Positions 1 to 64,000 of a stretch of DNA of 64,000 nt are shown here, in pieces. The translations under genes and the position numbers were made by a program. Numbering within the stretch: position 1 is the first letter of the stretch; each line of letters starts with the position of its first letter. Source of the stretch: Fervidobacterium pennivorans DSM 9078. Lineage in GTDB: Bacteria > Thermotogota > Thermotogae > Thermotogales > Fervidobacteriaceae. The DNA is taken from assembly GCF_000235405.2 (NCBI RefSeq), contig NC_017095.1, positions 2,071,501 through 2,135,500 on the forward strand, in the 5' to 3' direction. Under the pieces are notes generated by a model. It had not been told where the DNA came from, made no database searches, and was given only the letters and a program-made list of their open reading frames with translations.

Positions 1-816
1 GAATTTCTGAAACACGGTGTTACCCAAGTGCACTCAGATGACTTTCATGGTGTTAGTTTTGAGACGCTAAAAAAGCTCTTAAAAAACAGCAAAATTAGAA
101 TCTTTGAAAAGCTCTACACCTATGAGCCGTGGAATTACGAGTTCGGAGAATTCGGCATTTCGAAAATTGGTGGTATAAAGCTGTTTGCCGATGGTTCGCT
201 TGGTGGAAGGACTGCATGGATGTTTTATCCATACAAAGACACAGGCAGTTTTGGTATGAATACGTTGCCGGACAATTTTGATGAGATAGTGGAATTTGCA
301 GAGAAAAGAAATATACAATTAAATATACACGTGATTGGTGACAGGGCACTTACGGAAGTTTTAAACAGACTTGAGAAAAATAAAGCGAAGTCAAGACACA
401 GGTTGATTCATTTGCAATTTATTTTGAAAAAAGATTTTCCAAAGTTGAGAAGTTTTTATCTCTCAGTCCAACCACACTTTTACTTTGAAGATATCCCGCT
501 ATTGGATAACGTTTCTTTTGAACTTGCCTATCCATTTATCCAAATGCACAAATCAGGATATATAATGGCATTTTCTACAGACTCTCCTGTTTCACCGGCT
601 GATCCAAAGTATGTGCTTGAATATGCGTTTAAGATGGGGTTTACAAGGGAAGAAGGGATTTATTACTATACCGAAGCAGGTTCTAAGATTGCTGGATACA
701 AATGTGGAAGAATAGATATAGGGTACTGCGGGGACTTTGCTTTATATGACGGTAACGCTTTTGAAGAAGACCCTGTTGCCGTGTTTGTAAATGGTGAGGA
801 GGTAATAAGAAGATGA
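1..816 (+). CDS. YtcJ-type amidohydrolase (5' end outside window)
   Basis: This is the C-terminal part of a metal-dependent amidohydrolase of the Amidohydro_3/YtcJ family. The reading frame is already open at base 1, so the true start lies upstream; the first internal ATG at 28 is not a credible start. Visible family motifs are [13 protein letters not shown], the metal-site block [23 protein letters not shown] and FSTDSPV near the C-terminal end of the barrel, followed by the usual small beta-domain ending in [11 protein letters not shown]. The substrate cannot be told from sequence; family members hydrolyse amide or formamide-like bonds. The stop overlaps the mnmG start (ATGA), so the two genes are translationally coupled. 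Confidence 0.85.
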
Positions 817-2708
817 AAATAGACTATGGCAAATATTTTGAAAGACCAGAAGATGATTACTCTTTCGATGTCATTGTAATTGGTGGTGGGCATGCCGGAA
901 TTGAGGCAGCTCTTGCTTGTGCAAGGCTTGGACTAAAAACAATGCTAATAACAGGAAACCCTGACAATGTAGGCTGGGCTTCATGTAATCCAGCCATTGG
1001 TGGTTCAGCCAAAGGCATTGTAGTCCGAGAGATAGACGCACTTGGCGGAGAGATGGCAAAAACTACTGATGAAACCATGATAAATGTGAGGATGCTCAAC
1101 ACAAGTAAAGGTCCAGCGGTTCAAGCGTTGAGGGCACAAATAGATAAATACGCTTATTCTCGAACGATGAAAAGAAAATTGGAAAATCAAGAAAACCTGC
1201 TTTTACGTTATGGGATTGTAAAAGAACTTCTCGTTGAGAAGGGAAAGGTTGCAGGTGTTGTCGATTCGTTTGGAATAGACTATCGTGCGAAAGCAGTCAT
1301 AGTAACCACAGGGACGTTCCTTAGAGGGAGGATATTCATCGGTAGAGAAACTATGGAAGCGGGTAGAATGGGTGATTTTTCTGCACATGGGTTAACAGAA
1401 TCGCTTATAAACTTTGGTTTTAAGGTTGGGAGGTTTAAGACAGGAACGCCTGCGCGTGTACTGAAAAGAAGTATCGACTTTTCAAAAATGGTAAGACAAG
1501 ATACAGATGATGTCCCTTGGGCATTTTCCCATTTCAACGAACCTAAGGTTCTTTCCAAAGACTATCCATGTTGGTTAACTCATACCCTTCCTGAGACGCA
1601 CAAAATCATACGTGATTACCTGATATTCTCACCACTCTATGGTGAAGTAAAACTCATCCAAGCAAAAGGGCCAAGGTATTGTCCATCAATAGAAGACAAA
1701 GTGGTGAAATTCGAACGTGAAAGCCATCAAGTTTTTGTTGAACCAGAAGGGAAAGACACAGAAGAGTACTATTTAAATGGTTTGTCCACAAGCTTACCTT
1801 ACGCTGCTCAAATTAAGATGCTTAGAACAATCCCGGGACTTGAAAATGTCGTCATTGTTAGACCTGCTTACGCAGTTGAATATGACTACATCGACCCAAC
1901 ACAGCTTTATCCCACATTAGAATCAAAAATTGTTGAAAATCTTTATTTCGCTGGTCAAATTAACGGAACCAGTGGATACGAAGAGGCGGCTGGTCAGGGG
2001 ATTATAGCTGGAATAAACGCAGCATTGAAATTACGCGGAGAAGAACAACTGATTTTAAAAAGGTCTGAGAGTTACATTGGTGTCATGATTGATGACCTTG
2101 TAACAAAGGGAACAGACGAACCTTACAGATTACTCTCTTCGAGAGCAGAGTACAGATTGCTTCTTAGACACGATAACGCACACCTCAGGTTGGCAAAATA
2201 CGGTTACAGAGTTGGTTTAATTCCAAAGTGGTTTTACGAAAGAGTTTTGGAGATAGAGCGCGAAGTGCAAAGACAGTTAGAAAGACTTGAGAACGTCAAA
2301 GTCCCACTTTCAGGACAGGTGAATGAGCTTTTGGTGAGACTTGGTTCAGCTCCTTTGAGTGAAGGAACGAGATTAGCAAAGCTACTCAGAAGGCCTGAGA
2401 TTAAATACGAAGATATAAAAATCTTAGACCCAGAGCCAATTACAGACAGAGAAGTCCTTACACAAGTTGAAATACAGCTTAAATACGAAGGATATATAAA
2501 AGCTATGCTGGACCAGGTGAAAGTATTTGAAGAATACGAAAATTTACATATTGGAAACTTAAAGTTTACAGAAGTGCCTAATTTATCGACCGAAGCGCGC
2601 GAAAAGTTAGAAAAAATAAAGCCCTTCTCAATCGGACAAGCAATGCGAATCCCCGGAGTAACACCGGCAGATATTATGGCATTATTAACCTATATTAGGA
2701 AAAAATAA
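813..2708 (+). CDS. mnmG: tRNA uridine-34 5-carboxymethylaminomethyl modification enzyme MnmG
   Basis: This is the FAD-dependent MnmG (GidA) subunit, which works with the GTPase MnmE to place a carboxymethylaminomethyl group on wobble uridine 34 of several tRNAs. The 631-residue length matches the family. The N-terminal FAD-binding motif [12 protein letters not shown] lies about 25 residues in. Other MnmG blocks are [39 protein letters not shown] and [16 protein letters not shown]. The C-terminal helical MnmE/tRNA-binding domain is complete. It starts at ATG 813 inside the stop codon of the upstream amidohydrolase. There is no terminator before the next gene, which has its own promoter. Confidence 0.97.
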
Positions 2709-2756
2709 GAATTTTTACAACTTGATGGATGAAAAATGGGCAGTGGCACCCTTATT

Positions 2757-2784
2757 TTGACAGAATGAGATTTTATGGTAAAAT
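2757..2784 (+). promoter_or_regulatory. sigma-70-type promoter for the LysM/M23 peptidase gene
   Basis: TTGACA at 2757-2762, a 16-base spacer, then TAAAAT at 2779-2784. The -35 box is a perfect consensus match. It sits 45 bases before the preferred GTG start at 2829. Confidence 0.7.
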
Positions 2785-2828
2785 ATAAAGTGATTTTTTT
2801 GTAACAATTAGAATAAGGGGTGGTAGGA

Positions 2829-3629
2829 GTGCGAAAAATACTAGTATTCCTGATGTTAGCGATGGTTGGATTGGCATTAGCTTTTTACATAAACTATCAA
2901 GTGCAATCAGGTGATACTTTATACGGTATCTCGAAAGGTTTCGGGATACCTATTCCAGTTATTCTTGATTGGAATCCGGATATATCACCCTCGAGTTTAA
3001 AAGTGGGGCAGAAGCTGAAAATACCTTTTGTCCCAGGAATTATGTATAAACCAGTCAGAACTTTGACACTCTCAACTTTGGCTAAGATATTTTTTGTTGA
3101 CCCGGAGGAGATTTTGGAAGTAAATCCTGCAATTGGAAATAGTGTACGAGCTGGTAAAGAAGTATTTGTCCCACTTGGTAAAGTAAATACTTCATTCACG
3201 CAACTTGTAGACTACATATGGCCCGTTTACGGTAGTATCAGCTCGGAATTTGGTTGGAGAATCCATCCGATATATAACAAAACTATGTTTCACAGCGGAC
3301 TAGACATAAAAGCAGATAATGGTAGTCCTGTATTTGCAGCTAGGTCGGGTGTTGTTAAATTTGCTGGATGGAAATCGGGATACGGAAATGTAATAATCAT
3401 CGACCATGGTAACGGTATCGAGACTTACTATGCTCATCTTTCGAAAATCAATGTCTTCGTCGGTTTGAGAGTTGAAAAAGGTGATTTTATCGGAAGAGTT
3501 GGAAGCACAGGTACATCAACAGGTCCGCATCTGCATTTTGAAGTTAGAGTCAGTTCAGAACCAAGAGATCCCGTAGCTTACTTGCCAAGAAACAATACTT
3601 ACGTTATGAGGAGGGTACTTTCTGAGTAA
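2829..3629 (+). CDS. exported LysM/M23 murein endopeptidase
   Basis: This 266-residue exported cell-wall hydrolase has an N-terminal hydrophobic signal or anchor (RKILVFLMLAMVGLALAF). A LysM peptidoglycan-binding domain follows (YQVQSGDTLYGIS to KLKIPF), then a second weaker LysM-like repeat, then a C-terminal peptidase M23 (LytM) domain. The zinc-binding motifs are intact: HSGLDIKA (HxxxD) and HLHFE (HxH), plus the GNVIIIDHGNGIETYYAHL block. I prefer the GTG at 2829 over the GTG at 2820 because AAGGGG (2815-2820) is then 8 bases upstream. Family members cut peptide cross-links in murein; the exact bond is not evident here. Confidence 0.9.
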   Translation: MRKILVFLMLAMVGLALAFYINYQVQSGDTLYGISKGFGIPIPVILDWNPDISPSSLKVGQKLKIPFVPGIMYKPVRTLTLSTLAKIFFVDPEEILEVNPAIGNSVRAGKEVFVPLGKVNTSFTQLVDYIWPVYGSISSEFGWRIHPIYNKTMFHSGLDIKADNGSPVFAARSGVVKFAGWKSGYGNVIIIDHGNGIETYYAHLSKINVFVGLRVEKGDFIGRVGSTGTSTGPHLHFEVRVSSEPRDPVAYLPRNNTYVMRRVLSE

Positions 3630-3630
3630 T

Positions 3631-4437
3631 TTGAAGAACAATAAAGTTTTCAAAGAGATGGTCTTTACGTTTGATGAGTCAAAGCAAGATATTGTGGATG
3701 ACATATTATACGGTGAATACGATTATTATGAGATAGAAAGCAGCGAGGGGAAATTCCTCGCTATTGTTTTGTCATATGAGGAGAAATTGGAAGAGCTCAA
3801 GAATGCTCTCACAGATGCCGGGTTGGTTTTTATTGGGTATAGGGAAACAAAGCCCGAAGATTGGTTCAAAAACATAATAACGGAACCTTTTGAGATGATA
3901 GAAGGTGTCTGGGTAGACCCAGAAGAACATCATTTAGAAGAAAAGAATGGAATCATTGTTTTGAAAATACCACAAGGCTTGGCTTTTGGTACAGGGCTCC
4001 ATCAGACAACAAAGATGTCAGCAATGTACCTTAAAAAGTACTTAAAACCCGGCATGGATGTTCTCGATCTTGGTTGTGGCAGCGGAATACTGGGAATACT
4101 TGCAAAAAAATTGGGAGCAAGAAGAGTGTTGGCAGTTGATAACGACCCCCTTGCAGTTGAGGTTGCGCAGGAAAATGCTTTAAGAAACAACGTGGATATC
4201 GAAGTAAGATGGTCTGACCTTTTTTCACACGTTGATGGAAAGTATGATATAATCGTCTCGAACATCATTGCGGAAATACTTGTCGAGATGTTAAAGAGTG
4301 CTAAGAACTATCTGAAAGAAGATGGGTTGTTAATATTATCTGGAATAATTGTTCAAAAAGCGAACCTTTTTGAAGGGTATAATATCGTCGAAAAAATGGT
4401 GATGGACGAGTGGAACGCGTTAGTGATAAAGATGTAA
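3631..4437 (+). CDS. prmA: ribosomal protein L11 methyltransferase PrmA
   Basis: This SAM-dependent enzyme methylates ribosomal protein L11. The 268-residue protein has an N-terminal L11-binding domain and a Rossmann methyltransferase domain with motif I DVLDLGCGSGILG, the acidic loop AVDNDPLAVEVA and the PrmA motif VSNIIAEIL. The start is uncertain. TTG at 3631 is usable, but the strong GGAGGG at 3610-3615 is 15 bases away, whereas an in-frame CTG at 3622 is only 6 bases from it; an in-frame stop at 3607 rules out anything earlier. It directly follows the peptidase gene and overlaps the next gene by 28 bases. Confidence 0.95.
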   Translation: MKNNKVFKEMVFTFDESKQDIVDDILYGEYDYYEIESSEGKFLAIVLSYEEKLEELKNALTDAGLVFIGYRETKPEDWFKNIITEPFEMIEGVWVDPEEHHLEEKNGIIVLKIPQGLAFGTGLHQTTKMSAMYLKKYLKPGMDVLDLGCGSGILGILAKKLGARRVLAVDNDPLAVEVAQENALRNNVDIEVRWSDLFSHVDGKYDIIVSNIIAEILVEMLKSAKNYLKEDGLLILSGIIVQKANLFEGYNIVEKMVMDEWNALVIKM

Positions 4438-4919
4438 AAGTTATCCACTCGCAACTTGGTAGAAGTGTTGATAATGTTCTGGGAGTTGAAAAACGCTGCT
4501 TTTGTGGTTTTCCACAGGTTGTCCTCAGCTATCCTATCAGAGATGGCAAACCTTTTCCCACAATTCATTACCTCACATGCCCTCATTTGAGAAAAGAAGT
4601 TTCTAAGTTGGAAGAAAAAGGTTATATCGCCAAGTACGAAGAACTAGTTAAAAGTGATCCAGAACTGTTCGAAAAACTTCGAATTGCACATGAGAAAGTT
4701 ATATCAAAAAGACTGGCTTTATTGAAACCCGAGGATTCTACTTGGTCTTCCGTTTTGTCTTCCGTTGGAACAGGTGGAATAAGGAATTGGAAGACGATAA
4801 AATGTCTTCATCTCCATCTTGCAGATTATCTCGCAGGAATTGACAATCCAATAGGTGAGATGGTGTATAATCTTATTGACCAAAAAGAATGTGATAATTG
4901 CTACTGTAAAAGTTTTTAA
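4410..4919 (+). CDS. DUF501 domain protein
   Basis: This 169-residue protein matches the DUF501 pattern. The Cys-rich N-terminus reads LGVEKRCFCGFPQVVLSYP, followed by FPTIHYLTCPHL, then GTGGIRN and a segment KTIKCLHLHLADYLAG near the C-terminus. The function of the family is not established. The conserved Cys and His residues could bind a metal, but that is inference. Translation begins at GTG 4410 inside prmA, so expression is probably coupled to prmA. The family is widespread in bacteria and is often annotated as a hypothetical protein. Confidence 0.8.
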   Translation: MERVSDKDVKVIHSQLGRSVDNVLGVEKRCFCGFPQVVLSYPIRDGKPFPTIHYLTCPHLRKEVSKLEEKGYIAKYEELVKSDPELFEKLRIAHEKVISKRLALLKPEDSTWSSVLSSVGTGGIRNWKTIKCLHLHLADYLAGIDNPIGEMVYNLIDQKECDNCYCKSF

Positions 4920-4984
4920 GCCTTATTTTGGTTTTTAAAATTACTAAGCGCGTTAAGAGCATTCTGGGGGAAGAGGTGAACAGA

Positions 4985-6280
4985 ATGGAAGGGGCGGTTT
5001 TTTCCACTTTTTCTAATATCTTCCTACTTTTTGATTTTCAAAATCAACCGGTAGATGTCCAACTTGTGTACAAAGAAGCGCAGAAGTATGGGAGAATCGT
5101 TGGCGGAAAGGCTTACGGTTCTTGGTCGAAAAATAAAATGGCAGCATTTGCGTTGTACAACTACGGTATAGAACTTGTCGAAGTGCCAGAAGCAGAATTT
5201 TTGCCAAATAAGAAAGGAAACGATATAAGATTAGCAGTGGATTGCATAGAACAAGCGCTCAGAAATAACATTGTAGATACATTTTTCCTTGTAACCGGTG
5301 ATGCAGATTTCACTGCGTTGGTGTATAAACTCAAATCGTATGGAAAGCGCGTAATTGCACTCGCAAGGACGAAGTCAACAAGTTATGAGCTCGTTTCTGC
5401 CGTTGATAAGTTCATACCCTACGAGGACATTGTGAAAAACGAGAATCTCACTGACCCTGTGGACAGATTGGCTGAAGAGATGGAGATATTCTTAAAACGT
5501 TCCGGAAAGGAATTCACTCGTGACAACCTTTCTCGCTTTTTAATTTCTTTTAACATCAACCCTTCCAAATACGGTTTCCAGACCATGCACGAACTTGTTG
5601 ACGAAGTTTACGAGAGGAAAGTCCAGAAACCTGAGAGGCTGAAGAATATAAAACAAATGGTTCTGAGAGCGGTCTTGTATGAGTCATTAAGTGAAAAGAC
5701 ACTTCCACGGTTTGCGGAAGATAACAAAATTCCCATAGATGACCTTAAAGCGGCAATTGATATCCTGGTTAACGATAAAGTTTTACTACTTTCAGAAAGC
5801 GGTTACGAGATAAATAGAAATAAAGCCTTCTTTGCAACATTACTTGAAAAATACCCAATAGTTGCTGAACATCTTTTGGAATTTGTTGAGAAGACTTACA
5901 AAGCATTTGTCAATGGAAGAGTCAAAGCCTTGAACCAACTTTTACAAAGCGAGTTTAAAATCTCGTCAAGCGAATTCAAAACATACGTCGAAGCTGTGAA
6001 AAGAAGCGGATGTTTGAAAGGTTTGGATGAAAGTGACTACATATCATATTCAACGCCCGCAAAAATAGTATGCGACCTGGAAATGTTCAAGGTTTCTACA
6101 TTTGCCTATTTTGTAAAGCGCATACTGTCCCAAACATTCGTTTTCAAAGAAGAAATGGCTTACATAAAGGAGTTAGTATTTTCGAATAATGAGATGTTGT
6201 TTGAGAAAACACTGGACTTTTTACAACAAACTGGAGAGGTTATAGAAATAGGAGGTGTGTATTTCTACTCACCAGTATGA
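4985..6280 (+). CDS. NYN-domain (LabA/PIN-like) putative RNase with helical C-terminal region
   Basis: The first ~150 residues form a NYN domain, a PIN-like RNase fold. They show IFLLFDFQN with a leading acidic residue, [15 protein letters not shown], and the hallmark [14 protein letters not shown] followed by KRVIALA. These give the usual set of acidic residues that coordinate metal in PIN nucleases. The remaining ~280 residues are charged and helix-rich and include winged-helix-like stretches (for example [20 protein letters not shown]), similar in layout to the OST-HTH/LOTUS parts of LabA-type proteins. I do not recognise the C-terminal family. ATG 4985 is preferred over the upstream TTG at 4928 because GAGGTGAA sits about 5 bases before it. 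RNA cleavage is inferred from the fold. Confidence 0.72.
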
Positions 6281-6738
6281 GAATAGAAATCATCGTCCCA
6301 GGAAAAATTTCCAAACATCTTGTGCCAGCTCAAGAATTCTACGAAGAAAAAATCTCGCGTTTTGCAAAAGTTGAGGTGAATTTTGTCCCACTCGGAGGAG
6401 ATATCAACACACTCGACCCAAAGGTAATAATCTCAAAAGAATCAGAGCACATATTGAAAAGGCTGAAGGAACGTAAATACACACTTATTGACCTTTGGGG
6501 AAAACAGATGACCAGTGAAGAATTTGCTCAGTATATGGATAAAGCTTTTATGAAAGATTCTGAACTGGTCTTCGTCATAGGTGGTCCTCTCGGTATCGAT
6601 GAAACTCTGCGAAAAAACGCAACCGAGAGAATTTCTTTTTCTAAGATGACATTTACTCATGAGATGTGCCTGATTCTTTTGCTTGAGCAAATTTTTAGAG
6701 GGTTTAAAATTCTAAAAAACGAAAAGTACCATTACTGA
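6277..6738 (+). CDS. rlmH: 23S rRNA pseudouridine-1915 N3-methyltransferase RlmH
   Basis: This SPOUT-class methyltransferase modifies pseudouridine 1915 in helix 69 of 23S rRNA. The 153-residue length is normal for RlmH. It shows [22 protein letters not shown], the SAM-binding knot region [12 protein letters not shown], and the C-terminal [25 protein letters not shown] segment that forms the trefoil knot. The ATG overlaps the stop of the NYN gene (ATGA), so the two are co-translated. Confidence 0.96.
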
Positions 6739-6747
6739 GCTTGGCAC

Positions 6748-6775
6748 TCAAGTAAAGACGAATTATTGCCGATAA
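6748..6775 (+). promoter_or_regulatory. sigma-28 (FliA-type) promoter of the flgM operon
   Basis: GCCGATAA at 6768-6775 is an exact match to the flagellar sigma-28 -10 element. A -35-like TCAAGTAA lies at 6748-6755, with 12 bases between, against the E. coli consensus TAAAGTTT-N11-GCCGATAA. It is about 47 bases before the flgM start, where a class-3 flagellar promoter would be expected. Confidence 0.7.
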
Positions 6776-6821
6776 TTAACTTAGGAATGGTTATAAAATC
6801 TTTGAAAGGATGGTGAAGTGC

Positions 6822-7109
6822 ATGATTGACAAAATCAACAAAGTAGGGATTCATAGTGCTCAGAACGTGCAGGAAGTTAAAGGAAAAACGGAGAAGAACG
6901 TAGAAAAATCTAAAGTGAAGGGCGAAGCAAAGAACGTAGCTGATTCTATTATTCTCGAGGAAGGAAAGAAAGTTGCTGAATACATTGAGATGGCTAAAAA
7001 CTATCCTGAAATTAGAGTTGAACTTGTTAACCAAATTAAACAAGCAATTGAGAACGGGACTTTCAAAGTCGATGTAGAGAAGATAGCAAAGAAGATATTG
7101 GAGGGATGA
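6822..7109 (+). CDS. flgM: anti-sigma-28 factor FlgM
   Basis: This 95-residue negative regulator binds FliA (sigma-28) until it is exported through the finished hook-basal body. It shows the FlgM arrangement: a short N-terminus (MIDKINKVG), a charged disordered middle, and a C-terminal helical sigma-binding region (AKNYPEIRVELVNQIKQAI, ENGTFKVDVEKIAKKIL). I start at ATG 6822, not 6810, because the GGATGGTGA-type site lies just before it and the encoded start MIDKI is typical. It is the first gene of flgM-flgN-flgK-flgL behind a sigma-28 promoter, so FlgM would feed back on its own synthesis. Confidence 0.9.
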   Translation: MIDKINKVGIHSAQNVQEVKGKTEKNVEKSKVKGEAKNVADSIILEEGKKVAEYIEMAKNYPEIRVELVNQIKQAIENGTFKVDVEKIAKKILEG

Positions 7110-7113
7110 GATA

Positions 7114-7584
7114 GTGTTAATTGACAACTTGAAAAATGAAATTCGGGTATTTGACAGTATGATTCAAGCCTTCAGGGGGCTTGAAAGTGCTGTTCTCAAT
7201 AGACAAACGGATATGCTTTCGAGGTACGCAGTTACGATAGAAGAGCTTTCTTTGGAAATTTCAAGGTTGGAAGATGAAAGGGATGTTATTTTAAAGAAAA
7301 TGGGTTACCAAAGCGTCAAGGATTATATAGATAAATCAACCGCATCCGATGCTCCGCAAATAGCTTACCTTGCTGCTGAGATTGTTGAGAAGCTCAATGA
7401 ATTGACGATTGTTATGAATAGCATAAGGCAAATCTTTGAATTTGAAAACAACTATTTCGAGTTTCTCAACAATCTTGTCAGAGGTGTTAACCCATCCCCA
7501 AATTATTCTTTTAACCAAAACAAACAAGGTGTATCTGCGTATACTACAAACTACAACACTTCCAGATACGACAGTTTAAAGTAA
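7114..7584 (+). CDS. flgN: flagellar export chaperone FlgN
   Basis: This 156-residue, mostly alpha-helical protein fits FlgN, the cytosolic chaperone that delivers FlgK and FlgL to the flagellar export gate. It is identified from its helical pattern (LEDERDVILKKMGYQSVKDYI, followed by LAAEIVEKLNELTIVMN) and its position directly between flgM and flgK. Start is GTG 7114 with GAGGGATGA upstream, 4 bases after flgM. The family is weakly conserved, so context carries much of the call. Confidence 0.82.
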   Translation: MLIDNLKNEIRVFDSMIQAFRGLESAVLNRQTDMLSRYAVTIEELSLEISRLEDERDVILKKMGYQSVKDYIDKSTASDAPQIAYLAAEIVEKLNELTIVMNSIRQIFEFENNYFEFLNNLVRGVNPSPNYSFNQNKQGVSAYTTNYNTSRYDSLK

Positions 7585-7630
7585 ATTACCAGTAGTTTTG
7601 TTCCCAAGTCAACAAAGGGAGTGATAGAAT

Positions 7631-10174
7631 TTGCCAGACATCAGCTTATTTGGAACACTAAACACCGGACTCCTTGGAATTTACGCAAGTAAGTTGGCAA
7701 TGAACGTTGTTGCACATAATATAGCAAATGCAAATACACCCGGTTTTTCAAGGCAAAGACCGGAACTACTTACCATGCCCCCCATTCCTATAAGTTCGCT
7801 CACCCAACCTTCAATTCCTTTGCAGATAGGAACGGGTGTATATGTTCGTGATATCAAAAGGGTGAGAGATGCGTTCCTTGATATACAATTCAGACAAACA
7901 AACAACAAATACAATTACTGGGACACAATCACTGCGAATCTTCATTTCGTTGAACAACTTGTTGCTGAACCTTCTGAAGCAGGAATTAGGTATTTGTTTG
8001 ATTCGCTCTGGTCAGGAATTGAGGAGGTTATAACAGACCCAACAAACACTGCTGCGAAACGCGGACTTGTAAGCAGGGCGGAGGAGTTGGTCCAGCATAT
8101 CCAGGATTTGTATATGCGTTTAGAACAGTTACGTGTGGATTTAGATAACGAAATTGCTCAACGCACACAGCAAATAAACGCGATGGTCAAAAGGCTTGCT
8201 GATATAAATGCGAAAGTAAGAACTGCGGTGAGTTTAAGATACACTCCGAACGATTTGCTTGACGAGCGAGACAGAATCTTGGATGAGTTGTCAGACCTTG
8301 CCGATATATACTACTATGAAGATAACGCTGGTCAAATAACGCTGAGGATGGGTAACCAGATTGTTTTAACAGGACAAGATGTTGTTGAATTGAGAGCTTT
8401 GGAAAGACCGTTTGGCAAAGGGTTTAAGGAAATATTTGCAGGAAATTCGAAAGTGGTATTCAACGATGGAAAGTTGAAAAGTTTATTTGACCTTCGCGAT
8501 GAAATTCTTGTCAAATACATGAATAGGCTCGATGAGTTTGTGCTTTCTCTCACTGATGAGTTCAATCTAATTCACCAAGATGGTTTTAACGGCGATGGAA
8601 GTGTTACCGGTTTAAAGTTTTTCAACGACATCTCTGCTGAGAGGATTGAGGACTCTAAATTGTATCGTTTGGCTGGGGCAAAACGTGTTGAAAACGGTCC
8701 TATCAAGTTCATCTCTGGTATGAGTGATAGGAAGGACTTCAGTGATATAACAACGAAACCTTTTATCGAAAAAGGTGCGATAGTGTTCTTCGATGGGACA
8801 GAGAAAATCTTCGCTGCACGAGTTAACCCATACGATAAAGTTGAGGACTTCCAAAATACACTTTTATCGATTTCCGATAGGTGGTTTGACTTAAAAGTTG
8901 GTGCGCACGGTGATGGTGGATACAGACTCTACTTTGAATCTAATCAGAATTTGAGAAATACACTCGCACTTGACTTCAACGGTAACATGTTCAACACTAT
9001 GGGTTTTGCAACGAAAAACGTTGATGTTTTTGTTATCGATAGGAAGGATTTCAAAGTCAGTTCTGGGAGCTATAAGATAGCTGTCAATGGAAAAGAGGAA
9101 ATCTTAAACATCACAGCAGCTACAACGCTTGAGGACCTGGCAAATCAGCTTAACGCACATTTTGGGAGTGATATAAAGGCATTTGTGCACGATGATAAGC
9201 TGCTTATAATCCCAACCAAGGCGAACGAATTCGATCTAAAGAACATAAAATTGTCGGATTCCGGAGGATTGTTCACACAAGCTAATATCCATAAGGAAAC
9301 GTATAAAGCCCTTGACACATCTCGTGAAACGCTTGAGAACATCGTAGGTAGGAGCCAAGCCTTCTCTATCAGGATTGGTGCAACAGAGATAAGAATTGAC
9401 CCAACAAAGACTACACTACGAGACTTGGCAAAAATGATAAACGAGGCAAATACAGGTATCATAGCAGATGTTACGCCGCATGGAAAATTTGTTTTGCGCG
9501 GTTCCAGGTCTTTGGATTTTGAATTAAAAAAGGTTATTCAAGGTCCTGAAGCACTTTGGACGGCACTTGGATTTATAGACCCGGACGGAAATCCTTTGAA
9601 CGATTGGGATGAGGGGTTTGTATTTGTTAATCCATTTGAACCTCCGAAAGACCAGAGAATGAGATACATTAAGGCGGATGCGTTATTCATAGACAAGCAA
9701 GTTCCAAAAGAACCATACAGGTTTGTCGAAAAATTCGCAGTCAACTCAACGATTAAAAGTAATCCCGAGACGTTAGCTGTGGATATCGGATACACTGAGG
9801 AAAACTCAAACTGGGATGCAAAGGTCTTTAAGCCTTCCGGTCGTGCAAACACAGGTATTGTTGAACTCCTTTCAGCTTTGAGAAACAAAAAAGTTCTCAA
9901 CGATGGACTGGAATCATTTAACGAATATCTTGGTAGTGTTGTAGCAGAACTCGGTGTCGAAAGTGAAACTGCAATGAAGATAAAGAGCAATACCGATTTG
10001 ATGAAAAAAGAAATTGATGGTGAAAGAGAAAGGGTAAAAGGTGTTTCTTTAGATGAGGAAATGGCGAATATGATAAAATACCAGCAGGCGTTCAATGCAG
10101 CAGCAAGGGTGATGACCGCTGTGGATGATATGATTTCAAGGGTTATAGATAAACTAGGTTTAGTTGGAAGATAG
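7631..10174 (+). CDS. flgK: flagellar hook-associated protein 1 FlgK
   Basis: FlgK forms the junction between hook and filament and is exported by the flagellar type III system. The N-terminus has the rod/hook signature (GLLGIYASKLAMNVVAHNIANANTPGFSRQRPE split over about 45 residues). The C-terminus has the matching helix (SLDEEMANMIKYQQAFNAAARVM). At 847 residues it is clearly longer than the roughly 550-residue enteric protein; the extra length lies in the central domains between about residues 310 and 750, which would form the outer surface. Start is TTG 7631 preceded by AAAGGGAGTGAT. Confidence 0.94.
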   Translation: MPDISLFGTLNTGLLGIYASKLAMNVVAHNIANANTPGFSRQRPELLTMPPIPISSLTQPSIPLQIGTGVYVRDIKRVRDAFLDIQFRQTNNKYNYWDTITANLHFVEQLVAEPSEAGIRYLFDSLWSGIEEVITDPTNTAAKRGLVSRAEELVQHIQDLYMRLEQLRVDLDNEIAQRTQQINAMVKRLADINAKVRTAVSLRYTPNDLLDERDRILDELSDLADIYYYEDNAGQITLRMGNQIVLTGQDVVELRALERPFGKGFKEIFAGNSKVVFNDGKLKSLFDLRDEILVKYMNRLDEFVLSLTDEFNLIHQDGFNGDGSVTGLKFFNDISAERIEDSKLYRLAGAKRVENGPIKFISGMSDRKDFSDITTKPFIEKGAIVFFDGTEKIFAARVNPYDKVEDFQNTLLSISDRWFDLKVGAHGDGGYRLYFESNQNLRNTLALDFNGNMFNTMGFATKNVDVFVIDRKDFKVSSGSYKIAVNGKEEILNITAATTLEDLANQLNAHFGSDIKAFVHDDKLLIIPTKANEFDLKNIKLSDSGGLFTQANIHKETYKALDTSRETLENIVGRSQAFSIRIGATEIRIDPTKTTLRDLAKMINEANTGIIADVTPHGKFVLRGSRSLDFELKKVIQGPEALWTALGFIDPDGNPLNDWDEGFVFVNPFEPPKDQRMRYIKADALFIDKQVPKEPYRFVEKFAVNSTIKSNPETLAVDIGYTEENSNWDAKVFKPSGRANTGIVELLSALRNKKVLNDGLESFNEYLGSVVAELGVESETAMKIKSNTDLMKKEIDGERERVKGVSLDEEMANMIKYQQAFNAAARVMTAVDDMISRVIDKLGLVGR

Positions 10175-10212
10175 TATATTTCTTCGTCTTGATAGCGGGA
10201 GAGGTGATGTGT

Positions 10213-11106
10213 ATGAGAATTACGAACAACATGATAAACGAACGAACTCTTTTCAATATTCAGCAAAGTTTGTACAGAATCGCACGAATGCATGATAAAC
10301 TCTCTTCTGGAAAGGAAGTCCAGTATCCTAGCGATGATGCTGTTATTGCTACAAGAGCTTCTAATATATCAAGCAGATTGAGAGAACTCGAACAGTTCAA
10401 AAGGAACGTTGACCATGTCAACAACTTTGTCCAATCTTACGACACCACACTTCAAGAGCTATCGAATGTCTACCACAGAATCCGTGAATTGATGGTCCGA
10501 GGTGCGAATGGCACAAATGCTGTTGACGAAAGAAATTCGATAGCAGCTGAGCTCAAGGCGTTGAAAGAGCATCTCATCGAGATTGCCAATACAAGGGTAG
10601 GGGATGAGTATATCTTCGGTGGTGCAAGGTCAGAGCTGAGACCAGTTGATGAAAATGGTAACATACAAACACCCATAGAAGCAAATGTAAAAAGGAGAAT
10701 CAATGCGTTAGGTTACACTATTACTTATGGAGTAACGGTTTACGACGTCTTTACCCTTGAAAACGGTAAGACTGTTTTTTCCACTATCGATGATGCAATA
10801 AACGCGTTATACGAAGGAAATGAAAGAAAGCTTTCTGAGATATCTTTGAAAGAAATCGGTATTTTGGAGCGTTCAGTTATGGAGCATTTTGCATCCGTTG
10901 GTGCAACGTCAAGAATGGCAGAGATGGTAGCTTCCAGAATAGAAGATTTGAAACTTTTCAACACTGAATACCTTTCAAAAGAGCAGGATGCAGATTTAAC
11001 AAAGGTTTTGACGCAACTGAGTATGCAACAAGCTGTGCTTGAGGCTTCTTTAAAATCAGCAGCTATGGCCATACAAAAATCACTTGTTGATTTCGTTGGT
11101 GGATAA
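10213..11106 (+). CDS. flgL: flagellar hook-associated protein 3 FlgL
   Basis: This second hook-filament junction protein is 297 residues long. The flagellin-like N-terminal coiled coil is clear (MRITNNMINERTLFNIQQSL, then LSSGKEVQYPSDDAVIATRA). The C-terminal helix ends in LTQLSMQQAVLEASLKSAA. The start is placed at ATG 10213 because GGGAGAGGTGAT lies immediately upstream; an in-frame TTG at 10189 lacks a site. It closes the flgMNKL cluster. No terminator lies directly after it; the first good one is inside the next gene at 11209-11234. Confidence 0.95.
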   Translation: MRITNNMINERTLFNIQQSLYRIARMHDKLSSGKEVQYPSDDAVIATRASNISSRLRELEQFKRNVDHVNNFVQSYDTTLQELSNVYHRIRELMVRGANGTNAVDERNSIAAELKALKEHLIEIANTRVGDEYIFGGARSELRPVDENGNIQTPIEANVKRRINALGYTITYGVTVYDVFTLENGKTVFSTIDDAINALYEGNERKLSEISLKEIGILERSVMEHFASVGATSRMAEMVASRIEDLKLFNTEYLSKEQDADLTKVLTQLSMQQAVLEASLKSAAMAIQKSLVDFVGG

Positions 11107-11142
11107 CTTTTGGATAATTTTAAATAAGGGGAAAATTTTGAG

Positions 11143-11814
11143 ATGAATCTTGGAAGATTTTCTTCAGAGATTTTGCGAGGGATAAAAACTGCCGATACAC
11201 CGTATCACAAGCCGACGCACGCGTCGGCTTTTTTAGTTTGGTATTCTAAGCCAACAAGTGATGTGAAAACCGTTGTAGAACTTGGAAGTGGAACGGGAAT
11301 AGTTGCATTCGCACTTGCCAAACTGTATAATCTTACTGTTGAAGGAATAGAGATTCAAAGTGAGCTTGTTGAACTTGCAAACCTTGGTGCAAAGCTAAAC
11401 GAGGTTGATGATAAAGTAAAGTTCAGAAATCTGGATGTTAGAGACGTGAAATATTTTTATAAACCAGAGACGTTTGATATGGTTGTATCGAATTTTCCGT
11501 TCCATTTATCAGGGAAGGGTAAGGAAAGCCCAAGCAAAATACGACGCTTGAGTCGCACAACTGATTTAGAAACAATAAAGAGTTTTACACAGAGCGCCTC
11601 GTATTTGCTAAAGAACCGTGGAACGTTTGTTTTTGTCTTTTCACCAAACATTTTAACAACAGTCTTGAGTTATCTAAGTGAGGTAAATCTCACTGTGCAA
11701 AGAATGTGCTTTTTACATGGGACACCTGAGAAAGAGGCAAAATTGGTGGTTGTTAGAGGGAAGAAAAACGGTGGGCAAAATCTGATAATTGACCCACCAC
11801 AGTGGGGGGTGTAG
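11143..11814 (+). CDS. TrmN6-like adenine N6-methyltransferase
   Basis: This 223-residue class I SAM methyltransferase resembles TrmN6 (YfiC), which methylates A37 of tRNA1(Val), and the related MTS-domain enzymes. Motif I is VVELGSGTGIVAFALA, followed by VEGIEIQSELVELA. The catalytic NPPY-type motif appears as SNFPFHLSGKG, with Phe at the last position instead of Tyr. The N-terminal YHKPTHASAFLVW segment matches the family's substrate-side block, so the start cannot be moved far downstream. That segment is encoded by a perfect terminator-like hairpin (11209-11234), which may attenuate the gene. The exact target nucleotide is not proven. It lies 36 bases after flgL and 4 bases before purB. 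Confidence 0.8.
   Translation: MNLGRFSSEILRGIKTADTPYHKPTHASAFLVWYSKPTSDVKTVVELGSGTGIVAFALAKLYNLTVEGIEIQSELVELANLGAKLNEVDDKVKFRNLDVRDVKYFYKPETFDMVVSNFPFHLSGKGKESPSKIRRLSRTTDLETIKSFTQSASYLLKNRGTFVFVFSPNILTTVLSYLSEVNLTVQRMCFLHGTPEKEAKLVVVRGKKNGGQNLIIDPPQWGV
11209..11234 (+). terminator. intrinsic terminator-like hairpin inside a coding sequence
   Basis: AAGCCGACG (11209-11217), loop CACG, CGTCGGCTT (11222-11230), with an uninterrupted run of six T at 11229-11234. It has the GC-rich 9-bp stem and T-tract of a strong rho-independent terminator, but it lies 66 bases inside the methyltransferase reading frame. It would end most flgMNKL transcripts or make methyltransferase output depend on translation. 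Confidence 0.75.
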
Positions 11815-11818
11815 TTAG

Positions 11819-13114
11819 ATGGTAGAACGATACGCACTTGAACCATTGAAGAGTTTATGGACTTTAAAAGCCCAGTATGAAAGATGGCTCGAAGTTGAGC
11901 TTGCTGTGGTTGAAGCATACGAACAAGTAGGCATTGCACCGAAAGGAACAGCTGAAGAAATTAGAAAAAAAGCGTTTATTGATGTGGATGACATATTAGC
12001 TACAGAGCAAGTGGTTGACCATGATGTTATTGCGTTTATAAAGTCCGTAACAAAGAATATGGGAGATGAAGCAAGGTACTTCCATTATGGACTAACTTCA
12101 TCTGACGTTGTTGACACGGCTAATTCACTCGTTCTTATCCGAGCAACAGATATCATTTTGGAATCGATGGAAAAGCTAAGATTGGTTCTATATGAGAAAG
12201 CTCTCCAATACAAAACACTTCCTACGATTGGTAGAACACACGGTGTTCATGCGGAACCCACATCTTTTGGATTGAAGTTTCTCTCATGGTATGCGGAGCT
12301 TCTCAGAGATATTGAAAGACTAAAAAGAGTTCGTGAAGAGATAGCTGTTGGAAAATTAAGTGGTGCTGTTGGCAATTACGCAAATATTTCTCCGGAAGTA
12401 GAGAAAATTGCTCTTGAAAAGCTTGGACTGAAACCTACGCCTGTAGCCACACAAGTTATCTCGCGCGATTATATAGCACATTTGCTTGCAACATTTGCTA
12501 TAATTGCAGGTTTAATTGAGCGCATAGCAATTGAAATAAGGCATTTACAGCGCACGGAAGTGCTTGAAGCTATGGAACCATTCAAAGAAGGACAGCGAGG
12601 TTCTTCAGCTATGCCTCATAAGAAGAATCCAATCCTTTGTGAACGATTAACGGGTATGGCGAGGTTAATGCGAAGCTATGCACAAGTTGCCTTTGAAAAC
12701 ATGGCACTCTGGCACGAAAGGGACATTTCACACTCATCTGCGGAAAGATACATACTCCCAGATTCAACAATGACAATTTACTATATGCTTGAAAAAGCAA
12801 GGTATCTAATTGAAAATTTGAGAGTCTTTGAGGAGAAAGTTAAAAAGAACATAGATATAACCCAAGGATTGGTTTATTCTCAAAGGATACTCCTTGCACT
12901 TGTAGAAGCTGGAATGAGTAGGGAAGAGGCTTACACACTTGTTCAAAAATATGCTCTGGAATGTTGGGAAACAGGTGAGTCATTCAAAGAGAGATTACGT
13001 TCTGATGAAAAGATAAGTCAATTAATCACTGAGGAAAAGTTTGAGGAATTGTTCAAACCAGACTACTATCTTAAAAACATTGATAAAATCTACGAAAGGT
13101 TTGAGAAAAAGTAA
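11819..13114 (+). CDS. purB: adenylosuccinate lyase
   Basis: PurB acts twice in purine synthesis: it splits SAICAR to AICAR plus fumarate, and adenylosuccinate to AMP plus fumarate. The 431-residue protein has the fumarase/aspartase superfamily signature GSSAMPHKKNP, the catalytic His region TIGRTHGVHAEPTSFG, and the N-terminal block YGLTSSDVVDTANSL. It starts at ATG 11819 with GTGGGGGGTG upstream, 4 bases after the methyltransferase. The hairpin terminator at 13114-13140 ends it. No other purine genes are nearby. Confidence 0.97.
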   Translation: MVERYALEPLKSLWTLKAQYERWLEVELAVVEAYEQVGIAPKGTAEEIRKKAFIDVDDILATEQVVDHDVIAFIKSVTKNMGDEARYFHYGLTSSDVVDTANSLVLIRATDIILESMEKLRLVLYEKALQYKTLPTIGRTHGVHAEPTSFGLKFLSWYAELLRDIERLKRVREEIAVGKLSGAVGNYANISPEVEKIALEKLGLKPTPVATQVISRDYIAHLLATFAIIAGLIERIAIEIRHLQRTEVLEAMEPFKEGQRGSSAMPHKKNPILCERLTGMARLMRSYAQVAFENMALWHERDISHSSAERYILPDSTMTIYYMLEKARYLIENLRVFEEKVKKNIDITQGLVYSQRILLALVEAGMSREEAYTLVQKYALECWETGESFKERLRSDEKISQLITEEKFEELFKPDYYLKNIDKIYERFEKK

Positions 13115-13140
13115 AAAAGCGGGCTTTAAGCCCGCTTTTT
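13114..13140 (+). terminator. bidirectional terminator between purB and the repeat-tail gene
   Basis: AAAAAGCGGGCTT (13114-13126) pairs with AAGCCCGCTTTTT (13128-13140); in practice the loop is TTTAA. T-runs on both strands let it serve purB (+) and the convergent gene at 13152-13466 (-). Confidence 0.9.
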
Positions 13141-13151
13141 CCTTTAAAAAA

Positions 13152-13466
13152 TTACATTGTTGATTCTTCTGTTGTGTAATCTGTTGATTCTTCTGTTTCT
13201 GTTGATTCTTCTGTTGTGTAATCTGTTGATTCTTCTGTTGTGTACTCTTCTTCATACCCTTCTTCATCGTATTCTTCTGTTGTGTAATCTGTGCTTTCTT
13301 CTGTTGTGTAATCTGTTGTTTCTGTTGCTTCTTCAACTGTTGTTTCTGTTGCTTCTGTTGCTTCGGCAGATGCCTTGCTCTTGTTTGCTGCTACTGCCCA
13401 GATGATAGCGACCACAATAATAGCGATGACGATAAGTGTTACTGTCAAACCTTTTTTGGATGCCAT
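13152..13466 (-). CDS. small membrane protein with acidic Thr/Glu/Tyr repeat tail
   Basis: This 104-residue protein is of unknown function. Residues 1-6 are basic (MASKKG), residues ~7-27 form one transmembrane helix (TVTLIVIAIIVVAIIWAVA), then a short basic NKSKAS stretch, then a ~70-residue tail made almost only of Thr, Glu, Ser, Asp and Tyr. The tail repeats the octamer TTEESTDY, encoded by 24-bp direct repeats. The basic N-terminus could give either orientation, so I cannot say which side the tail faces. The gene is probably real: it has a near-consensus promoter (13531-13558), an AAAGGAGGT site and a terminator. Such tails could bind cations or cell-wall material, but that is speculation. 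Confidence 0.78.
   Translation of the reverse strand: MASKKGLTVTLIVIAIIVVAIIWAVAANKSKASAEATEATETTVEEATETTDYTTEESTDYTTEEYDEEGYEEEYTTEESTDYTTEESTETEESTDYTTEESTM
13159..13248. repeat. in-frame 24-bp direct repeats in the acidic tail coding region
   Basis: On the plus strand the unit GTTGATTCTTCTGTTG followed by TGTAATCT occurs at 13159-13182 and 13201-13224, with a two-base variant at 13225-13248 and an 18-base partial unit at 13183-13200. Related pieces continue to about 13310. Each full unit encodes TTEESTDY on the minus strand, so slippage or recombination would add or remove 8 residues without breaking the frame. Confidence 0.85.
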
Positions 13467-13530
13467 AGCTCCAACCTCCTTTTAATAAGTTATGAAAAAA
13501 CTAAACACCTTATTTTTTGTTTTCACGCTT

Positions 13531-13558
13531 ATTATATCATTCTCAATGTAACTTTCAA
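13531..13558 (-). promoter_or_regulatory. promoter of the repeat-tail membrane protein
   Basis: Read on the minus strand: TTGAAA (13558-13553), a 16-base spacer, TATAAT (13536-13531). It lies 65 bases before the ATG at 13466, whose ribosome binding site is AAAGGAGGT. Confidence 0.75.
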
Positions 13559-13797
13559 TAAGCAATTAGTGAAAAAACTATGTTAAATTCACATTAAGTG
13601 TATCACTCTACCGCACTAATAGTAAGATTGTTTTATGTTACATTTTTTCAAAAAAGAATTCTAGAACTACATTTTTTAAGTCTTGTTGTTCGCATTGCAT
13701 ACTAAAGTATAAACGAGCATAACAGAGAGAAAGCGAGCATAGAGGGGCTATAATTGCATCTCTTTGGTTATAGCAACTATCATACACTTAGAAACGT
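13559..13797. other. AT-rich intergenic region upstream of the ornithine operon, with a palindrome
   Basis: No credible gene. The clearest structure is an inverted repeat GCTATAA (13747-13753) / TTATAGC (13768-13774) separated by 14 bases, about 110 bases before ord. The octamer CGAGCATA occurs twice (around 13714 and 13734). These could form an operator for the ornithine operon; nothing identifies the regulator. Confidence 0.35.
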
Positions 13798-13827
13798 TTG
13801 AATTGCGATAGTGAAATTGTGTAAAAT
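13798..13827 (+). promoter_or_regulatory. candidate promoter of the ornithine degradation operon
   Basis: TTGAAT at 13798-13803, an 18-base spacer, TAAAAT at 13822-13827. This is a moderate match, 58 bases before the ord start. Confidence 0.45.
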
Positions 13828-13884
13828 TAATAAGAGAGCTCTTGATTTAACGAAAAGACCAATTTGTAACGGGAGGGGATTGTG

Positions 13885-14895
13885 ATGAGAATAGTAACTT
13901 GGGGCTTTGGTGCTATGGGACGTGGTATTGCAAAGAATATTATCGAAAGTAAGTTCATGAAACTGGTGGGGGTTATCGATAAAAATCCAGAATTCATAGG
14001 TAAAGATGTTGGTGAATTGCTTGGTCTTGGAAACTACGGTGTTCGTGTAAGAGATTCTATTGATGTTATTGAGGAGACAAACCCAGACCTTGTAGTTATC
14101 GCAACGAGTTCGTTTGTTAAAGACGTTCTTCCACAGATTGAGTACGCAGTTAAGAACCATGCAAATGTTATTACAATAGCTGAAGAAATGGCATTTCCGT
14201 TTGATTCCCATCCGGAAGAATCACTTTACATGGACAGCTTGGCAAAAAGATACGGAGTGACGATACTTGGAACCGGTGTCAATCCTGGATTTGTTCTTGA
14301 TACGTTAATCATTGCTCTGACGGGAGTCTGCACAAGAGTTGACAGAATAGTTGCAAAAAGAATAAACGACCTATCACCGTTTGGAAAAACAGTTATGGAA
14401 ACGCAAGGAGTTGGCACAACACCAGAGCAATTTGAAGAAGGCTTGAAAAAAGGCACCATCGTTGGTCATATTGGATTCCCACAAAGCATTGCGATGATAG
14501 CAAGAGCCTTAGGTTGGAATATCACAAAGATAGAGGAAGAAAGGAAACCTATAATTTCTAATGTCTACAGGGAAACCCCAGTCGTTAAAGTTGAACCTGG
14601 CATGGTAGCAGGTTGTAACCATTCAGCAAAAGCATACGTTGGAGACAAATGTGTCATTGAGCTTTACCATCCACAGCAGATACACCCGCACCTTGAAGGT
14701 GTTGAAACAGGAGATTACATAGAAATATACGGAGACATAAACATAAACCTTTCTATAAAACCAGAAATTCCTGGAGGAAAAGCAACAATAGCGATTGCAA
14801 CTAATATGATTCCAATAGTAATTGGTGCACAACCTGGTTTGAAATGTATGGCTGACTTGCCAGTCCCCAGGTCTATTCTTTCATTCACAAGATAA
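13885..14895 (+). CDS. ord: 2,4-diaminopentanoate dehydrogenase
   Basis: Ord oxidatively deaminates (2R,4S)-2,4-diaminopentanoate to 2-amino-4-oxopentanoate with NAD(P)+, the second step after D-ornithine 4,5-aminomutase. The 336-residue protein has an N-terminal Rossmann fold ([16 protein letters not shown], then [10 protein letters not shown]) and the dihydrodipicolinate-reductase-like layout of this family ([28 protein letters not shown]). Context makes the call firm: ortA, ortB, oraS and oraE follow in the order seen in clostridial ornithine clusters. GGGAGGGG at 13871-13878 favours ATG 13885 over GTG 13882. No ornithine racemase gene precedes it. Confidence 0.93.
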
Positions 14896-14912
14896 ATATG
14901 GAGGTGAGCTCA

Positions 14913-15236
14913 GTGCTCGCTAACCTTGCCAAAAAAGGTGACTGGGTGCAAATTCAGGTTACTATACTACATCCTGAAGAACGTGCTCCACAAGTGCCTG
15001 AGGATACAAAAAAAGTTCCACTCGAAATGAGAGTTAAGGGATTTTTACAAGACGAAGTGGCAGAAATAGGAGCGACTGTTACCATAAAAACGATGACAGG
15101 AAGGTTGGTTACAGGAAAACTTGTGGCAGTCAACCCAAAATACGAGCACGACTTTGGTGAACCTGTTCCTGAACTCATAACGATAGGGTTGGAATTAAGG
15201 GAAATTCTGGAGTCATCGGATGGTGATGACAAATGA
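14913..15236 (+). CDS. ortA: 2-amino-4-oxopentanoate thiolase, alpha subunit
   Basis: This is the small subunit of the thiolase that cleaves 2-amino-4-oxopentanoate with CoA to acetyl-CoA and alanine. The ~107-residue protein shows the OrtA pattern: KKGDWVQIQ, then EERAPQVPEDTKKVPLEMRV, then NPKYEHDFGEPVPELITIG. GGAGGTGAG at 14900-14907 puts the likely start at GTG 14913; the in-frame ATG at 14898 overlaps the Shine-Dalgarno itself. The stop overlaps the ortB start (ATGA), as expected for a two-subunit enzyme. Confidence 0.93.
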   Translation: MLANLAKKGDWVQIQVTILHPEERAPQVPEDTKKVPLEMRVKGFLQDEVAEIGATVTIKTMTGRLVTGKLVAVNPKYEHDFGEPVPELITIGLELREILESSDGDDK

Positions 15237-16654
15237 ACAAAGATAGGTCTTATGCTGCAGTAATGGCAAGACGTGCTGAGATAATGCGAAAGGCTGTAGG
15301 TATAGATTACGAAAAATTTATCATAGAAGGTATCGCATTTGACTATGAAAAGATGATGGAAGAAGTCGGGTATTCTTTGGAAGAAGTTAGAAAAATCCAG
15401 GCTGAAACATGCGTTGGTAATACACCTTTGGTAGAGCTTAAAAACATAAATAAACTCATCAAAAAGATAGCTCCAAAAGGCAAAGGTGCAAGGATATTTT
15501 TGAAAGACGAAGCAACAAATCCATCGGGAAGTTTCAAAGATAGAAGGGCGGCAGTAAGTGTATATCATGCTCAAAAGCTCGGCTATAAAGGAGTTATAGC
15601 TGCCACAAGTGGTAACTACGGCGCTGCTGTTGCTTCTCAAGCTGCAAAAAGGGGTTTAAAGTGCATAATAGTCCAGGAATGTTACGACAGCCAATGGCGA
15701 GGTCAACCTGAGATTCTTGAAAAAGGACGTGCATGTGAAGCATACGGGGCAGAAGTTGTGCAACTGACGGTAGGACCAGAGCTATTCTACTACACGTTGG
15801 TATTACTTGAAGAAACGGGTTACTTCAATGCGTCGCTCTATTCTCCGTACGCGATAGCAGGCATTGAAACACTTGGGTATGAAATTGCTGAGCAAATGAA
15901 AGAATTGACCGGTAGATTTCCTGATGCCGTTGTTGTAACACATGCAGGTGGAGGGCTAATAACAGGGACTGCACGAGGGTTAAGAAAAGCCGGAGCAACG
16001 CAAACGAAGGTCATTGGTGCAAGTGTTGATTTGAGAGGTCTACATATGGCAAGTGACACGGACTTTAACAGGAAATACTTTACAACAGGTCACACGGGAT
16101 TCGGCATACCGTTTGCAGTATTTCCAGATAGGTCCGATGTTCCAAAGAACGCAGCAAGACCTCTAAGATACATGGACAGATATGTGCTTGTGACCCAAGG
16201 AGAGGTTTTCTACGTTACGGAAATGCTCGCTCAACTTGAAGGATTGCAAAGAGGGCCTGCGGGCAACACATCACTCACAGCAGCGATAGCACTTGCCCTT
16301 GAGATGGATGAAGACCAAACTATAGTGGTTAACGAAACAGAATACACAGGTGCTGGTAAATTGCCGTCAGCTCAGCTCACATTTGCAAAGAAGATGGGTA
16401 TGATTGTAAAACGTGGAGACCCAATAAAAGAAGATGTGCCCGGGAAGGTCATAGCAATTCCGGAACATCCTTCGCAAATTGGTGTTATCGAATATCCTGT
16501 TGAAGAGATGAAAAAGAGCTATTTGAAAGAACTTATCAAACGAGAAAATAGAAGTGAATTCACTGAAACTGAAATGAAATTCCTAGAAGAAGATTTAAGA
16601 GCAACAAGAGAAGAAATAATCAAGTGGATAGAAGAAGTCAAAAAGAGTTTATAG
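15233..16654 (+). CDS. ortB: 2-amino-4-oxopentanoate thiolase, beta subunit (PLP)
   Basis: This is the catalytic subunit of the thiolase that makes acetyl-CoA and alanine. The 473-residue fold-type II PLP enzyme is related to threonine synthase and the tryptophan synthase beta chain. The PLP lysine is in NPSGSFKDRRA (Lys ~102), the substrate loop is TSGNYGAA, and the phosphate-binding glycine loop is HAGGGLITGTA. It is translationally coupled to ortA. It lies in the ord-ortA-ortB-oraS-oraE operon; a 34-base gap with GGGGAGGG precedes oraS. Confidence 0.95.
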   Translation: MNKDRSYAAVMARRAEIMRKAVGIDYEKFIIEGIAFDYEKMMEEVGYSLEEVRKIQAETCVGNTPLVELKNINKLIKKIAPKGKGARIFLKDEATNPSGSFKDRRAAVSVYHAQKLGYKGVIAATSGNYGAAVASQAAKRGLKCIIVQECYDSQWRGQPEILEKGRACEAYGAEVVQLTVGPELFYYTLVLLEETGYFNASLYSPYAIAGIETLGYEIAEQMKELTGRFPDAVVVTHAGGGLITGTARGLRKAGATQTKVIGASVDLRGLHMASDTDFNRKYFTTGHTGFGIPFAVFPDRSDVPKNAARPLRYMDRYVLVTQGEVFYVTEMLAQLEGLQRGPAGNTSLTAAIALALEMDEDQTIVVNETEYTGAGKLPSAQLTFAKKMGMIVKRGDPIKEDVPGKVIAIPEHPSQIGVIEYPVEEMKKSYLKELIKRENRSEFTETEMKFLEEDLRATREEIIKWIEEVKKSL

Positions 16655-16688
16655 AAAAGAGCAAAGAGCTGAATGGGGAGGGAAACGG

Positions 16689-17063
16689 ATGAAACCAAGA
16701 CCGGATGATTTCGCAGAAAGGTCTAAACATCTTCAAAATATGACCGATGAAGAACTCAACGCTTACTTTTGGCATCTTGTCGAGAAAGTTGTTGACCCGC
16801 TTGTCGAACTTGCTAGAACACACACAAGTCCGTCTATTGAAAGGTCAGTTCTGTTGAGAATGGGATTCAATAGTCTGGAAGCTAAAAAGCTTGTAGACAT
16901 GATTTTCGAAAGGGGACTCCTTGGAAAGGGTGCCGGTCACATCGTCTGGAGAATAGCGAAAGAACACAACATCGACTACATTGAAGCGGGAAGAAGAATG
17001 ATAAATGGAGAATATTGGGACGATGTTGACAGGATATTCAAAGGGGTGAAGAAGAATGGATAA
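16689..17063 (+). CDS. oraS: D-ornithine 4,5-aminomutase, S subunit
   Basis: This is the small subunit of the adenosylcobalamin- and PLP-dependent mutase that moves the terminal amino group of D-ornithine from C5 to C4. The length (124 residues) and motifs agree with OraS: the N-terminal MKPRPDDFAERSKHL, the RTHTSPSIERSVLLRMGF block and GAGHIVWRIAKEHN. It overlaps the large-subunit gene by 8 bases, which fits an obligate complex. Start is ATG 16689 after GGGGAGGG. Confidence 0.95.
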   Translation: MKPRPDDFAERSKHLQNMTDEELNAYFWHLVEKVVDPLVELARTHTSPSIERSVLLRMGFNSLEAKKLVDMIFERGLLGKGAGHIVWRIAKEHNIDYIEAGRRMINGEYWDDVDRIFKGVKKNG

Positions 17064-19254
17064 ACTCGACCCAAAAGTTCCAATCGATGTTGAAGAAATA
17101 TTAAAAGACCTCGATAAATACCGCCCAAGAAGAAGAGGCTGGACTTGGAGAAAGAAACTTCCTGAAGGAACAAAGGTTGATAGATACGAATATTACCAAA
17201 TAAGTGAACCTTTGAAAAACAGCATTCCGTTGCCAGCTGCGCACTATTTCAACAACATTGACCCACAACCGGACGTTGTCATCACAAGTGAAATCGCTTC
17301 TGGAAGGTTCGAAGATGACATCAGAAGAATGCGCATGGCAGCCTGGCATGGTGCGGACCATATAATGGTTATTAGAACTCTTGGCCAATCACACTTTGAC
17401 GGTCTTATCGAAGGAACACCGGAAGGTGTTGGTGGAATACCCATCACAAGAAAGCAGGTCAGAGCGACAAGAAAAGCGTTAGATTTGATAGAGGATGAAG
17501 TAGGAAGACCTATAAACTTCCATAGCTATGTCTCTGGTGTTGCAGGTCCCGAGATTGCAGTATTGTTTGCTGAAGAAGGAGTCAACGGTGCACACCAAGA
17601 CCCACAGTACAATATTCTTTATAGAGGTGTTAACCCTGTTAGGTCTTTTGTTGACGCAGCGGTTGCTAAGAAGATAATGGCATGGGCAAACATGCTACAA
17701 ATCGATGGTGCGCACAACGCAAATGCATCAGCAAAATTGGCATGGACCGTTATGCCTGAACTTCTTGTCCAACATGGTATCAACTGTATGTTCTCGGTAA
17801 AGGTTGGCATGCCAAAAGAAAACATCGCGCTATCAACTGTTCCTCCAGTGATTGCACCACTACCGGAGATGAGAATAGATTTACCATACGCTGTAGCGCT
17901 TAGAGAACTCTTTAAAGGTTTCAAATTCAGAGCTCAGATGAACACAAGATACATCGAATCAGACTTGTTTGATGCAACGAGGGTGCACGTTCTGAATGTC
18001 GTACTTTCAAGGTTGACAAGTGCAGACTTACAATCAACAATTACCCCGGACGAAGGAAGAAATGTGCCATGGCATATAAACTCCATCAGAGGAATCGAAA
18101 CAGCAAAGCATACTCTCCTTGCAATGGATGGTATAAAGAAATACGTAAAGATTGACCAAGAAGCAATCAGAGAAAAAGTCAGAGAGCTGAAAATGAGAGC
18201 TATTCTCATGCTTGAAGAGATTCTTGAGATGGGCGGTTATTTCGAAGCACTCGAAGCTGGTATGTTTGTTGACAACGGATACTATCCGGAAAGGCTTGGT
18301 GATGGAATTGCACGAAAGAAAGACGGGGAAATTGCAGCTGGAACCGTTGTTCCAAGAGACCCAGATTACATGGCTCCAGTTTGTGAACACTTTGGATACA
18401 ACAACCTGCCTGAAGGCATAGAAAAACCGTGTGACCTCATTGGTGGTTGCACATTCCACAAGCCAGAAAAGATACAGTTTATTGATGAACTCGACGAGAC
18501 AGATAACGTGAACCTCAGATTACAGCGTATAAAAGACATGAAAGCAAGGAACGTTATCAAACCGGAAGTCGAATGGTATTCAGATGGCTGGATTCAGCTT
18601 GACATGACATTCGCATTGCCAGAAGAATATGCAGAGGCAGCAGCGCTTGCGGTTTGTGAGAAGCTCGGACTTGAGGACCCAACGATTATTGCAAAAACCG
18701 TGCTACATCCTGCTGAAGGCACGTATGTCGAAGTTAAAGCAAAAGTTCCTTTTGAAATAAAAATAGACGAACTCAAACTGCCGAAAAAACCAGAAACCCT
18801 GCCAGAAGAAGAGATATTCGAATATGTTGCCAAACGTCCAATTAAAGTGGTCGCTGCAACGGTTGGGGAAGACGAACATTCAGTTGGATTGAGAGAAATC
18901 CTTGATATTAAGCATGGCGGTATTGAAAAATACGGAATCAAATACGTATACCTTGGCACGAGTGTTCCACCTGAAAAACTTATCGATGCTGCAATCGAAA
19001 CCGGCGCTGATGCAATCCTTGCATCCATGATAATCACGCATAACGATGTTCACATCAAGAACATGCGAAGGCTCAACGAACTTGCGATAGAAAAAGGAAT
19101 CAGGGATAAAGTGCTAATCATTGTTGGTGGAACGCAGATAAACAACGATATGGCTGTAGAAAACGGTGTTGATGCTGGATTCGGAAGAGGCACAAAAGGT
19201 ATCCATGTCGCTTCGTTTATTGTGAAGAAGCTCAAAGAAAGGGAAGGAAATTAA
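17056..19254 (+). CDS. oraE: D-ornithine 4,5-aminomutase, E subunit (B12/PLP)
   Basis: This 732-residue catalytic subunit combines a large TIM-barrel substrate domain with a C-terminal Rossmann B12-binding domain. The cobalamin motif DxHxxG is present as DEHSVG (Asp606, His608, Gly611), followed by the usual LGTSVPPEKLI and VGGTQINNDM strands and loops. In the characterised clostridial enzyme the PLP Schiff-base lysine sits in the B12-domain region; the stretch DIKHGGIEKYG here is the probable equivalent, which is inference. With oraS it makes 2,4-diaminopentanoate from D-ornithine. The enzyme needs D-ornithine, yet no racemase is encoded in this window. Confidence 0.96.
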   Translation: MDKLDPKVPIDVEEILKDLDKYRPRRRGWTWRKKLPEGTKVDRYEYYQISEPLKNSIPLPAAHYFNNIDPQPDVVITSEIASGRFEDDIRRMRMAAWHGADHIMVIRTLGQSHFDGLIEGTPEGVGGIPITRKQVRATRKALDLIEDEVGRPINFHSYVSGVAGPEIAVLFAEEGVNGAHQDPQYNILYRGVNPVRSFVDAAVAKKIMAWANMLQIDGAHNANASAKLAWTVMPELLVQHGINCMFSVKVGMPKENIALSTVPPVIAPLPEMRIDLPYAVALRELFKGFKFRAQMNTRYIESDLFDATRVHVLNVVLSRLTSADLQSTITPDEGRNVPWHINSIRGIETAKHTLLAMDGIKKYVKIDQEAIREKVRELKMRAILMLEEILEMGGYFEALEAGMFVDNGYYPERLGDGIARKKDGEIAAGTVVPRDPDYMAPVCEHFGYNNLPEGIEKPCDLIGGCTFHKPEKIQFIDELDETDNVNLRLQRIKDMKARNVIKPEVEWYSDGWIQLDMTFALPEEYAEAAALAVCEKLGLEDPTIIAKTVLHPAEGTYVEVKAKVPFEIKIDELKLPKKPETLPEEEIFEYVAKRPIKVVAATVGEDEHSVGLREILDIKHGGIEKYGIKYVYLGTSVPPEKLIDAAIETGADAILASMIITHNDVHIKNMRRLNELAIEKGIRDKVLIIVGGTQINNDMAVENGVDAGFGRGTKGIHVASFIVKKLKEREGN

Positions 19255-19295
19255 AAAATTAATGGAAACTCAAATCTATTCCAGGGGGGATTAGG

Positions 19296-20870
19296 ATGTA
19301 CGAAGCAACAGATTGGACGATTATACCACCTTTCAAAAACGAACCGTATGTTGATTTTTCCATTCCTGAGAATGAGCAAAGGATGAAAGAAGCACTCGAA
19401 AAAGTCTACAAAGATTTTGGTAAAGAGTATGACATCGTTATCGGGGGTAAGCCGTATAAAACAGAGAAAAAGATTAGGTCAATTAACCCAAGCAAACCAG
19501 ACGAAGTTGTTGGTATTGTAAGCAGTGCAAATGAAGAACTGGCAGAAAAAGCACTTGAGGCAGCATGGGAAGCGTTTAAAACATGGAGCAGGACACCTGC
19601 ACATGTAAGGGCAGAGTATTTGCTCAAAGCTGCAAAAAGAATTAGAGAACGAAAGTTAGAATTCGATGCGGTAATGGTATACGAAGTTGGAAAGAACTGG
19701 GTAGAAGCAGATGCAGATACGTCTGAAGCAATCGACTTTTTGGAATTTTATGCACGCGAGATGTTGCGCTATGCATCGGAACAACCACTCGTCAGAATTC
19801 CGGGTGAATACAACGAACTAAGATACATACCACTTGGTGTTGGCATCATCATTCCACCATGGAACTTCCCACTTGCGATACTCGTTGGAATGACAAGCGC
19901 AGCAATAGTTACGGGCAATACGGTTGTTTTGAAACCAGCAAGCGATAGTCCGGTGGTTGCAGCGAAATTCTTTGAGGTGCTCCAGGAAATTGGATTACCA
20001 GATGGTGTGGTTAATTTCTTACCCGGAAGTGGTGCGTTGGCTGGGGAATACTTGGTCAAGCATCCAAAAACGAGGTTCATAAGTTTTACCGGTTCAAAAG
20101 ACGTTGGACTTCGCATACACGAACTTGCTGCAAAACCACAACCTGGTCAGATTTGGATTAAACGAACGGTCCTTGAAATGGGTGGAAAAGACGCTGTCAT
20201 CGTTGACGAAACCGCGGACTTAGATGCTGCTGCAGAAGGAATCGTTGTCAGTGCGTTTGGATTCCAAGGTCAAAAATGTAGTGCAGGTAGCAGGGCAATA
20301 ATTGTTAAAGATGTATACGACAAAGTAATTGAAAAAGTCCTAGAAAGAACATCGAAGATAACGATAGGAGATGTTAGATACAAAGAAAATTGGCTTGGTC
20401 CGGTGATAAACAAGAGTTCGATGGAAAAGATAATGGCCTACATCGAGATTGGCAAGAAAGAAGGACGGCTAATTTATGGCGGAAATGCAAGAGAAGACCT
20501 TGGAGGCTATTTTATAGAACCAACTATCTTCAAAGATGTTGCCTGGGATGCAAGGATTGCTCAAGAAGAAATCTTCGGTCCTGTGCTCGCTATAATCAAA
20601 GCAGAAGATTTCGACGATTCATTAAGAATTGCTAATTCGACAGAATACGGACTTACAGGTTCACTCTATTCAAGAGATAGAAAACGCATCGAAAGGGCAA
20701 AAGAAGAATTCCACGTTGGTAACTTGTATTTCAACCGAAAATGCACGGGTGCACTTGTCGGAGTCCATCCATTTGGTGGATTCAACATGTCCGGAACTGA
20801 CAGCAAAGCAGGAGGAAGAGATTACCTTGGTTTGTTCTTGCAAGCAAAGGCGATAAGTGAGAAGATATAA
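19296..20870 (+). CDS. rocA: delta-1-pyrroline-5-carboxylate / glutamate semialdehyde dehydrogenase
   Basis: This 524-residue aldehyde dehydrogenase of the RocA/PruA type oxidises glutamate-5-semialdehyde (from P5C) to glutamate with NAD+. The catalytic residues are present: Cys328 in GFQGQKCSAGSRA, Glu294 in VLEMGGKDA and the Asn in PPWNFPLAI. It ends the ornithine cluster and is followed by a strong terminator. Its place suggests a second route for ornithine or arginine or proline carbon, through P5C to glutamate, beside the aminomutase route. Start is ATG 19296 with AGGGGGGATTAGG upstream. It could be a close relative acting on another semialdehyde, but the length and N-terminal extension fit P5C dehydrogenase. 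Confidence 0.9.
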   Translation: MYEATDWTIIPPFKNEPYVDFSIPENEQRMKEALEKVYKDFGKEYDIVIGGKPYKTEKKIRSINPSKPDEVVGIVSSANEELAEKALEAAWEAFKTWSRTPAHVRAEYLLKAAKRIRERKLEFDAVMVYEVGKNWVEADADTSEAIDFLEFYAREMLRYASEQPLVRIPGEYNELRYIPLGVGIIIPPWNFPLAILVGMTSAAIVTGNTVVLKPASDSPVVAAKFFEVLQEIGLPDGVVNFLPGSGALAGEYLVKHPKTRFISFTGSKDVGLRIHELAAKPQPGQIWIKRTVLEMGGKDAVIVDETADLDAAAEGIVVSAFGFQGQKCSAGSRAIIVKDVYDKVIEKVLERTSKITIGDVRYKENWLGPVINKSSMEKIMAYIEIGKKEGRLIYGGNAREDLGGYFIEPTIFKDVAWDARIAQEEIFGPVLAIIKAEDFDDSLRIANSTEYGLTGSLYSRDRKRIERAKEEFHVGNLYFNRKCTGALVGVHPFGGFNMSGTDSKAGGRDYLGLFLQAKAISEKI

Positions 20871-20895
20871 AAAGCGGAAAAATGATAACATTTAT

Positions 20896-20931
20896 AAACT
20901 CGGCTGGTAGTAGCAAACCAGCCGAGTTTTT
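20896..20931 (+). terminator. terminator of the ornithine operon
   Basis: AAACTCGGCTGGT (20896-20908) pairs with ACCAGCCGAGTTT (20917-20929) across an 8-base loop, followed by T's to 20931. The 13-bp stem is perfect. Confidence 0.92.
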
Positions 20932-21041
20932 GCTTGACTTGGAATTTTTCCAAAGTTGTCTATATAAGCTAACGAGTTAATAAAAGAAGATTGAACGATT
21001 AAGTATGCTCAGCGAAGTTAAATTTTTGAGTATCTTAAAAT

Positions 21042-21088
21042 AAAAGAAAACTTGCGAAAAAAAGTGATTTTCGCAGTTTTATTCTTTT
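21042..21088 (+). other. AT-rich hairpin upstream of the exported-nuclease cluster
   Basis: An imperfect inverted repeat: AAAAGAAAACTTGCGAAAA (21042-21060) against TTTTCGCAG, TTTTATT and CTTTT (21068-21088), with one bulged T in the left arm and ATT in the right. It could be a secondary terminator or an upstream regulatory structure. The rest of 20932-21117 shows nothing else I recognise. Confidence 0.4.
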
Positions 21089-21117
21089 TAGCGCAAAAAA
21101 TAGAAGAATGTAAGAAC

Positions 21118-21147
21118 TTAAAATTATCTTAACATTTGTGGTATAAT
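21118..21147 (+). promoter_or_regulatory. extended -10 promoter of the exported-nuclease cluster
   Basis: TATAAT at 21142-21147 is preceded by TG at 21139-21140, forming an extended -10. A weak -35 (TTAAAA, 21118-21123) lies 18 bases upstream. The predicted leader before ATG 21233 is about 80 bases. Confidence 0.65.
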
Positions 21148-21232
21148 AATAAGCTATAATGAACTACCCATCCTGTAAGGTTACTCTTCGTGAAAGCATG
21201 TTTAAGATATCTATTCTTTGGGGGGACAGTGT

Positions 21233-22303
21233 ATGCTTATGCGTAGACTGATTTTTATATCGGTTTCGGTGCTACTGTTCATGGCTTTGTTTTCATTAAC
21301 ATCTTGTCAACCTGGTGCTCAACCTCAACAACCGCAACCACAACCTGAAGAAACGGTGTATAAAAATATTGAAAAAGTGAAAAACGATCTCCTGGTTTCT
21401 TCAGAGGATACCGAAACTACGGTTAACCTGAAAGGCTATGTTGTTTATAGGTTTGAAGATTCAAGCTTGATTCTTGCAAATGACAAGACCGCGATAATGT
21501 TCAAAAATTCAGGTTTGAGTTCCAAGTATGTCGGGAAAGAGATACAATTAAAGTCTGTGAAAGCGGTTTACAAAAACAAAGCATTCTACCTTGAGAGAAC
21601 AAGCTCTACGGAAATATTTGTAGACCTCTCTGGTAAAACCCCACCTCAAGCTAAGAATCTGAACGCCTCAGGTGAGCTTCCTGCACCATCTCTGAAGGAA
21701 GCATTTGCGTTAATGAACGGTTTGTATTCAACGGTTCGGGGAACTATTAGGTTTGACAGCGATAGCAACAAGTATTTTGTAACATACTCTATAGGGACAA
21801 AGAACCAGGTATTTGAAATCTCAGATGAATATTCTATCAGTTTAATAAACCAGTTTAATGTTGATAAACCCATCACAGTTGATGCTGAAGCCACCTTGAC
21901 GGGATATCTCTTCTACGAAACCAACTCTTGGAAATTCAGAGTCTCCAACGCAGAAATTGAAATACCGGCTCCTGATGTTAATGTTGGTATTAACATTCCT
22001 GAATACGTTCCACCTGTTGAACAAGCAACTGTTACGTATTACCAAGCTGAAAAGAAATTGTTAGTGGAATACACTTACACGCTTCCAGACGTTGTGTTCA
22101 TGATATACAAGGAATACAACAATCCATCGAATGAGAATGAAAAGGTGTATGAATTGATTGGAGAGACAACAAGTACGACCTTTGAAAAAACAGAGTTTGA
22201 CTTAGAAGAAATCAGTGGAATTGGTGTTAGAGTGCTTAGCGCTGATAAAACAAAAGAAAGTGAACTATTCATTATCTCAAGGGATAAGTTTATCGTTAAA
22301 TGA
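21233..22303 (+). CDS. lipoprotein with OB-fold-like modules
   Basis: This 356-residue predicted lipoprotein is the first gene of a seven-gene exported cluster. The signal peptide ends in the lipobox LTSC, then a Pro/Gln linker. Two beta-rich modules follow: residues ~50-140 (VNLKGYVVYRFEDSSLILAN) look OB-fold-like as in YhcR-type nuclease-associated domains, and residues ~150-245 contain EATLTGYLFY. A third, fibronectin-like part starts near 260. The EATLTGYL module and the preceding OB module have clear counterparts in the N-terminal half of the lipoprotein at 26289-28568. I recognise no enzyme. Nucleic-acid binding is inferred from the OB folds and neighbours. GGGGGGA at 21220-21226 supports ATG 21233 over TTG 21218. 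Confidence 0.75.
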   Translation: MLMRRLIFISVSVLLFMALFSLTSCQPGAQPQQPQPQPEETVYKNIEKVKNDLLVSSEDTETTVNLKGYVVYRFEDSSLILANDKTAIMFKNSGLSSKYVGKEIQLKSVKAVYKNKAFYLERTSSTEIFVDLSGKTPPQAKNLNASGELPAPSLKEAFALMNGLYSTVRGTIRFDSDSNKYFVTYSIGTKNQVFEISDEYSISLINQFNVDKPITVDAEATLTGYLFYETNSWKFRVSNAEIEIPAPDVNVGINIPEYVPPVEQATVTYYQAEKKLLVEYTYTLPDVVFMIYKEYNNPSNENEKVYELIGETTSTTFEKTEFDLEEISGIGVRVLSADKTKESELFIISRDKFIVK

Positions 22304-22345
22304 TACTTTAATGTTTAAAGAGCTTGGAAAGGAGAGAAAATTACT

Positions 22346-23800
22346 GTGACAAACAAACTAAAAATTGTAGTTTCTTCCTTGGCAGTAATTTCAGCTTTTG
22401 TGTTAGTTTTGACTTCATGTTCTGTAACCTTTACCAATACACATCTCTTTCAAAAGAGTTATGCGGTGAGTGTTACTATAAACCTTCCAACGGATGTTTT
22501 AAATACAAGTAAATCAAGCAATGCATTACCTTATTCCTTTTCTAACAAGCAAATTTCGATGGTGCAGATTACTATTTTGGAATCAGGTTCTGTTGTTGAA
22601 ACAAAAAATGCAACCCAATTAGGGAACTTCACTTTTAACTTAGCACCTGGAACATACACTTTCGACGTAAAAACTTACTTTAAAGATTCAAATCAAGACA
22701 AATTGTATTTCTATGGTTCTTCAACTTCCACAGTTGATGCACAAAATACTAATATAATAATCGACACAAAACTTGCTTCAGGAACAATACACCTGAATGT
22801 ATTACCAACGGATATAACATTTTTTACTGAACATGCGACAGTGACTCTCCAAAAACTCAACGGAACTGCTGTTCAATTTACGCAAGTCGTAGGTAAGCCC
22901 TCTGGAAATTTGGCTGTAGAAGTTTACCCTGGTATCTGGCAAGTTACCACGGAAGGAATTCTTACTTCGCAAACAAATTCGAATGATAAAAGATATTCCA
23001 AGGTTCAACAAAGCAGGCTTGTCTTTGTTGATGTTTCCGAAGATGAACAAATCGTTGAAAAGCTTCTTGTTCCTTCGGAAAGTGACATCGGAAGTTTGTT
23101 ATACGTAAATACTGCAGATGTCCATGACGGGGATACGTTCAAGGTAGGGACACAGTCATATAGATTGATAGGCATCGATGCTCCGGAAGTCCAAACAGGT
23201 TCAAAACCAAGAGGAGAATACGCTGATGAATCAACAGAATTTCTTAAAAGCTTCGTTTCATCCGGAAATGGATACGTTCGTATTATTAATAAAGGAATAG
23301 ACAGTTATGGAAGATATTTAGTCTACCTTCTTAACAACACTGGAGAAAAATTTTATCCGGAAGAATCTCTGAAAAACGGACTTTCAAGGCCTTTACTTTA
23401 CCAAGAAAATGTTGATGAAAGGTTCACACCACGCATTGTAGATGCTTACAAATTAGCGTATCAAAATAGAAAAGGTATATTCTCTAAATATGAAAGTGCA
23501 CAGATTGTTGAACAATCAACTCAAGACAAAGACAGCTATGTGGGAAAAATCGTATGGCTAAAAGGGCAAATTACGAACATTTCAAAAGATTCCACGGGTA
23601 AATACACATTGACACTCGACGATGGATGGGCAACAGTTGAGTTGCGCAAAGAGGAATACGATTACTTCGTTGCTCCATTCGATATGTATTCTTTGAATAA
23701 CAAACTTGTCAAGTTTTACGGAGAGCTTTGGCCCGGTAATACGAGTGGAACATATAAAATCCTTTTGAGAGCATCGTTTGAAGTAGTTTTTATTAACTGA
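22346..23800 (+). CDS. lipoprotein with staphylococcal-nuclease domain
   Basis: This 484-residue predicted lipoprotein (lipobox LTSC) has an N-terminal beta-rich region of ~230 residues. A staphylococcal nuclease (SNase) domain covers about residues 250-385, and an OB-fold-like C-terminal domain follows (VGKIVWLKGQITNI to LLRASFEVVF). All catalytic SNase positions are visible: DGDT, the RLIGIDAPE block carrying the Arg, Asp and Glu equivalents of R35, D40 and E43, and SYGRYL for R87. It should be an active calcium-dependent DNA/RNA endonuclease at the cell surface. The C-terminal half is paralogous to the protein at 30285-31085. Start is GTG 22346 after AAAGGAGAG. Confidence 0.88.
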   Translation: MTNKLKIVVSSLAVISAFVLVLTSCSVTFTNTHLFQKSYAVSVTINLPTDVLNTSKSSNALPYSFSNKQISMVQITILESGSVVETKNATQLGNFTFNLAPGTYTFDVKTYFKDSNQDKLYFYGSSTSTVDAQNTNIIIDTKLASGTIHLNVLPTDITFFTEHATVTLQKLNGTAVQFTQVVGKPSGNLAVEVYPGIWQVTTEGILTSQTNSNDKRYSKVQQSRLVFVDVSEDEQIVEKLLVPSESDIGSLLYVNTADVHDGDTFKVGTQSYRLIGIDAPEVQTGSKPRGEYADESTEFLKSFVSSGNGYVRIINKGIDSYGRYLVYLLNNTGEKFYPEESLKNGLSRPLLYQENVDERFTPRIVDAYKLAYQNRKGIFSKYESAQIVEQSTQDKDSYVGKIVWLKGQITNISKDSTGKYTLTLDDGWATVELRKEEYDYFVAPFDMYSLNNKLVKFYGELWPGNTSGTYKILLRASFEVVFIN

Positions 23801-23830
23801 AATTTCACTTTTTTGAAGGGGGAGTACTGT

Positions 23831-26188
23831 ATGAGAAAGTTTTACTGGGTAGCTTTAGGTTTAACGATTTTACTGGTGCTTTTCTCTTGTACACAAAAAC
23901 CTGTGACGGGTCCTGTTTCAGTTAAAGTTAACGTGAACTTACTGAGTTCAACAACTGTAAAAGCCTTCGAACCACGTTTAACAGGATACTTCTCCGACAT
24001 TGAAAAGATTTACCTCACGGTCAAAGACTCAAGCAACCAAACCATTCTTTCAACGGAAACCACAAACAAGACAAACCCATCGTTCAGTTTTACACTTCCA
24101 AATGCAGGAACTTATAGCTTCTATGTTGAGGCAAAGCGTTCGGACAACACAAGAGTTTTCACAGGACAGAAAGAAAATGTAACGATTACAACCGGAAACA
24201 ACGAGGTGGTAATCGATGGAATTCTTGTCAACGGAACATTGAAAGCAAACGTAGAAATCGATAGCACGGTATGGGAAAGATACAATGTAGATAGTGCGGT
24301 GCTTGAGTTTAAGAAAGACATAGCGACAGAATGGACACAAAAGAGCTTAACAATATCCAGTACAAAAACAATGGTAGAAGAATTACTCTATCCATCAATG
24401 TACACGGTTAGATTCAAAATTAGCTTAATTGCTAAGGACCAATATACAATTCCAGAAAATTGGAGTAACATGTCAAATCCTGCACAAGTGACGATTCCAA
24501 TCGACCCAGATAGAGTAAGAAACGTCACATTTAAAGTTGTCTTCGATTCTGAAAGAAATGAACCCCAGGTGATTGCCGTTCTAACGCAGATAACACTCCC
24601 GTATGCACCAGAAGTGAGCAATCTCACGGCAGTTTGGAACAAAATCAGTAATGAACTTATACTCTCATGGAACTACGAAGAGCAGAATGCAACATTCTAT
24701 ATTTACAAAGAGCTCAAAGATAACGATAACAACACATATTACGAATATGTTGGCAATACGCAAAACAAGACATTTACTATTGTTAACTTCACACAAAGCG
24801 AATATGACAGAATAAACGGTATTGCAATCAACGCGGTTGTAGATGACAAGGAAAGTGGATTGAAAGTGCTTGAAAAAACACAAATCACAGAATTGCAAGT
24901 TCCAAACGCTCCAGGTAACGTAGCAGGAAGTTATGAAGACTACTCACAAAAGCTCACACTCACTTGGGATGCTGTTTCAGGACAAGATGTAAAATACAAA
25001 GTCTACAAGAAGCTAGCAACAGATAATGACTTCATTCTTGTTCAAGATAACATCACTACAACAACCATTACAATTGACCTTCCATTGACTGAGTGGAACA
25101 ACCTTGAAAAAGTAGCAGTTAGTGCATACAACAACGATGGCGAAAGTCAAAAGACAGAACTTGAAAAATCAAACATTACACTCTCTGACTTTGCTGGTGG
25201 AAGTGGAACGGCAGATGAGCCATACCTCATAGGAAATGCAAGGCAGTTGCAGAATATAGGCAAGTCTGAATATTTGAATACAGGTAAATATTTCAAACTG
25301 ATAGCCGATATTGACCTTACAGGTGTAACTTGGACACCGATTGGAACATATAGCTCAAATCTTTCAACAAGTGCATTTGTTGGAGTGTTTGATGGAAATG
25401 GGCACAAAATCATGAATATATCTTTCAACGATACTACAAAGAGCAATGTAGGTTTGTTTGGGTATCTCTACAATGCGACGGTGACGAATTTGATAATTGA
25501 GAATGCAAATATTACAGCAAAGCAATATGTCGGAGCTCTTTCTGGTTGTGCAAAAAACTCTACTGTTGAAAAAGTTGGTGTAAGAAATTCAATTTTGAGA
25601 GCTGAAAACAGTTACTATGCTTACGTTGGAGGTTTAATAGGTGATGTTAATGCGGATAATTCCTCAACGAATACAATGATTATTCGTCAATGTTTTGCAA
25701 GCAATGTGACAGTATCAGCTCCGAATTACGACAATGCACGTGCAGGAGGATTGCTAGGAAGGTTCTACGCTAATGCAGTTGAAACAGGAACTATTGAAAA
25801 TTGTTATGCCACAGGAACAGTGAATTTCATGTCAACGACGAGTTCCAACATAGGTGGTTTAATTGGGCTTGTGTCCAAGAACACAACTTATGGAGGCTCA
25901 GTCAAGATAGCGAACTGCTATGCCGCTGTTGCTCCAAATATGAGTGGTAATGCTAACTGGAAAGGTTTCATAGGCGGTAGTAGTGTTCCTGCTACATCTG
26001 ATAGTGGTAATAACTTTTTTGATACAGACGTTGCAGGAGAAACAGCTGGTTCTGCTTCAGCCAGTTTGCAAACAGGTAAACCAACATCCGAAATGAAGCA
26101 GCAAGCAACATTCTCTGGCTGGGACTTTACGAACATCTGGAAAATCGATGAAGGAAACGACTATCCAAGATTGAAATGGGAATTTTAA
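23831..26188 (+). CDS. lipoprotein with Fn3-like domains and GLUG repeats
   Basis: This 785-residue predicted lipoprotein has a signal ending in LLVLFSC. Residues ~30-250 are beta-rich. Two fibronectin-III-like domains lie at about 257-350 (VSNLTAVWNKISNELILSW) and 357-445 (GNVAGSYEDYSQKLTLTW). A GLUG-repeat region covers ~453-785, with an N-terminal cap (GTADEPYLIGNARQLQNIG), FVGVFDGNGHKI and repeats such as YVGGLIGDV and AGGLLGRF. GLUG arrays usually fold as a right-handed beta-helix on secreted adhesins and surface enzymes. No catalytic motif is visible, so I call it a surface-binding protein. Two stretches of its GLUG region are nearly identical in DNA to the gene at 26289. The 5-base-spaced GAAGGGGGAG favours ATG 23831 over TTG 23813. 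Confidence 0.85.
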   Translation: MRKFYWVALGLTILLVLFSCTQKPVTGPVSVKVNVNLLSSTTVKAFEPRLTGYFSDIEKIYLTVKDSSNQTILSTETTNKTNPSFSFTLPNAGTYSFYVEAKRSDNTRVFTGQKENVTITTGNNEVVIDGILVNGTLKANVEIDSTVWERYNVDSAVLEFKKDIATEWTQKSLTISSTKTMVEELLYPSMYTVRFKISLIAKDQYTIPENWSNMSNPAQVTIPIDPDRVRNVTFKVVFDSERNEPQVIAVLTQITLPYAPEVSNLTAVWNKISNELILSWNYEEQNATFYIYKELKDNDNNTYYEYVGNTQNKTFTIVNFTQSEYDRINGIAINAVVDDKESGLKVLEKTQITELQVPNAPGNVAGSYEDYSQKLTLTWDAVSGQDVKYKVYKKLATDNDFILVQDNITTTTITIDLPLTEWNNLEKVAVSAYNNDGESQKTELEKSNITLSDFAGGSGTADEPYLIGNARQLQNIGKSEYLNTGKYFKLIADIDLTGVTWTPIGTYSSNLSTSAFVGVFDGNGHKIMNISFNDTTKSNVGLFGYLYNATVTNLIIENANITAKQYVGALSGCAKNSTVEKVGVRNSILRAENSYYAYVGGLIGDVNADNSSTNTMIIRQCFASNVTVSAPNYDNARAGGLLGRFYANAVETGTIENCYATGTVNFMSTTSSNIGGLIGLVSKNTTYGGSVKIANCYAAVAPNMSGNANWKGFIGGSSVPATSDSGNNFFDTDVAGETAGSASASLQTGKPTSEMKQQATFSGWDFTNIWKIDEGNDYPRLKWEF
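25330..25518. repeat. 189-bp near-identical direct repeat, copy 1
   Basis: It matches 27758-27946 at 187 of 189 positions; the only differences are AA at 25367-25368 against GG in copy 2. It lies in the GLUG cap region. Identity stops sharply at both ends, including at synonymous sites, which points to recent duplication or gene conversion. Confidence 0.95.
26071..26182. repeat. 112-bp direct repeat at the GLUG C-terminus, copy 1
   Basis: It matches 28452-28563 with about four differences in 112 bases. It encodes the shared C-terminal block around SEMKQQATFSGWDFTNIW and ends at the stop codon region of each gene. Confidence 0.9.
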
Positions 26189-26213
26189 TACAACCCAAAT
26201 GCGATGATTATCC

Positions 26214-26244
26214 AAAAACTCGGGGCTCTGCCCCGGGTTTTTGG
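26214..26244 (+). terminator. terminator hairpin between the two GLUG genes
   Basis: AAAAACTCGGGGC (26214-26226), loop TCT, GCCCCGGGTTTTT (26230-26242): 13 bp with one G-T wobble and a five-T tail. It sits in the 100-base gap between 23831-26188 and 26289-28568, so it may lower expression of the downstream half of the cluster. Confidence 0.8.
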
Positions 26245-26288
26245 CCGAATGACCAAAAATTATTTTTCATATCTCGGAGGTGGTATAG

Positions 26289-28568
26289 GTGAAAAAATGG
26301 TCCATTGCACTTCTGGCTCTTTTAAGCGTGGTTTTGGTTTTTGTCATAACAAGCTGTGTTCCACAACATCCATCACTTTTGTCGGTTAAGAACATCTACG
26401 ATGCAAAGCTAAAGATTTTGAACTCGGCAGGTCCGGTATTGCTCGATAAAGTTGAAGGAACAGTTATTTATGTGTCAGGTAGTGACGCAATCATTCACGA
26501 TGGGCAGACTGGTATTTATGTCTACAAGGCAGGGTTCTACTCTTCGGATGTTGGAAAGAAAGTCACGCTGACTAATGTTATAGGAACAACATACAGAGAT
26601 TCCGTCCAAATAGACTTCAGCAAGGGTGGTTATAAAAACTTTGCAGCAGAAACACTTACAGTTGAACCTACCGCTTTGACAATCGACATTGCAAATAATG
26701 TAAGCATTACAACTCGTGCTCTCTGGGATTTCCAATACGTTAAGGTATACGGTATACTCAATGGTGGAAAGATGACATTTACATATGAGTATGATAAGGT
26801 AAACAAAAGAAAAGCAACTATCAATGTTGCTTCCTTAAGCTCAAGTCTCTTCCTTCCTTACACCTATGACACGGAAGCTACTTTGACAGGTTATTTGCAA
26901 TTTTCAAATGGCGCTTGGAGTTTGAAAGTTCTAAGTGCAGAAATTGGAGATAGCTATCCAGGGGTTGGTGTTTTTGTTGACGAAGTAGTTGATGGTAAAA
27001 CGTTTAAAGTGGGTGAGCAAACTTACGAACTTATAGGAATAGACGATAGTGTAAATCCTTCAGCGGCAAAGACGAAGCTCGAAGAATTTATAAATTCCCA
27101 ACCAGAAGGGATTGTCCAAGTTCTTGTGAAGGGTGAAAAGAATGGAAAGAAATACGCTTTCTTGTTCAGCAAGGATGGTAAGACTTTGTATCAAGAACAG
27201 GCTCTGAAAGATGGTGTTGTTGTTCCAAACCTTGCTGAAGAATGGGAAGATGCGGCAATATATGAATTGCTAAAGAATGCCTACAAATCTGCGTACTCTT
27301 CTAAAAAAGGCGTTTATTCGACATTCTCTGGAGCTTCGGTTATTACGGTTGAAAGTTCAAACACATACATTGAAGGCAACTATGCTATCTTTTCGGGAAC
27401 AGTATCAGATGTAACTGAAGACGCAACAGGAAACGTTAACATTAACGTTAGCAACTGGCTCAAAATAACAATATCGGCAGGTAACTTCAAATATCTGTTT
27501 AGTTCTACGTTTGAACAGTTCAAAAATTCGCTAGAAGGTAAGGTTACTAACTTCTACGGTAAAGCCAAAAGAAGCGAAGGAATACTTGAGATGCCGTTGT
27601 ATGCTGAATGGGAAATGTTCTCGTTCGAATCAGGTTCCGGAACACAAGATGATCCATATATAATCACAAAACCTGAGCACTTAATTAGCGTAAGGGCGCT
27701 TGCAAGTGCTAACAAGTATTTCAGACTCGAGGCAGATATAGACCTTGCAGGAGTTGATTGGACACCGATTGGAACATATAGCTCGGATCTTTCAACAAGT
27801 GCATTTGTTGGAGTGTTTGATGGAAATGGGCACAAAATCATGAATATATCTTTCAACGATACTACAAAGAGCAATGTAGGTTTGTTTGGGTATCTCTACA
27901 ATGCGACGGTGACGAATTTGATAATTGAGAATGCAAATATTACAGCGAGTAGCCGCGCAGGAGCGTTAGCAGGAGCTTCTAAACTTTCTAAAATCTACAG
28001 GGTTAAGGTTGTTAAGAGTTCTGTTAGAGTAACATACAGCGGTTCTGGCTATGGTGGAGGGCTGATTGGAGAAGCGATAGATGGGACGGAAATTGAGGAA
28101 TGTGCAGTTAGAAATACTACAGTTTCTGGGGTGAAATATGCAATTGGAGGATTGCTTGGTAGGTTAAAAGTGAATTCAGGTCAGCCTGCGGTAGTTGTGA
28201 AGAATTGCTATGTTGAGGGAGGACAAGTGAGTAGTGATTACTCAAGTACAACAGCCTCGGCAGGATTTATATGTAATTTCAGCGCAACTTCTGCAGCAGA
28301 TGCGGTGATAGAGAACAACTACGTGGTTGCTTCAATAACAAACGGTAAGGCTTTCATAGCATACAAAGAAACAGGGAGTACTGATCCAGTTGTGACAAGT
28401 TCATATTACGATACACAAGTAGTAGGTTCAGGAGTTAGTGATTCATATGCAACAGGTAAAACAACATCCGAAATGAAACAGCAAGCAACATTCTCTGGTT
28501 GGGACTTTACGAACATCTGGACAATCGATGAAGGAAACGACTATCCAAGATTGAAATGGGAAAATTAG
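26289..28568 (+). CDS. lipoprotein with OB-like modules, degenerate SNase domain and GLUG repeats
   Basis: This 759-residue predicted lipoprotein (lipobox VITSC) is a mosaic. Residues ~35-225 resemble the first gene of the cluster (OB-like module plus EATLTGYLQF). Residues ~225-350 align with the SNase domains of its neighbours, but the active site is lost: DGDT is DGKT, the RLIGIDAPE block is ELIGIDDSV, and the SYGR block is NGKK. An OB-like segment follows, then a GLUG region from ~455 to the end that shares nearly identical DNA with the upstream gene. It probably binds nucleic acid or the surface without cutting. Start is GTG 26289 after CGGAGGTGG. Confidence 0.83.
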   Translation: MKKWSIALLALLSVVLVFVITSCVPQHPSLLSVKNIYDAKLKILNSAGPVLLDKVEGTVIYVSGSDAIIHDGQTGIYVYKAGFYSSDVGKKVTLTNVIGTTYRDSVQIDFSKGGYKNFAAETLTVEPTALTIDIANNVSITTRALWDFQYVKVYGILNGGKMTFTYEYDKVNKRKATINVASLSSSLFLPYTYDTEATLTGYLQFSNGAWSLKVLSAEIGDSYPGVGVFVDEVVDGKTFKVGEQTYELIGIDDSVNPSAAKTKLEEFINSQPEGIVQVLVKGEKNGKKYAFLFSKDGKTLYQEQALKDGVVVPNLAEEWEDAAIYELLKNAYKSAYSSKKGVYSTFSGASVITVESSNTYIEGNYAIFSGTVSDVTEDATGNVNINVSNWLKITISAGNFKYLFSSTFEQFKNSLEGKVTNFYGKAKRSEGILEMPLYAEWEMFSFESGSGTQDDPYIITKPEHLISVRALASANKYFRLEADIDLAGVDWTPIGTYSSDLSTSAFVGVFDGNGHKIMNISFNDTTKSNVGLFGYLYNATVTNLIIENANITASSRAGALAGASKLSKIYRVKVVKSSVRVTYSGSGYGGGLIGEAIDGTEIEECAVRNTTVSGVKYAIGGLLGRLKVNSGQPAVVVKNCYVEGGQVSSDYSSTTASAGFICNFSATSAADAVIENNYVVASITNGKAFIAYKETGSTDPVVTSSYYDTQVVGSGVSDSYATGKTTSEMKQQATFSGWDFTNIWTIDEGNDYPRLKWEN
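27758..27946. repeat. 189-bp near-identical direct repeat, copy 2
   Basis: Partner of 25330-25518, 2428 bases downstream in the same orientation, with two mismatches. Recombination between the copies would delete 2428 bases (about 809 codons) and fuse the two GLUG genes in frame-compatible positions. Confidence 0.95.
28452..28563. repeat. 112-bp direct repeat at the GLUG C-terminus, copy 2
   Basis: Partner of 26071-26182. The spacing between copies (2381 bases) differs from that of the 189-bp pair (2428), so the intervening GLUG segments have diverged in length as well as in sequence. Confidence 0.9.
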
Positions 28569-28590
28569 TTTTTACGGGGAGGGAGTTAAG

Positions 28591-30246
28591 TTGAGCGGCA
28601 AATTAATCAGATATGCTGTCTTAGTTTTTTCGATTTTTTTGGTTTTAATTTCATTTGCCTTCAAAGTTGATTTCAAGTTAACAGGGTATTTAACCTACGA
28701 CATGAACTTGGGAAATCTTGATAATTTCCCGATAGCCTATTGGACAATCACACCACCAGCACCTTTTGATTCCGTGGCAATCAAATTTACCGATTATCTA
28801 ACATATTCACATGCCACCTTTAAGCTCTTTGACTATGATTTCATCGTCCCGAGGTATTACTTCGTTGATACAAGGCTTTCTGTTAATATTCCATACATTC
28901 AGACTATCTACCTTGCAGCGGGTAGGATGAGGCTTTCAAGAGGTTTGACTTCTCAATACGAGGGTGTTTCGCTCGGAGGGCTGAAGTTCGACACATACAA
29001 CACCTCAAATACATCACCAGGGCTTGGCGGATTTGTCGGTTATGTCTATGGCAAATTTGATGGTTATTCATACGAAGTAGGTGGAGCATACAGCACAGAA
29101 ATGAAAACTTTCGCTCTTTACGGGACCCTTACAACCAATTTCGGTCGTTTTGGTGCATACTACGAAACTCGCTACTACCAAGTATCTTTGAATTACTCCA
29201 ATTCCCAGAAGATATCATTTGGAACTGTTGATTACTGGGCTGGTATCGGTGCAGCAACGAACACAATTAATGAACCAAGCTTTTTGGTCGGTGCCAAACT
29301 TACATCCGGTCCTTGGTTTGCAGCTGGTCAGTTTGCTTGGATTGGAGCAAATAAATACGATTTGAGTTTTGCAACAGGAGAACCCTCAAACCCGAATGCA
29401 CCACGCTCTTGGAACGTTATGGGTGAAGTTGGATACAACTTCCCAGGATTTTACGTTGGTGTTTTTGCCAAATACAACAGCAACTGGGCAAGCAGTGGTT
29501 GGTTGCCACTCTATGGTGTGAAGCTGAATGTTGGAGATTTTTCGCTTTCATTTGCCAACGGTGACTTGTATGCTTCTTCTGCACTTCCAACAACACAATT
29601 TGCTCTCCTTAAGCTTACGTATACATACCAAACAAGCATAGACCTACTTGGTGCAGCTCAATCGCTTGTCGCAAGTCTTACTCCAAAACCAGCAGTTCAA
29701 GAAAGCAAGCAACCGACAACAATCAAAATTGCCGACCTTTACAGTATGCCGGAAGGTTCAAAGGTTACTGTCACTGGTACTGTCCTTGCACCAGTTGGAT
29801 TGCTGAGCAATTCAGTAACATATATCCAAGATGAAACAGGAGCGATAATGCTGTATGGAAGGTCTATTCCTACAACTTTGAACGTGGGAGATATAGTTGT
29901 TGTGAGTGGTTCAACGAAAGTCTACAACAACATTCTTGAGATAGTTGTAGATAACATAAGTGTGGTTGGTAAAGGAAATATAAAACCTGTTGAATTAAAG
30001 TCTCTTGACAAGTCTTACCTTTCAAATCTTGTATATGTAACCGGCACAGTTGAGAGCGTTGGAAAGGATAATTTCATTGTAAATGCCGGTGCTTTTAAGG
30101 TAAAGGTTTACATTAAGAGTGCAACAGGAATTAGTTTGGCTGGTATTTCAGAAGGAAAGACCGTTAGGGTAACGGGTATATTCACACTATTTAAAGACGA
30201 ATTTGAAATCCAGCCTTTGAAACAAGAAGATATCGAAGTAAAATAA
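28591..30246 (+). CDS. outer-membrane beta-barrel protein fused to two OB-fold domains
   Basis: This 551-residue exported protein has a cleavable-type signal (LVFSIFLVLISFAF) without a lipobox. Residues ~25-350 have the alternating, aromatic-rich pattern of an outer-membrane beta-barrel (GAYYETRYYQVSLNY, GFYVGVFAKYNSNW, FALLKLTYTYQ). Residues ~370-551 form two OB-fold modules (TVTGTVLAPVGLLSNSVTYI and VYVTGTVESVG) that are clearly paralogous to the protein at 31110-31700. Such OB modules accompany nucleases such as YhcR. I infer that the barrel sits in the toga outer membrane and holds the OB domains near the surface or in the periplasm; the side is unknown. Start is TTG 28591 after GGGGAGGGAG. 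Confidence 0.78.
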   Translation: MSGKLIRYAVLVFSIFLVLISFAFKVDFKLTGYLTYDMNLGNLDNFPIAYWTITPPAPFDSVAIKFTDYLTYSHATFKLFDYDFIVPRYYFVDTRLSVNIPYIQTIYLAAGRMRLSRGLTSQYEGVSLGGLKFDTYNTSNTSPGLGGFVGYVYGKFDGYSYEVGGAYSTEMKTFALYGTLTTNFGRFGAYYETRYYQVSLNYSNSQKISFGTVDYWAGIGAATNTINEPSFLVGAKLTSGPWFAAGQFAWIGANKYDLSFATGEPSNPNAPRSWNVMGEVGYNFPGFYVGVFAKYNSNWASSGWLPLYGVKLNVGDFSLSFANGDLYASSALPTTQFALLKLTYTYQTSIDLLGAAQSLVASLTPKPAVQESKQPTTIKIADLYSMPEGSKVTVTGTVLAPVGLLSNSVTYIQDETGAIMLYGRSIPTTLNVGDIVVVSGSTKVYNNILEIVVDNISVVGKGNIKPVELKSLDKSYLSNLVYVTGTVESVGKDNFIVNAGAFKVKVYIKSATGISLAGISEGKTVRVTGIFTLFKDEFEIQPLKQEDIEVK

Positions 30247-30284
30247 AATTGACGTTAAAAGCTACATAGGAGTGAAGAAGGGGA

Positions 30285-31085
30285 ATGGTTTTTAGAAAAT
30301 CCAAAACAAACGCTGTATTTTTTCTTGTAATCGCTGTTAGCCTGGTTCTTGCCCTTATACTGAGTTCTTGTTCACCTCAAGAAACAGCGATAAGTAATGT
30401 TGAAGTGCTCGATGGGGATACACTGAGAGTTTCAGGACTATCATTTAGAATCATTGGAATCGACGCACCAGAAATTCATGAAGGAGATAAGCCGATAGGT
30501 GAGTATGGGCAGAATGCAAAAGATTATCTTTACTGGTTCGCAAGTCAATTTGAGCTTTCGTACGAGCAAAAGGGGAAAGATAGCTATGGAAGGATTTTGA
30601 TTTACCTTTTTGGAAAAGATAGGCAAACCGGTGTGAAGTATCTTTATGAAGCATCACTTACTGAGAATGGATATGCTCGACCCTTGATTTACGACAGCAC
30701 ATCAGTTCCAAACTACACTAAGGCAATCGTTGACGCTTACAAAAGGGCATACGAAAACAGAAAAGGTATATTCTCGAAATACGATAACGCACCAGTTATC
30801 GACAAAACCAAGGCAAGCCAGATGAGTTCCTATAAAGGTAAGATTGTTTGGCTTGAGATGGATGTTAGTAATGTAAAATTTTCTAACGATACTTACTACA
30901 TCTATTCGGACTTTGCGCTTGTTAAGATAAGAAGTGGTGAGTACAACAATTTATTCAATGGGTACAACCTCTATGGTCTAAAGGGTAGAAAAGTGAGATT
31001 TTACGGTGAACTTTGGTATGACAACTACGAAGGGAAATATATGATTATGCTACGCGCACCGTTTGAAATTAAAATCGTCAACTAA
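30285..31085 (+). CDS. SNase-family lipoprotein nuclease
   Basis: This 266-residue predicted lipoprotein (lipobox ILSSC) has a complete staphylococcal-nuclease domain at about residues 35-165. The active-site residues are all present: DGDT, RIIGIDAPE and DSYGRIL. A C-terminal OB-like domain follows (GKIVWLEMDV to MLRAPFEIKIV). It is essentially a short form of the nuclease at 22346-23800 without that protein's N-terminal region; the two share YxNRKGIFSKY and the final RAPFE/RASFE segment. It should cut DNA and RNA outside the cytoplasm. ATG 30285 is preceded by TAGGAGTGAAG and a closer AAGGGG. Confidence 0.9.
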   Translation: MVFRKSKTNAVFFLVIAVSLVLALILSSCSPQETAISNVEVLDGDTLRVSGLSFRIIGIDAPEIHEGDKPIGEYGQNAKDYLYWFASQFELSYEQKGKDSYGRILIYLFGKDRQTGVKYLYEASLTENGYARPLIYDSTSVPNYTKAIVDAYKRAYENRKGIFSKYDNAPVIDKTKASQMSSYKGKIVWLEMDVSNVKFSNDTYYIYSDFALVKIRSGEYNNLFNGYNLYGLKGRKVRFYGELWYDNYEGKYMIMLRAPFEIKIVN

Positions 31086-31109
31086 AAACAAAAGGGAGGA
31101 ATTGACGGT

Positions 31110-31700
31110 ATGAAAAAGCTTTTGATAACGCTTTTGTTGGTAGTGAGTGTTGTATTTTTTGCGCAGAACTTAGTCAAAATTGCGGATATTTACAAACTAA
31201 AAGAAGGCGAAACGGTTGAAGCAACTGGTATCATCCTTGCCCCAGTTGGAGTGCTTGGAAATTTGACAACGTATATGCAAGATGAGACCGCTGGAATCAT
31301 GTTATACGGCAAAGTTTTACCTGTTGACTTAAAGATAGGTGATGTTGTTAAAGTTGTTGGCAAAACAAAGGTCTACTATGGAATTCTTGAGATTATACCA
31401 GACAAAGTAGAGGTCATTGGCTCAGCTACACCAACGGCTGTTGAACTCAAAGACGCGGACTTCAAAAAATATCTGTCCAACCTGGTTGTAGTTACAGGAA
31501 CTGTGAGTTCTGTTGAGAAGTACCAGTTCAAAGTAAAGACCGATAAGTTCGAGATTTTGGTGTATATAAGAAAAGAAGTGCCATTTAAAGTTAATACGCT
31601 AAAAGTTGGAGACAAGGTTTCGGTAACGGGTGTTATGTATCTGTACAAGGATATGTATGAAATACTTCCAAGGATGCCGGAGGATATAAAGAAATTCTAA
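31110..31700 (+). CDS. secreted double OB-fold protein
   Basis: This 196-residue exported protein has a signal peptide (KKLLITLLLVVSVVFFA, then QN) with no lipobox Cys, so it should be soluble in the periplasm or outside. The rest is two OB-fold modules (EATGIILAPVGVLGNLTTYM and VVVTGTVSSVEKYQ) that match the C-terminal 180 residues of the barrel protein at 28591-30246. It probably binds single-stranded nucleic acid, or presents it to the nucleases of the cluster; this is inferred from fold and neighbours. AAAAGGGAGGAATTGACGGT precedes ATG 31110. A strong terminator follows at 31735. Confidence 0.82.
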   Translation: MKKLLITLLLVVSVVFFAQNLVKIADIYKLKEGETVEATGIILAPVGVLGNLTTYMQDETAGIMLYGKVLPVDLKIGDVVKVVGKTKVYYGILEIIPDKVEVIGSATPTAVELKDADFKKYLSNLVVVTGTVSSVEKYQFKVKTDKFEILVYIRKEVPFKVNTLKVGDKVSVTGVMYLYKDMYEILPRMPEDIKKF

Positions 31701-31734
31701 AAAAAAATGAGTGTAATTTGCATGAATGCATGAG

Positions 31735-31767
31735 AAAGCCAGCTGGGAGAAAACCAGCTGGCTTTTT
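31735..31767 (+). terminator. terminator of the exported-nuclease cluster
   Basis: AAAGCCAGCTGG (31735-31746) pairs with CCAGCTGGCTTT (31754-31765), with five T's at 31763-31767. It separates the cluster from the alkaline phosphatase, though read-through is possible. Confidence 0.9.
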
Positions 31768-31885
31768 AAGGTTTTTAAAGGTTTTTAACAGTTTTAAAAC
31801 GTCTGCTAATAGAAATATGTTAAAGTCCTTCTGGATAACTCCCGGGGAGGAAGCGGGGGAAATCAAAATGATGGAGGTGTTGAGT

Positions 31886-33196
31886 ATGAAACTTAGGGGT
31901 TTCGTGTTGTTATTTTTAGTATTTGTAACCATTATCTCATTTGCGCTGAATATTATTTACCTTGTCGGAGATGGTATGAGTTTTAACCAGCTTCTTCTTG
32001 CAAGTATACTTGAAGGAAGAGTTTTGACAACTATGACATTGCCTTACACAGCTATACAAACGACTTACTCTGCTGATTCATGGGTGACAGATTCTGCTCC
32101 AGCGGGGACGGCCCTCTTTGCCGGATACAAAACATTGAACAGTGCGATAGGCGTATTACCAAATGGTACACCGATGCCTTCAATATTTGAAATTGCAAAG
32201 AGCGCTGGTTACAACATTGGTTTGGCAGTTACGTGTAGGGTAACTCATGCCACACCAGCCTCAATGTACGGGCACGTAACAAATAGAAACGATGAAGTAA
32301 TCCTTGCTAAACAGCTCGCTGAATCTGGAACTGTTGACGTCATTTTTGGTGGCGGATGGGATATGTTTGTCCCAACTGCGCAAGGTGGTAGAAGAACAGA
32401 TGGGCTTAATCTCATAGAAGTGATGAAAAGCAAAGGGTATGAATATATAACAACAGTTGAACAACTTAATACTGTTCAGTCTTCAAAGGTTCTTGGTTTA
32501 TTTGCCAAGGGACATCTTGACCCAGTTTCTAACAGGTCATCAGCTCAACCAACCCTCGATGTTATGACCAAAAAAGCCCTCGAACTTCTTTCAAAGGATG
32601 GTAAACCTTTCATGCTCATGGTTGAAGGCTCACAGATAGATTGGGAAGCACATTCGAACGATTTCTACGGAGTTTGGAAAGAGGTTGTGGAATTTGATAA
32701 CGCTGTCAAAGTTGCTCTCGAATTTGCAGCTAAAGATGGTAACACACTTGTGATTGTTACCGGTGACCACGAAACAGGTGGATTGTCACTTTCAAAAGGT
32801 GGTTACACAATTAACGTGGAACTTGCAAGAAAGGCAAAAGGAACTACACAGATGTTCTTAAGCCAATACAACATCGCAGATAAAGAAAAATTTATTGCGG
32901 GTCTTAAAGAATGGTATGGTATATCTATCACAGATGCCGAATACGAAAACTTGAGACAGATTCCTTCAAACAATCTGAGAAGAGAACTTGCAAGGTTTGT
33001 AAGTGAAAAAGTTGGATTTGGCTGGACAACGTTTGACCACACAGCTGCACCCGTCCCAGTCTACGCTTTTGGACCCGGTGCACATTATTTCACAGGTTTT
33101 ATGGACAACACGGACATTCCTAAGATTATTATGAAGATAACAAAACTTTCGGCAATTTCATTTCCTGAAGTTAAAACAACCGGTAGTGGGTATTAA
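31886..33196 (+). CDS. exported alkaline phosphatase
   Basis: This 436-residue alkaline phosphatase (PhoA superfamily) has an N-terminal signal (FVLLFLVFVTIISFA). The metal and nucleophile motifs are visible: YLVGDGMS with the first metal Asp, WVTDSAPAGTALFAG with the phosphorylated Ser, VEGSQIDWEAH, TGDHETGG, and DHTAAPVPVYAFG. It removes phosphate from phosphomonoesters outside the cytoplasm. Next to the nuclease cluster this would convert released nucleotides to nucleosides and phosphate. The start is ATG 31886, with GGAGGTG 8 bases upstream; the longer open frame from 31718 runs through the terminator of the previous operon and is not credible. Confidence 0.93.
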   Translation: MKLRGFVLLFLVFVTIISFALNIIYLVGDGMSFNQLLLASILEGRVLTTMTLPYTAIQTTYSADSWVTDSAPAGTALFAGYKTLNSAIGVLPNGTPMPSIFEIAKSAGYNIGLAVTCRVTHATPASMYGHVTNRNDEVILAKQLAESGTVDVIFGGGWDMFVPTAQGGRRTDGLNLIEVMKSKGYEYITTVEQLNTVQSSKVLGLFAKGHLDPVSNRSSAQPTLDVMTKKALELLSKDGKPFMLMVEGSQIDWEAHSNDFYGVWKEVVEFDNAVKVALEFAAKDGNTLVIVTGDHETGGLSLSKGGYTINVELARKAKGTTQMFLSQYNIADKEKFIAGLKEWYGISITDAEYENLRQIPSNNLRRELARFVSEKVGFGWTTFDHTAAPVPVYAFGPGAHYFTGFMDNTDIPKIIMKITKLSAISFPEVKTTGSGY

Positions 33197-33256
33197 TTCA
33201 TTTCTAGTGAAAATTATCGTTCATCACATTCCTTTAGTTTTCTGAAAGCTTTTCTG

Positions 33257-33286
33257 CCCCTGCACGTCTTTATGTGCAGGGGTTTT
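33257..33286 (+). terminator. terminator after alkaline phosphatase
   Basis: CCCCTGCAC (33257-33265), 8-base loop, GTGCAGGGG (33274-33282), followed by four T's. Confidence 0.9.
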
Positions 33287-33301
33287 CTTAATTTTGAGAT
33301 T

Positions 33302-33329
33302 TTGTTTTCCGTTGAAAATGTTATACAAT
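33302..33329 (+). promoter_or_regulatory. candidate promoter of the transglutaminase-like gene
   Basis: TTGTTT (33302-33307), 16-base spacer, TACAAT (33324-33329), 54 bases before ATG 33383. Each box has two mismatches or fewer outside the conserved positions, so this is a moderate call. Confidence 0.45.
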
Positions 33330-33382
33330 AAGTTGTGAAGTAAAGTTAGAAGATGAAACTTAAAAGTCAAGGGGGAATTGAT

Positions 33383-34732
33383 ATGTCAAGAATGGATTTT
33401 CTTAGTTACCCACTTCCGGATGTTTTAAAAAAATACATCTACCAAGGTTTCTTCAAAAAAGCCCGGGAGCAAATCGATAAGATACTCGAACACAGATTGC
33501 CACCACAGATGAGGGAAAGGCTTAAATTTGAGTTGTTTAGAATGGAACTGCTCAAAAAAACTTACAAATACCCTCAAGCCGAAGCACTTAAAATTTTCAA
33601 AAAGGTGTTCAAAGGTGCCACGAAATCGGAGTTTGAGCAACTTTGGAGAGAAGGGAGACTAGATTGGATATATATCGAGACACAAAGATTTTTTGAAAGC
33701 AGGTTTGATAAGAACCTGGCGTTCAATGAAAAGCAATACAAAGAAAGGCAAAGGGTGGATAAACAAACGCTTAAAAGGCGTGAGCTAATAAATAAAGCAG
33801 TTGAGCGGTTACTGAAAAGTGGGAAGCCAAAGAGTTATCGTGTGCGAGCGAGAATCACTGTTGAGAAAGAGAATCCGAGGGAAGAAAAAGTTCGTGTATG
33901 GTTGCCTTTTCCAAAAGAAGAATTTCAGCAGAGCGACGTCAAATTAATAAGTGCAAGTCACGAGTGCGAAATTGCGGACAATTCAGTTGGTCAAAGAACA
34001 GTATATATGGAAGGAAAGGATAACGAAAAATTCTATGTCGAGTTCGAATACACAGTTCACGAATGGATTGGACAACAATCACTCTATACACAAAAGCCTT
34101 CAAAAGAAGACATCAGTGAATTACCACCCCATATCGTCTTTTCTCCTTTCCTAAAAGAACTCCTCCATACGATATTCCACAACGAAGATTGGACCAAGCT
34201 TGATGATTTAGCACGTGCGAGAAGGATATATGACTTTGTCACACTAAATGTGAACTATTCATACGTTTTGCCTTATGCGTTGTATGATAACATCCCGGAA
34301 TACGTAGCGACAACATTCAAAGGAGATTGCGGGTTCCAAGCACTGCTCTTTATCACGTTATGTCGCATGGCAGGAATACCTGCTAAATGGCAATCGGGTT
34401 GGAGTATAACTCCGCTCGGGGCTTCCCCACACGATTGGGCACTTGTCTATCTTGAAAGATACGGATGGGTGCCAGTTGACCTTTCGTTTGGTGGAGGGAG
34501 AAGAGAACAAGAACCGATGCGTATATTCTACTTTACGAATCTTGATGGATTTAGAATGTTTGCAAATACCGAATTTCAAGGGGACTTCCTGCCAGAAAAG
34601 AAAGCATGGAGGTTGGATCCTTACGACAACCAGACTGGGGAAATGGAGATAATCAGCAAAGAAGAAGACGGGTATGTAATTGATTTAAAAAGCGAAATCG
34701 AGGTTCTTAAATTCGAAGAGTTAACAAAGTGA
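33383..34732 (+). CDS. transglutaminase-like cysteine peptidase candidate
   Basis: This 449-residue protein has no signal peptide. The N-terminal ~150 residues are helical and very basic. Residues ~155-250 are beta-rich (RVRARITVEKENPREEKVRVWLPFP across two lines). Residues ~270-390 are a transglutaminase-core domain with a full triad: Cys316 in KGDCGFQALL, His350 in SPHDWALVYL and Asp366 in VPVDLSFG. Bacterial members of this fold are usually peptidases. The dipeptide epimerase 24 bases downstream suggests that it acts on murein-derived or other peptides in the cytoplasm, which is inference. ATG 33383 is chosen for the AAGGGGGAA site 8 bases upstream. Confidence 0.82.
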   Translation: MSRMDFLSYPLPDVLKKYIYQGFFKKAREQIDKILEHRLPPQMRERLKFELFRMELLKKTYKYPQAEALKIFKKVFKGATKSEFEQLWREGRLDWIYIETQRFFESRFDKNLAFNEKQYKERQRVDKQTLKRRELINKAVERLLKSGKPKSYRVRARITVEKENPREEKVRVWLPFPKEEFQQSDVKLISASHECEIADNSVGQRTVYMEGKDNEKFYVEFEYTVHEWIGQQSLYTQKPSKEDISELPPHIVFSPFLKELLHTIFHNEDWTKLDDLARARRIYDFVTLNVNYSYVLPYALYDNIPEYVATTFKGDCGFQALLFITLCRMAGIPAKWQSGWSITPLGASPHDWALVYLERYGWVPVDLSFGGGRREQEPMRIFYFTNLDGFRMFANTEFQGDFLPEKKAWRLDPYDNQTGEMEIISKEEDGYVIDLKSEIEVLKFEELTK

Positions 34733-34756
34733 AAAAGAAAATAGGGGGTGTTTAAG

Positions 34757-35785
34757 GTGGGAAAAATCAAATCGGTAAAGTTCAAATTGAACCGCTTTGA
34801 ATACGTGAAGCCATTTCATATCACAAACAACGTTTCATACAACACGGAGAACATAGAAGTTATTGTTGAGCTTGATAATGGAGTTGTCGGATATGGAGAG
34901 GCTTCACCGTCGTTTAGGGTGAATGGTGAGAAGGTACCTGCTTTATTAGGACTGGAACAAATTGTAAATGAAATGATTGTTGGAATGGATGTGCGAAATT
35001 ACCGCCAGATTTTCGATGTGACCGACAAACTTTTTGGTGCACCAAGCATTAAGGCTGCAGTTCAATATGCCGTTCTTGATGCATTTAGTGAAGAGATTGG
35101 TGTCCCAGTTTACCAAATACTTGGTGGTGCGAAGACGAAAATAGAGACGGATTATACGATAAGCATAGGGACTATCGAAGAGAGAGTTGAAGATGCAAGA
35201 AAGATTGTAGAACGTGGGCACAGCGTGATAAAGATAAAGGTAGGGGAAAACCTTGAAGAAGATATCCAAGCGATGATGGCAATTTATGAAGTTTCAAAGG
35301 GATGCAAATACATTGTTGATGCCAACACAGGTTACACGCCAAAACAAGCAGTGAAATTTGTAACTGAGATATACCGAGCGGGAATAGACATACATGTTTT
35401 CGAACAACCAGTCGCAATGAACGATGTCGAAGGACTCAAATACGTAAGATGGAACTCACCTTTCCCTGTTGCAGCCGACGAAAGTGCTAGGACAAAATAC
35501 GAAGTAATGAGATTGATTAAAGAAGAAGCGGTGGATTACATAAACATCAAGCTTATGAAATCTGGTATTAGCGATGCACTTGCGATTGTTGAGATGGTGA
35601 GAGCTGCAAATCAGAGATTAATGCTTGGTTGCATGGCGGAATCAAGTCTTGGAGTGAATCAGAGTGTCCATTTTGCACTTGGGACCGGGGCGTTTGACTT
35701 CCATGATTTAGATAGTCCTTTGATGCTTAAAGAAACGGAATTCAGAGGTAAGTATAAAGTTGATGTACCATATTATTATGTGTAA
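34757..35785 (+). CDS. L-Ala-D/L-Glu epimerase (enolase superfamily dipeptide epimerase)
   Basis: This 342-residue enolase-superfamily enzyme has the epimerase acid-base pair: KIKV (the KxK motif, within SVIKIKVGEN) and NIKLMKSG. The magnesium ligands lie in VDANTGY, HVFEQP and AADESA. It closely follows the Thermotoga maritima L-Ala-D/L-Glu epimerase pattern and would convert L-Ala-D-Glu from murein turnover to L-Ala-L-Glu for peptidase cleavage. Other dipeptide specificities exist in the family. GTG 34757 is preferred over GTG 34748 because AGGGGG then has normal spacing. Confidence 0.88.
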   Translation: MGKIKSVKFKLNRFEYVKPFHITNNVSYNTENIEVIVELDNGVVGYGEASPSFRVNGEKVPALLGLEQIVNEMIVGMDVRNYRQIFDVTDKLFGAPSIKAAVQYAVLDAFSEEIGVPVYQILGGAKTKIETDYTISIGTIEERVEDARKIVERGHSVIKIKVGENLEEDIQAMMAIYEVSKGCKYIVDANTGYTPKQAVKFVTEIYRAGIDIHVFEQPVAMNDVEGLKYVRWNSPFPVAADESARTKYEVMRLIKEEAVDYINIKLMKSGISDALAIVEMVRAANQRLMLGCMAESSLGVNQSVHFALGTGAFDFHDLDSPLMLKETEFRGKYKVDVPYYYV

Positions 35786-35879
35786 GTTTATCTTTCTGGT
35801 TTCGCGTATTTCCTAATGATGTTATTCCTGAAATAGCAAAGATTGTATCTGAACATTGAACTTTGTGAAGCAAATAATA

Positions 35880-35908
35880 AAAAATCAGGGCATTTAGCCC
35901 TGATTTTT
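35880..35908. terminator. bidirectional terminator between the epimerase gene and tRNA-Pro
   Basis: AAAAATCAGGGC (35880-35891), loop ATTTA, GCCCTGATTTTT (35897-35908). T-runs on both strands allow it to end the epimerase transcript (+) and the tRNA transcript (-). Confidence 0.9.
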
Positions 35909-35909
35909 T

Positions 35910-35986
35910 TGGTCGGGGTGACTGGACTTGAACCAGCGACCTCTTGCGCCCCATGCAAGCGCGCTAGCCACCTGCGCTACACCCCG
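35910..35986 (-). tRNA. tRNA-Pro (anticodon GGG)
   Basis: Folded by hand on the minus strand. Acceptor CGGGGTG/CACCCCG, D-stem GCGC/GCGC, anticodon stem CTTGC/GCAAG with loop ATGGGGC (anticodon GGG at 34-36), variable AGGTC, T-stem GCTGG/CCAGT with loop TTCAAGT, discriminator A. The 3' CCA is encoded (35912-35910). It reads CCC and CCU proline codons. Position 32 is A, which is uncommon. Confidence 0.95.
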
Positions 35987-36008
35987 AACTTTTGAATCGG
36001 CAAAATAA

Positions 36009-36037
36009 ATTTTACCATATAGGTTTTCAAAAATCAA
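36009..36037 (-). promoter_or_regulatory. promoter of tRNA-Pro
   Basis: Minus strand: TTGATT (36037-36032), 17-base spacer, TAAAAT (36014-36009), 23 bases before the mature tRNA 5' end. Confidence 0.7.
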
Positions 36038-36080
36038 GAAGATTAGGAAATTATAAATTCCGAAAGAGAGTTCAGAAATT

Positions 36081-36109
36081 TTGGAAATTTAGATGGAAAG
36101 TGATATAAT
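36081..36109 (+). promoter_or_regulatory. promoter of the binding-protein gene
   Basis: TTGGAA (36081-36086), 17-base spacer, TATAAT (36104-36109), 26 bases before the GTG at 36136. It runs divergently from the tRNA-Pro promoter. Confidence 0.7.
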
Positions 36110-36135
36110 AAGTGAAACCGAAAGGGGGGATCGTT

Positions 36136-37983
36136 GTGAGGTATATGAAGTACTTGCTCGTAAGTTTGTTCTTATTTGCGGTCGGTATTTTTGCATTTGA
36201 TCCAACGACATACGTTTCGGTTGGTGTTGGAGAACCGGATACACTTGATATCCACCAGGCGTACGATACGGTAAGTGGTGAGGTTATTTACAACGTATAC
36301 GAAAGTCTTATTGCCTATAAAGGTAGTAGTTTGACAGAATTCGAACCAAGGTTAGCGACGCAAGTTCCAAGTATTAAGAACGGACTTATAAAAGACGGTG
36401 GAAAGACATATGTGTTTCCTATAAGGAAGGGAGTTAAATTCCACAACGGTGCAACGTTAACACCTGAAGACGTTGAATACTCCTTTGAAAGAGGTTTGCT
36501 TTACGACCCTGCTGGTGGTCCAATGTGGATGCTTTGGAACGCCATCTTTGGTGTTAACTCACTCAACGAGATGATACAAAAGTATGTTGGAAAACCTGTT
36601 TCTGAGGTATTTAAAGATGGTGAACCACTGCCTGAATACAAGGAAAAGTTAGTTCAAATGTACAAAGAAGTTATAGACCCAGCTATTGAAGTTGAAGGAG
36701 ACAACGTGATATTTAAACTTGCCAGACCATACGGTCCGTTCCTGACGATAATTGCGCACACAGTTGGGTGGTCGGCTGTACTTGACAAGGAAACATCTAT
36801 TAAGATGGGACTTTGGGATGGAAAACCGGATACGTGGTGGAAGTACAGGAATATAGCTAAGGAACAATCCCCACTTTATGCAACAGCAATAGGGACGGGA
36901 CCATACAGACTTGTAGAATGGGACAGAACAAACAGAAAAGTTGTTCTTGAAGGATTCAAAGACTACTGGCGCGGTGAGCCAAGACTTAAGAAGGTTATTC
37001 TCCTCACTGTTAGTGAGTGGGGCACAAGAAAACTTATGCTTGAAAAAGGCGATGCTGACGATATTGCCGTTGTTCTTGAATACCTTGACCAGATAAAAGG
37101 GAACAAGGACATACAAATTATAGACAATATCCCATCTTTGTCAGTTACCGTTGTGGGATTTTCCTGGTCAGTTTCGCCAAACAGCAAATACATAGGTAGC
37201 GGAAAATGGGACGGGAACGGAATGCCTCCAGACTTTTTCAGCGACATTAACGCGAGAAAAGCGATATCATATATCATCAACTACGATGCAGTGATAAGGG
37301 ATGTTTTAAAAGGATACGGAACGAGGATTCCTGCTGCATTACCCAATGGACTTTTAGGATTTGATCCAACATTGCCACTTTACAAGTTCAATTTAACTGA
37401 GGCAAGAAAAGCACTTGATAAAGCATGGAACGGGAAAGCCTTAAAGATAGGACTTAAGTTTACGTTAGCATACAACACCGGGAACTTGATGAGGCAAAGG
37501 ATAGCGGAAATGATTAAGACGTATCTTGAAATGATAGCTCCTGGCAAAATCAAAGTTGATATAGCGGCACTTAACTGGCCAAGCTATCTCGATGCAATGA
37601 GAAAAGCTGAGCTTCCAATGCCAATCTTTAACTGGCTTGCTGACTTCCCAGATCCGGATAATTTCATATTCACATTCTATCATTCTGCAGGAACTTACGC
37701 ACCAAGACAGGGAGATAATTTCAAAAAATTCGTCAGCACACCGAGAAAAGAACTTGGGGGTAAGAGCTTGGATGAGCTCATAGAAATGGCAAGGAATTCG
37801 TCAGATCCAGAAGAGCGAGCGAAGCTGTATATGAAAATACAAAAATTTGCAATAGATAATTATATCAGTATTCCTATTTATCAACCAGTTAGTGTAAGGG
37901 CTCAGAGAGCCTGGGTCAAAGGTTGGTATCCGAATCCGATGAGACCCGGTAACGATTACTTCGAACTTTACAAGCAACAGTAA
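36136..37983 (+). CDS. extracytoplasmic peptide-type ABC transporter binding protein (SBP family 5)
   Basis: This 615-residue family-5 solute-binding protein (DppA/OppA type) has a signal peptide (KYLLVSLFLFAVGIFAF) and no lipobox. The family hallmark is visible near residue 100 as VFPIRKGVKFHNGATLTPEDVEYSFERG in pieces (KFHNG, LTPEDVEYS). The C-terminal lobe shows LADFPDPDNF and the final YISIPIYQP. It binds peptides or oligosaccharides; in Thermotogota many family-5 proteins bind sugars, so the ligand is open. No permease or ATPase genes follow; it stands alone with its own promoter and terminator. The epimerase nearby makes murein peptides a possible ligand. Confidence 0.88.
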   Translation: MRYMKYLLVSLFLFAVGIFAFDPTTYVSVGVGEPDTLDIHQAYDTVSGEVIYNVYESLIAYKGSSLTEFEPRLATQVPSIKNGLIKDGGKTYVFPIRKGVKFHNGATLTPEDVEYSFERGLLYDPAGGPMWMLWNAIFGVNSLNEMIQKYVGKPVSEVFKDGEPLPEYKEKLVQMYKEVIDPAIEVEGDNVIFKLARPYGPFLTIIAHTVGWSAVLDKETSIKMGLWDGKPDTWWKYRNIAKEQSPLYATAIGTGPYRLVEWDRTNRKVVLEGFKDYWRGEPRLKKVILLTVSEWGTRKLMLEKGDADDIAVVLEYLDQIKGNKDIQIIDNIPSLSVTVVGFSWSVSPNSKYIGSGKWDGNGMPPDFFSDINARKAISYIINYDAVIRDVLKGYGTRIPAALPNGLLGFDPTLPLYKFNLTEARKALDKAWNGKALKIGLKFTLAYNTGNLMRQRIAEMIKTYLEMIAPGKIKVDIAALNWPSYLDAMRKAELPMPIFNWLADFPDPDNFIFTFYHSAGTYAPRQGDNFKKFVSTPRKELGGKSLDELIEMARNSSDPEERAKLYMKIQKFAIDNYISIPIYQPVSVRAQRAWVKGWYPNPMRPGNDYFELYKQQ

Positions 37984-38018
37984 GTTGAATCAGAGACATT
38001 GTAATACATTTCTTTGGC

Positions 38019-38052
38019 ACAACATGGCTCTGGTTTACCGGAGCCATGTTGT
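38019..38052. terminator. long bidirectional terminator
   Basis: ACAACATGGCTCTGG (38019-38033), loop TTTA, CCGGAGCCATGTTGT (38038-38052), with one T-G pair, then T-rich sequence. It lies between the convergent binding-protein gene and the DNA glycosylase gene and ends at the glycosylase stop codon. Confidence 0.88.
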
Positions 38053-38700
38053 TTATTTTTTAGTATTTTTGTATTTGCAAGATTCTACAGGACATGTTGC
38101 ACACAAAGGGTTTGTTCTACAAAGTGCCTTGGCATGTTCAACTATGAGGCCATGGAATTCTTGATAAAGTGCAACATCTCTGGGATATGTTTTTTCGAAA
38201 AGTAGCCTGTATTCATCGTATTCTTTTAGTTTGATACCTAATAGTCTGTCAAGTAGTCTTTTAGTATAAGCATCTACAACAAAGACGGGTAATTCTAATG
38301 CATACAGTATTATAGAATCGGCAGTTTCCTTTCCAATACCTTTTACCGACAAAAGCTCATCTCTTATTTCTTCAATGCTCTTTGTTTTGATTTTCTCCAA
38401 ATCAAAGTTGTAGCTTTTCAACCACGTTAAAAGGTTTTTCAGTCTTTGGGCTTTTACATTGAAAAAGCCTGCAGGTTTTATCAAAAAAGATATCTCTTCG
38501 GTGCTCATTTTTGCCAGGCAATGTAGAATATCCTTTTTACAATATTCTTTAATATTCTCAAGTGCCTTTTCAACATTTTTCCAATTGGTGTTCTGCGTAA
38601 GTACCGCTGAAACTATAATTTCCTCGGGTGTTCCGGGCCACCATTTTCCTTGGGGACCGTGTATCTCTCTAAGTATCTCGTACAAATTCTCCAGTTTCAT
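38053..38700 (-). CDS. HhH-GPD DNA glycosylase, endonuclease III / MagIII-like
   Basis: This 215-residue base-excision-repair glycosylase has the helix-hairpin-helix (LLSVKGIGKETADSIILYA) followed by the catalytic Asp region PVFVVDAYTKR. A C-terminal Cys cluster, CRTNPLCATCPVESC, has spacing 5-2-4 rather than the classical 6-2-5 of Nth. The N-terminal WWPGTPEEIIVSAVLTQNT segment resembles the MagIII (3-methyladenine) branch more than true Nth. Lys at the HhH bifunctional position is not obvious, so a monofunctional glycosylase is likely. ATG 38700 with AAGGAGAG upstream is the start; the frame stays open another 100 codons through a terminator and a livG remnant, which is not part of this gene. 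Confidence 0.85.
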   Translation of the reverse strand: MKLENLYEILREIHGPQGKWWPGTPEEIIVSAVLTQNTNWKNVEKALENIKEYCKKDILHCLAKMSTEEISFLIKPAGFFNVKAQRLKNLLTWLKSYNFDLEKIKTKSIEEIRDELLSVKGIGKETADSIILYALELPVFVVDAYTKRLLDRLLGIKLKEYDEYRLLFEKTYPRDVALYQEFHGLIVEHAKALCRTNPLCATCPVESCKYKNTKK

Positions 38701-38789
38701 ACCGCAAACTCTCCTTGTTATGTCTGGATGATTACACATGTTGTCTTCCAAACAACAATTGTAACACATTTCTTCGGTTGCAAAAAACA

Positions 38790-38816
38790 AAAAGCGGAGG
38801 GTGAACCTCCGCTTTT
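38790..38816 (-). terminator. terminator left after the livG remnant
   Basis: AAAAGCGGAGG (38790-38800), loop GTGAA, CCTCCGCTTTT (38806-38816). On the minus strand the stem is followed by a T-rich tract. It lies between the ABC-ATPase remnant and the glycosylase gene. Confidence 0.85.
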
Positions 38817-38880
38817 CGCTTGAAATGTTGCCTTTATAATTTTCTTCTGTTACCCTCCGAGGTATGCCTTTCTCACTCTC

Positions 38881-38991
38881 AGCTAGTTCGTCGAGCAAAA
38901 CTAACTTGATCGTAGTACCCAGTGCGTGTGCAATTTCAAGCTTTTTTTGTAAACCATACGGCAATGAAGTTGCTTTATTTGAGAATATGAG
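38881..38991 (-). pseudogene. remnant of a LivG-type branched-chain amino acid ABC ATPase
   Basis: About 37 codons of the minus strand read as the C-terminal half of an ABC ATPase. ATSLPYGLQKKLEIAHALGT corresponds to the ABC signature LPYGxQRRLEIARALA typical of LivG, and KLVLLDELAE corresponds to Walker B (LLLDEPAA). The catalytic Pro is changed and everything before and after is missing: no Walker A, no C-terminal tail. No other liv genes are present. This is a decayed fragment of a lost transporter; its downstream terminator survives. Confidence 0.72.
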
Positions 38992-39105
38992 CATACACAT
39001 ACCAAGATTCCGTTGAAAACAGTCCTTAAAAGTGTATTTAAAGACAACTGTTATTTGAATATTTGCATAATATCACTAAGCTCTCATGTTTTCAACCTGA
39101 TGTAT

Positions 39106-39131
39106 AAAAAACCGGGGACAAAAGGTCCCCG
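39106..39131 (-). terminator. terminator of the ferritin-like / Mbx operon
   Basis: CGGGGAC (39113-39119) pairs with GTCCCCG (39125-39131); on the minus strand the stem is followed by T's (A-run 39106-39111). Confidence 0.88.
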
Positions 39132-39160
39132 AGTAATTGTTCAATGCTATTGTTTTGTCT

Positions 39161-39646
39161 TTAGAAAGGATAGAATCCAAGTTCGAGGTTGTTTCTCTCA
39201 ATTATTGCTTTGATTTGGTCCTCGATTATCTTTTTGTGTCCTTCTTCCCAGTCTCTTAGAGCCAACAAAAGTTTCTTTACTCTCTCATCTTTTTCATTAT
39301 TTGCGGCTTTTTCGTAGAATTCCATAAAATCCTTTTCTATTAAGTAAGCCATTCTCAAAATTGAAAGGTCAGCCATATCGTCTTCTGCTGATGCCTCAGA
39401 TATTTTTTGACCTTCGTATCGTGATTTGTAGTACTTTGTATCTTGTTCGGGAAGTGAATCTACTTGTGCACCTTCATTGAGAGATTTTATCAATCTTCTT
39501 ATAAATTCTGTGTGTTCTTTTTCCATTTGAGCTAAATAATCAAATATTTCAGCGACTGCTTTGTTCCTTACTTCGTTCTTTTTTGATGTGTAGAATTTAA
39601 ACCCATCGATTTCAAATTGTTCAGCCAATCTTAGAACGTCGTACAT
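39161..39646 (-). CDS. ferritin-like di-iron (rubrerythrin-type) protein
   Basis: This 161-residue four-helix ferritin-like protein lacks the C-terminal rubredoxin domain of classical rubrerythrin. Di-iron ligand pairs are visible: Glu in AEQFEIDGFKFY, QMEKEHTEFI (ExxH), EKDFMEFYEKA and DWEEGHKKII (ExxH). Family members reduce peroxide or sense and store iron; in anaerobes oxidative-stress defence is usual. It lies 34 bases downstream of the NAD(P)H module of the Mbx operon, with AGGAGGTGA before ATG 39646, so it may be co-transcribed. The role in that operon is unknown. Confidence 0.85.
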   Translation of the reverse strand: MYDVLRLAEQFEIDGFKFYTSKKNEVRNKAVAEIFDYLAQMEKEHTEFIRRLIKSLNEGAQVDSLPEQDTKYYKSRYEGQKISEASAEDDMADLSILRMAYLIEKDFMEFYEKAANNEKDERVKKLLLALRDWEEGHKKIIEDQIKAIIERNNLELGFYPF

Positions 39647-39680
39647 CTAACTCACCTCCTATTATAGTTTACAACTAAGA

Positions 39681-41555
39681 TTACTTTTGTTCCCTCAGAT
39701 ACTGATCTATACCCCTTGCTGCCCAGTATCCGTCTGCTACACCGTGGATTATATCTGGCCCATTAACTATGTCTCCACCAGCAAACAACCATGGAATTTG
39801 TGTTTGTCTAAGGTTATTTGTAAGTATCCTTGGACCAACGAACTGGAGTTTGGATTTCCATTCTTCCGGTAGATACGAGTAATCTGGTGCTTGACCAATG
39901 GCTTCAATTATCATATCACCATCGTAGTATTGGACAGTCGACTCGTCAAATTTTGGGTTAAACCTTTTGTTCTCATCGAATACTTCGACACATTTGACAC
40001 ATTCGATACCTTTGATGTTATCCTTGTCGTCAAAAATAATTCTTCTTGGACCCCAGCCTGGACAGATTTTGACACCTTCTTCAATGGCTTCTTCGATTTC
40101 TTCCATGTCAGCAGGCATCTCGTCGTGTGTTCTTTCAAGACAAGTGACCGTTACGTTAACCTCTCCGTATTTCATTTTTTGTAACCTTGCCATGCTCCTT
40201 GCAATATCCATAGCAACATTTCCACCACCGATGACTACGACACGTCTTGGTATTTTCGGCTCAGGACCTTCACCACGTAGGTAATCTCTTATAGCTCTCA
40301 GTAGTGGTAGAGCTTGGACAACATCTGGATGGTCTGAGCCTGGTATTTTTGTTGACCTACCAAGTGTCAAACCTGTTGCCAAGAATATCGCATCGTATTT
40401 GTTTTTCAGTTCATCAAAGGTGATATCTTTCCCGACAGCGACACCTGTGAAAATCCTAACACCAAGTGATTCGATGAATGCAATGTCTCTATCAAGTGCT
40501 TCGTCTGGTAATCTGTATCTTGGGATACCGTATCTCATTACACCGCCAGGACGGTTAAGTGCTTCGTAAATATCAACCTCGTAGCCCATCGTCGCTAAGA
40601 AGTAAGCGGCTGACAATCCAGCAGGTCCACTACCAACGATAGCAACCTTTTTGGGTTGTTTTTTGACATCAAAGGTCACAATTTCATGCCATTTCTCAGC
40701 CGGAACGCTATCTGTTATGTATCTCTTCAGCCACCTAATAGCAATTGGTTCACCTCTGTGACTAATTGCACAGACTTCTTCACAGCGATGTGTACATACT
40801 CTACCACAGACACTAGAGAGTGGGTTTGCACCAAAGTTGCTTTGGTCTTCCACACCTTTAAGGAGCCATTTTAGTGCGTCTTGTAAATCATCCTTCCAGA
40901 TAGCCTTTATGTATTGTGGAATTTGCATGTGCTCAGGACATCTGTCAACACATATACCACATTCTACACACCTTGCCGCTTCTGCTATAGCTTGTTCTTT
41001 GCTGTATGCCTTGACGAACTCAACGAACGAATTCACACGTTCTTCTGCTGATAACATCTCCGGCATTACTCTATCAAGGTCGAGAAGTTCACTATTCTCA
41101 TCCCTTGTCCAACCAATTTTGATTTCCTCTGGATTTTTCTTGAGCAACCCCTTTTCAGTTGGTGCAAAGTAGAAATCTTCGGGGTTAGGAGAAATAAAGA
41201 TGTATTCTCTGGTCATCTTCAGTGAACCTGTTGTACAAATATCAACACACATCCCACAAAAACTGCAGCGTCCGTAATCTATAGTAGGTCTTTGCGGTTT
41301 CATACCGTATTCTTGTTTCATATCCGGCACTTCAACCATTGTTATTGCGTCTGTCGGACATATTTTTGCACAGGTCCCACAACCAATACATTTTTCCCAA
41401 TCGTTCACATGGAAGCCCCTGTATCTTGGTGCCGCTTCTCTTTGCTCTTTCGGAACACGGATGGTGACTGGTTTTTCAAAAAGGTTCTTCCAAGCAATCA
41501 AAGGTGCGAAGAAACTTTTCTTTGGGGTTTCAGTTCTATTTTCTTTTATTTCCAT
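39681..41555 (-). CDS. ferredoxin-GltD fusion: NAD(P)H/FAD/Fe-S module of the Mbx complex
   Basis: This 624-residue fusion starts with a NuoI-like 2[4Fe-4S] ferredoxin domain: CIGCGTCAKICP at about residues 56-67 and CSFCGMCVDIC at 97-107. A GltD-type flavoprotein follows with two more Fe-S Cys groups (CVECGICVDRCP at 196-207; CGRVCTHRCEEVC at 250-262). The FAD motif is GSGPAGLSAAYF (~308) and the NAD(P) motif is GGGNVAMDIARS (~443). It lies right after nuoD-like mbxL and replaces a separate MbxN/NuoI subunit. I infer that it links ferredoxin and NAD(P)H to the membrane arm. GGGAGGTG favours ATG 41555 over GTG 41564. Confidence 0.9.
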   Translation of the reverse strand: MEIKENRTETPKKSFFAPLIAWKNLFEKPVTIRVPKEQREAAPRYRGFHVNDWEKCIGCGTCAKICPTDAITMVEVPDMKQEYGMKPQRPTIDYGRCSFCGMCVDICTTGSLKMTREYIFISPNPEDFYFAPTEKGLLKKNPEEIKIGWTRDENSELLDLDRVMPEMLSAEERVNSFVEFVKAYSKEQAIAEAARCVECGICVDRCPEHMQIPQYIKAIWKDDLQDALKWLLKGVEDQSNFGANPLSSVCGRVCTHRCEEVCAISHRGEPIAIRWLKRYITDSVPAEKWHEIVTFDVKKQPKKVAIVGSGPAGLSAAYFLATMGYEVDIYEALNRPGGVMRYGIPRYRLPDEALDRDIAFIESLGVRIFTGVAVGKDITFDELKNKYDAIFLATGLTLGRSTKIPGSDHPDVVQALPLLRAIRDYLRGEGPEPKIPRRVVVIGGGNVAMDIARSMARLQKMKYGEVNVTVTCLERTHDEMPADMEEIEEAIEEGVKICPGWGPRRIIFDDKDNIKGIECVKCVEVFDENKRFNPKFDESTVQYYDGDMIIEAIGQAPDYSYLPEEWKSKLQFVGPRILTNNLRQTQIPWLFAGGDIVNGPDIIHGVADGYWAARGIDQYLREQK

Positions 41556-41570
41556 TATCGGCACCTCCCA

Positions 41571-42674
41571 TTACCTATCGATTTCTGGGGCACAAACGCC
41601 CATTGTATCAAGCCAGATAGGTACGTCGTCTATCCTTGTTCCAGGTAGTAGATGTTCAACACCATACAAACCTTGCGGATAGGAAGCGCCTCTGACCGCC
41701 ACTCTGTAAGGTGTCTCTCCACCGTTGGAAACGACAAGATAGCCATATTCTCCACGTGTAGATTCAACACGCGCATACGCCATTCCCTTCGGAACCCTAA
41801 TTCTTAAACCATTTCCATCACCGATTTTTGTATTCACGGGACCAGATGGCATCTTTTCAAGCGCTTGCCTGATGATTCTGATGCTTTGCCTTATTTCCTT
41901 TGGTTTTAGGCTTATTCTTGCGAGTGCGTCACCTTCTGTAGCAGTTGGGATTTCGAATTCTACCTTATCGTAGAATAAGTATGGGTCAACCTTTCTTATG
42001 TCGTATGGAACCCCGGTTGCTCTCAAGCCTATGCCTGTTACGCCAAGTCTCAGACAGGTTTCTGTATCAATCTTTGCAATACCTTTGAGCCTAGTGTGGA
42101 GTATTCTATTTTTAAGAATGAATGTTTCGTATTCTGGCAATCTTTGTTCCAAGTAGTCCATGAGTTTCAAAATCTTTTCTTCAAGTTTGGGTGGTAAATC
42201 TTTTCTTACCCCACCAGGTATGATGTACATATGGTAAATCCTTGCTCCTGTTAATTCTTCAAAAATGTCAAGTACTTTGTCCCTATCAGCAACACTCCAG
42301 AACATACTTGTATACATCCCTAAAGGTCCTCCGATACCTCCAAAGGACCATAGATGGTTTGCAATTCGCGCAAGTTCAAGGACTATCATCCTTATCCATT
42401 GCGCCCTTTCAGGGACTTCTACTTTAGCTATCTTTTCAATTGCCATTGCATAACAAGCTTCGTTTATATCGGGTTCAGGCACACATATTCTCGGTATCAG
42501 CGCAAGGTTCTGATACCAAAGTCTTCTTTCCATCAACTTTTCAAAACCACGATGTAAAAACCCTGGTAGTGGTCTTGCCTTGACAACGATATCACCTTCA
42601 ACGTACATATGAACACTGAAATTACCGTGCATTCCAGGGTGATTTGGACCAAAGAACAGTTTTACTTCACCCAT
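41571..42674 (-). CDS. mbxL: Mbx subunit L (NuoD / hydrogenase large-subunit-like)
   Basis: This 367-residue homologue of NuoD and of [NiFe] hydrogenase large subunits is the core of the peripheral arm. The nickel site is degraded. The N-terminal RxCGxC motif is RICVPE (Cys64 kept, second Cys replaced), and the C-terminal DPCxxC is DTMGVC (first Cys is Met358, Cys361 kept). It should therefore not be a hydrogenase; this half-preserved pattern fits the Mbx group that does not make hydrogen. It overlaps mbxK by 8 bases. GAGAGGTGATATAA precedes ATG 42674. Confidence 0.93.
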   Translation of the reverse strand: MGEVKLFFGPNHPGMHGNFSVHMYVEGDIVVKARPLPGFLHRGFEKLMERRLWYQNLALIPRICVPEPDINEACYAMAIEKIAKVEVPERAQWIRMIVLELARIANHLWSFGGIGGPLGMYTSMFWSVADRDKVLDIFEELTGARIYHMYIIPGGVRKDLPPKLEEKILKLMDYLEQRLPEYETFILKNRILHTRLKGIAKIDTETCLRLGVTGIGLRATGVPYDIRKVDPYLFYDKVEFEIPTATEGDALARISLKPKEIRQSIRIIRQALEKMPSGPVNTKIGDGNGLRIRVPKGMAYARVESTRGEYGYLVVSNGGETPYRVAVRGASYPQGLYGVEHLLPGTRIDDVPIWLDTMGVCAPEIDR

Positions 42675-43230
42675 TTATATCACCTCTCGTATCTTCCAAA
42701 TCGGCTCTTATTATCTTTGCTTCATGTATGGCATCTTTCTCGTATTCTCTGTCAGGGAAGTGTTCCTTAGAATACTTCAATGGGTCGAAATCTTTTCTCA
42801 ATGGTGGTAAATCGCTCCAGAGCTCGAGAATGAGCGGTAGCTTGCATCTTTCGTTTCCTTCAAACTCTACACCAAAGAATTCATGGACATCGCGTTCATA
42901 ATACTCAGCTGTTGGCCACATGTCTTTCACAGTATAGAACACAGGGTTGTCTCTATCGATAAATGTCGAGACAAGGAACGTCACTCCGTTGGACCAGTTA
43001 AAGAGTATGTAGACAAGTTCAAACTTTTTCTCTTCAATCCAATCAACGCAAGTGAGAATTGACAAGTGAGAATAACCTGATTCTTTCAGAAAAGCAAGTA
43101 GAGGAATAGTCTTGTCATTTTCTGCTATGAGTTTGTATTGCCTTTCTGCAACGTCTTCGACTCTGACGTTGAAAAGTTCTTTGGCCTTCTCAAGTACTTC
43201 AGCAACAGATTTATTCGTGGAATTCGTCAT
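42667..43230 (-). CDS. mbxK: Mbx subunit K (NuoC-like 30-kDa subunit)
   Basis: This 187-residue NuoC-family protein connects the NuoB- and NuoD-like subunits in the peripheral arm. The signature region is visible as PTAEYYERDVHEFFGVEFEGN followed by LPPLRKDFDPLKY, shared with complex I and Mbh/Mbx. The start is ATG 43230, with GAGGTGAT 5-6 bases upstream; it lies inside the end of mbxJ. It contains no cofactor motif, as normal for the family. Confidence 0.93.
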   Translation of the reverse strand: MTNSTNKSVAEVLEKAKELFNVRVEDVAERQYKLIAENDKTIPLLAFLKESGYSHLSILTCVDWIEEKKFELVYILFNWSNGVTFLVSTFIDRDNPVFYTVKDMWPTAEYYERDVHEFFGVEFEGNERCKLPLILELWSDLPPLRKDFDPLKYSKEHFPDREYEKDAIHEAKIIRADLEDTRGDING

Positions 43231-43756
43231 GGACAATCACCTCACCGAGGCTTCTAATTTGATTTTGCTTGTACCATTCGTAATTTTCTTTGTAACGTTT
43301 CCAACCGTTAGCTTCCCCTTTTCTAATCATTTCCATCAGAGTATTGAAAGCATTCAGTATTGCCTCTGGTCTTGGCATACAGCCAGCAATGTAAAGGTCA
43401 ACAGGTATATAGTAGTCGAGTCTGTTGATTGTAGAGTAGGAGTCATAGTAAATTCCACCGTTTATGGTACATGAGCCAAAACCGATAACATATTTTGGGT
43501 CAGCCATTTTTTCGTATGTGTATATAACCCTTCTTAGGGTTTTTGCACTAAGGTATCCTGTGATGAGTAGTATATCTGCTTGCCTTGGTGTTGCCATAGG
43601 TCCCATTCCAAGGCGTTCCATATCGAATCGTGAGGTCATCGACGGTGGCAATTCAACGGCACCACACCCAGTACAGTAATGCAACATCCACATCGATCTA
43701 CTTCTTAGCTGGTCAGCAATCTTTTCCCACACACTTCTTTCATCTATCTGAGCCAT
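43211..43756 (-). CDS. mbxJ: Mbx subunit J (NuoB-like Fe-S subunit)
   Basis: This 181-residue subunit carries the proximal [4Fe-4S] cluster (N2-like) at the junction of peripheral and membrane arms. The ligands are Cys28 and Cys31 (YCTGCGAVE), Cys96 (GFGSCTING) and Cys127 (AGCMPRPE). The CxxC form, rather than the tandem CC of bacterial complex I, is the hydrogenase/Mbx pattern. GCGGAGGTGAAATAG precedes ATG 43756. Confidence 0.95.
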   Translation of the reverse strand: MAQIDERSVWEKIADQLRSRSMWMLHYCTGCGAVELPPSMTSRFDMERLGMGPMATPRQADILLITGYLSAKTLRRVIYTYEKMADPKYVIGFGSCTINGGIYYDSYSTINRLDYYIPVDLYIAGCMPRPEAILNAFNTLMEMIRKGEANGWKRYKENYEWYKQNQIRSLGEVIVHDEFHE

Positions 43757-43786
43757 CTATTTCACCTCCGCATTAATTCATTTGCC

Positions 43787-44686
43787 TTAAAATACCCAAC
43801 CATTTACAACGAAGAACGCTTGCACGAAAGCAAGAATTATTGGAACCGTCCAGTAGAAAGCGACTGCTTGTTCTATTCTGAACCTCGGAAGTACTGCGGA
43901 AATCATGACCGCAAGAGTCCAAACGATAAAGTATTTGAGTAAGAATTCGAAGTAATTACCGCCTCCGAGGAAGAAATTAACAAAGAGAGAAATTTCGATG
44001 AATTCCATGAAGGTGTTCATAAGCATTAGTAATCCCATATATTTTGCAGAAAGCTCAACCATAGGACCTGATGCAATCTCCGCTGGTGCGATAGGTGCCT
44101 CGAACGGTTCTTTACCGAGCATACCTTGGAGCGAAATGAGAGCAACAAGCGCACCTATTGGGAATTTAACTATATTCCATTGACCAGATTGTGCTTGTGC
44201 CATTATTATGTCAGAAATATTTCCAGTTTTGTAGTAATACATGAGGGCTGTTATAACAATCAGGAAGGGAACTTCGTATCCCAGCATGAGTGTAAGAGCC
44301 CTTGCAACACCAATTGATGCCCATGGGTTACCTGTTCCAACCATACCCATTGCCATACCAAGTGCACCAACTGTGAAGAGGTATGCGATAACGAAGAAAT
44401 TATCAAGACCTGGGAATGCAACAAGATTACCAAGAGGCACGAACGAGAGCGTTGCAATTACTCCTCCGAGCGCCATGAGAACACCGAAGTCGAAAATCCA
44501 ACCGTGCGTCCAACCATGTTTTGTTAATGTTTTGAAAACATCAATGAAATTCTGATACCAAGGTGGACCGTATCTTTTTTGGATACGTGCGGTAATCTTT
44601 CTACCGATACCCTCAAATGTCAATCCAAAAAAGAACGCTGTAAACAGTACTTCTGCTACTCTTACAATGGTTGCTAATCCTGCCAT
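43787..44686 (-). CDS. mbxM: Mbx subunit M (NuoH-like membrane subunit)
   Basis: This 299-residue integral membrane protein of the NuoH/HyfC family anchors the peripheral arm. It has about eight hydrophobic helices and the conserved cytoplasmic loops: ARIQKRYGPPWYQNFIDVFK after helix 1, and EPFEAPIAPAEIASG near residue 200 with the acidic residues used for coupling. It lies 3 bases after the large antiporter-like subunit. GAGGTGG precedes ATG 44686. Confidence 0.95.
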   Translation of the reverse strand: MAGLATIVRVAEVLFTAFFFGLTFEGIGRKITARIQKRYGPPWYQNFIDVFKTLTKHGWTHGWIFDFGVLMALGGVIATLSFVPLGNLVAFPGLDNFFVIAYLFTVGALGMAMGMVGTGNPWASIGVARALTLMLGYEVPFLIVITALMYYYKTGNISDIIMAQAQSGQWNIVKFPIGALVALISLQGMLGKEPFEAPIAPAEIASGPMVELSAKYMGLLMLMNTFMEFIEISLFVNFFLGGGNYFEFLLKYFIVWTLAVMISAVLPRFRIEQAVAFYWTVPIILAFVQAFFVVNGWVF

Positions 44687-44689
44687 CGC

Positions 44690-46504
44690 TTACCACCTCA
44701 CCCACAAGATTAACGCAAGAACAATTGCTGTCCAGAAGATGTAAGCCGAAGCTGTCCTGCGAGCTAAATAGTCAACAAATTTTCCGAACGCTTTCAGAGC
44801 GTTCACAATCGATAAGTACCAGTCTTCGAACGATGGATGACCTTCATATTCTCTTTCAAGGAAAGCATAGAACTTAGTGGCATAATGGTACAAATCATAG
44901 TTGTGGAGGAATTCACCAGATGTGTACTGGTCTTCCAAAGGTATCTTCTTTCCTTTTGGCATGAGTATGTAAATAATCGCTGCAATTATGAAACCAACTG
45001 CGAACATGAGAAAGACTGTCCATGTGTCCCAATAGCCCATGCTTGTTTTTAACACAGTGCCTTCGAATTCAAATGGTTTCATGCCAAATTCTTTTTGAAC
45101 ATTGGTAATCCATTCAAGTACTTGCTGTGGAAACACACCCCAAAGAACTGTTAATGCAACAAGGATTATCATTGGAATTTGCATAATTATAGGAACTTCC
45201 TTAACGTCTTTGTGTTTACTCTTTAGTTGACCAAGGAATACACCAGCAAGGGGTCTGAAAACGTATAGGAATGAACCGATACTTCCTACGAATACAAACA
45301 TTTCTGTAACGAACATTCCCTTTGACACAAGTGACTGGAAAACCATCCACTTTGAGATAAATCCACTTGTCGGTGGAATTCCGGCCAACGAGATAATACC
45401 AACAAGGTATGTGACAAATGTTACAGGCATTCTATGGATTAATCCACCCATTTCGTCAATCTTGGTCGTTCCCGTTCGGTAGGCGACCGCCGCGAATGAA
45501 AGGAATATCATCGTTGCGGCAAGCGCGTGATTGATTATATGGAACAAACCACCTGCGTAACCAACCTGGTGAAGTGTTGCCAAACCTATAAGTATATAGC
45601 CACTGTTAGCAACGGTAGAGTAAGCTATCAACATTTTCATATCATTTTGCTTTATTGCCATCAACGTTCCCACAAGGATGGAGATATTACCAAGCCATAT
45701 CAGAATGTAAGAAAGAATGTTCACTCCATTGTAAAATTCTGCGAACATATTCGCGATTGGAAAGACGCTCAGAATCATTGCGAGCAAGTAAGACCCCATC
45801 TTTACAAGTTGACCAGACAAGACTGCGCTGAACGTGTCTGGTGCGTTGCCATGGACGTTTCTGAGCCAAACATGAAGTGGAAATATACCGCTTTTCGCTA
45901 TACCAGCCGCAAGCAACAGTATAACAACAGCCCATCTGAATCCAACCGAAGCGTTTTGAATGTGCTGACCGATTTCGAATATATCAAATGTTCCATACTG
46001 TTCATGAAGCATGAAGACACCGTATAGGAACAAATAAGTACCTATTGAGCTTATGACTACGTACCAAATTGTTGCTTTTTTTGACTCTTCTTTACCCATA
46101 GGAACTATAAAGAGTGATGCAAGAACAGCAATTTCCCAGAATATGTAAAGCACTATTAAATGAGCAGAGAAGAACACGCCAAGTGTACCAAGCAACGTTA
46201 GTATAGAAAGCGCATTGAACGCTGCTGGTCGTTTTGCCTTTGAAATCCATGCGATGTTGAAAAAGCCGTAGCATGCAAAGACTATCAGGGTGACAATTGA
46301 AAGGTATTTAGATAAAGCTGTGAATTTGAGGACATCTTCGAAACCGAACAGTGACTCTGTCACACCTGTCGGCATGCCCCAAAGAACGTAAAGTCCGTAA
46401 ATAGATAACGCAAAGAGTACGATAGGTCCAAGGTGTTTATTTATCTTTGAGAGAAAGTATCCAATAAGTGTTCCTACTGCAAGGTATATTATCAGATTTT
46501 GCAT
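44690..46504 (-). CDS. Mbx antiporter-like subunit H' (MrpD/NuoN family, with C-terminal extension)
   Basis: This 604-residue antiporter-like subunit has about 14 transmembrane helices. The ion-path motifs are present: the key Glu in YIFWEIAVLASLFIVPMG, Lys in GIAKSGIFPLHVWL, His in GLFHIINHALAA and GIPPTSGFISKW. After about residue 490 it carries an amphipathic stretch and one more terminal helix (IFWTAIVLALILWVRW), comparable to the lateral-helix extension of NuoL-type subunits. It is the second of two adjacent MrpD-like genes, as in Mbx (H and H'). ATG 46504 is chosen because AAAGGGGG is then at normal distance. Confidence 0.9.
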   Translation of the reverse strand: MQNLIIYLAVGTLIGYFLSKINKHLGPIVLFALSIYGLYVLWGMPTGVTESLFGFEDVLKFTALSKYLSIVTLIVFACYGFFNIAWISKAKRPAAFNALSILTLLGTLGVFFSAHLIVLYIFWEIAVLASLFIVPMGKEESKKATIWYVVISSIGTYLFLYGVFMLHEQYGTFDIFEIGQHIQNASVGFRWAVVILLLAAGIAKSGIFPLHVWLRNVHGNAPDTFSAVLSGQLVKMGSYLLAMILSVFPIANMFAEFYNGVNILSYILIWLGNISILVGTLMAIKQNDMKMLIAYSTVANSGYILIGLATLHQVGYAGGLFHIINHALAATMIFLSFAAVAYRTGTTKIDEMGGLIHRMPVTFVTYLVGIISLAGIPPTSGFISKWMVFQSLVSKGMFVTEMFVFVGSIGSFLYVFRPLAGVFLGQLKSKHKDVKEVPIIMQIPMIILVALTVLWGVFPQQVLEWITNVQKEFGMKPFEFEGTVLKTSMGYWDTWTVFLMFAVGFIIAAIIYILMPKGKKIPLEDQYTSGEFLHNYDLYHYATKFYAFLEREYEGHPSFEDWYLSIVNALKAFGKFVDYLARRTASAYIFWTAIVLALILWVRW

Positions 46505-46506
46505 TA

Positions 46507-47892
46507 TCACATACCCCCTTTCAGTATCGTGTCAAAGTATGTTTTGAAATCAAAGATGTGGGATGCTATTTTATCTGTGTGCATGGTAATTAGATCCGGC
46601 ATGAAACCTATAATAACAAGTGTAAGAGCGAATAGTAAAACGACAACCTGCGCACCAAATGGAAGGTATGTTTTTTCTCGCTCTTCATCTTGACTATCGT
46701 TGTCGATATACCAAAGGTCTACATTCCATTTAATCAAATATCCTGCTTCAATAACTGTTGCAGCGAGTAGTACAGCCGGGAGTATGTAATCCCCTGCCTC
46801 AAAGAGTGCGGCGAGTAAGTTAATCTTAGCCCAAAAACCGGCAGTTAGCGGGAATCCGATAAGTGATATTGAGGCGAGAGAGAATGCGATACCTGCAACT
46901 GAATCATTTTTGAAACCTTTGTGGTTGAGGTAACCATAAATTGTGAAAAGGATGAACATAGAGATTGCTTCGTTTAAAAGGTACAGATAAGCAGCGGATG
47001 CGATTTTTTCAACTCCAAGTGCACCGGAAGAAAGCGCTGCCATAACCGTGCTTGCTCCTGCGATTGATGCATATGCAAGGGCTCTACCTAATGTTTTTTG
47101 TCTCATTGCAGCAAGCTGAGCGAATAGTACTGATATCAGTGAGAGTATATAGACCGGCAAGGGCTTGACAGGTTCCAAAACATTGAAGAATATCCTGGAG
47201 AATAGATAGAAAATAGCAACCGTTACCGCACTGCCAAGTGCAACAGGTGTAACTGTTGAACCGTTGGAATAAACATCAGGAGCCCAAAGTCCCAGTGGTA
47301 GTATTTTTAACTCAACAAGGAGGGCTATGAGAATCATTATACCTGCAACTTGAACGTATTCTGGTGAAGCGATGAACCCTATATAAGCCATATTGAGTGT
47401 CCCAGCGTATACATACAGTGAAACAACGCCTATAAGGTAAAGTACACCGGAAACAGAACCAAAGATAAGGTATTTAAAGGCAGCATAATAATTTTTGTTC
47501 TGTGACGCCAAGACATAAGCGACTACTGCTATAATTTCAAGGAAGACGAACGAGTTGAAGAAATCACCTGTTAAGAGCAAACCATTCAGCGCAGCTGTTA
47601 AAACAAGCAAAAGCACGCCGAGTTTGTCTTCAAACATTGCTGAGATGGAGAGTGCAAACAGTACTAAGTTAACAAAGATAAGGAACGGATAGTTAACACT
47701 ATCAAGTACAAGAACAATTCCGTAAGCCGCTGGCCATTTTCCAATTTCCAAGACCTGTACTGGGTGAATGAAGCCAATCAGTAGCACCAGGTTGAAAAGT
47801 GTAACGAGCGGGAGAATGTATCTACTCAGTTTTGGAAGTGCAACAGTGGCAAATCCAAATGCAAGAGGAACAGCAACGAGCAATGCTATCAT
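46507..47892 (-). CDS. mbxH: Mbx antiporter-like subunit H (MrpD/NuoN family)
   Basis: This 461-residue membrane protein has about 14 helices. Motifs include FVFLEIIAVVAYVLAS (key Glu), ELKILPLGLWAPDVY (Lys then Pro), LLNEAISMFILF and GFPLTAGFWAKI. It should pump Na+ or H+ in the Mbx membrane arm, powered by ferredoxin oxidation. The ATG overlaps the mnhC-like stop (ATGA), and its end lies 2 bases before the start of H'. Confidence 0.92.
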   Translation of the reverse strand: MIALLVAVPLAFGFATVALPKLSRYILPLVTLFNLVLLIGFIHPVQVLEIGKWPAAYGIVLVLDSVNYPFLIFVNLVLFALSISAMFEDKLGVLLLVLTAALNGLLLTGDFFNSFVFLEIIAVVAYVLASQNKNYYAAFKYLIFGSVSGVLYLIGVVSLYVYAGTLNMAYIGFIASPEYVQVAGIMILIALLVELKILPLGLWAPDVYSNGSTVTPVALGSAVTVAIFYLFSRIFFNVLEPVKPLPVYILSLISVLFAQLAAMRQKTLGRALAYASIAGASTVMAALSSGALGVEKIASAAYLYLLNEAISMFILFTIYGYLNHKGFKNDSVAGIAFSLASISLIGFPLTAGFWAKINLLAALFEAGDYILPAVLLAATVIEAGYLIKWNVDLWYIDNDSQDEEREKTYLPFGAQVVVLLFALTLVIIGFMPDLITMHTDKIASHIFDFKTYFDTILKGGM

Positions 47893-48233
47893 TCTATCAC
47901 TTCCTTTGCTGCACGAATTTCTTCAGCGTCAACTGAACCATACTCTTCGTGTATGTGTACCAATAGCATAGCGGCAACTGCCAATGTTCCAACACTTATA
48001 ACAATTGCCGTAAGAACAAGCGCTTGTGGAAGTGGGTCAACAAAATTAGCTAAGGGAGTTACAGAAGAATAAACAGGTGCTTCCGCACCGTGCAAATACC
48101 CAAGTGCCACAATGAAGATATTTACCGCAGTGTCTATTATTGTCAACGAGACAAGTTGTTTAAACAAATTTTTCTGGGAGACTATTCCGTACAAACCAAT
48201 ACCGATGAGAACAAAGGCGATGTAGTATATCAT
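47889..48233 (-). CDS. mbxG: Mbx subunit G (MrpC/NuoK-like)
   Basis: This 114-residue protein has three transmembrane helices of the MrpC/NuoK family. It has LIGIGLYGIVSQKNLFKQLVSLTIIDTAVN in the first half (pieces LIGIGLYGI and IDTAVNIFIVALG) and LTAIVISVGTLAVAAML in the third helix. It forms part of the ion-translocation path beside the MrpD-like subunits. The start overlaps the upstream stop (ATGA), with GGAGGGGG in front. Confidence 0.93.
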   Translation of the reverse strand: MIYYIAFVLIGIGLYGIVSQKNLFKQLVSLTIIDTAVNIFIVALGYLHGAEAPVYSSVTPLANFVDPLPQALVLTAIVISVGTLAVAAMLLVHIHEEYGSVDAEEIRAAKEVIE

Positions 48234-48958
48234 ACTTTATCCCCCTCCCTCATGTCGGATACAAGACTAGACAATTCAGCTCCAACCTTGAAACCAATAA
48301 GCGTGTAGACGATAGGTACCACACCTGCGCTAAAGAGATTTCCGATAGTCCCTGTTGGGAGGAAGTTTGCGAGGAAAACACCAACAACTGCCATACCAAT
48401 AAGTCCAACGAGCACATAGCCAGAACCAGCGACTTGTTCTGTGTGTTTTGCAGCATCTGTGACTTTAAATTCGTTTTTAGCAAGCATTAATAACAAGAAA
48501 CCTAAGGCGATAACAGTACCTCCAGGGAATCCACCACCGGGAGTGAGGTGACCGTGGACGAATACATAGGTACCAAAGACCAGTATTAGTGGGAAAATCA
48601 TACCCGTCGCGACGGATAATACCTTGTGTTCTTCGAATTCAATTCTTCGCTTTTTGATATTTGCGAGAATTCCTACTCCAAGTGCAGCTGCAAAGAGGAC
48701 GGTAACTTCTCCAAGTGTGTCGAATGAACGGTAATTCACAACGATTGATGTAACAACATTTGCGCTACCGTCCTCTAACCCTTTGGACTTTTTATACTCA
48801 ACAGGTTGGTAACTCGTTGTCGTTGATTTGCTGATGTAGTCGAATGATACCCTTCTGTACATGTCGATGTTTCCAAATTCCGGTAGCGTTGGAAAGTAAG
48901 TCCCTATAAAGAAGTGAAGAAACACAACACTAATAAGGATTGCCCAAATCCTTCTCAT
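48230..48958 (-). CDS. Mbx subunit E-F fusion (MbhE plus MrpB/MnhB domain)
   Basis: This 242-residue fused membrane subunit has an N-terminal part with one leader-like helix and an extracytoplasmic loop. The MbhE-type helix block RSFDTLGEVTVLFAAALGVGIL is at about residues 76-97. The MnhB/MrpB domain follows (VFVHGHLTPGGGFPGGTVIA and downstream helices). Pyrococcus Mbh and Mbx encode E and F as separate genes, so the fusion is a lineage trait. Start and stop are both coupled to neighbours by overlaps. Confidence 0.88.
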   Translation of the reverse strand: MRRIWAILISVVFLHFFIGTYFPTLPEFGNIDMYRRVSFDYISKSTTTSYQPVEYKKSKGLEDGSANVVTSIVVNYRSFDTLGEVTVLFAAALGVGILANIKKRRIEFEEHKVLSVATGMIFPLILVFGTYVFVHGHLTPGGGFPGGTVIALGFLLLMLAKNEFKVTDAAKHTEQVAGSGYVLVGLIGMAVVGVFLANFLPTGTIGNLFSAGVVPIVYTLIGFKVGAELSSLVSDMREGDKV

Positions 48959-49236
48959 TTCTTTTCACCTGCCTTCATTCTGAAGAGGGCGAAAATCATG
49001 ACAGCACTTGCAAGACCTGAACCAACGGCAGCTTCAGTAATAGCAACATCCGGAGCTTTGAGAACAATGAAAAGCAACACCGAAAGTAAACTCACAGCAG
49101 AAAGAGCAAGAACCGAATCAAAGATTCTCTTTGCTTCAACTGCAAATATTGAGAAAACAACCATGAGCCCTCCTACTAGGTAAAATATCCAGTCGATAAG
49201 TTCAAGATTCATAAAGAATTCTACGAGTTTACTCAT
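48955..49236 (-). CDS. Mbx subunit D (DUF4040/MbhD-like)
   Basis: This 93-residue protein has three transmembrane helices of the MbhD/DUF4040 type, which corresponds to part of MrpA and NuoJ. It contains KRIFDSVLALSAVSLLSVLLF and the typical APDVAITEAAVGSGL block. ATG 49236 (GGTGGTGA upstream) is preferred to the longer frame that would start at 49296 deep inside the upstream gene. It overlaps both neighbours by a few bases. Confidence 0.9.
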   Translation of the reverse strand: MSKLVEFFMNLELIDWIFYLVGGLMVVFSIFAVEAKRIFDSVLALSAVSLLSVLLFIVLKAPDVAITEAAVGSGLASAVMIFALFRMKAGEKK

Positions 49237-49600
49237 GATTTTCACCACCGTTTCTTTGACTTTCTTGATTTGTAAGTACAGGGACAATTTCGTCAACAGT
49301 TGTTTCTTTACAGACAGGTACTTTGTTTTTGTATGCAGCTCTAATCATGACAGAAGATGCTACCGGATTTGTGAGTGCAACGAAAACAATCAGCAAAAGG
49401 GATTTACCAAGGAAAGATGGGTTCAGTATTCCAATTCCGAGTATCGTAGAAAATGTACCAAGTGTTGTTGCTTTTGTTGATGATTGTAATCTAGTATAAA
49501 AATCAGGCATTCTCAAAAGACCAAGCCCTGCGTAAAAATAGAAAAGTGCACCGAGTCCTGTTAATGTGTAGCCTACCATCTGCTGTATTAACTGTATCAT
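49229..49600 (-). CDS. Mbx subunit C (MrpG/MnhG-like)
   Basis: This 123-residue MrpG-family subunit has three helices and the family block GLLRMPDFYTRLQSSTKATTLG about a third of the way in, followed by FVALTNPVASSVMIRAAY. It belongs to the Mrp half of the Mbx membrane arm, which exchanges Na+ and H+. The last ~30 residues form a hydrophilic cytoplasmic tail. Confidence 0.94.
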   Translation of the reverse strand: MIQLIQQMVGYTLTGLGALFYFYAGLGLLRMPDFYTRLQSSTKATTLGTFSTILGIGILNPSFLGKSLLLIVFVALTNPVASSVMIRAAYKNKVPVCKETTVDEIVPVLTNQESQRNGGENHE

Positions 49601-49914
49601 TTTGCATCACCGTCCACTGATTTTGCTTCAGCACCCTCGTTGAATGTTTTGGCTTGATTCTCCAAATACCTTGCGAAGACTATGGTTTCTATGAATCCAA
49701 GCAATCCATAGAGTATTGCGATATCCATGTACATGTTGTTTTTAAACGTATATGCCAAAAGTGAAATAAGCCCGATTATCATTACATTCATCGTGTCAAT
49801 TGCCATAAGTCTATCGAAACTTGTTGGTCCAATAAGAAACCGCAAGAGTGAGAAGAAAACTCCAAATCCCGTAAGGCCGAAGACGATAAGGTCGATTAAG
49901 AGGCTTCCACTCAT
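49597..49914 (-). CDS. Mbx subunit B (MrpF/MnhF-like)
   Basis: This 105-residue MrpF-family subunit has three helices, with FLIGPTSFDRLMAIDTMN (the conserved GPT..DR..A.D block) and AILYGLLGFIETIVFARYLE. It is coupled to both neighbours by ATGA-type overlaps, which suggests equal stoichiometry in the membrane arm. Confidence 0.94.
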   Translation of the reverse strand: MSGSLLIDLIVFGLTGFGVFFSLLRFLIGPTSFDRLMAIDTMNVMIIGLISLLAYTFKNNMYMDIAILYGLLGFIETIVFARYLENQAKTFNEGAEAKSVDGDAK

Positions 49915-50390
49915 TCGTACACCCCCTTCAGTATACGTTCAAACTTTCCATAGAGCTCTTTCTTGGACTCTTCATCGGTCCCTTTAACATCAATCCAATG
50001 AATGTAGAGTTCGTCATCTTTGATGTCAACAGTAATCGTTCCAGGAGTGAGCGTTATGGAATTCGCAAGCGTCAGCTTTGCAACGTCGCCCTTTAAACCT
50101 GTCTTAATCCGAACAAAGCCAGGTTTTACCTTCACTTTTGGTTCAACAACTCTCGAAGCCACATCGAGGTTTGCTTTCAGCATCTCCCAGATAAAGACCG
50201 GAACATACACGAAAAGAAATTTGAACAACCCAGGGATAAACTTCCTGTTGAACTTGATACTGTAATACTTTTTGAATACCAAGGAGACAGCAAACGAGAC
50301 GATGAGACCCACAATAACTTCCTGAGGGTCAATCGTCCAAGTTAGAATTAACCAAGTGAAAAATGTCACAATAAAAACCGAAAAACTCAC
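49911..50390 (-). CDS. Mbx subunit A (MrpE/MnhE-like)
   Basis: This first gene of the Mbx operon is a ~159-residue MrpE-family subunit with two or three N-terminal helices and a cytoplasmic beta domain. That domain contains LANSITLTPGTITVDI, the family hallmark, and ELYIHWIDV. The GGGAGGG at 50397-50403 is best spaced for GTG 50390; ATG 50396 abuts it and GTG 50405 precedes it. Two promoter candidates lie upstream at 50525-50553 and 50659-50686. Confidence 0.92.
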   Translation of the reverse strand: MSFSVFIVTFFTWLILTWTIDPQEVIVGLIVSFAVSLVFKKYYSIKFNRKFIPGLFKFLFVYVPVFIWEMLKANLDVASRVVEPKVKVKPGFVRIKTGLKGDVAKLTLANSITLTPGTITVDIKDDELYIHWIDVKGTDEESKKELYGKFERILKGVYE

Positions 50391-50524
50391 AAACATCCCT
50401 CCCACTCAGGATTAAGATATTTTTCACAAGAGGTCTAAAAACTAAAAAAATGAAACTTTAAAATAATTTTTTATTCTTTCTTTGTGAAATGAAAATAGAC
50501 AACTATACTCTAATTTTCAGGCAT

Positions 50525-50553
50525 ATTTTAACTGTGCTTTTGAAAAGTGTCAA
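50525..50553 (-). promoter_or_regulatory. strong promoter of the Mbx operon
   Basis: Minus strand: perfect TTGACA (50553-50548), 17-base spacer, TAAAAT (50530-50525). The leader to GTG 50390 would be about 130 bases and AT-rich; I see no known riboswitch in it. Confidence 0.8.
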
Positions 50554-50658
50554 ATGCAAAATTGGATAAAAATTGTCTAGAAAGGTAGATATTTATTCCA
50601 TTTCTTGGTTTTTGTTGTCAATGTTTTGGGTTTCAAATTGCGACTGATTTTCAAGCGT

Positions 50659-50686
50659 ATTATACCAAATTTCGTTTTTGAAACAA
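50659..50686 (-). promoter_or_regulatory. second candidate promoter upstream of the Mbx operon
   Basis: Minus strand: TTGTTT (50686-50681), 16-base spacer, TATAAT (50664-50659) with TGG directly before it (extended -10). It lies about 130 bases upstream of the stronger promoter, just after the pdxT terminator. Confidence 0.55.
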
Positions 50687-50713
50687 AATCAGCAAGATTG
50701 AAACCTTCAAAGT

Positions 50714-50744
50714 AAAAAAAAAAAACGCCGCCATTTGGCGGCGT
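50714..50744 (-). terminator. terminator of the pdxST transcript
   Basis: ACGCCGCC (50725-50732), loop ATTT, GGCGGCGT (50737-50744); on the minus strand the stem runs into at least ten T's (50724-50715). Confidence 0.95.
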
Positions 50745-50764
50745 AGTTACATGGTGTGAAATTG

Positions 50765-51343
50765 TTATTTCTTACTGTATTGCTTTACCATTTCAACGAA
50801 ATATTCATGTATCCTTGTGTCATCTGTCAATTCCGGATGGAAAGATGTAACGAGCACGTTGTTCTGTCTTAGCATGATAGGATGGTTATCAAGGAATGCA
50901 AGAGTTTCTACCCCTTCACCCCAGGCTTCAACACGTGGTGCACGGATGAAGATGGCTTTAAATGGTCTGTCAAATCCCTTGATTTCAACGTATTCTTCAA
51001 AACTGTCAACTTGTCTTCCGTATGCGTTTCTGCGCACCTTTATGTCTATAACCCCCAACGACTCTTGCGGGTAGTTTTCAATTTCTTTTGCAAGAACGAT
51101 AAGTCCTGCGCAGGTTCCGTAAACTGGAAATCCGTTAAATATCTTCTCTTTTAGCGCGTCAAATAATCCGATACGTTTCATTATTCGAATCATTGTTGTT
51201 GATTCGCCACCGGGAATAATTAAACCATCAACCTTCTCCAGGTCTTCCGGTGTTCTCACTACGTAGGTCTCTATTCCGAGTTTTTCTATCATCCATTTGT
51301 GTTCTCTGAAATCACCTTGTATGCCAGAAACACCGATTACCAT
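50765..51343 (-). CDS. pdxT: pyridoxal 5'-phosphate synthase glutaminase subunit
   Basis: PdxT hydrolyses glutamine and channels ammonia to PdxS for de novo PLP synthesis. The 192-residue class I glutaminase has the oxyanion region [11 protein letters not shown], the nucleophile Cys in [12 protein letters not shown] and the His/Glu pair in [10 protein letters not shown]. It lies 3 bases after pdxS. Several PLP enzymes in this window (oraE, ortB) would use its product, but the operon link is only to mutA. Confidence 0.97.
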
Positions 51344-51346
51344 TTT

Positions 51347-52222
51347 TCACCAACCTCTCTCTTGTAGTCTTACTTCGAGTGTTTCTATTTCCAGACCTTC
51401 CATCGGTTCTCCAATATCTTCGGAAATCTTCAAGAGCATTTCTGGGTCGTTCCAGTATGTAACCGCCATAACGATAGCTTTTGCCATCTTCATTGGGTCT
51501 TTTGATTTGAATATACCGCTTCCTACGAAAACACCATCTGCTCCAAGCATCATCATGAGTGCAGCGTCTGCTGGTGTTGCAATACCACCTGCTGCGAAGT
51601 TGACAACAGGAAGTCTACCAAGTTCTTTTACTTGTTGGACAAGTTCAACAGGAGCACCGATTTCTTTTGCGTAAGTGACTATTTCTTCATATGGCATGTT
51701 TTGAACTTTCCTTATTTCGGCCATGACAGTTCTCATGTGTTTAACAGCTTCAACAACGTTTCCTGTTCCTGCCTCACCTTTTGTTCTTATCATTGCAGCG
51801 CCTTCTGCGATTCTTCTGAGTGCTTCTCCAAGGTTTCTTGCACCACATACGAATGGAACTTTGAATTCGTGTTTGTTGATGTGGTATTTATCATCAGCTG
51901 GTGTAAGTACTTCCGATTCATCAATAAAATCTACACCAAGGGCTTCAAGAATTCTTGCTTCTGCAATGTGTCCGATTCTGACTTTTGCCATAACTGGTAT
52001 GGAAACAGCTTCCATGATTTCCTTAATTTTTGCAATACTTGCCATCCTAGCAACTCCACCAGCTTTTCTTATATCCGCTGGCACTCTCTCAAGTGCCATA
52101 ACGGCAACAGCACCTGCTTCTTCTGCAATTTTGGCTTGTTCTGCTGTTGTGACGTCCATTATGACTCCACCTTTGAACATTTCAGCAAAACCCTTCTTGA
52201 TTTCCCATGTGCCTTTTTCCAT
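51347..52222 (-). CDS. pdxS: pyridoxal 5'-phosphate synthase lyase subunit
   Basis: PdxS makes PLP from ribose 5-phosphate, glyceraldehyde 3-phosphate and ammonia. The 291-residue (beta/alpha)8 barrel is highly conserved: [21 protein letters not shown] near the start (shown in part), [20 protein letters not shown], the active-site Lys in [10 protein letters not shown], and [21 protein letters not shown] 52222, with GGGAGGACT upstream, is preferred over the longer frame to 52297. It forms the 12-mer core with PdxT. Confidence 0.98.
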
Positions 52223-52305
52223 ATATATCAGTCCTCCCTTCAAATATATTAAACTACCTTTGTCAATATTCTCAAGACCACCAGCTTTTGAATGCATCTA
52301 GGCAA

Positions 52306-53970
52306 CTAGATTATCACTGTTTCTGTGTACTCTCCAAATACTTCTCTCAACGCGTTACTAATTTCTCCAACTGTTGCGTAAGCTTTGACTGCTTCAAGCA
52401 CGTATGGGAAGAGGTTCTCATCAGTTGTTGCAACTTCTTTGATTTTGTTGAGTAACTTTTTCACTTTTTCGTTGTCTCTACGTTCTTTGAGTTTCTTTAA
52501 TCTTTCTTTTTGTTTCTTTTCAAGCTCTGGGTCTACTTTAAGAATTTGTGTTTGTTTAAGGTCTTCTTCTATCTGGAACTTGTTGACTCCAACGATTATT
52601 TCCTCACCCTTTTCAACAGCAAGCTGGTGTTTGTATGCACTTTCATGGATTTCTTTTTGCACGTATCCAGATTCTATCGCCTTTATCATACCACCCATTT
52701 GGTCTATCTTTTCTATGTATTCCATTGCACGTTTTTCGATTTCGTTTGTCATTGCTTCCACTACATAGGAACCACCAAACGGGTCTATTGTGTCGGCGAC
52801 ACCGGATTCATAAGCGATTATTTGTTGAGTCCTCAGTGCGATTCTTGCGGATTCTTCCGTAGGTAGACCAAGCGCTTCGTCGTAGCTGTTGGTGTGCAGT
52901 GATTGCGTTCCACCGAGCACAGCCGCAAGCGCTTGAATCGTTACACGAATGATGTTATTGAGTGGTTGTTGGGCAGTTAGTGTGGAACCACCGGTTTGTG
53001 TATGGAATCGGAGTTTCATAGCGTCCGGATCTGTGACACCGAATCTGTTCTTCATTATCTTTGCCCATAATCGTCTTGCTGCGCGGAATTTTGCAATTTC
53101 TTCCAAGAAGTTATTGTGGGCTGCGAAGAAGAACGAGAGCCTCTTGCCAAACACGTTTGGATCAAGTCCTTTTTTCATCGCGGCCTCAACGTACGCGATA
53201 CCATCAGCGAGGGTGAACGCAACTTCTTGAACTGCCGTGGAACCTGCTTCTCTAATATGGTAACCACTTATGCTTATAGGATTCCATTTTGGCATATACT
53301 TTGAGCAGTATTCAAAAATGTCTGTGATTAATCTCATAGAAGGTTCGGGTGGATATATGTACGTTCCACGTGCAATGTATTCTTTTAGGATATCATTTTG
53401 AATTGTTCCACTGAGTTTGTCTTGTGATACCCCTTGCTTTTCAGCTACTGCGATGTACATTGCAAGCAGAATCATGGCCGTGCTGTTGATGGTCATCGAT
53501 GTACTGACTTGGTCAAGTGGTATGCCGTCAAAGAGTATTTCCATATCTTCAAGCGAATCTATCGCGACTCCAACCCTTCCGACTTCTCCTTCTGCCATTG
53601 GGTCGTCTGAGTCATATCCTATTTGTGTTGGAAGGTCGAAAGCAACTGAAAGTCCGGTTTGCCCTTGTTGTAAAAGGTATTTATATCTTTTGTTTGATTC
53701 TTCTGCGGTTCCAAAACCTGCGTATTGGCGCATTGTCCAGAACCTTGCACGATACATTGTAGGTTGGACGCCACGTGTATATGGATAATCTCCGGGGAAT
53801 CCGAGATCTTCCACGTAATCCAGGTCCTGAATATCTTCGGGTGTGTAAACCCGTTTGATTTCGTAGCCTGATGTGGACATGAACGGAGATTTTCTTTCAG
53901 GGACTTTTGCTATCGACTTTGCAACAACCTCTTCATATTTTGCTTTCGCTTTTTGGTATTTTTCGTCCAT
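52306..53970 (-). CDS. methylmalonyl-CoA mutase, catalytic subunit (no B12 domain)
   Basis: This 554-residue protein is the TIM-barrel catalytic half of an acyl-CoA mutase: [13 protein letters not shown], the [21 protein letters not shown] block, [31 protein letters not shown] and [10 protein letters not shown]. These fit methylmalonyl-CoA mutase (succinyl-CoA to methylmalonyl-CoA), with ethylmalonyl- or isobutyryl-type relatives less likely. The cobalamin-binding domain (DxHxxG) is absent, so a separate small B12 subunit must be encoded elsewhere; none is in this window. The carboxyltransferase at 55198-56589 would suit a propionate or methylmalonyl route. AAGGGGGAG precedes ATG 53970. Confidence 0.92.
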
Positions 53971-54037
53971 TTGTTTTCTCCCCCTTCACTCAAAATAGCT
54001 GTATATTTCATATCTTCGCTATTATGCTTATATCCAC

Positions 54038-54337
54038 TTAACCATGTCTATCTATTTCTTGGCCCTTGTCTTCTGTCTGAAAATAAGACTGGACCATCTT
54101 TTTTCCTGTTTCCATTTTTATCGCAGTTTCTTTAAATTCCTTCATTTTTTCTTCAAGTACTTTCATACGGTGCTGGTCGCGTTGATAGATCTCCCTTAGC
54201 TCATTTTCTGTAAGTTTTGGAAGTAGCTTTTCACGCTCATCCAGCAACGTATTCAGTTTTTCGTAATCCTCACTTTCTATAGCTTCGTCGATTTCCTTTT
54301 CGATAGTTAATATATCACGTTCTGTTTGATTTTCCAT
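54038..54337 (-). CDS. small coiled-coil protein, FliT-like
   Basis: This 99-residue, almost wholly alpha-helical and highly charged protein has TIEKEIDEAIESEDYEKL, LLDEREKLLPKL, and a C-terminal EFKETAIKMETGKKMVQSY. The layout of a helical bundle with a DER..LL block and a lysine-rich tail resembles FliT, the chaperone for the filament cap FliD. The family is poorly conserved and no flagellar gene is adjacent, so this is tentative. It sits between the AcpS-FolK fusion and mutA in a co-directional run. GGAGTGA precedes ATG 54337. Confidence 0.5.
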   Translation of the reverse strand: MENQTERDILTIEKEIDEAIESEDYEKLNTLLDEREKLLPKLTENELREIYQRDQHRMKVLEEKMKEFKETAIKMETGKKMVQSYFQTEDKGQEIDRHG

Positions 54338-54364
54338 AGTGAATCACTCCAAATTGTCTTAAAA

Positions 54365-55201
54365 TTACCATTTGTTTAATTGGTGGGTGTTATTATCTGA
54401 GTTTTTGCTTATTAACTCATCAAATATCTCGCTCATTGTTTTCAAAGAAATGGGATGGACAAAATCGGGTGCTATTTCAAGCATCGGCTTTACAAAAAAT
54501 ATCCTGTTTTCAAAATCATAGTGTGGGACCGTTAACTTTTCATTTTCGAGAACTAAGTTCCCGTAGAAGAGAATGTCTAAATCGATAATCCTTGGTCCCC
54601 ACTTTTCGATGCGTATTCTCCCCATTTCCTTTTCTATTCTAAGCAGTTCTTCCAAAAGTGCATTTGGTGATAAGTCGGTATCTATCTCTACTACACAGTT
54701 CAGAAATGCTGGCTGGTCTGTCTTTCCATATGGTTCCGTTTCTATTACATTCGAAATTGACACTATCTTTGAAATTTCGCTAAGTTTTTCAATAGCCTTT
54801 TGTATGTTTTCTTCTCGCTTCCCGAGGTTTGTCCCTATACCGATAAATACCTTTCCTTCTATCTTTTCAAGCAATACAGTGGCATATGCAAAGGAATCGT
54901 GTGAGAGTGATGCGTAAACGAAATTGTAGACACCATTTTTCGAAGGTCTGTATTTATGATGCATTAAAAACACACTGCCGTCGCTTCTGTTAAGAAATGA
55001 AATGTCTTGAAAAGAATTAGCAGATATACCAGTATAGAGAGCCTTGAAGTAACTTTCTTTTAACGCAAATCTACCAGCTATGTATTCTTTCGTTATCTTT
55101 CCTTTTTTGTTTTTCCTTTCTTCTTCGGTTAGAATTCGTTTTTCGAGTCTTTCATCAACACGTGAGATATCAACAATGTCGTTTCCCAAACCAACGATCA
55201 A
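54365..55201 (-). CDS. AcpS-FolK fusion: holo-ACP synthase plus HPPK
   Basis: This 278-residue protein joins two normally separate enzymes. Residues 1-112 are holo-[acyl-carrier-protein] synthase, which transfers phosphopantetheine to ACP: VGLGNDIVDISRV, AGRFALKESYFKAL with the magnesium-binding KE, and ASLSHDSFAYATVLLE. Residues ~116-265 are 6-hydroxymethyl-7,8-dihydropterin pyrophosphokinase: GIGTNLGKREENIQKA, ETEPYGKTDQPAFLN, and EKWGPRIIDLDILFYG with the catalytic Asp pair. Both sets of motifs look intact. The start is TTG 55201, overlapping the upstream TGA, with GAAGGAGG 8 bases before it. The frame is continuous, with no sign of an artefactual join. Confidence 0.9.
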   Translation of the reverse strand: MIVGLGNDIVDISRVDERLEKRILTEEERKNKKGKITKEYIAGRFALKESYFKALYTGISANSFQDISFLNRSDGSVFLMHHKYRPSKNGVYNFVYASLSHDSFAYATVLLEKIEGKVFIGIGTNLGKREENIQKAIEKLSEISKIVSISNVIETEPYGKTDQPAFLNCVVEIDTDLSPNALLEELLRIEKEMGRIRIEKWGPRIIDLDILFYGNLVLENEKLTVPHYDFENRIFFVKPMLEIAPDFVHPISLKTMSEIFDELISKNSDNNTHQLNKW

Positions 55202-56589
55202 ACTGGATAGCCTCCTTCGTATTCATTTACAAGCGACCAATCGACGTATATTTTTTCATCGTATCGTTTTTTTAGATACTGCCTACCAACTTCTCCCAGA
55301 ATCGCATAGATAAGTAAATCCTCGTCAGTTTCAGCTAAAAGACCTATTTCTCTTTTTCTCTTTTCTAACTCTGGTTCAATGTAATCAGCAGGTCTTCCTT
55401 CTATAGGTTTTTCATCTCCCAATATTTTCTTTACAAGTTCGGGGTCAATGGGTGCAGGTGGCCTTCCGTACAAACCACGCACGTAGTCCTTGACCTCTCT
55501 TGTTACTTTCGAGTAACGTTCGCCTGTTAAAACGTTTAGGACAGCTTGAACGCCAACTATTTGACTAGTTGGAGTGACCAGAGGGGGATAGCCTAGGTCC
55601 TTTCTTACACGTGGGATTTCTTCAAGCACAGCGTCAAGTTTATTGAGCATCTTTTGTTCAGCGAGTTGTTTGACAAGGTTTGAATACATCCCACCTGGCA
55701 CTTGTGAAGTTATTATCCTGTGGTCTATGCTATACATCTTTACGTCGTATTCTTCGTATTTCTTTCTTACTTCCGTTAGATATTTTACAATCCTATCAAC
55801 TTTTTTCCAATCTATTTCAGGAAGTGGTTTGTATTCTGACCAAGCGTAGTAGATAGGTTCAAAAGCGGGCTGGCTTGTCGTCATTCCGAATGGTGAAAAG
55901 GCTGTGTCAAGGATGTCTGCGCCTGCTTCAATTGCTGCAAGATAAGCAAGTTCTCCGAGTCCTGCTGTTGCATGTGAATGGATCTCGATTGGCAAACCAA
56001 ACCTTTGTTTTAGGTTTCTAACCAGTTCGCCAGCAACTTTTGGTGTTAGTAATCCTGCCATGTCTTTGATGCATATAGAATGAACTCCACGTTCGACAAG
56101 CTGTTGAGCGTAGTCCATGTAGTATTCAATGGTATGGACGGGGCTAACAGTGTAAGATATGGCTCCTTGAACATGTGCGCCACATTTTAGCGCAACTTCT
56201 ATACTTTTTTCCAAGTTCCTGATATCGTTAAGTGCATCGAATATCCTAATTATTTGGACACCATTTTCGATTGCTTTTTTGACAAAGAGTTCTACAACAT
56301 CATCGGCGTAGTGCCTGTACCCGACAAGATTTTGACCACGCAGGAGCATCTGTGCTTTTGCGTTTCTCAGTTTTGACTTTATGAGTCTTAAACGTTCCCA
56401 GGGGTCTTCATTTAGATACCTGACACAAACGTCAAACGTGGCACCGCCCCATACTTCTAGTGCTTGAAAGCCCAGACTGTCCACTTCGTCTATTATTCCT
56501 AATATATCTTTTGTTCGCATTCGAGTGGCTATCAAAGATTGATGACCATCGCGAAAAGTCGTATCCGTAAACATGTTCAAGATAGCCAA
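55198..56589 (-). CDS. pyruvate/oxaloacetate carboxyltransferase (PycB/OadA-type, no biotin domain)
   Basis: This 463-residue carboxyltransferase subunit has TDTTFRDGHQSLIATR at the N-terminus, the carboxylated Lys in SICIKDMAGLLTP, the metal site HSHATAGLG and the PYC_OADA domain (LVTPTSQIVGVQAVLNVL). The C-terminal biotin-carrier domain of full OadA is missing, so it must use a separate biotin protein. It could transfer CO2 between oxaloacetate or methylmalonyl-CoA and biotin. GAGGTGATTTCA favours TTG 56589 over GTG 56598. A TATAAT -10 lies on the minus strand at 56633-56628 with no clear -35. Confidence 0.9.
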   Translation of the reverse strand: MAILNMFTDTTFRDGHQSLIATRMRTKDILGIIDEVDSLGFQALEVWGGATFDVCVRYLNEDPWERLRLIKSKLRNAKAQMLLRGQNLVGYRHYADDVVELFVKKAIENGVQIIRIFDALNDIRNLEKSIEVALKCGAHVQGAISYTVSPVHTIEYYMDYAQQLVERGVHSICIKDMAGLLTPKVAGELVRNLKQRFGLPIEIHSHATAGLGELAYLAAIEAGADILDTAFSPFGMTTSQPAFEPIYYAWSEYKPLPEIDWKKVDRIVKYLTEVRKKYEEYDVKMYSIDHRIITSQVPGGMYSNLVKQLAEQKMLNKLDAVLEEIPRVRKDLGYPPLVTPTSQIVGVQAVLNVLTGERYSKVTREVKDYVRGLYGRPPAPIDPELVKKILGDEKPIEGRPADYIEPELEKRKREIGLLAETDEDLLIYAILGEVGRQYLKKRYDEKIYVDWSLVNEYEGGYPV

Positions 56590-56712
56590 TGAAATCACCT
56601 CTTTTTTGAAGAACTCTATCGAAAATAATTATAGCACCTTATTTAAAAATATAAAGTCACGTGTTGCTAAGCAAACAAAAGAAAAGTAGAGCACCGACTA
56701 TGTTTGTTTAAA

Positions 56713-56741
56713 TAGACCTAATTGTAAAAATCTGGTATAAT
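56713..56741 (+). promoter_or_regulatory. promoter of the membrane-protein/tmcAL transcript
   Basis: TAGACC (56713-56718), 17-base spacer, TATAAT (56736-56741) preceded by TGG (extended -10), 41 bases before ATG 56782. Confidence 0.7.
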
Positions 56742-56781
56742 TTAAAACGAAATGAGTGTAAGTTAAAAGGAGGTCATAAAG

Positions 56782-57327
56782 ATGAGCCAAGAGAATTTCA
56801 GCGCGAATGTCCAAAAAGAACGTCAGTCAAAATATTCTGGAGGTGCACGTGTTTTCGGAAAAGAACAATGGAAATTACCGAAATGGGAGTTTTACTTAAC
56901 AATCCTTGTGGGGTTTATAACATTCGTCTTTGGATTTATATCCACAGCTGTTTATTTTGCTGTTATGTACGTTTCGCCAATTGTATCAAACCTCACAGGG
57001 TTCACGTTTTTAGGTTCGAGGTTTTTACTTTTCACGTTAGCAATGATAACGTTAAGTGGGTTTTTGTTGGCAGTGTATCCTTATTCAAAAGCTGTCGATG
57101 GAAATTCCTCTTTGTTTATAATCCTCTCATTTATAGCTTCCGGCATTGCGTTAGGCGTACAGGTGTACAAACTGGCGTTTGATGGACCGACGTGGATAGG
57201 GTTGGATTTGCTTGGCGAACATGGGAATACCGTTGAAATGATGTATTTGGGTGCTGTTTATTTTGCTTATAATTTAATACTCTTTGTTTTGATATACACG
57301 ATAATGAGAAGAGAGTTCGAGGAGTAA
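56782..57327 (+). CDS. four-helix integral membrane protein of unknown function
   Basis: This 181-residue protein has a ~36-residue polar N-terminus followed by four predicted transmembrane helices: FYLTILVGFITFVFGFISTA, FLLFTLAMITLSGFLLAVYP, LFIILSFIASGIALGVQVY and AVYFAYNLILFVLIYTIM. A short extracytoplasmic-type loop containing DGPTWIGLDLLGEHGNTVEMMY lies between helices 3 and 4. I do not recognise a family. It has its own promoter and an AAGGAGGT site, and lies 5 bases before tmcAL, so they are co-transcribed. Confidence 0.75.
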   Translation: MSQENFSANVQKERQSKYSGGARVFGKEQWKLPKWEFYLTILVGFITFVFGFISTAVYFAVMYVSPIVSNLTGFTFLGSRFLLFTLAMITLSGFLLAVYPYSKAVDGNSSLFIILSFIASGIALGVQVYKLAFDGPTWIGLDLLGEHGNTVEMMYLGAVYFAYNLILFVLIYTIMRREFEE

Positions 57328-57332
57328 GGAAT

Positions 57333-58604
57333 ATGAAAGTACTTGGAATTGTTGTAGAGTATAACCCGTTTCACTATGGTCACTTACACCATTTGAGAGA
57401 ATCGATAAAGCTTGTCAATCCTGATTACGTGGTAGCTGTAATGAGTGGCAATTTCTGTCAACGTGGCGAGCCCGCAATTGTAAATAAATACGCACGTGCC
57501 AAGATAGCCTTACTAAACGGTATAGACCTTGTTTTAGAACTTCCAACGGTTTACGCCATTCAAGATGCTGGAGGATTTGCGTTAGGTTCCATTGGTGTGC
57601 TACACAAGACAGGGGTTGTGACAGATATTGTTTTTGGAAGTGAAAGTGGTGATATCAACTTTTTAAAAAAAGTTGCCCATATGCTTGTCAATCAAACGCC
57701 TGAGTTTCAAGCGGAGTTCAAAAAGCAGCTGAAGATGGGATATTCTTATCCGAACGCACGAAAATACGCTCTGATGGGCGTTCTGAGCGAGGAAGTGGCG
57801 AAACTTTCCAAATCCAACGATATCCTCGGAATTGAATACGTGAAAGCCTTGATGAAATTCAACAGTTCAATAGAACCACATGTCATAAACAGAATAGGTG
57901 CAGATGATAATGATCCAGAGTTCAGAGGAAAGTTGTCTTCAGCAACGGCTATTAGAAAAGTCATTAAGGCAGGGCAGTTTGAGGCAACAAAGGATGCTAT
58001 TCCTCCTACGACGTATGAAATACTAAAAGAAGAATTTAACAAAGGCAGAGGACCTATCTTTTGGGAATATTTGGAGTTTGTGATCGCTATGTTTAGAAAG
58101 ATGAGAAGGGAAGATTTTGAGAAGATATACAGCTTCAACGAGGGGCTTGACTTAAGATTTTGGGAATCAGCAAGACAAACTGGTGATTTGCAACAGTTTG
58201 TAGAATTAGTAAAAGCCAAAAGGTTCACGTATTCAAGAATTAGACGTGCTATCTTGCATGTGTTATTCGGTTTAGAAAAAGAACAGATGGAAAAATCAAA
58301 CGTATTGGGGCCACAATATTTGAGAATTTTGGGATTTAACAACAAAGGAAGAGAATTGCTCAAGGAGATAAAGAAAAAATCAGAAATACCTTTAATTGCC
58401 ACGGCATCACTTTACAAACAAGTCTTAGAAGATGTGGAAAAGCAAAGAAATGAGGGAAAACGAGAATGGCAAGTAGACCGTGAATTGTACTTGTGGCAGT
58501 TTGAAAAGGACATCCTTGCCAGCGATATATACACATTCCTTTACCCTGATAAGTCAGTTCGTTCAGCGGGTATGGATTTCGAACAACAACCGATAATGGT
58601 GTGA
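57333..58604 (+). CDS. tmcAL: tRNA(Met) cytidine acetate ligase TmcAL
   Basis: TmcAL (YlbM family) uses acetate and ATP to acetylate the wobble cytidine 34 of elongator tRNA-Met. The 423-residue protein begins with the nucleotidyltransferase signature EYNPFHYGHLHH (HxGH), followed by VAVMSGNFCQRGEPAIVNK and DLVLELPTVYAIQDAGGFA, all typical. The SSATAIRK block for ATP use is present. Start is ATG 57333 with GAGGAGTAAGG upstream. Confidence 0.95.
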   Translation: MKVLGIVVEYNPFHYGHLHHLRESIKLVNPDYVVAVMSGNFCQRGEPAIVNKYARAKIALLNGIDLVLELPTVYAIQDAGGFALGSIGVLHKTGVVTDIVFGSESGDINFLKKVAHMLVNQTPEFQAEFKKQLKMGYSYPNARKYALMGVLSEEVAKLSKSNDILGIEYVKALMKFNSSIEPHVINRIGADDNDPEFRGKLSSATAIRKVIKAGQFEATKDAIPPTTYEILKEEFNKGRGPIFWEYLEFVIAMFRKMRREDFEKIYSFNEGLDLRFWESARQTGDLQQFVELVKAKRFTYSRIRRAILHVLFGLEKEQMEKSNVLGPQYLRILGFNNKGRELLKEIKKKSEIPLIATASLYKQVLEDVEKQRNEGKREWQVDRELYLWQFEKDILASDIYTFLYPDKSVRSAGMDFEQQPIMV

Positions 58605-58675
58605 ATAGTATGGATAGTTTGAATAAACAGAAAGATTTGACCCGATGAAACGTGTAAGTATTTAAATGGAGGTGT

Positions 58676-61465
58676 TTGTTTAATAAAGCGATGAATGAAA
58701 TTATCATTGTTCCAACAGAAAAAGACTGCGAGATAGAGGGTTATTATTACATACCAGATTATGATGTGCTTCCTTACGAAAATCTAAGCCCATCTTGGTA
58801 TGTGAGAGCTCGCCGAATATTTGCACTCCATCTTGCGGCGCAAGGAAAATTAAAAGGAGTCTGCACGCTGCGTTCTATTCTCCATAACGTGATGCTTCCA
58901 GAAACGCTGAAAGAGAATACGTATCTTCTCAAATTGGGAGATAGGCTTTCTGAACCGGAAAAACTTTTTACAAAACTTGGGTATGAAAGAGTCTTCAACG
59001 TCCGTGAAGGTGGGACGTTTTCTATAAGGGGAGAGATTATTGACTATTTAGGACCGGACGGTGTGCCGGTTAGAATTGAGTTATTTGGGAACGTCATCGA
59101 GGATATACGAAAGTTTAATTTAAAGACTCAACGTAGTGAGGAAAGTTTACAAAGTGTACTTTTGCTTCCTGCACGCGAATTTATACTTAAAGAAGAATAT
59201 TTAAAATCAAGTGACGAAGTATTATTAGAGCCTATAGAGAACCAGTTCACTGGTAAGTTCGTGAATGGAACGATACTTGATTACGGAGTAGAACTTTATA
59301 TAAAAGACAAAAGGGGCGTTCTCGAGCATTTCATCCGCTTTGAACGAGAACTGCGAAAGTCTATGGAGGACATGGGACAAGACGATAGACTGAGGGATTA
59401 CAAACACTTCGGAATATTAGACTACGAGACGATTCTATCGAAAGTTAAGGAGTTACCTTCAGAAAAAGCGCACTTTGTTGTAAAGAAAGTTCAGGAGGAA
59501 GAACACGTACCTTCCGAGCCTATAATTTCAGAAGAAGAATTGCAAATAGGGGATATAGTTGTCCACAAAAAGTACGGAATTGCCCGGTTCAGCGAAATCA
59601 AAAAAGTAGAGGTGAACGGTGCTCAGCGAGAATTTTTAGTGTTGAATTTTGCCGATGCTGTTTTATACGTGCCTATCGAAAGGATAGACTTGGTAGAGAA
59701 ATATATCGGGGATGAAGTAAATGTAAAGCTTGACTCACTCAAAAAGGGAACGTGGTCGCGCAAAGTGGAGAAAGCAAAGAAAAACATAGAGCAACTTGTT
59801 CGGGACCTTGTGTTGATATACCATGCGCGGAGCAATATCAAAGGGCTTTCGTTACCTGGAGATGCGGAGTTGGAGGAAGAATTTGCAAAGACGTTCCCAT
59901 TTGTTGAAACACCAGACCAGATAAATGCGATAAATGAAGTGCTCGAAGACCTTGCAAGTGAAAAGCCGATGGATAGGTTACTTGTTGGAGATGCTGGTTA
60001 TGGTAAGACAGAAGTAGCTATCCGCGCGATATTTAGAACGATTGTCTCAGGTAAACAAGCAGTTCTTCTTGCACCGACAACGATTTTGGCAAAGCAACAT
60101 TACGATAATCTCGTATCAAGGTTCAAGCCATTTGGTATCAATGTAGCGCTCTTGAACAGGTTTTCGACAAAAAAGGAACGTGAGGAGATTTTGGAAGGTG
60201 TTAAATCAGGAAAAATTGATTTGCTTGTGGGAACACACAGTGTGCTTCGTGATGTGAAATTTGCAGATCTTGGTTTGGTTGTTATCGATGAGGAGCAAAA
60301 GTTTGGTGTTGAGCAAAAAGAGAAATTCAAAAAATTACGTGTAAACGTCAATGTGCTCTCTATGAGCGCAACACCTATCCCAAGGACGTTGCATATGGCT
60401 TTATCTAATTTGAAAGATTTGTCTGAAATAAAGACACCACCACTTGGGAGAAAAGAAATACAGGTCCATATTGGTCCATTTGACGAAAGGATAATAAGAC
60501 TTGCAATACTGAGAGAGATAGGACGAGGAGGCCAGGTTATTTACGTTCATAACCGTGTTAATTCGATATACGGAGTTTACGAAAGGTTAAAGGAGTTAGT
60601 TCCTGAAGTGGATATCGTTATCGCACATGGTCAGCAATCAAAGAGCGAAATGAAAAAAGCCATAGATGCGTTTTATCACAAGCATGCGGATGTGCTACTT
60701 TGCACGACGATAGTTGAGAACGGAGTAGATGTTCCTGATGCAAACACACTTATTGTAGACGACGCACACAGATATGGACTTGCTCAGTTGTATCAACTAC
60801 GTGGTAGGGTAGGGAGAAGTGACAAGATAGCCTTTGCTTACTTTTTCCATACAAGGAACGTCAGTGATAAGGTTTTAGAAAGACTTTATGCAATAAAATC
60901 GTACCAAGGTCCCGGAAGTGGTATGAAGATAGCGATGAAGGATATGGAGATAAGAGGCGTAGGTGCTATCTTCGGTGTTGAACAGCATGGGTTTGTCAAT
61001 GACCTTGGACTTAAATACTACCTTGACTTGTTGAACGAAGCGGTCATGGAGTACACGGGACAAGTCCAAAGTAAAATCGATACAGAACTCGAAGGCATCC
61101 CTGGAAGTATCGTAATACCGGAATCTTACATATACGATCCATTCGAACGCATGCGGTTTTACAGAAGAATTGCTTCGGCAACGAGTGAACAGGAGATACA
61201 AGATATCCATGAGGAACTTGTTGATAGGTTTGGTAAGATGCCTGAGAGTGTTGAGAACCTTTTAAAATATGCACTCTTGCGGATAATCTTATGGAAAAAG
61301 AACGTTGTAAAGGCTACGATATCGGACGTCGGACTTGTGGTTAAATTCAAAAACGGCTCCTTCGAAGAGATATCCACAAATTACATATACAACGAGAAAG
61401 AGAATGTTTACTTGTTCTTTGTTAATATAGATGAATTGATAGAACAATCAAAGGTGGTTGTATAG
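58676..61465 (+). CDS. mfd: transcription-repair coupling factor Mfd (short form)
   Basis: Mfd removes stalled RNA polymerase and recruits UvrA to lesions. The 929 residues compare with 1148 in E. coli: the N-terminal UvrB-like module is shortened. The RNA-polymerase-interacting domain (IGDIVVHKKYGIARF) is intact. The translocase motifs are complete: Walker A LLVGDAGYGKTEVA, DEEQKFG, SMSATPIPRTLH, and RGRVGRSDKIAFAY, as is the C-terminal domain. A short N-terminus is known from Thermotoga. The start is uncertain: TTG 58676 lies only 3 bases after GGAGG, and ATG 58691 is 18 bases away. Confidence 0.95.
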   Translation: MFNKAMNEIIIVPTEKDCEIEGYYYIPDYDVLPYENLSPSWYVRARRIFALHLAAQGKLKGVCTLRSILHNVMLPETLKENTYLLKLGDRLSEPEKLFTKLGYERVFNVREGGTFSIRGEIIDYLGPDGVPVRIELFGNVIEDIRKFNLKTQRSEESLQSVLLLPAREFILKEEYLKSSDEVLLEPIENQFTGKFVNGTILDYGVELYIKDKRGVLEHFIRFERELRKSMEDMGQDDRLRDYKHFGILDYETILSKVKELPSEKAHFVVKKVQEEEHVPSEPIISEEELQIGDIVVHKKYGIARFSEIKKVEVNGAQREFLVLNFADAVLYVPIERIDLVEKYIGDEVNVKLDSLKKGTWSRKVEKAKKNIEQLVRDLVLIYHARSNIKGLSLPGDAELEEEFAKTFPFVETPDQINAINEVLEDLASEKPMDRLLVGDAGYGKTEVAIRAIFRTIVSGKQAVLLAPTTILAKQHYDNLVSRFKPFGINVALLNRFSTKKEREEILEGVKSGKIDLLVGTHSVLRDVKFADLGLVVIDEEQKFGVEQKEKFKKLRVNVNVLSMSATPIPRTLHMALSNLKDLSEIKTPPLGRKEIQVHIGPFDERIIRLAILREIGRGGQVIYVHNRVNSIYGVYERLKELVPEVDIVIAHGQQSKSEMKKAIDAFYHKHADVLLCTTIVENGVDVPDANTLIVDDAHRYGLAQLYQLRGRVGRSDKIAFAYFFHTRNVSDKVLERLYAIKSYQGPGSGMKIAMKDMEIRGVGAIFGVEQHGFVNDLGLKYYLDLLNEAVMEYTGQVQSKIDTELEGIPGSIVIPESYIYDPFERMRFYRRIASATSEQEIQDIHEELVDRFGKMPESVENLLKYALLRIILWKKNVVKATISDVGLVVKFKNGSFEEISTNYIYNEKENVYLFFVNIDELIEQSKVVV

Positions 61466-61468
61466 GGT

Positions 61469-62173
61469 GTGAAGATTTTTGGGCTTGTTGTGGAGTCTTA
61501 TGGGAAATATGTAAAGGTCAAAACATCCGATGGTGAGTACATAATCAAAAGTGGGAAGAAAGCACCTAAAGAAGGTGCAAAAATTGAATTGAAAGATTTT
61601 GGCGTTGGCGACTATGTAGCGAAGGTTTTAGCAAAAAAACCTTACAACTTTCGGGAATTGCCTAGTGTTAGATTTGTCCAGGTTGCTGAAGAGTTGGTCG
61701 AAGGGCTTGATTTTTCGTCCAAAGAGCGACTCATTGTTGCCATCGCACTATTTTTAGAAGAGATTTCTAAACGGAGAGAAATAGATAGATCAATCCTCCA
61801 AAGGCTAAAAAGAGCTCTAAGGAAACTGCAAACCGCGGATGCGGCACAACAAAGCATGGAAAAGAAGGAAAGTGATAGTGACCGTCAAGAATTAGAGAAT
61901 TTTTTGAATTATCTGAACATTTTGTCTGGTAAATACGGTCTGATTATTAACGAGGGGATAGTATTTCTTGACAGAGAGACTGGGACCTTCGAAGTTTTTC
62001 TGAAAGATAACCGTATCTACGGAGTAACCCAGCAAAATTCATTGAGCTCAAGTGTGACACTTTACTTTGAGAAGATTCCTGAAAACGTGACGGAGTTAGA
62101 AAAACGTCTGAGGAACAATTTCAATGTTGTGTCTATAAAACTTGAGGCGATGCGGGATGGAACGTATGTATGA
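61469..62173 (+). CDS. hypothetical protein, possibly FliK-like, paired with an FlhB C-terminal homologue
   Basis: This 234-residue protein is not in a family I recognise with confidence. The N-terminal ~60 residues form a small beta-barrel-like module (FGLVVESYGKYVKVKTSDG). A helical middle rich in Lys/Arg follows, then a C-terminal beta-alpha region (SVTLYFEKIPENVTELEKRL). The gene overlaps the next one, an FlhB C-terminal homologue. In Bacillus the equivalent gene pair is ylqG-ylqH, where YlqG carries a FliK-like end; by that analogy it could be a divergent FliK-type protein. Start is GTG 61469, 3 bases after mfd. Confidence 0.6.
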   Translation: MKIFGLVVESYGKYVKVKTSDGEYIIKSGKKAPKEGAKIELKDFGVGDYVAKVLAKKPYNFRELPSVRFVQVAEELVEGLDFSSKERLIVAIALFLEEISKRREIDRSILQRLKRALRKLQTADAAQQSMEKKESDSDRQELENFLNYLNILSGKYGLIINEGIVFLDRETGTFEVFLKDNRIYGVTQQNSLSSSVTLYFEKIPENVTELEKRLRNNFNVVSIKLEAMRDGTYV

Positions 62174-62450
62174 TAAGGGAAGATACGATGAAGATTGCAC
62201 ACGGAAGTTGGCTGTTGCTTTGAGATACAAACCGGAAGAGGACTATGTCCCATTTGTTGTGGCGAAGGGTAAATGCCATTTGGCGGAAATGATAATAAAG
62301 AAAGCGACGGAGAATAACGTGCCGATAGTGAAATCAGAAGAATTGGTCAAAGAGCTTTTCAAACTTGACTTATTGGAGCCCATACCAACGAAACTCTACG
62401 TTGCTGTAGCAGAGGTACTTGCATTTATTCAGCTCGGTTTGAACAAGTGA
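62157..62450 (+). CDS. FlhB C-terminal-domain homologue (FlhX/YlqH type)
   Basis: This ~97-residue protein matches only the cytoplasmic C-terminal domain of the flagellar export switch FlhB: KLAVALRYKPEEDYVPFVVAKG, AEMIIKKATENNVPIVKSEELVKELFKL and AVAEVLAFIQL. The autocleavage motif NPTH of full FlhB is absent. Such stand-alone copies can partly replace the cleaved C-terminal fragment of FlhB in other bacteria. The start is either ATG 62157 or ATG 62166; both overlap the previous gene. Confidence 0.85.
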   Translation: MERMYDKGRYDEDCTRKLAVALRYKPEEDYVPFVVAKGKCHLAEMIIKKATENNVPIVKSEELVKELFKLDLLEPIPTKLYVAVAEVLAFIQLGLNK

Positions 62451-62475
62451 AGTAATTATAAGGAGGTGCGCAAGC

Positions 62476-63459
62476 ATGAGGATTACAGGTAAAACTCCTG
62501 TTAATGTTGTGATGCTTGGAGTTGTGATGTTTGTAATACTGACAACATTAATCTCAGTTTCTGCGTTTTCCGAATTTTCATTTCAAATAATCATCGGTAT
62601 AGGAAATGTGCCTAATATTTCGCTCAACGATTTACCTGATTATTCGGTTTTACTCTACACAGATGAACCATTTGCTGCTGTATATATCGATGGAAAATAT
62701 GCAGGAAATACGGATGGTTTTGGAAGGATTGTCGTAAAATTTGATGCGGAGGGTTATCATTCAGTTTGGATTGTTAGCTCGAACAAGTATGTTTCGTTTG
62801 ACAAGATAGTGTTCTATGTCGAGAAACAACCTAAGATAGTCTACGTGCCTTCAACACGCTTGGGTGATGTTACGATTTTTTCAAATGTCTACCCTGTTTC
62901 TGTATATTCTCCCAAGGGTTTGCTATATGGTGTTGTGAGAAAAGATGGGGAAAAAGTTTTGGCACCCGTTGGATTTCAAGAATTGGTCTTTTCTTCGCCT
63001 GGATTTGAAGATATAAAGCAAAGTGTTAATGTGCAATATGGAAAAGAGAGTCCTGTTTGGTTGAAATTTAGCCCTGTCCCGTTTAATTTGGAACTTATCG
63101 TGTCTGAGAAATTCTCACCGAATGGTGATTGGACCGATGATGAATGTATAATCAAAATATACTCATCAAGACCAGCAAGCGGTAGTATTCAAATTATGGA
63201 TAGTTCTGGTATAATTGTGTATGAAAAGCCTTTAAGAATTAATGCTGGGACAACACAACTAAAATGGGACGGAAAAGGTTATCCAGACGGTGTTTATACC
63301 GTTAAGGTTTTGTTATCAGATGGCTTGACAACAATCCAAAAAGAGGCAAGAACGATCATAGATAATTCTGTCTATACATATGCAAAGGAAATCACAATAA
63401 CGGTACTACTTCTTATGACGGGACTTGTTACTTACCTCATATTGACTGGAAAACAATAA
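62476..63459 (+). CDS. membrane-anchored PEGA / FlgD-Ig-like protein
   Basis: This 327-residue protein has an N-terminal signal or anchor (VVMLGVVMFVILTTLISVSA) and a C-terminal transmembrane helix (ITITVLLLMTGLVTYLILTG), so most of it is outside the cytoplasm. Residues ~60-120 look like a PEGA-type beta domain (FAAVYIDGKYAGNTDGFGRI). Residues ~215-300 form an Ig-like domain of the FlgD/gliding C-terminal kind (FSPNGDWTDDECIIKIY, LKWDGKGYPDGVYTVKV). The function is unknown; the domains suggest surface or cell-wall contact. TAAGGAGGTG precedes ATG 62476. Confidence 0.75.
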   Translation: MRITGKTPVNVVMLGVVMFVILTTLISVSAFSEFSFQIIIGIGNVPNISLNDLPDYSVLLYTDEPFAAVYIDGKYAGNTDGFGRIVVKFDAEGYHSVWIVSSNKYVSFDKIVFYVEKQPKIVYVPSTRLGDVTIFSNVYPVSVYSPKGLLYGVVRKDGEKVLAPVGFQELVFSSPGFEDIKQSVNVQYGKESPVWLKFSPVPFNLELIVSEKFSPNGDWTDDECIIKIYSSRPASGSIQIMDSSGIIVYEKPLRINAGTTQLKWDGKGYPDGVYTVKVLLSDGLTTIQKEARTIIDNSVYTYAKEITITVLLLMTGLVTYLILTGKQ

Positions 63460-63491
63460 GAAATAAAATTTGCAAGGAGAGGTGTGTAGGT

Positions 63492-64000
63492 GTGATAACG
63501 TACGAACAAAAACAACGAATCGAAGAACTTAAGAAAAAGTTTGACGATATTATTGAGGTTTTCCACCCCGAGGATAAAAAGACGAAACTCAAAGAACTTG
63601 AAGAAGAGAGCTTAAAACCTGATTTCTGGAATGACCAAAAAAGGGCACAACAAGTTAATAGAGAGATACAAAGGACAAGGAAGATAATCGAAGATATGGA
63701 GCGTATCAAAGTACTTTTCGAAGACATAGAAGTCGGTATAGAACTTTCAGAAGAAGACCCTTCGATGCAGGAACACTTAGAAGAGATGATAGAAGAAGTT
63801 GCCAAAAAGATAAGGGAATTCGAACTTGAGATGATTCTCAACGGGAAGTTCGATGCTTCGAATGCGTATCTTTCTATTCACCCGGGTGCTGGTGGAACTG
63901 AGTCTCAAGACTGGGCTTCTATGCTGTTGAGAATGTATATGCGCTGGGCTGAAAGGAAAGGCTACGATGTCGAGATAGTTGATTATCAAGAAGGTGAGGA
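63492..64000 (+). CDS. prfB: peptide chain release factor 2 (3' end outside window)
   Basis: The N-terminal 169 residues of RF2, which terminates translation at UGA and UAA, are visible up to base 64000. Recognisable parts are the helical domain with KPDFWNDQKRAQQVNRE and the start of the core domain YLSIHPGAGGTESQDWASM. The GGQ and SPF motifs would lie beyond the window. The frame is open from GTG 63492 with no in-frame TGA, so the programmed +1 frameshift found in many prfB genes (CTTTGA near codon 25) is absent. AAGGAGAGG lies about 10 bases upstream. Confidence 0.93.
   Translation, partial: MITYEQKQRIEELKKKFDDIIEVFHPEDKKTKLKELEEESLKPDFWNDQKRAQQVNREIQRTRKIIEDMERIKVLFEDIEVGIELSEEDPSMQEHLEEMIEEVAKKIREFELEMILNGKFDASNAYLSIHPGAGGTESQDWASMLLRMYMRWAERKGYDVEIVDYQEGE

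Follow-up and report, generated by a model that had tools for sequence, protein, structure and literature searches.

Among described systems, YhcR of Bacillus subtilis, a calcium-activated, sugar-nonspecific nuclease, brings OB modules, an SNase domain and a nucleotidase together in one extracellular pathway. In Bacteroidetes, the PUS loci (PusCD plus PhoA or phosphodiesterases) scavenge organic phosphate and group an outer-membrane transporter with substrate-binding lipoproteins and a phosphatase (PMC8115612). The extracellular nuclease ExeM carries a tandem OB region that is essential for its nuclease activity, and its expression increases under phosphate starvation in Shewanella (PMC6085458). 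The major porin of the Thermotogales, OmpB, is encoded within the gene order secG-tyrS-ompA-ompB (PMC3387000). The distribution of nucleases across genomes has been stated to be poorly characterized (PMC8630151).

Here, we analyze a locus in a 64,000-nucleotide stretch (the window) of Fervidobacterium pennivorans DSM 9078. DNA and RNA are an abundant, phosphorus-rich food in hot sediments, and how oligonucleotides pass the Gram-negative outer membrane as nutrients is poorly known. We propose, with a probability of roughly 0.68, that the locus is a nucleic-acid utilization cluster of the Thermotogota outer envelope. The first-pass annotation knew of no named system with this composition, and a literature search that extended to few subscription papers found none.

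A run of genes for exported proteins

The locus had been described as seven consecutive genes encoding only exported proteins (21233-31700), followed by an exported alkaline phosphatase beyond a terminator. Both descriptions held: all seven genes are open over the coordinates below and encode five lipoproteins, a barrel and a small secreted protein.

21114..21168, + strand: probable operon promoter with extended -10, TTAAAA-18-TATAAT at 21118-21147 (consensus match)
21233..22303, + strand: A, lipoprotein with tandem OB-like modules and a C-terminal FN3/Ig-like part
22346..23800, + strand: B, lipoprotein with an Ig-like stalk, a catalytically complete SNase domain and a C-terminal OB module
23831..26188, + strand: C, lipoprotein with Ig/FN3-like modules and a GLUG beta-helix
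26289..28568, + strand: D, lipoprotein with A-type OB modules, an inactive SNase domain, an OB module and a GLUG beta-helix
28591..30246, + strand: E, predicted outer-membrane 18-strand porin-like barrel with a C-terminal tandem OB pair
30285..31085, + strand: F, lipoprotein with a catalytically complete SNase domain and a C-terminal OB module
31110..31700, + strand: G, small secreted protein with a tandem OB pair
31733..31767, + strand: intrinsic terminator-like hairpin between G and H (14 pairs, then a T run)
31871..33196, + strand: H, exported alkaline phosphatase PhoA, neighboring transcription unit

The nearest relative has non-coding DNA ahead of its cluster that is 82% identical to a 55-bp stretch of the promoter region. 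Every gene is preceded by a purine-rich, Shine-Dalgarno-like stretch, and the intergenic gaps measure 42 bp (A-B), 30 bp (B-C), 100 bp (C-D), 22 bp (D-E), 38 bp (E-F) and 24 bp (F-G). The gap between G and H is 170 bp and holds the 14-pair hairpin that separates them; a different hairpin lies at the equivalent place in a relative. Lipobox signals are found in A, B, C, D and F, with the cysteine at residue 20-29, while E has a signal peptide ahead of its predicted barrel and G a signal peptide without a lipobox. H matches PF00245 with 312.8 bits (cut-off 24.4), and downstream of 31871 it encodes a hydrophobic export signal. Translation of H probably begins at 31871 or 31886 and not at the TTG at 31718, because the reading frame opened by that TTG first crosses the terminator.

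Nuclease, OB and barrel domains

The first-pass annotation had counted two SNase domains with all catalytic positions and one dead domain, and both counts were borne out. B and F match PF00565 with 44.7 and 47.1 bits, respectively (curated cut-off 21), and by residue alignment both keep the equivalents of DGDT (D21), R35, D40, E43 and R87. These catalytic residues are invariant across 17 F/B-type sequences, and the Thr41 position is Ala in both B and F. B was also considered as a recent duplicate of F, an origin that we rejected because B branches deeply in the tree. The dead domain is that of D, in which D21 is replaced by Lys, R35 by Glu and R87 by Lys, and E43 is lost. The modeled D domain superposes on staphylococcal nuclease (Z 18.1, rmsd 1.6 Å, 116 residues), so by this model it keeps the fold without catalysis. 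The loss is not a sequencing error, since the D orthologue of the nearest relative lacks the same catalytic residues.

Single-sequence searches of Pfam and NCBIfam left A, D and most OB modules unnamed, and structure prediction and profiles were therefore needed. The OB and SNase folds that had been assigned from motifs were both obtained, in the models of E and D. The C-terminus of E was modeled as two five-strand OB units and D as having OB folds on both sides of its SNase domain, each with pLDDT of about 81-95, and the OB modules of A, B, F and G are tied by sequence to these modeled folds. OB-like modules had been placed in at least six of the seven proteins; the number is exactly six (A, B, D, E, F and G), and C has none. 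Pfam OB matches of E (23.6) and G (24.0) fall just under the cut-off of 27, as does that of G to DUF5689 (28.2 vs 28.6). G shares about 49% identity with residues 376-549 at the C-terminal end of E and weakly matches the OB part of ExeM/NucH (E=1.5e-4, 20.7 bits vs a cut-off of 300). A is homologous to the N-terminus of D and to C, and its FN3/Ig-like C-terminal part is common to C; A itself matches the A-type profile at 2.6e-74.

The fold of the OB modules, together with their repeated fusion to nucleases, suggests that they bind nucleic acid. The OB pair found in E recurs as a fusion to SNase in one family (f8) and to PLD-type nucleases in another (f5). OB modules of this family are not exclusive to nucleases, because GIFT/DUF4350 and PHP domains likewise occur fused to them. 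The modules carry little or no net positive charge, most being neutral to acidic with a pI of about 5-9. Foldseek matches to HIN domains (p204-DNA) had low TM-scores and were set aside as evidence.

C matches PF07581 (GLUG, 21.8 bits) and has neither an OB module nor a nuclease domain. Its GLUG part is 94-96% identical to D at the DNA level over 233 and 112 nt, and the GLUG beta-helix of D gives a structural Z of 22. We rejected C as a nucleic-acid component, since its N-terminal stalk is also found on a lipoprotein alpha-amylase. Lipoprotein nucleases that bear GLUG and Ig-like surface modules would fit an adhesin-like role at the surface; the cluster would then handle extracellular DNA of the toga or a biofilm, for matrix remodeling or detachment, and feeding would come second. 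Vibrio biofilm is reported to be shaped by extracellular nucleases (PMC3212620). Matrix trimming, however, needs neither a dedicated channel nor the phosphatases and 3'-nucleotidases that recur beside the cluster, and C and D adjoin the core described below only in Fervidobacterium, whereas the core itself is phylum-wide. We consider this role unlikely.

The barrel of E, in a model of moderate confidence, resembles solute porins. VIA alignments of E and D, which cover the barrel, SNase and GLUG parts, gave Z 16-18 for the barrel to OprD/Occ, LamB, Wzi and chitoporins; for the 18-strand OprD/Occ fold, Foldseek E-values reached 2.9e-7 and VIA Z was about 16-17. E has no Pfam porin match, and its identity to porins in the structure alignments is 7-13%. 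With the usual porin topology, E would necessarily have its OB pair on the periplasmic side. We also considered whether E is the known porin OmpB and rejected this on gene context.

A three-gene core across Thermotogota

We scanned 103 genomes of the phylum. The first-pass annotation had suggested looking for co-occurrence of all seven genes across Thermotogota; a core of three recurs, while A, B and C form a lineage-specific extension. The core consists of an OB lipoprotein (A/D-type), the 18-strand porin-like barrel (E) and an SNase-OB lipoprotein (F), and its conservation across the phylum is a new result. Homologues of E occur in six families, and in nearly all families inspected their neighbors are SNase and OB lipoproteins. 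Clusters that keep the barrel for another role and lose the nuclease would have argued against a nucleic-acid function; instead, E-type and F-type genes adjoin in 24 of the 25 genomes that have both (the remaining one is undecidable), and this adjacency spans four families.

Three arrangements are found: barrel-F; OB-lipoprotein/F/barrel; and F divergent from the barrel and OB lipoprotein. By its profile, the A-type OB lipoprotein is the third core member in five families (f1, f5, f8, f9 and f11). Barrel and OB domains form one protein in f1, f3, f8 and f11 and separate, usually neighboring proteins in f5 and f9. F lacks an accompanying barrel in two genera (16 genomes, probably Mesotoga and Petrotoga) and in two other genomes; a barrel without an F-type gene occurs in eight genomes, one of them represented by a partial hit. 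Several species (G005, G015 and G017) show decay of the nuclease or the barrel, so the system is dispensable.

The core of Thermosipho-type genomes adjoins a glycerol operon with GlpK and a glycerol-3-phosphate responsive antiterminator, and an OprD/Occ-like fold suits small acidic solutes. Both would agree with a barrel that imports some other phosphorylated or acidic solute, such as glycerophosphodiesters or sugar phosphates, with the SNase as an accessory. But the glp link is limited to Thermosipho-type genomes, and the SNase and OB partners are kept where glp genes are absent, making such a role improbable.

Two core-carrying Thermosipho MAGs come from lipid-fed, not DNA-fed, enrichments (PMC8630151), an origin that counts against nucleic-acid utilization. 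The Thermosipho MAG GB_058 was abundant in lipid-fed cultures but lacks lipid genes, and was suggested to feed on dead-cell material. A contig of this MAG (L091) carries the core, which offers a possible explanation for that abundance.

Phosphatases and a proposed route for nucleic acids

SNase products carry 3'-phosphates, which phosphatases and 3'-nucleotidases remove. The phosphatase had been read as a partner of the cluster, and this stands insofar as secreted phosphomonoesterases recur beside it; the linkage to PhoA itself is limited to Fervidobacterium, where the gene has its own transcription unit. Four Fervidobacterium genomes have PhoA at the same position, and a fifth has it next to another SNase. 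It was rejected as a core member, being present in 39 of 61 relatives and nearly always unlinked. CpdB-like 3'-nucleotidases lie near the cluster in two other families. In one genome (G100), such an enzyme, with LysM, is within the same gene run as the core; in another (G056), ABC-transporter genes of the nucleoside/B6 class come after it. Elsewhere, the F. pennivorans genome encodes a BMP-type ABC transporter and a 5'-nucleotidase.

These partners also bear on whether the cluster is a barrier to, or processes, incoming DNA, by destroying phage or foreign DNA or by trimming DNA for natural transformation. DNA entering the cell would encounter SNase lipoproteins at the outer membrane, and related Thermotoga have been reported to be transformable. 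Yet no competence, restriction or phage-defense genes were recognized beside the cluster in the scanned neighborhoods, and neither the phosphatase partners nor the porin fusion fits, so we regard this as very unlikely.

That the locus binds, cuts and dephosphorylates nucleic acid, as first proposed, is instead supported by the folds, the nuclease-barrel adjacency and the recurrent secreted phosphomonoesterases. We infer the substrate, its binding, the direction of transport, the face on which the lipoproteins sit and the nutritional purpose from the genes, domains, active-site residues, predicted folds, conserved neighborhood and domain fusions described above. For nucleic-acid utilization, the lipoprotein nucleases F and B would act at the outer membrane and break DNA or RNA down to fragments and nucleotides that end in a 3'-phosphate, while the OB lipoproteins A and D would hold the polymer, D possibly retaining its dead SNase domain as a binding module. 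The porin-like barrel E would admit fragments to the periplasm, where they could be held by G, the free OB protein, and by the OB pair at the C-terminus of E. An exported phosphatase, which is PhoA in this locus and a CpdB-like 3'-nucleotidase in other families, would then strip phosphate, and ordinary transporters would take in nucleosides and Pi. In the main text of a paper on the keratin transcriptome of Fervidobacterium, neither nuclease nor alkaline phosphatase nor lipoprotein is mentioned.

More tentatively, the locus might be a TonB-independent, nucleic-acid counterpart of polysaccharide utilization loci, in which surface SNase lipoproteins would pass oligonucleotides to a nucleic-acid channel, and the periplasmic OB tail of this channel would capture them or ratchet them inward. 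The cluster supplies candidates throughout the phylum: an uncharacterized family of porin-like barrels with fused OB domains, together with its nuclease and binding lipoproteins.

How, then, does the locus compare with known systems? YhcR belongs to a bacterium with one membrane and is a single protein of its cell wall, whereas here the parts are separate genes accompanied by a channel, and a profile search found no 5'-nucleotidase domain in A-G. OprD/Occ, LamB and chitoporin share with E the 16-18-strand solute porin fold, but to our knowledge these families, unlike E, have no OB domains. OmpB and E are both outer-membrane barrels of the same phylum, distinguished by gene context: E has other neighbors, among them a nuclease, and bears OB domains. 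As in ExeM/NucH, a tandem OB region is next to an envelope nuclease; here, however, SNase replaces the EEP nuclease, and several lipoproteins and a barrel divide the parts among them. G matches only the OB portion of the ExeM/NucH model, with no EEP domain. The PUS loci likewise combine an outer-membrane transporter, substrate-binding lipoproteins and a phosphatase, and their scavenging of organic phosphate resembles the role proposed here. A Pfam profile search of A-G gave no match to a TonB-dependent receptor or SusD; in place of a TonB-dependent SusC, the channel of this locus is a porin-like 18-strand barrel, and nucleases are part of its core.

A conserved cluster and its three-gene core

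The window spans 2071501-2135500 of a 2.17-Mb genome assembled as a single contig. Its tandem genes A–G all lie on the same strand with intergenic gaps of 22–100 bp. A promoter-like site, whose surroundings are kept in the nearest relative, precedes the run, and a 14-pair terminator-like hairpin closes it; H, encoding the alkaline phosphatase PhoA, starts ~100 bp past the hairpin as a separate unit. The first-pass annotation had assigned export signals, SNase sites and OB modules to A–G, and all of these assignments were borne out. We conclude that the A–G cluster is real and conserved. A few kb 5′ of the SNase cluster, at window 17056-19254, is a gene for an OraE-type aminomutase; f9 genomes (g36) have one likewise placed, at L147:16-2223 and L150:14-469.

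We searched relatives with E, a porin-like barrel protein, and F, an SNase-OB lipoprotein, read the neighborhoods, and then scanned 103 genomes of the phylum with E and F profiles. Barrel and F-type nuclease genes adjoin in 12 genomes of family f1, two of f11, three of f5, and seven of f9. An OB lipoprotein gene separates them in G100, and G043 has both on short contigs, where adjacency cannot be judged. Because gene order and orientation vary between families, the link is a retained association, more than shared synteny. A profile of the gene 5′ of E in Thermosipho-like genomes matched A, the N-terminus of D, and cluster OB lipoproteins in f5, f8, f9, and f11; the core therefore comprises three genes, encoding an OB lipoprotein, a barrel, and an SNase-OB lipoprotein.

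The OB pair is carried on the barrel in f1, f3, f8, and f11. Barrels of f5 and f9 lack it, and a gene for an OB lipoprotein usually lies near them. The same OB pair is joined to a PLD nuclease or SNase in f5 and f8. The case for barrel, OB, and nuclease acting together rests most strongly on these domain rearrangements.

Two further observations concern core loci. In f5 (L128, L136-L138; L087, L125), a short barrel adjoins or lies near an OB lipoprotein, with a PLD-type nuclease-OB fusion elsewhere. In Thermosipho-type loci (L068, L069, L070, L071, L073, L074), the core is directly 3′ of a glycerol catabolism operon with GlpK and a glycerol-3-phosphate responsive antiterminator.

A limit on any functional reading is that nuclease and barrel have both been lost or broken in several species.

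Decaying cores
L074:8078-8811, split F (G015)
L078:8569-8790, 73-aa F remnant (G005)
L075:8946-10237, E remnant, and a Cys-to-Tyr change in the F lipobox (G017)

Added surface modules in the window's genome

The nearest relative, G007, is without A, B, and C; in their place, a transposase gene sits 5′ of D, after the conserved promoter region. Both insertion-sequence-driven loss in G007 and gain in the window's genome are possible. In G006 and G008, an A/D-type OB region and a C-type Ig/GLUG region are combined in one protein. C and D share near-identical GLUG DNA, suggesting recent exchange or gene conversion. B has the architecture of F plus a stalk, yet branches deeply in the tree. We conclude that the window's cluster is the core plus added surface modules.

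Features bearing on A–C
L064:5147-6088, minus strand, IS240-type transposase (PF13610)
Window 25286-25518 and 27714-27946, GLUG DNA of C and D, 233 nt, 94% identity
Window 26071-26187 and 28451-28567, GLUG DNA of C and D, ~115 nt, 95-96% identity

At L099:6862-10427, a plain SNase gene lies directly 5′ of one for an alpha-amylase lipoprotein, and the N-terminal stalk of this lipoprotein is a homologue of C.

Predicted structures and sidedness

The model of E, built on nine aligned sequences (mean pLDDT 73, pTM 0.48), has ~18 long antiparallel strands in residues 1-325, a barrel of moderate confidence, followed by two OB-like five-strand units (pLDDT ~81-95). In structure comparisons the modeled barrel aligned to solute porins with Z 16-18 over 270-290 residues; matches included the OprD/Occ family, maltoporin, and chitoporin, as well as Wzi and AlgE. 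Since porin termini are periplasmic, the OB pair is expected to be so too, and could there bind fragments emerging from the channel. In E. coli, an Asp following the lipid-modified Cys causes inner-membrane retention, a rule that may not hold in Thermotogota; none of F, B, A, and D has this Asp, and their sequences do not decide between the outer and inner face.

The model of D, built on twelve sequences (mean pLDDT 69), runs from an N-terminal OB-like unit through a second, less certain one, an SNase domain, and another OB-like unit to a GLUG beta-helix. Structure comparison of the model placed the SNase domain at Z 18.1 (rmsd 1.6 Å, 116 residues) and likened the helix to BACOVA_03286 and a region of IgA1 protease (Z 20-22). 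The catalytic residues D21, R35, E43, and R87 are lost in D and likewise in its L064 orthologue in G007, and the fold is kept; D thus appears to contain a maintained, non-catalytic SNase. The inactive SNase repeats of SND1, a protein that also turned up in our searches, offer a parallel.

Two properties of the OB modules limit the functional reading: they have little positive net charge, and members of their family are also found alongside GIFT and PHP domains. In f9, the clusters regularly include a GIFT/DUF4350-like lipoprotein as a fourth component; L081 (by length, also L086) has this domain joined to SNase and OB, and the Thermosipho-type proteins of L121 and L123 have it joined to OB alone.

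GIFT and PHP partners
L133:9687-10580, GIFT/DUF4350-like lipoprotein
L142:9577-10455, the same
L135:7870-8715, the same
L077:11618-12484, the same
L141:3702-7970, minus strand, 1423-aa protein with several OB modules, a PHP/CehA-type metallohydrolase, and GIFT

Phosphatase neighbors and a scavenging role

Staphylococcal-type nucleases leave 3′-phosphate ends, which 5′-nucleotidase cannot use and PhoA and CpdB-type enzymes can. PMC10454023 describes CpdB as a 3′-nucleotidase. PhoA is encoded directly 3′ of the cluster in G000 (the window's genome), G006, G007, and G008; in G005, where F has decayed, 124 bp separate it from another SNase, of the plain type. In G100, the barrel and GIFT lipoprotein genes are followed, in the same orientation and at spacings of about 80 bp, by one for a CpdB-like protein with LysM. 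G056 encodes a CpdB-like protein and BMP/B6-class ABC-transporter genes ~3 kb 3′ of the cluster, beyond an opposite-direction gene, an arrangement not kept in related G069. By our own rough estimate, which assumes some three of these phosphatases among about 2000 genes, one would fall within ten genes either side by chance in a few percent of cases per lineage, and the linkage seen in three of seven or eight lineages is, on that estimate, well above chance. The recurrent phosphatases support, without proving, full digestion to nucleoside and phosphate.

Enrichments give a mixed picture: cultures fed DNA yielded a Kosmotoga MAG that has an extracellular nuclease and a nucleoside transporter, but the Thermosipho MAGs bearing the core came from lipids (PMC8630151). 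Judging from composition, the role with the best support is nucleic-acid scavenging, at roughly two chances in three. We found no prior description of the cluster in the literature searched. Its parts are of known kinds; what is new is their combination, above all a porin-like barrel-OB fusion beside an SNase lipoprotein.
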